Shown piece by piece: positions 1 through 36,220 of a DNA stretch of 36,220 bases (position 1 is the first letter of the stretch; every line of letters starts with the position of its first letter). Origin of the DNA: Candidatus Kuenenia stuttgartensis. Its GTDB lineage: Bacteria > Planctomycetota > Planctomycetia > Planctomycetales > Planctomycetaceae. The stretch lies in NCBI GenBank assembly GCA_945861975.1, contig CAMAXD010000015.1, forward strand, positions 1-36,220. Reading direction: 5' to 3'. A program made the translations under genes and the position numbers. The notes under the pieces were generated by a model. That model saw only the letters and a program-made list of their open reading frames with translations, made no database searches and was not told the origin of the DNA.

Positions 1-911
1 CGAGCCCGTGATGCATCGCGGCGAAATGTATTTTCGGCCACTGCATCAGTCGTCAGCTGCACCTCGGAGTTGTCAGCTGTTGTCCTCAGCCCGAGATTAT
101 TTGACCGAGTGAACACGATCGACGCACCATCCGGCGACGTTGAAGCCGCAACCTCAGGAGCCTGGCGGTTACGACGAGGCGGCTCGTCAACGTTGACGTT
201 CTTGATCACGCTGTCATCAATGACCACATTTAAGCCACCGGACTCCGCGCGGACGCAACCCAGCTCTTTCCCGTCGGCATCACTGAAGAGCCAAACATGC
301 CCGACAAATGTGTGCTGGCTTCGAGATTCACCGGGCTTCACTGTTCCGTATTCTCTCCGCCCGCCCGACGAATCAATCCAGCTCAGAGTTAATACCCGAT
401 CCAGACGATTCTCGACCACAATCTCTGTGTCCTCTCGTCCGTCAGCGGATGGCCTAACTGGCAGAAACAACGAGGTAACATTATTTGCAGGTCCGGTGTT
501 TTCGGCGGTTACTTTTCCCGAATCACGTTGCAGACGAAATCGCCCCTCGGGTCCTATCAGCAGGATCTGAGTCCCGTCTTCACTGAATTCGATCTCGTTC
601 ACAGGAAGCTGTTCGCCCGAGACGTCTCGCTTCAGCAATTCTGCCAGCTCTGCGGCAACAGCCGCATGGTCAAATGCCGGGACTCGAGCACCCTTATTGG
701 CATCGACCAGAATGAATTCGCGTTTGGCATCCGGAAGATCATTGCGATACCAGAACTGCGATTGATCACCAAACCACTTCGGCTGGACTCGATCACGATA
801 AACCCGCTGCGCCTCGGCTGTTTGTTCGAACGAACAACTCGCCAGCAACAACACAACTCCGTGAATCAGTGTCTGACAGGATCGTGGATGTAAGCAGAAA
901 CAAGCGGACAT
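1..911 (-). CDS. S9-family prolyl oligopeptidase / DPP-IV-like peptidase, N-terminal part only (runs off the left edge), with a VHL-beta-like insert
   Basis: Manual minus-strand translation from ATG at 911: MSACFCLHPRSCQTLIHGVVLLLASCSFEQTAEAQRVYRDRVQPKWFGDQSQFWYRNDLPDAKREFILVDANKGARVPAFDH..., open to base 1. Signal peptide/lipobox-like start and 'W..D...FWYRND...FILVDA' typical of DPP-IV N-terminal regions. Missing from the ORF track because it has no stop in the window. Confidence 0.8.
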   Translation of the reverse strand, partial: MSACFCLHPRSCQTLIHGVVLLLASCSFEQTAEAQRVYRDRVQPKWFGDQSQFWYRNDLPDAKREFILVDANKGARVPAFDHAAVAAELAELLKRDVSGEQLPVNEIEFSEDGTQILLIGPEGRFRLQRDSGKVTAENTGPANNVTSLFLPVRPSADGREDTEIVVENRLDRVLTLSWIDSSGGRREYGTVKPGESRSQHTFVGHVWLFSDADGKELGCVRAESGGLNVVIDDSVIKNVNVDEPPRRNRQAPEVAASTSPDGASIVFTRSNNLGLRTTADNSEVQLTTDAVAENTFRRDASRA

Positions 912-1011
912 CACATGCTCCGAATCAGAAGCCTGAACACGAGAAGAACGTCATATCCAGGAGTCGAATGACACAAGAGGGCTTTTGTTCTGGTCGCGAA
1001 TTAAGCATTTT

Positions 1012-1077
1012 CGTTTAACGGCGAGCCGCAGCCGGAGGCGAAATCGGGCAACGACGCCTGCGGCTTGCCGTTAAACG
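1012..1077. repeat. REP-like imperfect inverted repeat
   Basis: cgtttaacggcgagccgcagccggaggcg ... cgcctgcggcttgccgttaaacg; the arms are near-perfect reverse complements, in the intergenic gap downstream of mcsB. Confidence 0.75.
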
Positions 1078-1144
1078 ATAAATTCCACATCCCAATACGT
1101 TCACGCTGCCGGGCAAACCATCGTCTGTTTTCACAACAGATTCT

Positions 1145-2229
<1,085 letters not shown>

Positions 2230-2233
<4 letters not shown>

Positions 2234-2442
2234 CGAACTATTCCTTGCAGAAAATCATAGACATTCGTAACACCAGACAGCATTTTACCGCCGCCCAAGA
2301 CTTCGTTTCCGGCGGAAGCGTCCGGAGCAGCGGGGCGGAATTGTAGACCGCTGACTCCGTCCGGTACAGGCACGCGATTCCGACGGACGAATTCCGGATA
2401 AATAGCCGATTTCAGAGGTTCCACGCCCAGGAAGTCTTTCAA
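2230..2442 (-). CDS. Small hypothetical ORF (70 aa), possibly coupled to mcsB
   Basis: ORF with TTG start; its stop overlaps the mcsB TTG start (TTGA). No recognised domain. Confidence 0.3.
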
Positions 2443-2475
2443 TTATGCGACCGACTGATCGCGAGACCACTTTAT

Positions 2476-2520
2476 CCCTCTGCGATTGTCTTCTGTGATC
2501 TCTGTGAACTCCGTGGTGAG
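2476..2520. repeat. CACAGAG-type dispersed repeat remnant
   Basis: ccctctgcgattgtcttctgtgatctctgtgaactccgtggtgag; same word family as the 13459-13624 element. Confidence 0.5.
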
Positions 2521-2598
2521 TAAAGCGATGCAACACGCACTAACAGACGATGGATCGCAGGGAAACTATCTCGGAGGGCTGACGCCCTGCCGCTCGCC

Positions 2599-3909
2599 TT
2601 AGTCGGCGATGGGCATGCGGATTCTGTTGCCGCGAAGTGACTGCAGCTTTGCGATCGCGGCATCGGCAGATCGCAATCGGCCTTCTGTCGTGCGATGAGT
2701 CATAATCACCAGGCGCGCCACCCCGGACAGATCATCCACGTCGGCCGTCTCATCCTGGCGAACACTGCTGATACTGATCTCGTTGCGCCCCAAAATGTCG
2801 GCGATGTCCGCCAGCACGTGAGGGCGGTCAGCGACAGTGAATCGCAGGTAGTAGCGACGACTGAGCTCTTCCTGTGGCTGCAACGGAATGGATTCGCGGG
2901 ACTGCAATCGCTGCAAAGATTGAAACGTAATCGCCGCTCGACCGGTGGCGTAATCAATCACATCGGCCATAACAGCCGACGCCGTCGGCATCTGCCCCGC
3001 GCCAGCTCCGGAGAATCGCATCAGGCCTACTGCATCACCTTCAATGCTGACGATATTGTCGGCTCCGTTCGTCAACGCCGCTGGACGATCAGCCTTTACA
3101 AGCGTCGGCTGAACGGCGATCTCAAGCCGGCCCTTCGACAATCGTGACGTGGCCAGCAACTTCACTCGGTATCCCAGTTCGGCAGCGACCAGCAGGTCGA
3201 GCAATTCGATATGCTGAATTCCCTGACGAACGATCGCATCCAGCGGCACGGCCGTTCCATACGCCAGTTGAGTCAGAATCGACAGTTTCTGCGCGGCATC
3301 AGTTCCATCAACGTCCATCGCGGGATCAGCTTCGGCGTATCCTCGAGCCTGAGCTTCCGTCAAAACATCTTCATAAGTCTGGCGACGATCCAGCATCCGA
3401 CTCAGAATGAAGTTACTTGTGCCGTTCAGAATCGCTTCGATGGAAACAATTCGGTTCGCGGTCAAGGCAGTCGTCACCGCGGAGATGATCGGGATACCAC
3501 CGGCTACGGCCGCCTCAAAACAAATTGTGCGCCCCAGTTTATGAGCCAGCCCGAACAACTCTGCGCCATGAGCATACAGCAGGGCTTTGTTAGCGGTGAT
3601 CACATCTTTACCAGCTTCAAGCAGACTCGTCACATCGGCTCGCGCAGGATTGATCCCACCGACGACATGAATCACCACCTGAATGTCAGGATCGGCAATC
3701 ACAGTCTGGATGTCATCAGAAACCGGAATTCCGCTCAGATCCACATCTCGCTTCTTCGCAGGATCTCGCACGACGATTCGACGCAGCCGAATCGACCGGC
3801 CCGTGCGTTGAGTCAGCAGGTCGCTGGACGTCTGCACAATCCGCACAACACCACTTCCGACAGTGCCGCAGCCGACAAGTGCGATATTCAGGTCCGAGTT
3901 GCCCGGCAT
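2599..3909 (-). CDS. hom: Homoserine dehydrogenase with C-terminal ACT domain
   Basis: 436 aa; N-terminal GCGTVGSGVV Rossmann motif, NKALLYAHG, GTSNFILSRM, EADPAMDVDGTDAAQKL, C-terminal YYLRFTVADRPHVLADIADILGRNEISI ACT-like. Confidence 0.93.
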   Translation of the reverse strand: MPGNSDLNIALVGCGTVGSGVVRIVQTSSDLLTQRTGRSIRLRRIVVRDPAKKRDVDLSGIPVSDDIQTVIADPDIQVVIHVVGGINPARADVTSLLEAGKDVITANKALLYAHGAELFGLAHKLGRTICFEAAVAGGIPIISAVTTALTANRIVSIEAILNGTSNFILSRMLDRRQTYEDVLTEAQARGYAEADPAMDVDGTDAAQKLSILTQLAYGTAVPLDAIVRQGIQHIELLDLLVAAELGYRVKLLATSRLSKGRLEIAVQPTLVKADRPAALTNGADNIVSIEGDAVGLMRFSGAGAGQMPTASAVMADVIDYATGRAAITFQSLQRLQSRESIPLQPQEELSRRYYLRFTVADRPHVLADIADILGRNEISISSVRQDETADVDDLSGVARLVIMTHRTTEGRLRSADAAIAKLQSLRGNRIRMPIAD

Positions 3910-4178
3910 AATGAGTCCTTAATGAGTCAGCCAACAAACGCAATTGACGTTAACGACATCGCTGGATTCCGGTTGGATCGGAAAGAAGGCAGCAATCTCA
4001 TCAGTCCGGAGAACAGGATCAGCCGACATTCACCCGGGCGGTGTCACCAGAGCCGAAAAAGTCGACCGAAGAATGAGAGCGTCCCAAACCTTTTACCGTC
4101 CAGCAGTTGAGCGATGTCGCACGAGTCATATACTGTGTGATATTCGGCTGCCGTTGGGAACGAAAGCCAGTGATCTCC

Positions 4179-5024
4179 ATGTTTCGAATCATGACTAATC
4201 AAACACAAAATTCCGTTCTCGCGGCTCAAATACAGATTGGAGCCGTCAGCTACCTGAACTCACGTCCACTTATCGAGGGACTTGAGGGGTTGCTGCCGTC
4301 GGCCAATCTGGTGCTGGATTATCCCAGCCGCCTGGCCGACGCTTTGTCGAACGGTCAGCTGGATGTCGCTCTGATTCCATCGATTGAGTATTTCCGCCGA
4401 CCAGGTTACGAAGTGATTTCTGACGCCTGCGTGGCGGCTCGTGGTGAAGTACTGAGCGTGAAACTTTATTGCCGAGTTCATCCGGGACAAATTCGAACGC
4501 TGGCTTTGGACGAGGGTTCTCGTACCAGTGCCGCTCTGACAAAAGTCATTCTGGCAGAGCGTTACGGCGTGATCCCGAAGACTGAGCCGCTGCGTATGGA
4601 ATCCACCACGACAGACAGCGGTGCCGATGCCGTCCTGCTGATTGGCGATCGTGCAATGCACAGTCCTGAAGAGTCTTTCACTGAAGTCATGGACCTCGGA
4701 CAGTTCTGGTATGACTGGACCGGTCTGCCCTTCGTGTTCGCCATGTGGGTCGCTCGTCGCGAAGTCAACACGGAAGGTGTTGACGAAGCTTTGTCTCACG
4801 CTCGTGATCTCGGGATTGCCAACGTGGCGGATATCGCTCGTGAAGAAGCACCTCGACTTGGCATCTCAGAGACCCTCGCGCACACCTATCTCACTCGGAA
4901 TCTTCACTACCATTTGACTTCAGCTGAGCGAAGCGGACTGAAGCTGTTCAGCGAGCTCGCCGCTCAGCATAATCTGGTGAAACCCAATGTCGACATCGTC
5001 TACCGAGATCTCATCACTGCTTGA
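4179..5024 (+). CDS. mqnA: Chorismate dehydratase / menaquinone biosynthesis protein MqnA
   Basis: IQIGAVSYLNSRPLIEGL, LDVALIPSIEYFR, ALDEGSRTSAALTKVIL, LGQFWYDWTGLPFVFAMWVAR. Track ORF starts at TTG 4107; ATG 4179 (or 4191) is the likelier start. Confidence 0.9.
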   Translation: MFRIMTNQTQNSVLAAQIQIGAVSYLNSRPLIEGLEGLLPSANLVLDYPSRLADALSNGQLDVALIPSIEYFRRPGYEVISDACVAARGEVLSVKLYCRVHPGQIRTLALDEGSRTSAALTKVILAERYGVIPKTEPLRMESTTTDSGADAVLLIGDRAMHSPEESFTEVMDLGQFWYDWTGLPFVFAMWVARREVNTEGVDEALSHARDLGIANVADIAREEAPRLGISETLAHTYLTRNLHYHLTSAERSGLKLFSELAAQHNLVKPNVDIVYRDLITA

Positions 5025-6078
5025 TAAAGCTGTTGCTGGTGATCGACTCACTCCCGAAGAAGGCCTCGCGCTGCTGCAGTCCAACGACCTCGCAGCGATT
5101 GGTGCAGCGGCGAACGCGGTGACGATGCGCATGCATCCCGAGCCGTTTCGTACCTACAACATTGATCGCAACATCAACTACACAAATGCGTGTACTGCGG
5201 TTTGCGATTTCTGTGCGTTCTATCGGCCACCAAACCATCCCGACGTTTATGTGCTTTCTATGGAAGTGCTGCTGAAGAAGATTGAGGAAACTGTTGCTCT
5301 GGGTGGCGATCAAATCCTGTTGCAGGGCGGTCTGCATCCGAAACTGCCGCTGGAATGGTACGAAGATATGCTGCGAACTCTTCGCCAGCATTACCCGCAA
5401 GTGAATATTCACGGGTTCAGTCCACCGGAGATTCATCACTTCACCAAGATCAGCAAGCTGCCTCTAAAAACGGTTCTGGAAAGACTCAAGGAAGCAGGCT
5501 TGGGAAGTCTGCCGGGGGGCGGCGGCGAAATCCTTGTCGATCGCGTGCGCACAGCAATCACCCGCGGCAAGGTCTTGTCCGATGATTGGCTCAACGTCAT
5601 GCGCGTGTGGCATGAGCTGGGCGGCAGGTCTTCAGCGACCATGATGTTCGGGCACGTAGAAACTTTGGCCGAGCGAATCGAACATCTCGATAGAGTGCGC
5701 CAATTGCAGGATGAGACCGGTGGTTTCACCGCGTTTATCTGCTGGACCTTCCAGCCAGAAAACACCGACATGGCTCACATCCCTCCGGCCGGAGCATTTG
5801 AGTACCTGAAAACTCAGGCGGTCAGCCGTCTTTATCTCGACAACGTGCCCAACATTCAGTCGTCCTGGGTCACTCAGGGAGAAAAGGTAGGACAGCTTGC
5901 ATTGCTGTTTGGTGCAAACGACATGGGTAGCCTGATGATTGAAGAAAACGTCGTCTCCCAGGCCGGAACGGTTCACCATCTGACTATCGAAACCATCCGT
6001 CGCTGCATCGAAAACGTCGGCTACATTCCTCGCCAGCGCAACGTTTTTTACGACTACATCGATCAGGCCGTGGTGTAG
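4987..6078 (+). CDS. mqnC: Cyclic dehypoxanthinyl futalosine synthase MqnC (radical SAM)
   Basis: CTAVCDFCAFYR radical-SAM cysteine motif, QILLQGGLHPKLPLEWYEDML, GLGSLPGGGGEILVDRVR, TMMFGHVETLAERIEHL, QDETGGFTAFICWTFQPENT. Overlaps mqnA by 38 nt. Confidence 0.92.
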   Translation: MSTSSTEISSLLDKAVAGDRLTPEEGLALLQSNDLAAIGAAANAVTMRMHPEPFRTYNIDRNINYTNACTAVCDFCAFYRPPNHPDVYVLSMEVLLKKIEETVALGGDQILLQGGLHPKLPLEWYEDMLRTLRQHYPQVNIHGFSPPEIHHFTKISKLPLKTVLERLKEAGLGSLPGGGGEILVDRVRTAITRGKVLSDDWLNVMRVWHELGGRSSATMMFGHVETLAERIEHLDRVRQLQDETGGFTAFICWTFQPENTDMAHIPPAGAFEYLKTQAVSRLYLDNVPNIQSSWVTQGEKVGQLALLFGANDMGSLMIEENVVSQAGTVHHLTIETIRRCIENVGYIPRQRNVFYDYIDQAVV

Positions 6079-6090
6079 CTGGCGTTAAAC

Positions 6091-6119
6091 CGTAGGCCGA
6101 CCTGTCTCAGGTCGGCATC
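6091..6119. repeat. Short perfect hairpin downstream of mqnC
   Basis: gccgacctg-tct-caggtcggc (9-bp stem, 6096-6116). Confidence 0.6.
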
Positions 6120-6384
6120 AGTGCAGCGTCATTGAGTTCTTTAGCTTAAGTGTTCAGAACCAACTAACGGCACGGCATACTATTTCCCAGCCCGACACGG
6201 TCAACCGACGGCTCGTCGTTGCCAACTCTTCCAGATTGTGTCTTATTGCGTGCTTTCTTTCGCGTGCAATGCTGGCAATAATATGTGGCCTGCCAGGATT
6301 GCGACATCGTTGGATCCTGCTGATTTCCAACAACTTCCTCCGACGAATCTGCCTCCGCAAATCCGCCGGAACTCCCACCTCCTA

Positions 6385-7782
6385 ATGAACGCGGAGAATT
6401 TCATGACCTCACCTTCCAGCGGAGCCTCACGACGAGACTTCCTCAAGACATCTGCAACGGCAGCCGCAGTGACCGCCACTTTGAGCAACGTTGCGTCCGG
6501 GATGTACGTTTCTCAGGACGACACGATTTCCATCGCTCTGGTTGGCTGCGGTGGACGCGGAACCGGAGCTGCGGGCAATGCCCTGTCCGTTGATAACGGG
6601 CCCATCAAGATCGTGGCCATGGCCGATGTGTTCCAGAAGAACATCGATGCCAGCCACGGCAATCTGAGCAAAGAATTCGGTGCCAACGGCAAACTGGACG
6701 TGCCACCAGAACGACGCTTCATCGGCTTCGATGCTTACAAGCAGGCCATGGATGTCCTTAAGCCCGGCGACGTTGTGATCCTGACAACTCCTCCCGCGTT
6801 TCGCTGGGTCCATTACACCTATGCGATCGAAAAAGGCCTGAACGTGTTTATGGAGAAGCCGGTCACTGTCGACGGCCCAACCACAAAACGCATGCTCGCT
6901 CTGAACGACAAGGCGATTGAAAAGAACCTGAAGGTTGCCGTCGGCCTGATGTGCCGTCACTGCGAAGCTCGCCGCGAATTGTTTGATCGTATTCAGAACG
7001 GTGAAATCGGTGACATCACCATGATGCGAGCCTACCGCATGGCGGGGCCAACCGGAACGGCAGCCACCGGTCCAAAGCCTGAGGGCGTCAGCGAATTGTT
7101 GTATCAGATCAGCCGTTTCCACGGTTTCCTGTGGCTCAGCGGTGGTGCTGTGAGCGACTTCCTGATTCACAACATTGATGAATCGTGCTGGATGAAGAAC
7201 GCATGGCCGGTGAGCTGCAAAGCTAACGGTGGACGTCATTATCGAGGCGACAATGTCGACCAGAACTTCGACAACTATTCTATGGAGTATACGTTCGACG
7301 ACGGCACTAAGTTGTTCGTCAACGGCCGTACGATTCCCGGCTGCCATCAGGAATTTGCCAGCTACGCTCACGGCACCAAGGGACTAGGAGTTATCTCGTC
7401 AGCATCACACTGGCCGTCACGTGCTCGAATCTACACAGGGCACAATGAAGATGCGAAGAATCTGGCCTGGGAGTATCCTCAGCCTGAAAAGAACAATCCG
7501 TACGTTGACGAATGGAAGCACCTGATTGCCGCCATCCGCAACAATGAAAAGTACAACGAAGTCGAACGCGGCTGCATGGCCAGCGTTGTGACCTCGATGG
7601 GCCGCATGGCCGCTCATACGGGCCAGGAGATTACTCTGGAGCAGATGATGAACTGCGAACACGAATTCGCACCGGACATCGACAAGCTGACTCTGGAATC
7701 CGAAGCTCCTCTGGTCGCCGACGCCGAAGGCAAGTACCCAATCCCACTGCCAGGTCTCGAGAAGACTCGGGAATACGCATAA
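6385..7782 (+). CDS. Gfo/Idh/MocA-family oxidoreductase with TAT signal
   Basis: SRRDFLKTSATAAAVTATLSNVASG twin-arginine signal, IALVGCGGRGTGAAGNAL Rossmann motif, FMEKPVTVDGPTTKRM, VAVGLMCRHC. Track ORF begins at 6238; ATG 6385 or 6403 is more plausible. Confidence 0.9.
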   Translation: MNAENFMTSPSSGASRRDFLKTSATAAAVTATLSNVASGMYVSQDDTISIALVGCGGRGTGAAGNALSVDNGPIKIVAMADVFQKNIDASHGNLSKEFGANGKLDVPPERRFIGFDAYKQAMDVLKPGDVVILTTPPAFRWVHYTYAIEKGLNVFMEKPVTVDGPTTKRMLALNDKAIEKNLKVAVGLMCRHCEARRELFDRIQNGEIGDITMMRAYRMAGPTGTAATGPKPEGVSELLYQISRFHGFLWLSGGAVSDFLIHNIDESCWMKNAWPVSCKANGGRHYRGDNVDQNFDNYSMEYTFDDGTKLFVNGRTIPGCHQEFASYAHGTKGLGVISSASHWPSRARIYTGHNEDAKNLAWEYPQPEKNNPYVDEWKHLIAAIRNNEKYNEVERGCMASVVTSMGRMAAHTGQEITLEQMMNCEHEFAPDIDKLTLESEAPLVADAEGKYPIPLPGLEKTREYA

Positions 7783-7841
7783 CGAGTAGCCGCCCTGATC
7801 CCACACACAGTGGCCTCAAGGCATGCTTGACCGCCAAAACC

Positions 7842-7875
7842 AAAAGGCCTCCGGGTTTAATTCCGGAGGCCTTTT
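7842..7875 (+). terminator. Rho-independent-like terminator
   Basis: aaaaggcctccgg-gtttaatt-ccggaggcctttt: perfect 13-bp stem with flanking A/T tract, 60 nt after the oxidoreductase stop. Confidence 0.85.
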
Positions 7876-7969
7876 GCATTGGTGGATTGACCGCTATGAA
7901 TCACTGTGGAGGTCGATTGTCTGTAGCGTCCGCCAGAACCGCTCTGTCGGGCACGCCCAAACCTTCGCA

Positions 7970-8304
7970 TCAGATGAGTCGCGATCTCCATTTTGACGGA
8001 TCTGAGGCGGTATGAAAGACTCCGAGAACCTCTACAGCATCGGCCTTCATCTCAAACAGAAGCAGATACGGAAAGCCGCGCACCCTTGCCGCTCGAGCGT
8101 CGGCAAGCACGCTTCCAAAAGATTCTGGATACAACGAAATGGAGTCGAAACGCTGCTCCACTGAAGCTCGGAACGATCACCGAGCGCTGGTGAGATTTCA
8201 TCGTACCAACCAACTGCGGCCTTCAGGTCCATGGCGACAAGCGGGTGAAACCGCAGTTCGCTAGCCATCGACGCGTCGCCAAAGTTCTTCGCGACTAATG
8301 GCAA
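7970..8304 (-). pseudogene. RelE/ParE-superfamily toxin, frameshifted
   Basis: Frame 1 (8047..8304): MASELRFHPLVAMDLKAAVGWYDEISPALGDR; frame 2 (7970..8161 plus upstream): FRASVEQRFDSISLYPESFGSVLADARAARVRGFPYLLLFEMKADAVEVLGVFHTASDPSKW. They join as one ParE-like protein if one base is added near 8175-8182. Confidence 0.75.
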
Positions 8305-8473
8305 TCGACGGATCTGCCTTCAATTCTGACGACCTGCGGGCCACTTCGGTGGCTTGCCATGGATGCAGGATAATGGGTTCATCGGAAGCTCCGATATCGT
8401 CCCATAAGAGTTCCACGAGTCGCAGTTTCTCTGCGACAGGCAGGCTTCTCAGTTCTTTAAGATCAATGCTCAT
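8261..8473 (-). CDS. Addiction-module antitoxin (putative)
   Basis: MSIDLKELRSLPVAEKLRLVELLWDDIGASDEPIILHPWQATEVARRSSELKADPSIAISREELWRRVDG; matches the 'addiction module protein' family and overlaps the ParE-like gene. Track ORF extends to 8536; ATG 8473 is preceded by a G-rich RBS-like tract. Confidence 0.75.
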   Translation of the reverse strand: MSIDLKELRSLPVAEKLRLVELLWDDIGASDEPIILHPWQATEVARRSSELKADPSIAISREELWRRVDG

Positions 8474-8854
8474 TCGAGCCCCCCCCAAGGTACGCTCAGA
8501 TACCATGCATGCAGCACCGCTATGACGTCGGGCCAATTGTATCGGTCGCTTTCTCCTGGCGAAAGCTCCCTGTTTGTCCGAGCGAATAAATCGTCGGGCC
8601 GCCTCTTTCTGATCCGATTAGAGCCTACAAAAGTGCTCTGTCATACGGAAGACGGCGATTGCCGGCAAAGTCGCCTGGGTAGCAGATTGGACATTCCGGC
8701 TGCTGGATCGGAGTTATAAGGCAGCAAGGACAGAACAGGTCGTTTCACTGTTCCATAGGCTGCGATGTCAATGCGGTACGACTAAAATAGCTGGCGGATG
8801 TTGTCGATCCGGGACAGATCGACCTACATGGATTCGAAACCCGGCAATGCGACG

Positions 8855-9367
8855 TCAGAACGACTGCGGCGGGCTCTTCACAGGAATCGGCTGCGGTTGC
8901 TGCTGGCGGTAGAGCTCGTTGGGCATTCCCTGACCGTGCGTCTGATACAGCGAAGGCGCACTGAGATTGGATACCGGCTGCGAAAGTATATAACCTGAAG
9001 GCTCCGCGGAGCCTCGCATGGCGGACAGGCTCTGGACAATGGTCACAACAGCCAGTGAAAGCGAACACACACTGAGAGCAGCGACCTGAACGTTGAAGCG
9101 CCGAGCCAACGCCGGGGTTGTCCGACGCTGTTGGATCTTCTGAGACACATTGGCCCAAACAGATCGAGTTGCCGTAGCCGATTCAGATCGAGTTGCCGGA
9201 TCATCTCGCAGGACATAGAGGGCGTTCATCGCTCGAGATGTCTCGGTGTGGTACACGCGGCATTCACCGCAATGTTCCATGTGACCCGCCAACAGTGTTT
9301 CTTCTTCCGTCCGCAGGTCATTCCCGACGTCCAGATGGATCAGATGTTGTGCGTCAGAACATTCCAT
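8855..9367 (-). CDS. Anti-sigma factor, zinc-finger (zf-HC2-like) type
   Basis: N-terminal H...C..C motif (AGHMEHCGECRVYH) followed by one predicted TM segment (VAALSVCSLSLAVVTIVQSL); directly downstream of an ECF sigma gene. Confidence 0.75.
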   Translation of the reverse strand: MECSDAQHLIHLDVGNDLRTEEETLLAGHMEHCGECRVYHTETSRAMNALYVLRDDPATRSESATATRSVWANVSQKIQQRRTTPALARRFNVQVAALSVCSLSLAVVTIVQSLSAMRGSAEPSGYILSQPVSNLSAPSLYQTHGQGMPNELYRQQQPQPIPVKSPPQSF

Positions 9368-9424
9368 AGTGGCATCCCGTATTCAGCGGCTAATCAGCAA
9401 TCAACACTCAGAACAGAATTTTAA

Positions 9425-10081
9425 TTACTCATCCGATGTGACCTGTTCCCGGCTCGAACGTCGTTCTCGGCGCTCCCACGATTCCTTAAACATCTTGCGA
9501 GCTTCTGCCAGTCTCCAGCGAATCGTGGCTTCACTGCGATCGGTAATCGCGGCAACTTCCGAGGTGCAAAAGCCTTCGAGGTCTCGCAAAATCAACACGG
9601 TTCGATAAGCCTCAGGAATCTCTGCCAGCACCATCTGCACTTCCTGCGACAGATCAATGTCGCCGCGAGGATCAGCGATGGATGGGTCCAAAGGGCGATC
9701 TTGACCCACGTCCGTAAATAAGGACCATCGCCCCCGACGTCGCACCTTTCGCAGGTGATCGTAAGTCAGGTTCACAGCCAGCCGGAACAACCAAGGACCG
9801 AATCGCCGAGCAGGATCGAACTGTTCAATTCGCTCGAAGGCTCGAAGAAACGACTCCTGCACCAGATCCGTCGCCTGCTCAAGATCCTGAACAAATCGTC
9901 GCACAACCTTGAGCACGCGGCGTTCGTACCGCAGAACAAGCTCTCCGAATGCGTCATGATCGCCGTTTCGAGCCGCATGGACCAAGCGCACTTCGCTCGC
10001 GGACGGAGCTTCGCCGTTTTCGGGCGAATCCGCTGCGTCGAGTGACATGTCTTCTGCGTCCGACTCGGACATTCTAAGCAT
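9425..10081 (-). CDS. ECF RNA polymerase sigma factor
   Basis: 218 aa; DAFGELVLRYERRVLKVVRRFVQDLEQATDLVQESFLRAFERIEQFDPARRFGPWLFRLAVNLTYDHLRK (region 2) and LRDLEGFCTSEVAAITDRSEATIRWRLAEARKMF (region 4). Confidence 0.93.
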   Translation of the reverse strand: MLRMSESDAEDMSLDAADSPENGEAPSASEVRLVHAARNGDHDAFGELVLRYERRVLKVVRRFVQDLEQATDLVQESFLRAFERIEQFDPARRFGPWLFRLAVNLTYDHLRKVRRRGRWSLFTDVGQDRPLDPSIADPRGDIDLSQEVQMVLAEIPEAYRTVLILRDLEGFCTSEVAAITDRSEATIRWRLAEARKMFKESWERRERRSSREQVTSDE

Positions 10082-10255
10082 TTCGAGGCCTTTCCTGCGT
10101 GATCTACGAGGTCCAGCCGGTTTCTGTTGGAGAATTCTGCCCGTCTGACAACACTTTTTCCGTCGTCGTCAGCGCCAAAGAATAGCCGATCCTGAGTCTG
10201 TCAACGAGCGTGATTTGCTGTAGGATGAACGCCAACTGAGAACCATACCCCAAGG

Positions 10256-11311
10256 ATGACAGAATTGAAGACGGATGTTCCAGCTCTGAAACGATTCACG
10301 AACCTGCCGGCTCCCGGCTGGCTGGCTGTGTCACGCGGTGCAGGGTTCGGATTGGCGATTCTTCTCGGCCTCAATCTGATGGAGGTCTTCGTACATTCGA
10401 CCAGTGCCGTAGAAAACTGGCTAACCGATCTCCGACCGCTGTCGCAGGCCATGGGGATCACAGTGCTGGCGATGGCGTCGACGTCTCTCTTGATGTTCGG
10501 CATGCGGCCAGCTCTGCCGGGACCTGTCCAATTCGCTACTTTCCTATTTGTCGCGATCTTTACCGGCTTCTGCGGGCGAGAACTCTGGCAGATCTCCCGA
10601 ATTGCTTCCGAGCCTGATCGTACAACGGCCATGATTCAGCCGCTGGGAATACTGATGCTGTTCGCCGTATCGGCTGTGGGAATTCTGGCAGGCAATTCTC
10701 ATGCAGCTCGAGGACACTCGTCGTGGATTGCGATCTTCGTCAGCACAGTGCTGACGATTCTCTGTTTTGCAATTGTAACGATTCAATCCGGAGGTCTGTC
10801 CGATGTGAAACCGTCTGAGTTCGGGCCGAAGGTTCTGGTCATCGGTGGCCAACTGCCTGCAAACGGAAAACTCTCTGAGGAATTGACCGACCGTGTGACC
10901 ACGGGCTGTCGTCTGATCAAAGAAAAATCCGGAGATCGACTTCTGCTGGTTGGCGGCTCTGAAATTCAGGCAATGAAGTCTTTCGCTTTGGAATCCAACG
11001 TGCCGGAGGAAAAGATCGAGGTGAACTCGGAGAGCGGAGATATCGAATCCGCCATTCGCATTGCGGCATCAGCGACTGATGGCGAGTCCGACAAGAAGGT
11101 CATCATTGTCAGTCATTGGTTCGAGCTGGCAAGAATTCGCATCGCCGCAAAACGCGCGGGGCTTCAAGTAACGGCTGTGGCCGCCGAGCAGAAGCATGCT
11201 CTCTTCAATCAGAACCTGCGCGTGGCCCGAGAAGTGGTCTTGCTGTTGAAATCATTATGCCAACCGACCGTTGCGTATCTTCGCAATAGCCCAGCTGGCC
11301 CAGCCAGGTGA
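10256..11311 (+). CDS. Membrane protein with C-terminal DUF218/YdcF/ElyC-like domain
   Basis: Four to five hydrophobic segments, then KVLVIGGQLPANGKLSEELTDRVTTGCRLIKEKSGDRLLLVGGSE...ESAIRIAASA. Confidence 0.7.
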   Translation: MTELKTDVPALKRFTNLPAPGWLAVSRGAGFGLAILLGLNLMEVFVHSTSAVENWLTDLRPLSQAMGITVLAMASTSLLMFGMRPALPGPVQFATFLFVAIFTGFCGRELWQISRIASEPDRTTAMIQPLGILMLFAVSAVGILAGNSHAARGHSSWIAIFVSTVLTILCFAIVTIQSGGLSDVKPSEFGPKVLVIGGQLPANGKLSEELTDRVTTGCRLIKEKSGDRLLLVGGSEIQAMKSFALESNVPEEKIEVNSESGDIESAIRIAASATDGESDKKVIIVSHWFELARIRIAAKRAGLQVTAVAAEQKHALFNQNLRVAREVVLLLKSLCQPTVAYLRNSPAGPAR

Positions 11312-11314
11312 GCC

Positions 11315-11512
11315 TCACGTCAGCACAAACCAAAATCGGAACAGCTCACACATGCTATGCAGACGGAGTTTTTTGAGCCGTCCTTGATGCTTCTTCACCG
11401 TTTTCACACTGAGCTGCAGCTGATGGGCCACTGTTTTGTTGGGCAGCCCGCTTGTCACAAGCGGCATCACCTGTCGCTCCCGAAGGTCAGACAGCTCACT
11501 CTTGCGCAGCTT
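11315..11512 (-). pseudogene. LuxR/FixJ-type response-regulator C-terminal HTH remnant
   Basis: Manual minus translation: KLRKSELSDLRERQVMPLVTSGLPNKTVAHQLQLSVKTVKKHQGRLKKLRLHSMCELFRFWFVLT*. Clear LuxR-type HTH; in-frame stop immediately upstream, receiver-end-like EAVQRLCDHT in another frame, no start codon. Confidence 0.7.
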
Positions 11513-11784
11513 TACGTGTGATCACAAAGCCGCTGAACGGCCTCATTGGAACAACCCCCATGCAGTCTGCCATCGATGCCGCGTGGACCCTGAAGTTCCC
11601 CGAAATCAGCTGTTCTTAAGTTTGTTGTACCTTCAGCAGCATCCCCGATGACCTTGTTCGATGGCTCAGCGGCTGTCATCGCAACATTCCCTTTTTACGA
11701 GGGTGTTGCACTGCATCTCAACGTCATGGTATGAGCATCCTCACGAAAATGTAGGCGGGTTTCCGACATCAACGGTTGATCTCG

Positions 11785-13335
11785 TCAGGGTTCTACAAGC
11801 TGCGGTGCCCATAAGCCCGCCTGCACTTCGGGAATCACTCCCGATGCTGGCAGCGTCGTCTTTACGGCATCTCGCATCTGCGTTGCTAATTGTTCCACCG
11901 TTTTGCTGTGGTCTGCATGGTCTGCCAAATTTGTCAGCTCCCGGGGATCGGTGTCGTGATCGTAGAGTTCTCGTCCCTTCTGACCGCCATCCCACTCCGT
12001 ATAACGCCAACGTTCTGTACGTAAACTGTAACCAAAATAACGCCCGTCATTTGCTGTCACGTTCGACCCGCCTGAAGCTTCTGCGGATTTTTTGTTCTTC
12101 TGCTGTCCACCACCGCCGCTGCCCCGAGTCACCTGCGTCAGGGCCCAGCCTCGCCCGGCCTGAGTATGATCCTTCAGCATCGGAACGAGGCTCTGTCCCT
12201 GCAGATTGGTCGGCGGAGTGACTCCGCACAACTCGGCCAGCGTCGGGAACAAATCAACCTGCGAAACAGGGGCTGAAACAACTCCACCGGCACGGCCTGC
12301 TCCCGGTGCAACAATCAACATCGGAACGCGAGCACTCTCTTCGAACAAGCTCATTTTCTGCCAAAGTCCATGCTCCCCCATGTGATAACCATGATCACTG
12401 GTAAACACGATCACGGTATTCTCGGCCAGACCATGTCGATCAAGTGACTCGATGACTCTTCCAACCTGAGCATCCATAAAGCTGATGCTGGCGTAGTAAG
12501 CCTGGCGAGCCTGACGTCGCTGCTCATCAGTCATCGCGTTCTGTTCTTTCTTCTGACTTCCGAGTCCGGCCTCCGGAATATCCGCACGATCGGCTTCGAC
12601 TCCTTCCACGACCGGCATGGCATTGACGTCATACATGTCGAACCATGGACGTTGAGGAGCAACATAAGGCGTATGAGGTCGAAAGAATCCTACCGCCAAA
12701 AAGAATGGACGCTGCTTGTCTCGTGCACATCGCTCCAGAACCCAGTCCGCATCTTTGGCCATTATTGCATCAGTATGATGCTCATCACTCTTGGGAGACG
12801 CGTACCAGCTGAGAGTTCCGCCGAACTGGTTCGGGATCAGACTTGTGATCTGCGGATGCTCCTCCAGTCGATCCACTCCGGCCGGGTTCAGTTCCAGTTC
12901 CCACGAACCCGGATCATCGTGACCATTGGTTCCGATCGAATTCGGAACGTTGTAGTGATACAGCTTTCCAATGCGAGCCGCGAAGTATCCCTGCTGCCGA
13001 AACGTCTGTGATAGGCTCAGCTGGTTGGGAATCGTCTGACGAAAGATCAGACTGTTGGCCTGAATTCCTGTGCTGTTCGGATAAAGTCCGGTCAGTATCG
13101 AATTGCGACTGGGACCACACAGCGGAAACGCGCAGTAGGCACGGTCGAATCGAACGCCCCGAGCTGCCAGTCGGTCGATATTGGGCGTCTTCACCATGGG
13201 ATCGCCATAGCAGCCCAGGAGGTTGTTCAGATCGTCGGAGATGATAAACAGCACATTGCGACGCTGATCGGCCGCACGAGCCGCAGGCGCGAATAATGCC
13301 GTCAGCACAAGAAAAGTTAGAACCTGTCGCAGCAT
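11785..13335 (-). CDS. Sulfatase (iduronate-2-sulfatase-like), exported
   Basis: Signal peptide, RRNVLFIISDDLNNLLGCYGDPMVKTPNIDRLAARGVRFDRAYCAFPLCGPSRNSILTGLYP (C-x-P-S-R formylglycine motif), VIVFTSDHGYHMGEHGLWQKMSLFEESARVPM. Confidence 0.94.
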   Translation of the reverse strand: MLRQVLTFLVLTALFAPAARAADQRRNVLFIISDDLNNLLGCYGDPMVKTPNIDRLAARGVRFDRAYCAFPLCGPSRNSILTGLYPNSTGIQANSLIFRQTIPNQLSLSQTFRQQGYFAARIGKLYHYNVPNSIGTNGHDDPGSWELELNPAGVDRLEEHPQITSLIPNQFGGTLSWYASPKSDEHHTDAIMAKDADWVLERCARDKQRPFFLAVGFFRPHTPYVAPQRPWFDMYDVNAMPVVEGVEADRADIPEAGLGSQKKEQNAMTDEQRRQARQAYYASISFMDAQVGRVIESLDRHGLAENTVIVFTSDHGYHMGEHGLWQKMSLFEESARVPMLIVAPGAGRAGGVVSAPVSQVDLFPTLAELCGVTPPTNLQGQSLVPMLKDHTQAGRGWALTQVTRGSGGGGQQKNKKSAEASGGSNVTANDGRYFGYSLRTERWRYTEWDGGQKGRELYDHDTDPRELTNLADHADHSKTVEQLATQMRDAVKTTLPASGVIPEVQAGLWAPQLVEP

Positions 13336-13458
13336 TGTTGAGCACTCCAGGAAACCAATGGGATTGGATCAGGAACGAAACGAAGAGAAGCAGCGGGACG
13401 CGGGTCTTGGCGCAGGAATCGCCGACAACCCAACAGCTTTTGAAGAAGCACTCTTTTC

Positions 13459-13624
13459 ACCACAGAGGTCACGGAGAGCACAGAGGAAGCAATGTCATCA
13501 CAAGGTATTTCCTGAACACTTACGGAAACACGCGATGCTGTTTTAGCCCTTCCTCAGCGTTCCTCAGCGACCTCTGCGTTCAAACAGACTTTTTTCTTAT
13601 ACCTCTGTGACTTACCTCTGTGGT
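13459..13624. repeat. CACAGAG-type dispersed repeat with inverted ends
   Basis: accacagaggt (13459-13469) and acctctgtggt (13614-13624) are perfect inverted ends; interior has further cggagagcacagagga / cagcgacctctgcg / acctctgtga words. Confidence 0.65.
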
Positions 13625-13876
13625 TCAATTCGCGAGGCTGATGTTGTCTCGGATGGCAACGATTTCAGTGGTCGCTGCACAGTGTGAACCCCCGGCTTTG
13701 AAAAGAAAAGCCATCCTCCAAAGCGCCAAGGACGGTCTTTTCTTGCAGCACGTTGACATCAAGGGCTGTCTGCTGCACCATCCGTATAACGAAGGGCAGG
13801 GCGCATGACATCATTTTGGCTTGCCGGCCCGTTACCAAAGATCCCGCCCCCTTTGTTCGCTTACTGGAATCTCTCC

Positions 13877-15739
13877 ATGGCTCTCTCCCGATCATTTCTT
13901 CAGGCGGCTCTTGTTTGTCTCGCCATTATGATTCCGGAAGGACCAATGGCCCTCGCACAAACTCGGTCTGCTGGCTTGCTGAACTTCAGCAGCGACGGCA
14001 GCCTGGTTGCCTGCTCCAATCGTGATAGTGGCTCCGTCACGATCATGAGTCGGCCCGGGCTGACAGTACTTTACGAAACACCCGTTGGCTCACACCCCGA
14101 AGGAGTTGCCTGGATTGGCAGTTCCAAAAACCTGGCCTGCTGTGTTTACGGTGACGATAAGGTCGTCATCCTGAATGGCGAAACAGGCCAGATTACAAAA
14201 ACGATCGACGTATTCGACGAGCCTTATGGTGTCGTCAGTAATTCGGACGGTAAGTCACTCTTTGTAACGCTCGAGTATCCCGGTCAACTCCTGAAGATCA
14301 ACTCGGAGACCTATACCGTCGATGCGACCTGGTCTGTCGGCCAGATGCCACGAGGCCTGGCGATCAGCGCGGATAACAGTTTTCTGCTGGTGACGGAGTA
14401 TCTGACCTCGCGACTTCTGAAAGTCTCTGCGACCGACGGAAAGATTGAACAATCCTGGGATGGCGCTTCAACAGACAATCTGAGCCGACAGGTTGTTCTG
14501 GCACCGGGCGACAAGAAAGCCTACTTCACGCACATTCGCTCACGAGTCTCAGCGGCTCACGGCAACGGTTCGATCTTCCCTTATGCGTCCGTCGCGCGTT
14601 TGACTGGCGAAAAAGCAGGGACTCGACTGCGAGTTCCGATGGATTCCCTGCGAGGTGCTCGTGTCACAGCAAATCCCTGGGACTGTGACGTCTCGGCCGA
14701 TGGCAGGCAACTAGCGGTAGTCTTCGCGGGTACCAACGATCTGTATCTCTGCCGAATTGTTGGCGACGACTTTGTGGAACTGGACTACGACGGCGGCCTG
14801 CGGCTCGGCAACAATCCCCGCGCTGTTCGTTTCGCTCCGGATGGCAAATCTGTCCTCATCTACAATGCCCTCGACTTTGAAGTTGTCGAGTACAACCTGG
14901 CTGACGGCAATCCGAAGGCTCGCGTGGTGGTCACAAAAAACCCGCTGGGAGACGAACTGCTGCTGGGAAAACAATTGTTCTACACAGCGCTTCAACCGAT
15001 GTCGTCTCGCAACTGGATCTCCTGTTCAAGCTGTCATCCGGATGGTGATGCTGACGGTCGAACATGGCAGCAGCCGGAAGGTCTGCGAAGTACTCAGCCG
15101 TTGGCCGGCTTGTCGTGGACTCATCCCGTGCACTGGTCCGCTGATCGCGACGAAGTTCAGGACTTCGAGCATACCGTTCGAGGCAAACTGATGCAGGGAC
15201 AGGGGCTGCTGCGCGGAACGTTGCCAGACGCTCTGACAGAGCCAATTAGCGGTCGCAGCAAGGCACTCGACGCGATGGCAGCTTACACCAATTCGCACAA
15301 ATTCCCCATGAGCCCGCACGCCAGGAATGGTCTCAGTGACGCAGCGAAACGTGGTAAAGACCTGTTTTTCTCCAGTGCGACGAAATGTGCAACCTGCCAT
15401 TCTGGTCCGGTCTTCAGTGACTCTCAGCCAAAGAGTGTTGCCGAATTCGTCAAGCATGATGTGGGAACCGGTGAAGAGGATCCCACGGAGCTGATGAGCC
15501 ATGCTTATGACACTCCAACGCTGCTCGGTGTTTATCGCTCAGCTCCGTACCTGCATCATGGCAAAGCCGCGACGCTGGAAGAACTGCTGACAACGACAAA
15601 TAAAGGCGATAAGCATGGTGCAACAAGTCACCTCACCTCGAGCGAAGTTGGGGATCTGGTTGAGTTCATCAAAGCACTGCCATACGAAGATCCGGAACCC
15701 GCTGCAAAGGCAGCGGGGCTGAAGCAGGTCTTAAAGTAG
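13877..15739 (+). CDS. YVTN-type beta-propeller fused to di-heme cytochrome c peroxidase/MauG-like domain
   Basis: Repeated blades (SHPEGVAW, PYGVVSNSDGKSLFVT, PRGLAISADNSFLLVTEY, PRAVRFAPDGKSVLIYN); CSSCH and CATCH heme motifs; signal-like MALSRSFLQAALVCLAIM. Track ORF starts at 13805; ATG 13877 favoured. Confidence 0.85.
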   Translation: MALSRSFLQAALVCLAIMIPEGPMALAQTRSAGLLNFSSDGSLVACSNRDSGSVTIMSRPGLTVLYETPVGSHPEGVAWIGSSKNLACCVYGDDKVVILNGETGQITKTIDVFDEPYGVVSNSDGKSLFVTLEYPGQLLKINSETYTVDATWSVGQMPRGLAISADNSFLLVTEYLTSRLLKVSATDGKIEQSWDGASTDNLSRQVVLAPGDKKAYFTHIRSRVSAAHGNGSIFPYASVARLTGEKAGTRLRVPMDSLRGARVTANPWDCDVSADGRQLAVVFAGTNDLYLCRIVGDDFVELDYDGGLRLGNNPRAVRFAPDGKSVLIYNALDFEVVEYNLADGNPKARVVVTKNPLGDELLLGKQLFYTALQPMSSRNWISCSSCHPDGDADGRTWQQPEGLRSTQPLAGLSWTHPVHWSADRDEVQDFEHTVRGKLMQGQGLLRGTLPDALTEPISGRSKALDAMAAYTNSHKFPMSPHARNGLSDAAKRGKDLFFSSATKCATCHSGPVFSDSQPKSVAEFVKHDVGTGEEDPTELMSHAYDTPTLLGVYRSAPYLHHGKAATLEELLTTTNKGDKHGATSHLTSSEVGDLVEFIKALPYEDPEPAAKAAGLKQVLK

Positions 15740-15799
15740 TCATCTGCCGGAACTCGCTCCGCTCGGTCTGGCCTACATCCATCAGGGACTGTTTTCATT

Positions 15800-18700
15800 A
15801 TGTCGGCACTTCTCCAGACTACTGCGCGAACATTCTGCAGTGCTTTGATTCTGCTTGCCGTCGCTAATATTGCGACGGCCGATGAGATCGACTTTGAACT
15901 TCAGATTCGACCGCTGCTGACGAAGCGTTGTGGAAGTTGTCACGGCTCGGAAACTCAGAAGAGCGGGCTCCGGCTGGATGCAAAATCGTTTGCATTTCGA
16001 GGCGGCGATGGTGGCACTGTCATCAACCCGGGCCAGCCTGACAACAGCTCTCTGATCCAGCGCATCACCAGCGCCGATCCGGGAATAAGGATGCCTCCGG
16101 AGGGAGCCTCGCTGCCTGCTTCAGAAATCGAACTCCTGCGTCGCTGGATTGCAAACGGAGCCGTTTGGCCCGAAACCGACTACGATCGTTCTGCAATTCT
16201 CGATCCGCGGCTGCAGCACTGGGCCTGGCAACCAATTAAAGTCACAGAGCCTCCGACTAATGGGATCTCCTCAAATGCTCCAGCCACTGCGATCACGGAT
16301 ATCGATCGTTTCATTCTCGCGGAGCTTTCCAAACATCAACTCGATCTTTCCGAACAGCCCGACCGACGGACTTTGATTCGTCGTCTATCCTTCGATCTCC
16401 TGGGCCTGCCACCAACACCCGAACAAGTTCAGACGTTCGTTACAGATCCGGATCCACGGGCATATGAAAAGCTGGTCGATACCTTTCTGGCGTCGCCGCA
16501 TTACGGTGAACGCTGGGCTCGGCATTGGCTGGATATTGCTCACTACGCAGACACTCATGGCTTTGAACGTGATCAGCGTCGCGACAATGCCTGGCCATAC
16601 CGTGACTGGGTGATCCGAGCGATCAATGACGACATGCCATACGACCTGTTTCTCCGTGACCAAATCGCCGGAGATGCATTGAGACCAGCCGATCCGGACG
16701 CGGTCATTGCCACCGGCTTTCTGGCGGCCGGTCCATGGGATTTTGTGGGGCAGGCTGAAACCCCCAGCCCGGTGCTGAAACGCATCGCTCGGGCTGATGA
16801 TCTGGACGATATGCTGACGCAGGTCATGACCTCCGCGTGCGCCGTCACGATCAACTGCGCAAGATGTCACGATCACAAGCTCGATCCGATTTCACAGAAG
16901 GAGTACTACTCTCTGACGTCTGTCTTTGCCGGAATTCGCCGAGCTGATCGTATCGTTTCTTCGGACGAACAGAAGCAACTGGCCGACAGGAAAACGGAGC
17001 TGGAAAAAAGTCTGGCCGATGCGCGGACAGAACTATCGCAGCTCCGGGGCGATGGCTGGAGCCTCGCGGATATCGTCGGTGGAGGAAACGGCCGTGGCAC
17101 CGGGAAATCAGGCTTCGCCGTAGACCCGTCCACAGGTAAGGCCACGAATGAGCGACGTGGCTATCTGGAATCAGCAAAGACAAATCTGTTCGCCGCTTCA
17201 GAACGACCATTTATTGACGGAGTCGTTATTCCCGATGGCGAAGCATCCGGAGACGTGGTTATCTCGTCGACAGGATTGACCACGAAAGGCACTCCGGACA
17301 CCAGCGGCAAAGCCTGGGATGCGATCCGAAACGGTCCGGTGAATTCTCAATTATCGACCTCGTTGAGCGGTGTCGATTTCAGCACAGAGGGGCACTCCTT
17401 GCTGTCTCTTCATGCCAATGCCGCGATTACTTTTGATCTTGATGAACTTCGTGCGGCAGGAATGCCGGCTGAGATAACCTTGCGAGCACAGGTCGGTTAC
17501 TTCGGACAGACACCAGAAGCCGGGGCCAGCGTTTTTGTGTTGCTTGATGGCCAGAAGAAATTTGACCGATTGGGCCTTGGACGAGACGATGGCCTTCAGG
17601 AAATCTCGCTGGCGATTCCGGCCTCTGTCAGATTCCTGACGTTCATGGCGACGGATCATGGGAATGAGATCGGACACGATCAAATCTGCTTTGCAGACGC
17701 TCAACTGGAATCGGCCTCCAGCAATCCCGACGCAGCCAAAATCGCCGTCGCGACAAAGCGATTCGTCGAGCTTCAGGATCAGCTCATGAATTTGCCCGAG
17801 CCGGCAAAAGTCTATGCCACGGTTTCCGAAACACCTCCCGCCGTTCATGTTCAACTGCGCGGCAATCCGGAACAAAATGGCGACGAAGCAGCTCCCGGCA
17901 CTCTCTCCTGCATTTCAAATCTTGAATCGGCCTTTGGCGACTCAACACTACCCGATTCCGAACGACGCATCGCGCTGGCGAATTGGATCTGTTCCGAGAA
18001 TAATCCGCTGACGCGCCGAGTCATCGTGAATCGGTTGTGGCATCACCATTTTGGAACAGGTCTGGTCGATACACCCAGCGACTTCGGTCTTGGTGGCAGC
18101 CTGGCATCGCATCCGGAACTACTGGACTGGCTGGCCGATCAGTTTCTGCGCGACGGATGGTCTTTGAAGAAACTGCATCGCCGAATTTGCCTGAGCCTCG
18201 CCTATCAACAAGCATCGCATCCGGCCGACACGGCTCGTGTCGAGAAAGCTCATCAACTGGATTCCGGCAATCGGCTGTTGTGGCGTCAGCATGCTCGTCG
18301 CATTGATGCGGAATCTCTACGAGACGCAGTTCTGATGGTCAGCGGCAAGCTGAATACGACCATGTATGGCCCCGGCTATCGCGACTTTGAGTATAAAGAA
18401 GAATACGCGCCAGTTTACAGCTACATCACCGCGGACAAGCCCGAGCTCTGGCGACGCTGCGTGTACCGGTTTGTCGTGCGGACGACTCCGGATCAGTTTA
18501 TGGCGACACTGGACTGCCCGAACGCGGCGAATCTGACGCCGTCTCGAAATGTCACAACGACGTCACTACAGGCCCTGGCTTTGTTGAATAACGAGTTCAT
18601 GCGACAGCAGTCTGTTCATCTGGCTGAGCGAATCCGAGCGGACGTCGGAGACAATCCGACTGAGCAGGTTCAGCGATTATTTCAGCTCGCTCTGGAACGC

Positions 18701-18811
18701 TCTCCATCTGCTTCCGAAGCGGACGCAGCAGCTCATCTGCTGAGCCAGCGAGATCTTGCTGTCGCCTGCCTTGCTCTCCTGAACTCCAACGAATTTGTCT
18801 ACGTTGATTGA
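15800..18811 (+). CDS. Planctomycete cytochrome protein (PSCyt1-PSCyt2/DUF1549-PSD1/DUF1553) with inserted NPCBM-like domain
   Basis: RPLLTKRCGSCHGSETQKSGLRLD; RRLSFDLLGLPPTPEQVQTF, SPHYGERWARHWLDIAHYADTHGFERD, INCARCHDHKLDPI; C-terminal NPLTRRVIVNRLWHHHFGTGLVDTPSDFG, LHRRICLSLAYQQAS. Confidence 0.93.
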   Translation: MSALLQTTARTFCSALILLAVANIATADEIDFELQIRPLLTKRCGSCHGSETQKSGLRLDAKSFAFRGGDGGTVINPGQPDNSSLIQRITSADPGIRMPPEGASLPASEIELLRRWIANGAVWPETDYDRSAILDPRLQHWAWQPIKVTEPPTNGISSNAPATAITDIDRFILAELSKHQLDLSEQPDRRTLIRRLSFDLLGLPPTPEQVQTFVTDPDPRAYEKLVDTFLASPHYGERWARHWLDIAHYADTHGFERDQRRDNAWPYRDWVIRAINDDMPYDLFLRDQIAGDALRPADPDAVIATGFLAAGPWDFVGQAETPSPVLKRIARADDLDDMLTQVMTSACAVTINCARCHDHKLDPISQKEYYSLTSVFAGIRRADRIVSSDEQKQLADRKTELEKSLADARTELSQLRGDGWSLADIVGGGNGRGTGKSGFAVDPSTGKATNERRGYLESAKTNLFAASERPFIDGVVIPDGEASGDVVISSTGLTTKGTPDTSGKAWDAIRNGPVNSQLSTSLSGVDFSTEGHSLLSLHANAAITFDLDELRAAGMPAEITLRAQVGYFGQTPEAGASVFVLLDGQKKFDRLGLGRDDGLQEISLAIPASVRFLTFMATDHGNEIGHDQICFADAQLESASSNPDAAKIAVATKRFVELQDQLMNLPEPAKVYATVSETPPAVHVQLRGNPEQNGDEAAPGTLSCISNLESAFGDSTLPDSERRIALANWICSENNPLTRRVIVNRLWHHHFGTGLVDTPSDFGLGGSLASHPELLDWLADQFLRDGWSLKKLHRRICLSLAYQQASHPADTARVEKAHQLDSGNRLLWRQHARRIDAESLRDAVLMVSGKLNTTMYGPGYRDFEYKEEYAPVYSYITADKPELWRRCVYRFVVRTTPDQFMATLDCPNAANLTPSRNVTTTSLQALALLNNEFMRQQSVHLAERIRADVGDNPTEQVQRLFQLALERSPSASEADAAAHLLSQRDLAVACLALLNSNEFVYVD

Positions 18812-18877
18812 TACCCCATGCAGGTTCCATAACCCGGGCTTCGACGTTTCCACACCCCACTGAAGGGAAACCTCACA

Positions 18878-19771
18878 ATGATTCGTCACTCGCTTCAAAC
18901 ACTCCTGTGGCTTTCGTGCTGGATGGTCACGGTCTCCGGCGACGTTTCGATCGCAGCCAACAAACCGGAATCTTCCGACGCCATCAAGTTATGGCCAGAC
19001 GGCGCTCCGGGGTCGGAGAATAGAAAGCAGGAGCCCGAAAAGGTCGACGAAGGACCAGGGAAGTGCAACGTGTCCAACGTGCATGATCCCTCAATCACAC
19101 CATTTCTTCCGGCTCCCGACAAAGCCACCGGAACCGCCATCATCATCGCGCCGGGTGGTGGGCATCGAGTTCTTTGCCTCGGGCATGAAGGCGACAGCCT
19201 GGCAGAATGGTTTGCAGAGCATGGCATCGCCGCCTTTGTCCTGCGGTACCGATTGGCTCGCGAAGACGGTTCACCCTACACCGTTGATGACCATGCCATG
19301 GCCGATACTCGCCGAGCTCTGCGAATGATTCGTGCTCGGGCCGAAGAATGGAAGATTCGACCTGATCGAATCGGTATTCTGGGCTTCTCCGCCGGAGGTG
19401 AGCTGGCGGCATTGAGTGCCATGCAGTCAGATAATGGCGAGCCTGATGCTGTCGACGCGATTGAAAGAGCAAGCTGTCGTCCGGATTTTCAGGTCCTGAT
19501 TTATCCGGGCAGTTCGAACCGATTTACGGTTTCCGCCGGTATGCCGCCTGCGTTTATTGCTCTGGGCGCAAAGGATCGGGACGACATCGCACTGGGGATG
19601 GCGGACCTTTATCTCAAATACAAAGCCGCCGGCGTTCCTGCTGAACTTCATATCTATTCTAACGCGGGTCACGGTTTCGGATTCCGACCAGATTCGAAAA
19701 CAGCCGCTGGGCTATGGCCTCAGCGACTGACGGAGTGGCTGGTCGACAGCGAGCTATTGGAGAAAAGGTAA
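18878..19771 (+). CDS. Exported alpha/beta-hydrolase esterase (acetyl-xylan-esterase-like)
   Basis: ATGTAIIIAPGGGHRVLCLGHEGDSLAEWFAEHGIAAFVLRYRL, RIGILGFSAGGELAA nucleophile elbow, HIYSNAGHGFGFR. Confidence 0.88.
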   Translation: MIRHSLQTLLWLSCWMVTVSGDVSIAANKPESSDAIKLWPDGAPGSENRKQEPEKVDEGPGKCNVSNVHDPSITPFLPAPDKATGTAIIIAPGGGHRVLCLGHEGDSLAEWFAEHGIAAFVLRYRLAREDGSPYTVDDHAMADTRRALRMIRARAEEWKIRPDRIGILGFSAGGELAALSAMQSDNGEPDAVDAIERASCRPDFQVLIYPGSSNRFTVSAGMPPAFIALGAKDRDDIALGMADLYLKYKAAGVPAELHIYSNAGHGFGFRPDSKTAAGLWPQRLTEWLVDSELLEKR

Positions 19772-19806
19772 TCCAATGGCGGCTGGCGCTTGATTCAGCT
19801 TGTCGT

Positions 19807-19970
19807 GCTGGCTTCAGCCAGCTTTCCCGTGCAAACCAAGCCTTCATGCCGACTGAAGTCGGCACCACGGACTACACTTCGCGGGGCGAAACGAGCGGTT
19901 CCATTGTCGCCGGATTCGTGAGAATTCGGGGCGGCCACAGAGAAGACATCCGAATTCTCACGAATCCGGC
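19807..19970. repeat. Cluster of three palindromic elements
   Basis: gctggcttcagccagc (19807-19822); gccgactgaagtcggc (19848-19863); gccggattcgtgagaattcgg (19909-19929) with perfect 21-bp inverted partner ccgaattctcacgaatccggc (19950-19970). Confidence 0.85.
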
Positions 19971-19993
19971 TACGCTTAACAGAACCACCCATC

Positions 19994-22813
19994 TTATGGT
20001 CGGTCATCGTAGACCGTCACGGATTCAGAAACGATCAGTGGCTTCTGCATTTCGTCGTACTTCAGAAACGCCTCAACAACTGCGTTCTTGACGGCCTGCT
20101 GTCCCTGAAGAGTCAACTGGAACGTCATCTGCGCATTCGGACCGATCTCAAGCACGCGATTGTACTTCACCATATTCCCGGGCATCAGCTTTCCGGGAAC
20201 CTGTCGTGTGCCAGCGGCAAGAACTTTGAGTTCCGTCGGCACCTGAACAGACATTTCCACATTGCGAGCCACCGCTGTGCCGCGATTGTCGATCGTCACC
20301 GTAAAGCCAAATCGTTCGCCAACCTGGACGGGCTCGTCCTGACGACTGATGTCGGCCGTCACATTGTGCAGATCTTCGACAATCACAATCGTATTTTCAG
20401 TCAGCGGAGTTCTGAAACCAGCATTCTCGGTAACCTCAACAATCGTTTCCTTCTGTCCGGCTTCTTCCGCTATCAGCTCAACTTCCAGTACGAGCTGTTT
20501 ATTGGCAGCCAGTTTTGGAACCGACCACTGAATGCGACGATTGTCCGGATTGTAAACGCCGCCACCGCTGGCAGAGACAAATCGCAGGCCCTGAGGCACC
20601 TCTTCAACGACCGTCGCATTAATCGCTTCGAACTTCGAATCGTTCGTCACGATGTTTTGATAACTCGCAGAACGTCCGACATAGCGACGCTCCGGACCCA
20701 GGCGTTCCAGTGTCAGTTGAGCTCCCACCACTTCGATTTCGGTCCTGGCTTTGGCCGCCGAGATCCCCGAAGAGGTCACTTCAGCGGAGACAAGAATCAA
20801 GTCGCCTGGCTCAGCCGCAATGACCGTCAAATCAACATTTTCTGAACCGCCCGCTGGTAGATTTTCAATCTCATACTCCAGGTCGCCACCTTCTGGATGT
20901 TTCAATCCCGGAGGCAGCACGCTCCGCAGAACGACGTTTGTCGCATCGCCTGATCCACGATTTCTGATCGAGTACGTCAGTTGAACCTCGTCTCCGACTT
21001 TAACTTCGCTCGGTCCCGTGAGCTCCAACTCTAGTTTCGGAGCTGTGATCACGGTCGCAGATTTGACCTGAGCCTTGAACTTTACTGTTGCAACACCATC
21101 GAGAGTTCCTTCGCCTGTGGGGCGAATACGAACGGTGATCTCTTTCTTTTCACCCGCCCGAAGTTCGCGAAAACTCCAGGTCAACTGATCCGAATCGCGG
21201 TTGTATTCGGCGACTGGCTTCGACTGCACGAACTCTGCAGCTCCTCCGAGTTCATCATCCACAACAACGTCATAAGCCGATGACGCGCCTTCGTTAGTGA
21301 CGAGGATTGTGTAATCATGAGCGACGCCAACGGTCGCAGTGTTAGGGGCTTTCTTCTGAATGGTCAATTGAGGCCGCATCACTTCGGAAACGGTGCGAGT
21401 CGATTCCGGAGTATTCGTTTCTCGATCACGCCCCGGACGCGTAACTCGATCCGGGAGATCCTCGGCGGCTGGCAGCGGCTGCGAGTCATCTCGACGGGGA
21501 GTTGTTGGATCAGGTTCAAAAGGCAGAGGGCTGCCGGTGTCATCCGGTTCAGATTCACCATCTCGCACAGACCCACCGGACGATGGCAGTGGCACGCCTG
21601 CGGGATCCTGGTTGTCTCGCGGAGGATCAGTCGACTCGTCAGGCATGAACGGCAGCGTTTCTTCGTCTTCCATCGGAGTCTCCGACAGAGGTGCAACCGG
21701 AGTATCTGTCGTTTCAGGATCCGCATCGAAAGGAGCGGGCTCAAAACTCGGAATCTCCTCGTCAAGGTTCCGGCTCGGAGTTCGAGGGTTCAATACTGGA
21801 GGGCTCGTCACATCCGGTACCGGATCAGGCAGAAACAGGGATGGCTCATCCGATGAAGCAGAGGTTCTCCGTACAGATTGGACTGGCTGCGGAGCGGAAG
21901 CCGCCTTTGGAACTTTTGTGGCAGTCGAAGCGGCATCTGATGCAAACGTCGTCGGTGGAATATCGGCGTCGCTGGTCGGTGTCGGCTGCAAATCAACCGT
22001 AGCCACGGGAGCAACATTTGAAGCTGACAAAGAGTTGCCAGTGCCAGTTGCAACAGGCGCGGCCATGGGAGTTGTCGTTGATGCTGCTTTTAGTTCTTTC
22101 TGTCCTCCATTAGGAAAGAACATCATCGTCTTCTTGTCCGACGATTTATTGTCTTTTGCTGAAGCACCTGCCGCCATTGGTACAGCTGCGTTTGTTGCAG
22201 CGATTTTATCAGGAAAGGGGATCACTGGCGCGTCATCACTTGCCGCCGGAAGTTCCATCACGGGGACCGAGTCACCTGCAGCACTTGTTGACCCAACCGC
22301 CGAAGCCCCATCAGGACGAAAGCTGGCGGCCTTCACGGAGGTCTTTGCAGTAGTGCTGGGAGAGGCAGAGGTGACAGCCATATCAAAGTCTGCTGAGGCG
22401 GCTTCAACAGCCGCCGGCAACTCTGTTAAGTCAGTCTCTTCGGGCTCCATCAGGGAGACAGCGAACGGACTGGCGTTGTCTGTCAACTCGTCTTTATGAA
22501 CAGTCCGATCTTCGGCTGCACCAAAGAACTGGCTGTTGTTCGCCGGAGGCGCCGGTCGTCCCACACCAGCCCCGGGGCCATCAAATTTGTCCGGACTGTT
22601 CGCGCCGTCAGCGATTGACACGGCGGCCAGCTCTTCATCAAACGGAGTCGTGGCGTCGGGAGTCACGGAGATTTCCGTTCCCGTCGACTGCACGGTGACC
22701 CCATTGACGGTCGACCTGCGCGCCGGCAATCGATTCTGGACTTCCAGAACGACCAGCGTGCCTATGCCAATAATGCCAGCAGCTGTTAACAGCTTCCATA
22801 ATGAACTTTGCAT
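19994..22813 (-). CDS. DUF11-type repeat surface/secreted protein with low-complexity linker
   Basis: 939 aa; N-terminal TM segment, Ala/Pro/Thr/Asp-rich linker, then repeated Ig-like 'VGVAHDYTILVTNEGASSAYDVVVDDEL', 'VGDEVQLTYSIRNRGSGDATNVVLRSVLPPGL', 'VGERFGFTVTIDNRGTAVARNVEMSVQVP'. Confidence 0.85.
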   Translation of the reverse strand: MQSSLWKLLTAAGIIGIGTLVVLEVQNRLPARRSTVNGVTVQSTGTEISVTPDATTPFDEELAAVSIADGANSPDKFDGPGAGVGRPAPPANNSQFFGAAEDRTVHKDELTDNASPFAVSLMEPEETDLTELPAAVEAASADFDMAVTSASPSTTAKTSVKAASFRPDGASAVGSTSAAGDSVPVMELPAASDDAPVIPFPDKIAATNAAVPMAAGASAKDNKSSDKKTMMFFPNGGQKELKAASTTTPMAAPVATGTGNSLSASNVAPVATVDLQPTPTSDADIPPTTFASDAASTATKVPKAASAPQPVQSVRRTSASSDEPSLFLPDPVPDVTSPPVLNPRTPSRNLDEEIPSFEPAPFDADPETTDTPVAPLSETPMEDEETLPFMPDESTDPPRDNQDPAGVPLPSSGGSVRDGESEPDDTGSPLPFEPDPTTPRRDDSQPLPAAEDLPDRVTRPGRDRETNTPESTRTVSEVMRPQLTIQKKAPNTATVGVAHDYTILVTNEGASSAYDVVVDDELGGAAEFVQSKPVAEYNRDSDQLTWSFRELRAGEKKEITVRIRPTGEGTLDGVATVKFKAQVKSATVITAPKLELELTGPSEVKVGDEVQLTYSIRNRGSGDATNVVLRSVLPPGLKHPEGGDLEYEIENLPAGGSENVDLTVIAAEPGDLILVSAEVTSSGISAAKARTEIEVVGAQLTLERLGPERRYVGRSASYQNIVTNDSKFEAINATVVEEVPQGLRFVSASGGGVYNPDNRRIQWSVPKLAANKQLVLEVELIAEEAGQKETIVEVTENAGFRTPLTENTIVIVEDLHNVTADISRQDEPVQVGERFGFTVTIDNRGTAVARNVEMSVQVPTELKVLAAGTRQVPGKLMPGNMVKYNRVLEIGPNAQMTFQLTLQGQQAVKNAVVEAFLKYDEMQKPLIVSESVTVYDDRP

Positions 22814-23049
22814 GGGAATCCCTTCCCGCGCCGGGCCAATCCTGTCATCGTTCCACCTCCCGCGGAACTCATGAACGGCGCATGGACTCTAAGAAGTAGC
22901 AGAATCCGCCGAATGGGGGAAGGCGAGTTTCTCAGTTTGCCCGAAATCCCCGGTCGTCTTGATGTTCGCTGTGCCCACGAAATCCGACCTGACTTTGCGG
23001 TCCGAGGATCCTACTTCTCCCCAAACAGCCCATGCTGCGAATTTTAACC

Positions 23050-23091
23050 TTCACGGTGCATTGGCCCGGATTCACGGTGCATTGGCCCGGA
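23050..23091. repeat. Perfect 21-bp tandem duplication (x2)
   Basis: ttcacggtgcattggcccgga repeated at 23050-23070 and 23071-23091. Confidence 0.95.
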
Positions 23092-23098
23092 TTATGGT

Positions 23099-25600
23099 TC
23101 AGTCCAGATACAAGAACTCGTTCAGGTTGAGGGCCACAAGGAAGAAGTACTTCCGAGCCTTCTCGGAAGCAAGCCCGTTCTCCTTCTCCAGACTGCTGAT
23201 CAAGTCCAGTCCGCGATTCACCTCTTCCTGAGATGGTTCCCGTTGAGTGACTCGGCGCAAAGCCATTCGCACCTGAGCTTCCTGCGACTCCGGATGTTGC
23301 TCCACTGCCATGTCGGCAAACATGCTCGCCTGCTCCTGCATGAATTCACTGTTCAGGAGCCCCAGGGCCTGCGTTGGCTGAGTCGTCACGAAGCGGACCG
23401 GACATGTCTGATCCGTGTCCGCCATGTCAAAACTCTCCAACATCGGATCCAGCAGAGAACGCTTGACGTGGATGTAGATACTTCGTCGAGCCGCATCTTC
23501 CGGAGACGAAACTCCCCAACCGGCCCCTGGTTGTGACTGGCCGGCTTTGACCTCATCTGGAATCTTCGTGTAGATCGAAGGACCATACATGCGATCGGCC
23601 GACAATGTTCCATTGGCCCAAAGAATCGAGTCCCGAATCTCTTCGGCCGACAGACGACGCATATCACATCGCCAGAGATGATCGTTCGTGGCGTCTTTCG
23701 CCAGAGCGTCCTCACGTCCGCGAGAACTCATCTGATAAGCCGCAGACTTCATGATCAAACGATGCATGGACTTCATGGACCAACCGTCTTCCACGAATCG
23801 CGCCGCCAGCCAGTCCAGAAGTTCCGGATGTGTCGGCTTGCTGCCCTGAAACCCGAAGTCACTGGACGTACGAACGATGCCACGACCAAAGTGAAATTGC
23901 CACAGACGATTGACCATGACTCGCGACGTCAGCGGATTCTGTGGACTCGTCATCCATTTTGCTAAAGCCGTACGGCGACCTGTGCTGGCAGCATCCTCAG
24001 CCGGAGCAATGATTTCCGGAACTGGCGGAGAAAGAACAGACGGGAAACCTGGCTGCACTTCGTCACCAGGAGATAACGGATTACCTCGCAGCAAAACGTG
24101 TGTTGGCCTCAGACCTTTTACATCTTCTTTCACACACAAGGCTTTCGCCTGCCCTGATGGAGGATTTTCACGCAGTCGATTTCGACGATCCATCAAATGG
24201 CGATAATGGTTGACTTCATTCTCCTTCAGAAGCCCGCCTTTTCGCTTCTCAATCAACCGGACGCGGTTCACTTCAAACTGGTATTCGTCGTTCTCAACGC
24301 CCGAGAAGTCGGCTTTGACCTTCTCTTCGATCTGGGCGATTTCGCGTTCGATATGCTTCAGCTCCTGCTCATGCTGGCGAACGGCCGCGGCATGCAATTC
24401 ACTGCGTTCCGGCTGGCTGATCTCCGTCACGGAATTCTCAATAACCGATTCGCCCGAGCGTACCCCGTAACGCCGTACTCCTCGGAAGAAGGCCAGCAGG
24501 CTGTAATAATCTGACTGAGGTACCGGGTCAATTTTATGGTCATGACAGCGAGCGCAGTTGATCGACAAGCCCAGCAATGATTGGCCAGCCGTTGTCACAA
24601 TGTCATCCAGATCATCGTAATACGCGAGCTCCGGATCAGCGGGCTCGTCATCCCAGCGTCCCAGCCGATAAAAGCCGGTCGCGACGATTGAATCGGGTGA
24701 CTTATCCGGAAGCTCATCACCAGCAAGCTGCTCCGTCAAAAAACGATCGTACGGTTTGTCTGAATTGAACGACTGAATCACATAGTCTCGATAACGCCAG
24801 ACAAACGGTTTGGCTCCATCGCGTTCATAGCTGTTGGTTTCTGCATATCGCACCAGATCAAGCCAGTGCCGTCCCCAGTGCTCACCGTAATGCGGAGAGC
24901 TGAGCAGATCGTCGATCAGTTTCGACCAGGCTTCTGGAGATGGATCTTTTGCAAACGCTTCCACGACTTCCGGCGCCGGAGGCAGTCCGGTCAGGTCGTA
25001 ATAGGCTCGACGTACCAACTCGCGAGGCTCCGCCTGAGTATTCGGCTCCAGCCCATTCTTCTGCAACTGGCTCAGAATGAAGGCATCAATCTCAGACTTC
25101 GCCCAGTCTCCTTTGACTTCGGGAACAGACGGCTTTTTCACGGGCTGAAAAGACCAGTGCCTTTTCGTCTCTTCATTAACCGTTGGAGCTTCGCGAGGAA
25201 CTTCAAAGTGCAGTGGCTTGCCGTCTTTCGACCACGTCAGTCCCTCGTTAACCCACTTTGTCAAAGCTTCAATCTGTTTTGGCGACAGTTGTCCTGTCGG
25301 AGGCATCTCGTAGCCATCGTAATTGACAGCTTTCAGAAGCACGCTTTCCGCAGGCTTTTCAAGATCGACAGCCGCTCCAGATTCGCCCCCCTTGAGGATC
25401 GCCTCGCGAGTCGTCAAATCCAACCCACCTTTGGGCTTGGCTCCGGCATGACATTTGAGGCAATTCGCCTCCAATATCGCCGCTATCTCCTGCTCAAAGT
25501 ACTCGATCTGTGCGGCCTTAGATGTCGCTTCATCTCCTCGGATATTCACCGAGTGAAAAGCGATTAAAGGAATTAAACAAAGCCAAAATCGAGTCAACAT
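23099..25600 (-). CDS. Planctomycete cytochrome protein (PSCyt1-PSCyt2/DUF1549-PSD1/DUF1553)
   Basis: ILEANCLKCHAGAKPKGGLDL; RRAYYDLTGLPPAPEVVEAF, SSPHYGEHWGRHWLDLVRYAETNSYERD, INCARCHDHKIDPV; NPLTSRVMVNRLWQFHFGRGIVRTSSDFG. Track ORF extends to 25786; ATG 25600 (MLTRFWLCLIPLIAF signal) favoured. Confidence 0.93.
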   Translation of the reverse strand: MLTRFWLCLIPLIAFHSVNIRGDEATSKAAQIEYFEQEIAAILEANCLKCHAGAKPKGGLDLTTREAILKGGESGAAVDLEKPAESVLLKAVNYDGYEMPPTGQLSPKQIEALTKWVNEGLTWSKDGKPLHFEVPREAPTVNEETKRHWSFQPVKKPSVPEVKGDWAKSEIDAFILSQLQKNGLEPNTQAEPRELVRRAYYDLTGLPPAPEVVEAFAKDPSPEAWSKLIDDLLSSPHYGEHWGRHWLDLVRYAETNSYERDGAKPFVWRYRDYVIQSFNSDKPYDRFLTEQLAGDELPDKSPDSIVATGFYRLGRWDDEPADPELAYYDDLDDIVTTAGQSLLGLSINCARCHDHKIDPVPQSDYYSLLAFFRGVRRYGVRSGESVIENSVTEISQPERSELHAAAVRQHEQELKHIEREIAQIEEKVKADFSGVENDEYQFEVNRVRLIEKRKGGLLKENEVNHYRHLMDRRNRLRENPPSGQAKALCVKEDVKGLRPTHVLLRGNPLSPGDEVQPGFPSVLSPPVPEIIAPAEDAASTGRRTALAKWMTSPQNPLTSRVMVNRLWQFHFGRGIVRTSSDFGFQGSKPTHPELLDWLAARFVEDGWSMKSMHRLIMKSAAYQMSSRGREDALAKDATNDHLWRCDMRRLSAEEIRDSILWANGTLSADRMYGPSIYTKIPDEVKAGQSQPGAGWGVSSPEDAARRSIYIHVKRSLLDPMLESFDMADTDQTCPVRFVTTQPTQALGLLNSEFMQEQASMFADMAVEQHPESQEAQVRMALRRVTQREPSQEEVNRGLDLISSLEKENGLASEKARKYFFLVALNLNEFLYLD

Positions 25601-25930
25601 GGTAGCGCTCGTCACAAATGGTGGGAAATTCAGGGCGGGACCACGACCAGGAACCCAGGTCCGATTCGACAGGCTACCCCTCGCTCTCGCTGGTGTCAAC
25701 GAGCAGAGAAATTCCCCGTTAAATGCGAGACGCACCGATAGCTTTAAAAGACCAACTCTGCGGTCGCGGTGCCTTCTCGACCCCAACCTTTCGCTCCTGC
25801 CTGTCGCTCACGGGAAGCCTCTACGAAAGACACGAATTTCTCACCCCCACGAAAGCGATTTCTAAAGGCTGCTGAACCGAGAACTTACTGGTCTGCCCCC
25901 CAGGCACTCACCGAAGAACAAGTCAATGCA

Positions 25931-26806
25931 TCAGGCCTTTTCGCGAATCTCGAGAGCGCGGGCATCTCCTTTTTTTGCTGGCAATCGAACGGCATGACGA
26001 ATCATCCACTTACGCGTCTTTGCCGTTTCCGGTGGTGTTGATTTTTTTGTGATCTCTTTCAGCCATCGCTCGCAGATTTCATAGATCACATCCGGGTGAT
26101 CCTTCAAAATGTCCGCCAGATGATTGGCGACGGATCGCCGCACATACAACTCTGGATCATCCTTAAGCAGATCCAGGAGAGGCAGCATCCTCTGAGGATT
26201 CTGCTGGAATTCTCGCAGCCGTCCGGCCCATGGAAGTCGTGGACGAGTTCCCTCACTCACAAGTCGACGCACATGAGCATTCGGATCCTCGGTCCAGCTT
26301 TTCAGGAGCTTTAAGGACTGATCCGGGTACTTCGTCAGAAACGGCCTGATACTGAACTCTGCGGTGAATCGCCTGGTCAACTCATAGTTGGCCCGCATGC
26401 CATTTTCAAAATCCGCCAACCCACGTTCCATAATCACATGGGAGTGAGGCAAATAGAAGAACGTCGCTAGACCATTACCTTCCGTGCGAGTCAGCTCCGG
26501 GCCAAACGACGCCAGCAACAGAGGGCAGGCTTCTGCAAAACTTTGCGGCAATTGTTCGGCCACCGCTAAGCCAATCTGGCGCGCTCGTTGACTGAGCTCC
26601 AGAGCTTCAAGACCGTCCGATGCTGTCCGCTCAAACTTTTGTTGATCGAATGCTCGCATTATTCCGTTGAACGATTCAGCGATGAGCCGTATCAGATCAT
26701 GGCCCATCAAATCCTTCAGCGGGACGCCCTGCAGGATTGCATCAGGCGCCTGAAATTGCTGCGAAGGATGCTCCTTCGTCGAAGTCTGTTTCTTCTTTCC
26801 GGTCAA
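25931..26806 (-). CDS. HEAT-repeat DNA alkylation repair protein, AlkC-like
   Basis: LKDLMGHDLIRLIAESF, FGPELTRTEGNGLATFFYLPHSHVI, NAHVRRLVSEGTRPRLPWAGRLREF, LLDLLKDDPELYVRRSVANHLADILKDHPDVI: AlkC/COG4335-like motifs. Confidence 0.8.
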   Translation of the reverse strand: MTGKKKQTSTKEHPSQQFQAPDAILQGVPLKDLMGHDLIRLIAESFNGIMRAFDQQKFERTASDGLEALELSQRARQIGLAVAEQLPQSFAEACPLLLASFGPELTRTEGNGLATFFYLPHSHVIMERGLADFENGMRANYELTRRFTAEFSIRPFLTKYPDQSLKLLKSWTEDPNAHVRRLVSEGTRPRLPWAGRLREFQQNPQRMLPLLDLLKDDPELYVRRSVANHLADILKDHPDVIYEICERWLKEITKKSTPPETAKTRKWMIRHAVRLPAKKGDARALEIREKA

Positions 26807-26952
26807 CGCATCGCTCCCACTGGCTTAGTCGCCACTCCATCGCAGCACATCTGCTTGTACTTTGACACATCCCGGCCAAAACTGCGACGATCCGACTTTC
26901 TGGAAACACTTCCGAGTGCACCGAGTCCTGTGCGCTCACGAGAAAAAGAATC

Positions 26953-28482
26953 ATGAACTCCACGCATGAACAGAGCTTGTGCCATCCAAATAGCCCACCG
27001 AAACAACACCGCCAAGCGGGCTTGTATGGCTCACGCATCAACAGAAAACGGACTTCGTCCGTCAGGATATTCCTGAGCCTGTGGCTGTGGTTCTCTGTGG
27101 GATCACTTGTTGGGTTCGCCGCTGATATTCATGTCGACCCCAACCTCGGTGATGATTCAGCGGATGGCAGCATCTCCCCTTTAAAGACCATCGCCGCTGC
27201 GATTCGACAATCACAGCCCGGCGATACGATTCATCTCAAACCCGATACTGTCTATCGAGATTGGGCCGCGTTCTTCAATAAGTCCGGAGAACCTGGAAAA
27301 CCTATCACTCTTGACGGGCATGGTGCGACACTCGACGGCTGCGATCCTCTTGATCCAGGCGGCTGGGTCGAGATTGAACCAGGACTCTTTCGCAATGACG
27401 ATCTGATGCCACTGACCGATGCGATCATCGACCGCTGGTTCTTCGTCATGGACGGCCAACTGAATCGCATGCAGCGCTGTTCAAAAGGCCCCAGCCTGCC
27501 GTTGAAGATTCCACAAGAGCTACAGCCCGGAGAATGGACTTTCATCAAGGATTCCGAACCCACCAGGGCAGCTCGTGCGGGGTACATCTTTGGCTCATTC
27601 TGGATACGACTGCCTCCGAACATATCGCTGCTCGAGGCGAAGATTGAAGTCCCCATGCGCACCGCCGGAGTGCTCATTCGAGGCACCTCGTCACATCTCG
27701 TCATTCGTAATCTGACCTCCACGCGTCCCTACAATGATGGATTCAATCTTTCAGACAGCAAAGACATCCTGCTCGAGAACATCCAGGCCATCAATTGCGG
27801 CGATGATGGAATCAGTGCTCATGGCCACTGTCGCTATTCGGTCAAAGGGTTTCGTTCCATCGGCAATGCCACCGGAATCTGCGACACAGGCACGAGCGAA
27901 ACAACCTATGACGATGTGTTGATCCGCAACTGCATTGGCTTCGACCTGTTCTTTCTGGACTCCGGAATCTACACGGTCCGGAATGCTCAAGTGATTTCAT
28001 CAGCCGCGCAAGCGTTCTATCTGCTGGGCCGCGAAGCACCAGCAGAACCCTGTCGAGTCACGCTCGAGAATGTGCTGATTCGCCGTGAAGGTATCGCCAG
28101 CGAAGTTCGAGTGTCCACCAACTGCCTGCTCAAGGCGCAGCATCTCACGCTGTTGAATCTGGATGTGCAGGCCACGGGCGGAACGATTGAGCTCTCGCAA
28201 TCTTTCATCGGCGGCGAAATCCCTGTCGCTGAGGTTCAAAGCGATGACGCTCCAGCAGACCAAGCGCGCAAACCAAATTTGCATCTGTGGAAAGACGCTA
28301 CGTGGCGTGGAAACGGGAACTGGTACGATCTCAGTTCGGCTCGCGTTGATCGAGTCACTTACAGCAAGTCAGAGTTTAACGCTTTTATACAAACGGTTGC
28401 GGCAGAGCAGGGCAGTCGCTGGGAAACAGGAACACCTGTCACAGCTGCTGCAGTCGGTCTCGGGGCGAAGATCGCTCCTTAA
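26953..28482 (+). CDS. Exported right-handed parallel beta-helix protein
   Basis: Signal-like hydrophobic stretch then IHVDPNLGDDSADGSISPLKTIAAAIRQSQPGDTIHLKPDTVYRDW...GKPITLDGHGATLDG, NCGDDGISAHG. Confidence 0.82.
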   Translation: MNSTHEQSLCHPNSPPKQHRQAGLYGSRINRKRTSSVRIFLSLWLWFSVGSLVGFAADIHVDPNLGDDSADGSISPLKTIAAAIRQSQPGDTIHLKPDTVYRDWAAFFNKSGEPGKPITLDGHGATLDGCDPLDPGGWVEIEPGLFRNDDLMPLTDAIIDRWFFVMDGQLNRMQRCSKGPSLPLKIPQELQPGEWTFIKDSEPTRAARAGYIFGSFWIRLPPNISLLEAKIEVPMRTAGVLIRGTSSHLVIRNLTSTRPYNDGFNLSDSKDILLENIQAINCGDDGISAHGHCRYSVKGFRSIGNATGICDTGTSETTYDDVLIRNCIGFDLFFLDSGIYTVRNAQVISSAAQAFYLLGREAPAEPCRVTLENVLIRREGIASEVRVSTNCLLKAQHLTLLNLDVQATGGTIELSQSFIGGEIPVAEVQSDDAPADQARKPNLHLWKDATWRGNGNWYDLSSARVDRVTYSKSEFNAFIQTVAAEQGSRWETGTPVTAAAVGLGAKIAP

Positions 28483-28512
28483 ACTCAGATATCTCCGTAT
28501 TCGCGGCAAGCC

Positions 28513-29670
28513 TCAGACTTTTACATCCTTGATCAGCTTTTCTTTTTCCTGACGCGACAGACCTTTGATCGCCAACTCCCGCTTCAGCGCCTGACTGCGG
28601 CCTGGCTGCTCTTCCTGATAAACCAGCACAACCGGCAAACGGCTGCGCGTATATCGAGACGCGGTGCCCGCGTTATGCTTTTCGATACGACGAGGCGCAT
28701 CATTGCTGATTCCTGTGTACAACGAACCATCCGCACAACGCAAAAGATAGACGAACCACGGAGTGTCGACTTTGGCTCCTTTTTTCAGGTCGGTCAGGAG
28801 CTTCCCGACAGCCAGTTCTTTAGCCTTCGCCTCGACTTCAACCGTTAGCGTCTTCTTGCGCCAGATGTCGGGGAAATCTCGCACGTCGATGTAGTCATGA
28901 TGTCGCTCCGGTTTCGGCCCATCCCAGCCTTCCAGCGGACTGGACAGGTGAAACATAGGCTCACGATTCCACGTCGCCAGAGCTTTCTCCGTTGCCTGTT
29001 CAATGCTCAATTCATCCGGAAGACAACGATGGTGATGCACATCGTAAACCAAAGGAATCCCGGTTGACTCACAGATTGGCAACAGATCGGCGGGTGAAAA
29101 AATCTTATCATCGTTCTCCACTGTCAGTCGACTTCTCGCACGAACAGAGAGGCGATCGACGTTGCGAGCAAAATCAGCCAGAGCTTTGGATTTGTCACCA
29201 TAGGCTCCGCCACCATGAATATTGACGACGTCAGCTCCGATCCATTCCGCGACCTCGGCCTGGTACTCCAGTTCCAGCAATGATTTCTCCACGACATCCG
29301 CGCGTTGCGAATTCAGGACCACAAACTGATCGGGATGAAAGCTGGTTCGAAGCTGATGCTGCCCAGCGAATTTTCCGCACTCTTTAAATCGCCGAATGAT
29401 CTCTTGTCCGTCGGGTAATTCCTCGATGCCGTAGCCCGACGTGGGATGAGTTTTCACGGGCAGGATCTGGCTGTTGACTCGAAAGCAGCCAATGTCATTC
29501 CCCGCACAGTATCGAAGCGAAGCCAGCAGAGCCTCTGCGTTTTGAAGACACAGACGACTCAGCTTCGCCAATGCATCCGCACGATTCATTCGACCGATGG
29601 CCGTGACGGTCGTGTTTGCAAACTTAATTGGCTGCTCCTGAAACATGCAGCAGAGGCCCAGTCGAATCAT
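28513..29670 (-). CDS. uvsE: UV damage endonuclease UvsE (UVDE) fused to C-terminal GIY-YIG nuclease domain
   Basis: UvsE: MIRLGLCCMFQEQPIKF, LRTSFHPDQFVVLNS, VVNIHGGGAYGDK, LTVENDDKIFS, PLVYDVHHHRCLP, RHHDYID, LTVEVEAKAKELAV. GIY-YIG (about 28516-28758): WFVYLLRCADGSLYTGISNDAPRRIEKHNAGTASRYTRSRLPVVLVYQEEQPGRSQALKRELAIKGLSRQEKEKLI. Track ORF extends to 29766; ATG 29670 favoured. Confidence 0.9.
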   Translation of the reverse strand: MIRLGLCCMFQEQPIKFANTTVTAIGRMNRADALAKLSRLCLQNAEALLASLRYCAGNDIGCFRVNSQILPVKTHPTSGYGIEELPDGQEIIRRFKECGKFAGQHQLRTSFHPDQFVVLNSQRADVVEKSLLELEYQAEVAEWIGADVVNIHGGGAYGDKSKALADFARNVDRLSVRARSRLTVENDDKIFSPADLLPICESTGIPLVYDVHHHRCLPDELSIEQATEKALATWNREPMFHLSSPLEGWDGPKPERHHDYIDVRDFPDIWRKKTLTVEVEAKAKELAVGKLLTDLKKGAKVDTPWFVYLLRCADGSLYTGISNDAPRRIEKHNAGTASRYTRSRLPVVLVYQEEQPGRSQALKRELAIKGLSRQEKEKLIKDVKV

Positions 29671-30071
29671 GACTTTCCCCAATTCATGATCGTGATCGAC
29701 AACTGCAGCACCGTCGCCAGTGACACCCAGATCAGGTAAGGGATCTGTACCAGACTGACCCAGCAAAAATGGGGCCAGACAGCGACCATCAGCCAGAGAA
29801 TCGAAGCCCAGACGACAAGAATATCGACCGCCGCCAATGGCAGGTTTCGCAGCCCGAATTGAATGGGCGTGAAGATCAAATTGGCGACCAGATTAACTCC
29901 AAAGGGCAGGGCCACCAACCAGCTCACCTTACCCCGAAACCTCTGCACAAAAACAAAGCCGAAACTGATCAGAATCATCGGATACAGGATCTGCCAGATC
30001 AGCCCAATCGTGGACGGAGCCGGTGTCCACGATGGTTTGGCCAATCCGTTATACCAGGTCATCCAGTCCAT
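29667..30071 (-). CDS. tspO: TspO/MBR-family tryptophan-rich membrane protein
   Basis: 134 aa; WYNGLAKPSWTPAPSTIGLIWQILYPMILISFGFVF, NLIFTPIQFGLRNLPLAAVDILVVW, IPYLIWVSLATVLQLSI. Stop overlaps the uvsE ATG (ATGA, 29670-29667). Confidence 0.9.
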   Translation of the reverse strand: MDWMTWYNGLAKPSWTPAPSTIGLIWQILYPMILISFGFVFVQRFRGKVSWLVALPFGVNLVANLIFTPIQFGLRNLPLAAVDILVVWASILWLMVAVWPHFCWVSLVQIPYLIWVSLATVLQLSITIMNWGKS

Positions 30072-30216
30072 TTGGGTCCCTATTCAGGTCGTGACGAAGG
30101 CCTGCGTCCGCCCGTTAAAACGCTGTAAATCCTTTGCTGAAGGATCTCTCAAGGCAGGACGCGACGCTGTATTGTAGGCAATCCTCCGTTGATTCAAGCA
30201 GACTCGCCCGTTCTGG

Positions 30217-30888
30217 TCACTTCGCCGATGGCAGATGCCCCAGCACGCTCTCCGCCACCTGTTTGGCCATGGCTTCATTTCCCATGGCGTTGAAATGAAC
30301 TCCGTCAGTGGACTGCCATTCCGCATGAGTTTCGACCAACTGAAACAGATCGTCTGTTGTCGAGGCATTGTCCTTCATGATCTCAGCAGCGAGCGCATTG
30401 CGCACTTTGACACGGCTTGTGTCATCAGCGAAAGCCTGAAGATCGTCTTTCTTCCGCAGAGGCGTTGTCGTGGTCCAGATCAGTTTTGCATCGCCCGCAT
30501 GTTGCTTGATGGAAAGAACTGTTTTAGCAATTCCGTCACGATACTGTTCTTCCGTGTAACCCCAGCCGTGCAGGCCATTGTTGAAGTGAATCACGGAGAA
30601 CTTGTACTGCTTCAAAAGCAGTTGCAGATCGTCGTTGAACGTCGGATCCGAGACACATTTTGAGGTCGTCAGCCGAGCACAACTGGCTTTGCCGGCCAAT
30701 TGCTTCTCCACAGCACCAAAGTATCCGCGCGTAATCGAATCACCAACGAACAAAACTTTGGGCAGGTCTTCTTTATCAGCATCCGTCACCCAGATATCGA
30801 TCCATTCGATCCGCTCTCGGATTGGCTCGTCTGCAAACAGAAATGGACAGAGCGAACAGAGGGCGATCAGGAAGCAGATGGACTTCAT
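30217..30888 (-). CDS. Exported SGNH/GDSL-type hydrolase
   Basis: MKSICFLIALCSLCPFLFA signal, PKVLFVGDSITRGYFGAV (block I), VIHFNNGLHGW, STDGVHFNAMGNEAMA (block V). Confidence 0.85.
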   Translation of the reverse strand: MKSICFLIALCSLCPFLFADEPIRERIEWIDIWVTDADKEDLPKVLFVGDSITRGYFGAVEKQLAGKASCARLTTSKCVSDPTFNDDLQLLLKQYKFSVIHFNNGLHGWGYTEEQYRDGIAKTVLSIKQHAGDAKLIWTTTTPLRKKDDLQAFADDTSRVKVRNALAAEIMKDNASTTDDLFQLVETHAEWQSTDGVHFNAMGNEAMAKQVAESVLGHLPSAK

Positions 30889-30974
30889 GGTTCTTTTCAC
30901 ATTGTGGAGGGCGAACTTTGAAAATCCCGGCGACACAAACGTGTGCCGGAAGCACTTTCAGAGTCTCAAACTAA

Positions 30975-31143
30975 GTTACAGGTGACTCAGACATCCTACA
31001 CGTTGATCATCGCAGAAGTCCACTTCAGCCAGTTCCCGACACAAGGCCGTCGATTTCCGTTTCCGCACTTTCTTCGGCCCGTCTTTGCGATCGTACCGCC
31101 GTCCGATTTCGCATGACATCGTGACTTCAAACGAATTCGGCAT
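30975..31143 (-). CDS. Small basic hypothetical ORF (about 57 aa), possibly a decayed C-terminus
   Basis: Manual translation MPNSFEVTMSCEIGRRYDRKDGPKKVRKRKSTALCRELAEVDFCDDQRVGCLSHL*; below the ORF-track size cut-off; reading frame open further upstream (ATVERDLAVDG). Confidence 0.3.
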
Positions 31144-31215
31144 TCCATCAACAGCCAGATCGCGTTCAACAGTCGCTCACAAGGAAACTATGCCGGACAT
31201 CTGTCTCAACGCAGG

Positions 31216-32091
31216 TCATCCGATCTCAAGCGTCGTAACGCCGAAGATGCGGCGATTGTCCAGTAGTGGAGCAGGACCATAATACATACGCACGCCCCCA
31301 AAGACTTCCTGCATTTTGTACTTCTCGCATAGGGTGATGGCTGGTGGATTATTGTCCGGCACGTCCAAAAAGATTGGCATCCCTTTGCTGGAAAGTTGGC
31401 ATGACTGAAACAGGGCTTCAGCAACTTCGATGGAGTCCGCAAACAACGGCCCAATCCTCCATCCGTTTAGGCAGGGACGCATGACGCCAAAACCGAGTAG
31501 CTGTCCGTCTTTCACAAATGCCAAAGAAACCGCATTCTTTTGTTGTGTCCATTGCACCAGAAATTTTTCTCTACGGACCGGAAAACACTGGCTGTCATAA
31601 TCCGCAAGCATCGGAAGACCGACCGAGGCTACGTCCACGATCCGTTCAGATTGAATCATTCCCGACGCAGGTTGTGTGAGTTGAAATCGCCGATGGCGAA
31701 TGAACGGCGTGAATCCCCCTTTCTGATAAAAGGGGACCATCGCATCGACCCCGTCTAGCCCGATGGTTCCGCCATCCTTGAGTCGTGACAATAAGCGATC
31801 TCTCCGAGCGAACCATAGTGTCTTCCCCAATCCATTTCCTCGGTGAGCATTGTTGACGATGAAAAGTCCCATGAAGCCAAAACTGTCACCGTGACGGATA
31901 ATTGCTCCGCCGCCGATAACCTTGTCATTCTCGGCAATTGCCAGAAAGCCTTCTGGATCGAGGTTCCAGAAGGATTGAGCATCATTGACGCCGGGGTTCC
32001 ATCCTTCGTCGCCAGCCCATGCCACGAGTTGTTGAACTTCTTGTGCATTCATCGGGCGAATCATTTCAGCTTCAGGCAAATTGGTATTCAT
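31216..32091 (-). CDS. GNAT-family N-acetyltransferase, two-domain
   Basis: 291 aa; FMGLFIVNNAHRGNGLGKTLWFARRDRL (acetyl-CoA motif), second GNAT-like half (GFGVMRPCLNGWRIGPLFADSIEVAEALF). Confidence 0.88.
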   Translation of the reverse strand: MNTNLPEAEMIRPMNAQEVQQLVAWAGDEGWNPGVNDAQSFWNLDPEGFLAIAENDKVIGGGAIIRHGDSFGFMGLFIVNNAHRGNGLGKTLWFARRDRLLSRLKDGGTIGLDGVDAMVPFYQKGGFTPFIRHRRFQLTQPASGMIQSERIVDVASVGLPMLADYDSQCFPVRREKFLVQWTQQKNAVSLAFVKDGQLLGFGVMRPCLNGWRIGPLFADSIEVAEALFQSCQLSSKGMPIFLDVPDNNPPAITLCEKYKMQEVFGGVRMYYGPAPLLDNRRIFGVTTLEIG

Positions 32092-32170
32092 CGTTGTCCT
32101 TGAGAAATTTTTTTTCTGCGGTGCAGAAGCGGCTGGATGGAAGTTAGGAGTCTCGAACAGCCGTCAATAA

Positions 32171-32717
32171 GGCTTCTTCCGCTGCTCGCAGTACAACGCT
32201 CCGGGCCATCCACGGGTTCGCCTCAACGAAGAGACGATCGGCCTGCAAATGCTGGCGATCTTCGACAAGATGTGCATCGAGAGCGATGACGTGCGGGAGT
32301 GGTTCGCAGCGCCGTTGCGGGTGCGGACACAGTACGAGCAGGACGACGCACGGCTCAAGGCCGACGAAATCCTAAGGCCGCTTTCGCTCCTTCGCCAGCA
32401 TAAGAATCAGCTTTTGAATATGCGGCTGAACGAGAAGATTGATGCTGATAGCTATGCCGCCCAGGCCACCAAACATCGGGATCGTGAGGCGAACTTCAAG
32501 CTGAAATTGAATGCCTGCGATCAAGGCTTTTGAAATTTCGCAAAGCCTTCGTGGCAAATGGCTTATGGCTGACGACTCAGTGAAGCGTCGGTATTTGGCA
32601 ATTGTCTTTTTGAACTTCGTCCTCGACGACGCAACTCTAGTGCCGACAACAAGAAAGCCCTTCGAGTTTCTCGCCGAAGGGCTTCTTGTCTCGTCTAGTC
32701 GGGAATACAGGATTTGA
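32171..32717 (+). pseudogene. Serine site-specific recombinase, C-terminal remnant with frameshift
   Basis: FFRCSQYNAPGHPRVRLNEETIGLQMLAIFDKMCIESDDVREWFAAPLRVRTQYEQDDARLKADEILRPLSLLRQHKNQLLNMRLNEKIDADSYAAQATKHRDREANFKLKLNA | IKAFEISQSLRGKWLMADDSVKRRYLAIVFLNFVLDDATLVPTTRKPFEFLAEGLLVSS; frame changes near 32511-32530; stop just upstream; catalytic N-terminus absent. Confidence 0.75.
32651..32687 (+). terminator. Hairpin at the recombinase-remnant 3' end
   Basis: agaaagcccttcg-agtttctcgc-cgaagggcttctt. Confidence 0.5.
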
Positions 32718-32740
32718 ACCTGCGACCTCTTGGCCCCCAG
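32699..32740 (-). other. tRNA-Pro(GGG)-like 3' half, att-site-like fragment
   Basis: RC: CTGGGGGCCAAGAGGTCGCAGGTTCAAATCCTGTATTCCCGA = anticodon loop (CTGGGGG), 3' anticodon stem, variable loop, T-arm (GCAGG TTCAAAT CCTGT), acceptor 3' strand with G72/A73. The 5' half is not present. Confidence 0.75.
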
Positions 32741-32900
32741 AATTTTCCAGCACCGTCAGTTGTGAGTCGAGAAATACACGATCGACAATGAATCTACAGC
32801 ATATCTTATCGTTTTCAAGTGCAGTCGAGTTCACTCATAGTTATTCGATTCTGACGAGAAACGGGTAGAAACGGGTAGAGAGTTTTACCGCCGTTACTCA

Positions 32901-32922
32901 CGTGGATCTCAATACGCAAGGC
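32901..32922. repeat. 22-bp direct repeat, copy 1
   Basis: cgtggatctcaatacgcaaggc, identical to 34015-34036. Confidence 0.95.
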
Positions 32923-33341
32923 TTCGTGATCGCTCACGAGAATTGGATGCTTGACGGCAGCAAGCCCGCTCGGGGCATCTCTGGAGACGCTGAGGCAGCA
33001 GCTTGGGCCTTGGCAACATGCCCCATCGTAGTACACGGGCTGCGTTATGCCCGGTGCCTGGCGAGTCACGCCATTTCCACAAATTAAGATAATGGAAACA
33101 ACAGAAACGCCGTAGGGGGTTGTGCATTTAAGGTCATAGCCATAAATACTGAACGGAGTAATACACCTAAATACCTGAATGGAAATTGGATTAATTGCAT
33201 TTAATCAGCTCATTCTTATTGCCCCTGCCCCCCCCCCCAAATCCCTAAGCTTCCTTTTTGCACGTGTGCGTCTTATCTGCCACCTGCTGCCACCTGCTGC
33301 TGAGTGCTGTGTGGTTTCTCGAACAACAACAGGGAGTAAAC

Positions 33342-33938
33342 GTGAGATTCAAAGTTTTGTGGTTGGCCGGCTTAATGCTCGCAGTGGCCGCTGGTATGTC
33401 TTCGGTCGAAGCCGGTGTGATTTACAACTTCTCGTATGTCGACAGCAACAGCAATACGCTGTCCGGAAAACTGGAAGGAGTGCTGCAGGGCGACAATGAC
33501 ACGGTGATTTTGTCCACGATTGCGTCCAACATGTTTGGTGTTACGTACAACGTGTACGATCTTAAGTACAACACCTTCAGTCTTGGATCAGTTACCCTCC
33601 TTGATTCGTATTCGAACACTTATTCTGGTTCATACGTTCTTCCCACGGTATCGATCAGTGGCGACATAATGGATCTGTTTTTAACAACCGACATCGATTT
33701 GTTTGCATACGCTCCTCCAGGCTTTCTTTCAAGTAGTGGGGTGACTGATTACCAGAGTTTCATTGGATCAAGTAGTGTATCTGTGAATGAAACGTTCATC
33801 CCAGTGAATTGGAGGCTCACGTCTACAGCTTCGGCAGCAGTCCCTGAACCATCCTCCATCGCCCTGCTTGGCTTTGGTACTGTTGGTTTGTTCGCCCGTG
33901 CCAGGCGTCGCCGTCGTCAGGCCAAGTTATCCGTCTGA
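33342..33938 (+). CDS. PEP-CTERM sorting-domain exported protein
   Basis: GTG start with RBS-like agggag; signal VRFKVLWLAGLMLAVAAGMSSVEA; C-terminus VPEPSSIALLGFGTVGLFARARRRRRQ. Track ORF start 33258 is upstream of the signal peptide. Confidence 0.85.
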   Translation: MRFKVLWLAGLMLAVAAGMSSVEAGVIYNFSYVDSNSNTLSGKLEGVLQGDNDTVILSTIASNMFGVTYNVYDLKYNTFSLGSVTLLDSYSNTYSGSYVLPTVSISGDIMDLFLTTDIDLFAYAPPGFLSSSGVTDYQSFIGSSSVSVNETFIPVNWRLTSTASAAVPEPSSIALLGFGTVGLFARARRRRRQAKLSV

Positions 33939-34014
33939 TTCCTCAGGCTTCACAATTTGAACCGCTAACGGGCTTCCATCACGGACGTCCGTTTTTCATT
34001 GGTAGTTTTGAAAG

Positions 34015-34036
34015 CGTGGATCTCAATACGCAAGGC
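34015..34036. repeat. 22-bp direct repeat, copy 2
   Basis: cgtggatctcaatacgcaaggc, identical to 32901-32922. Confidence 0.95.
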
Positions 34037-34192
34037 CAGTTGAGTTCCGGTGAAGGGCATAGGGGGTCTAAACAAACCGACCCCCACCCCGGTGCCACAG
34101 GTGAGCCTTTACACGAATCACAATCCTATCCATTGGATTTGAAGTATTGTGTCACATCTGTGCCAATAGTTACGCTGATTTGATACGATGCA

Positions 34193-34232
34193 GACTCACG
34201 TACGACTCACGTACGACTCACGTACGACTCAC
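34193..34232. repeat. 11-bp tandem repeat array (about 3.6 copies)
   Basis: gactcacgtac x3 plus gactcac. Confidence 0.97.
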
Positions 34233-34270
34233 AGGAGGCCACAGGAGGCCACAGGAGGCCACAGGAGGCC
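34231..34270. repeat. 10-bp tandem repeat array (4 copies)
   Basis: acaggaggcc x4, perfect, abutting the 11-bp array. Confidence 0.97.
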
Positions 34271-34471
34271 ATTACAGGCGTTAGAATTGCTAATCCATGC
34301 AATGTGTCGCATTTAAGATGAAGGCCTCTGGTTGCGCATATGACGTAAACCTTTTCTAGATAGCGACTTATGACACGCTACCATTCTGTACCACCTCAGA
34401 AACTATTGTGGGGGACTCTACGATAGGTGATAATATGTTCAGTTATGGATACGCATGTCTTCAATAGGAAG

Positions 34472-34500
34472 GAGCCGCTGAGTTCTCACTCAAACGGCTC
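34472..34500 (-). terminator. Candidate hairpin downstream of the AP2/HNH-like remnant
   Basis: minus strand GAGCCGTTTGAGTGAGAACTCAGCGGCTC: GAGCCG/CGGCTC and TGAG/CTCA pairings. Confidence 0.45.
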
Positions 34501-34525
34501 GTCTGTTTAACTGAATGCTCGACTG

Positions 34526-34612
34526 TTACATAGCCAGCTCATGTCGCATGTTGAAACCATACTTGATCTCCGCTTTCTTACGTGCTTCGACAGCCTCGTC
34601 ATACGTTTTGTA
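34526..34612 (-). pseudogene. C-terminal remnant of an AP2-domain/HNH-endonuclease-like gene, interrupted by the IS
   Basis: YKTYDEAVEARKKAEIKYGFNMRHELAM*; AP2-like 'F.T.EEAV.AR..AE.KYGF' signature; coding frame runs into the left IS terminal repeat at 34613. Confidence 0.6.
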
Positions 34613-36220
34613 GGGTGCGATCTGCGTAATGCGCTGTGACAATGGGAGAAAGAGGTCTATGCAAAAAGAGGCGTCCTGCCTGAGAATGTTGGTTCTCACA
34701 CTAACAAACCAGGAAGGAACACCTCTCATGGACGATCAGGTTACAGCAGGAGCGTTGGTTTGTGCAATTCCGAAGGTGATTGTCGACGGCTGGCTTTTGA
34801 AACGATTCATGGAACTGCGGCGTCAACTGACCGAAACGACCACAGTTCTGAAGCCTGGCATGAGACCTGAGGATGCTGATCAGTTTGAGCACTGCGTGGA
34901 AATGATCGTGCGTGAACAGGCACGATCGTTTGTTGAATGGTGTTTCAATTCTCTGGAACCATCGAAAGTGGACGCGATGCCCAAGGATGTGGAATATCTC
35001 GGGAAGAAGTATCGGCGACTTAATCTCAAGACACGCCACGCCAGAGTGCTCACGCGATTCGGGAACATCATGCTTTTCAGAGCCACCTGGCGTCAGGGAA
35101 GCCGCGGTCGCACGATCGCGCCGCTGGAGAAGATTCTGGGAATTGAGTTCGGGGCCACTCCCGGCGCTCAGGATCTTGTGGGCCGTCAGATCGCTGCAGC
35201 GGGATCGTCGCAGAGTCGCTGCATCGAAGTCATTGCCGAACGCACGGGAGCCAGGATTGGCCCTGAAAAACTTCGGAATCTGAGCTCTTACCTGGCGGAG
35301 ATCATGGAGCCACAACGTGAAGCCTGTCAGGTGAAGCAACTGGAAGAATGGATTGATGACGCAGTAAAACGCAGTAAAAATGTAACACTCGCGGTCAGTC
35401 GCGACGGAGTCAGTCTGGGGATCGCACCCTTTGGTAACTTCGAAATGGCGTCCGTTGCGACTCTGAGTGTTTACTGCGATGGCCAGCGACTGGGTACGAT
35501 TTATCTGGCCTGTGCTCCGGAAGACAATCAGGAAACACTCAGTCGGAATTTCACGTCGTTGCTGACGTCGATCATTCGCAGTCGCGGCTCAAAACTGAGC
35601 CGCATTGTTTACGTCAGTGATGCCGGGAAAATCGAAACGGCGTATTGGAAGAATGTGTTGCGGCATCTGCATGTGGATGGTCAGAGAATAAGAATTCAAC
35701 GCATTGTCGATTATTACCACGCCAGCCTGCGACTGACCACGATCGCCGACGCCTTGCTGCTGACGACTTCGCAGCGAACCGAGTGGCTGAAGCGAGTCCG
35801 CAAGCTGCTGCTGGAACCCGGTGGCTGGGGCCGCGTGATGCGGTCCATCGCAGGCATGCAGAAACAACATGGCATCAATCCGGACAAGGAGGAAGACGTG
35901 CAGATGGCGAAACGTTACCTGCATCGCTATAGAAGATTTATGAACTATTCCGAATACCGCAGCCATGGCAGCCCAATCGGCAGCGGCATTGTGGAATCGG
36001 CGTGCAAGCAGATCGTGACTGAACGCCTGAAGCTGTCCGGCATGCGCTGGTCCCACGCGGGAGCCCAGCAGATCCTGACTCTGCGGTCGATTCTTTTGAG
36101 TCAAACCTGGCACGCGACGTTTAAGAAATCTTTAATAGCATCTCCCGCCGTCAGTATCCTAAGCCTTGAACAAGCCTCGTAATTTCATTGCTCTCACAGC
36201 GCGATCAGCAGATCGCACCC
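34613..36220 (+). mobile_element. ISKra4-family-like insertion sequence
   Basis: Terminal inverted repeats: left 34613-34639 gggtgcgatctgcgtaatgcgctgtga; right (RC of 36194-36220) gggtgcgatctgctgatcgcgctgtga; 23/27 identical. Contains the intact transposase. Confidence 0.88.
34728..36182 (+). CDS. ISKra4-family-like transposase
   Basis: RBS aggaagga then ATG 34728; IVYVSDAGKIETAYWKNVL, IVDYYHASLRL, YRSHGSPIGSGIVESACKQIVTERLKLSGMRWSHAGAQQILTLRSI. Confidence 0.82.
   Translation: MDDQVTAGALVCAIPKVIVDGWLLKRFMELRRQLTETTTVLKPGMRPEDADQFEHCVEMIVREQARSFVEWCFNSLEPSKVDAMPKDVEYLGKKYRRLNLKTRHARVLTRFGNIMLFRATWRQGSRGRTIAPLEKILGIEFGATPGAQDLVGRQIAAAGSSQSRCIEVIAERTGARIGPEKLRNLSSYLAEIMEPQREACQVKQLEEWIDDAVKRSKNVTLAVSRDGVSLGIAPFGNFEMASVATLSVYCDGQRLGTIYLACAPEDNQETLSRNFTSLLTSIIRSRGSKLSRIVYVSDAGKIETAYWKNVLRHLHVDGQRIRIQRIVDYYHASLRLTTIADALLLTTSQRTEWLKRVRKLLLEPGGWGRVMRSIAGMQKQHGINPDKEEDVQMAKRYLHRYRRFMNYSEYRSHGSPIGSGIVESACKQIVTERLKLSGMRWSHAGAQQILTLRSILLSQTWHATFKKSLIASPAVSILSLEQAS

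Follow-up and report, generated by a model that had tools for sequence, protein, structure and literature searches.

VHL has been described as a reader of hydroxylated HIF that belongs to animals, and pVHL has been reported missing from choanoflagellates and other protists (PMC9618697). The Hyp site of pVHL consists of W88, Y98, H110, S111, H115 and W117; S111 and H115 form bonds with the Hyp hydroxyl, and Y98 with the Hyp carbonyl (PMC9528729). Drosophila VHL carries Thr at position 111 (PMC4195687). Human Y98H pVHL, changed at a residue that contacts Hyp directly, folds normally, and W117 is part of a structural aromatic cluster (PMC3688787). From bacteria, a VHL beta domain was reported earlier in a secreted hypothetical protein of Litorilituus sediminis, for which tumor-suppressor use was proposed; the available text of that report has no peptidase fusion, family-wide pocket analysis or link to Hyp catabolism (PMC9002001). 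The collagen-utilization cluster of Colwellia BB5, a gammaproteobacterium, resembles the loci described below in placing secreted protease genes beside Hyp catabolism with a 4-Hyp epimerase, but the available text on it mentions no VHL domain (PMC7883544). In literature readable without subscription, we found nothing linking bacterial VHL to peptidases or Hyp catabolism. The fold and its pocket are known from animals and bacterial VHL has been noted once before; the linkage to Hyp operons is new.

We analyzed 36,220 nucleotides of Candidatus Kuenenia stuttgartensis (the window), which form one whole contig (G000:C15) of a 6.26 Mb, 612-contig genome. At its start lie the following features.

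3..914, minus strand: 5' part of a VHL-S9 peptidase gene (ORF list; full-length paralogue L009)
264..449, minus strand: VHL beta domain, aa 156-217 (Pfam PF01847; PDB pVHL match; AlphaFold/Foldseek)
291..380, minus strand: Hyp-pocket residues W179 (W88), Y189 (Y98), H201 (H110), T202 (S111), H206 (H115) and W208 (W117) (ungapped alignment; family conservation; PMC9528729)
36..173, minus strand: start of the DPP-IV N-terminal beta-propeller, aa 248-293 (PF00930, 22.5 bits against a cut-off of 22)

The minus-strand ORF 3-914, in which we found the peptide quoted in the earlier note at its given place, encodes 304 aa and is open at the contig start. Its product is probably exported, judging from a hydrophobic, export-signal-like N-terminal stretch whose last residues are TAEAQ. 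Since the gene leaves the contig end, the S9/DPP-IV label within the window comes from aa 248-293 only. We found two further copies in the same genome, one as an 880 aa ORF (C452) and one cut at its 5' end (C517), and the same gene is present in relatives known from GTDB MAGs (L006-L008). The C452 protein (L009) matches VHL at 40.7 bits, DPPIV_N at 151.4 bits and Peptidase_S9 at 146.2 bits in Pfam, and its nearest solved structures are bacterial DPP-IV/DAP IV (5yp1, E 1.8e-50). Hence, the S9 catalytic domain predicted earlier is present in both same-genome paralogues, and the catalytic part of the window copy itself lies beyond the contig. A gene for an ATP:guanido phosphotransferase (1145-2233; McsB-like protein arginine kinase) precedes the VHL-S9 gene and shares its strand; a scan of the ten other ORFs of the window gave no recognizable Hyp-related gene. 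With a probability of about 0.7, the window gene would encode an exported S9/DPP-IV-like serine peptidase with a VHL insert that most likely binds 4-Hyp and docks the enzyme on Hyp-containing proteins.

The window protein matches PF01847 well over the cut-off (47.9 bits against 21, E 1.4e-12), and its best 24 matches among all PDB chains searched with phmmer are all pVHL (E 8e-9 to 7e-8). By BLASTP, 24 of 62 residues are identical to human pVHL (39%) without a gap; hence the gap-free alignment from Y98 to W117 claimed earlier is right and in fact longer, as are the equivalences given for Y98 (Y189), H110 (H201), S111 (T202), H115 (H206) and W117 (W208). W88 is matched as well (aa 179). An AlphaFold model of the window domain, built with three relatives, has a pLDDT of 74.7 overall and 81-90 in the core; the 50 PDB matches that Foldseek listed for it are all pVHL, with an E of 1.8e-7 and, for 1vcb, 1.3 A over 89 columns. 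The profile search thus bears out the VHL-family assignment of the earlier note, and the predicted fold is that of pVHL among the PDB matches listed.

The likeness to human and Drosophila pVHL therefore covers the gap-free match, the predicted fold and the W/Y/S-T/H/W pocket, and the Thr at 111 is shared with the Drosophila protein. Unlike pVHL, the bacterial protein has no match to the Elongin C-binding VHL alpha domain, with E limits of 10 for the window protein and 0.01 for the paralogue; the part after VHL is of S9 type. Hence, the bacterial protein is not a ubiquitin-ligase receptor. It also differs in that the VHL domain lacks the HIF-flanking contacts and sits inside a peptidase that is probably exported. 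A full-length AlphaFold model of the L007 homologue, made from four sequences, reached a pLDDT of 50.6 and was unusable for placing VHL relative to the active site.

VHL occurs in 62 of 394 Planctomycetota genomes, in 77 of 171 genomes of the window organism's own family and in 84 of 120 genomes of family f5; none of 14 control genomes has a match over the cut-off. In other phyla, the matches found are on plasmids, those of Jannaschia, Calothrix and Nostoc. They include small VHL hypothetical proteins of Jannaschia W003 and Calothrix NIES-4101 (L144, L145), the Jannaschia gene coming after a VWD-domain gene. The set we analyzed comprises 90 VHL domains in 89 ORFs, with 65 in VHL-S9 proteins, where VHL precedes the DPPIV-type propeller, and 25 elsewhere. 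These other carriers are HExxH metallopeptidases, sulfatases, SASA esterases, a GH127 enzyme, LRR proteins and a protein kinase; VHL is C-terminal on the metallopeptidases, sulfatases and esterases, and internal in S9 proteins. The pairing of VHL with S9 is therefore not unique, as VHL is also found on metallopeptidases, sulfatases and carbohydrate-active enzymes.

Some carriers stand out. One 981 aa ORF (L116, G030) holds tandem VHL domains in a single secreted protein, the second without H115, and the kinase (L115, G142) combines MORN repeats with a C-terminal VHL that retains the pocket His. Adjacent GH127, LRR and SASA-esterase genes in G300:C243 (L088) bear their own VHL each, as do adjacent LRR and SASA genes in G166:C58 (L096, L146); such neighboring VHL genes look like a common address tag over a degradation locus. 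GH127 is a family associated with Hyp-linked arabinose. We gave the GH127 fusion no weight as a hint of Hyp, its VHL copy being without H115 and its closest NCBIfam family being aceric acid hydrolase, below the cut-off.

All 65 VHL-S9 domains have Y98 and W117, W88 and H115 are kept in 64 each, and position 111 is always Ser (6) or Thr (59). Among 60 positions ranked for conservation by entropy, W88, Y98, S/T111, H115 and W117 take places 1, 2, 4, 5 and 6 (permutation p<1e-5). The ranks are 13 and 29 for F76 and F119, which are structural in pVHL, and between 9 and 55 for the HIF-flanking contacts; HIF-peptide contacts outside the Hyp pocket (N67, R69, P99, I109) are not kept. Since Y98H pVHL still folds, the constancy of Y98 points to binding rather than folding. 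In the 25 non-S9 copies, W88, S/T111 and W117 are invariant, Y98 is present in 24 and H115 in 15. H115 is kept in all 11 metallopeptidases and is absent from sulfatases, esterases, GH127 and LRR proteins, where Ala or Asn replaces it (L065-L116); this loss might leave room for glycosylated Hyp.

In the S9 part, all 58 full VHL-S9 proteins retain the Ser/Asp/His triad and Tyr547; these residues and the propeller with alpha/beta hydrolase build are shared with bacterial DPP-IV/DAP IV (5yp1, 2ecf). They differ from those enzymes in the VHL insert and in the substrate pocket. At the S1 positions of DPP4, W659/Y662/Y666 (defined, as is the Glu205/Glu206 dyad, in PMC3440348), all 58 proteins have N/D/W, and they lack the dyad. 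Hence, the earlier label of a proline-directed peptidase is unsupported, and DPP4-type Xaa-Pro specificity is not supported by the residues predicted to line the pocket. With these changes, S1 might accept a polar or a basic residue at P1. We found S9 orthologues without VHL in three genomes (L183, L185 and L188 in G254, G021 and G234), with a catalytic part 60-62% identical; in these, the first propeller segment runs straight into an Arg-rich linker. Since close orthologues do without it, VHL is a removable insert that is dispensable for the enzyme. The motif DNRMDKxWWNE is common to both groups, and together with the N/D/W pocket it marks the 58 VHL-S9 proteins and the three orthologues as a separate S9 subfamily. 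The idea that the S1 change co-evolved with VHL was dropped, the pocket being identical in the VHL-less orthologues.

While testing the co-occurrence of VHL with Pro_racemase (PF05544), we found a gene order in G018 that prompted a survey of linkage. There, a VHL-metallopeptidase gene follows genes for a DapA-family protein, a 4-Hyp epimerase and an FAD D-amino-acid dehydrogenase, with only an IS110 element between (an IS110-family transposase gene, L138:8146-9330). The same order on the same strand, DapA-type gene, epimerase, dehydrogenase and VHL enzyme, recurs in G485, where the fourth gene encodes a VHL-S9 peptidase, and in G538, where it encodes a VHL-sulfatase with Ala at H115 (both from the own-family survey). 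As replication in a second family, G648 has a sulfatase-like VHL gene of 588 aa whose ORF start adjoins the end of the dehydrogenase ORF. Hence, a VHL enzyme lies directly downstream of Hyp genes, each time on their strand, in four genera of two families. The gene set is that of the established epimerase route, which is also set out in PMC7883544. The best NCBIfam family of the epimerases is 4-hydroxyproline epimerase, at 451 bits in G485 (cut-off 450) and, slightly below cut-offs, at 445 in G538 and 421 in G018, with proline racemase scores of about 200.

Linked pairs number 4 of 198 VHL/epimerase pairs. Chance would give 0.23 within 4 kb (P 1e-4) and 0.057 same-strand downstream (P 4e-7), by Poisson P values that carry no phylogenetic correction. 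Since G018 prompted the survey, three is the fair count, and without G018 the P values are ~2e-3 (4 kb) and ~3e-5 (same-strand downstream). The presence-absence association of VHL and PF05544 is strong in the two families (62/77 vs 44/94 and 72/84 vs 17/36), confounded by phylogeny and secondary support only. The window's genome has 4-Hyp epimerase fragments at contig ends, one of them beside a D-amino-acid dehydrogenase (L142, L143). We saw no VHL gene beside these fragments, and no Hyp genes beside the window gene or its two paralogues, on contigs that are short and, for the window, in a neighborhood cut by the contig end. At eight Hyp loci without VHL (L172-L179), a small sample, this S9 family is not found. 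The linked VHL enzymes belong to three unrelated classes (S9 peptidase, metallopeptidase and, twice, sulfatase), with only VHL detected in common. Three secreted enzyme types thus take one slot of a Hyp operon and share VHL alone, whose invariant residues are the ones that hold Hyp in pVHL. This is most simply explained if VHL binds Hyp in extracellular protein and brings the enzyme there. The functional Hyp link that the earlier note had guessed at thus gains independent support from the gene neighborhoods of relatives.

We infer the following mechanism for the window protein. The VHL beta domain, whose insertion point lies ahead of most of the beta-propeller, would bind 4-hydroxyproline through its pocket in extracellular Hyp-containing proteins or peptides, candidate ligands being algal or plant hydroxyproline-rich glycoproteins and collagen-like proteins. 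Docking by VHL would bring the peptidase to these substrates, and the freed Hyp could then be imported and burned via epimerase, D-Hyp dehydrogenase and deaminase.

Three other readings were weighed against this one. VHL could be a generic accessory beta-sandwich that binds protein or glycan, its pocket being retained because it helps folding or takes a ligand other than Hyp, such as proline, a glycan or a C-terminus. The place of W117 in the aromatic cluster of pVHL fits such a module, as do the VHL copies on a protein kinase, LRR proteins and proteins of unassigned function, and so does the missing H115 in 10 of the 25 non-S9 copies. However, the structural F76 and F119 are less conserved than the pocket, no S9 copy has lost Y98 even though pVHL with Y98H is not unfolded, and three unrelated VHL enzyme types adjoin Hyp catabolism; we consider the generic module unlikely. 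It is about as improbable that the S9 enzyme itself cuts Hyp-Xaa or Xaa-Hyp through its N/D/W S1 pocket, with VHL as a minor exosite. The polar groups of that pocket, constant in all 58 proteins, could hold the hydroxyl, and equally a basic residue, but the VHL-less orthologues share the DNRMDKxWWNE motif, which means that the S1 change goes with the enzyme whether VHL is there or not.

More improbable still is that VHL serves as a sorting or anchoring tag of secreted planctomycete enzymes, whatever their substrate. Its C-terminal place on metallopeptidases, sulfatases and esterases would suit a tag, and so would the adjacent genes of G300:C243 (GH127, LRR, SASA) that all bear it. Yet VHL is internal in S9 proteins, the Hyp-pocket residues are conserved, and a tag would leave the linkage to Hyp catabolism unexplained. 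Several observations count against Hyp docking itself: sulfatases make up half of the four linked enzymes, the one in G538 with Ala at H115; linked pairs are few (4 of 198); close S9 orthologues do without VHL; HIF-peptide contacts outside the Hyp pocket are not kept; and on their short contigs the window gene and its paralogues do not adjoin Hyp genes. Taken beyond the window gene, Hyp docking leads to a wider reading that is possible but doubtful: a bacterial Hyp-reader module, independent of ubiquitin and HIF, may steer secreted enzymes (peptidases, sulfatases and glycosidases) toward hydroxyproline-rich glycoproteins, the H115 copies on peptidases reading bare Hyp and the Ala/Asn copies on sulfatases and carbohydrate-active enzymes reading O-glycosylated Hyp, with animal pVHL as an offshoot of this more ancient module.

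A large bacterial family with the pVHL pocket on secreted degradative enzymes, and with genomic links to Hyp catabolism, gives a concrete hypothesis for this fold outside oxygen sensing. The bacterial VHL copies are candidate Hyp-binding modules, and bacterial VHL may point, in a testable way, to enzymes acting on the hydroxyproline-rich glycoproteins of algae and plants.
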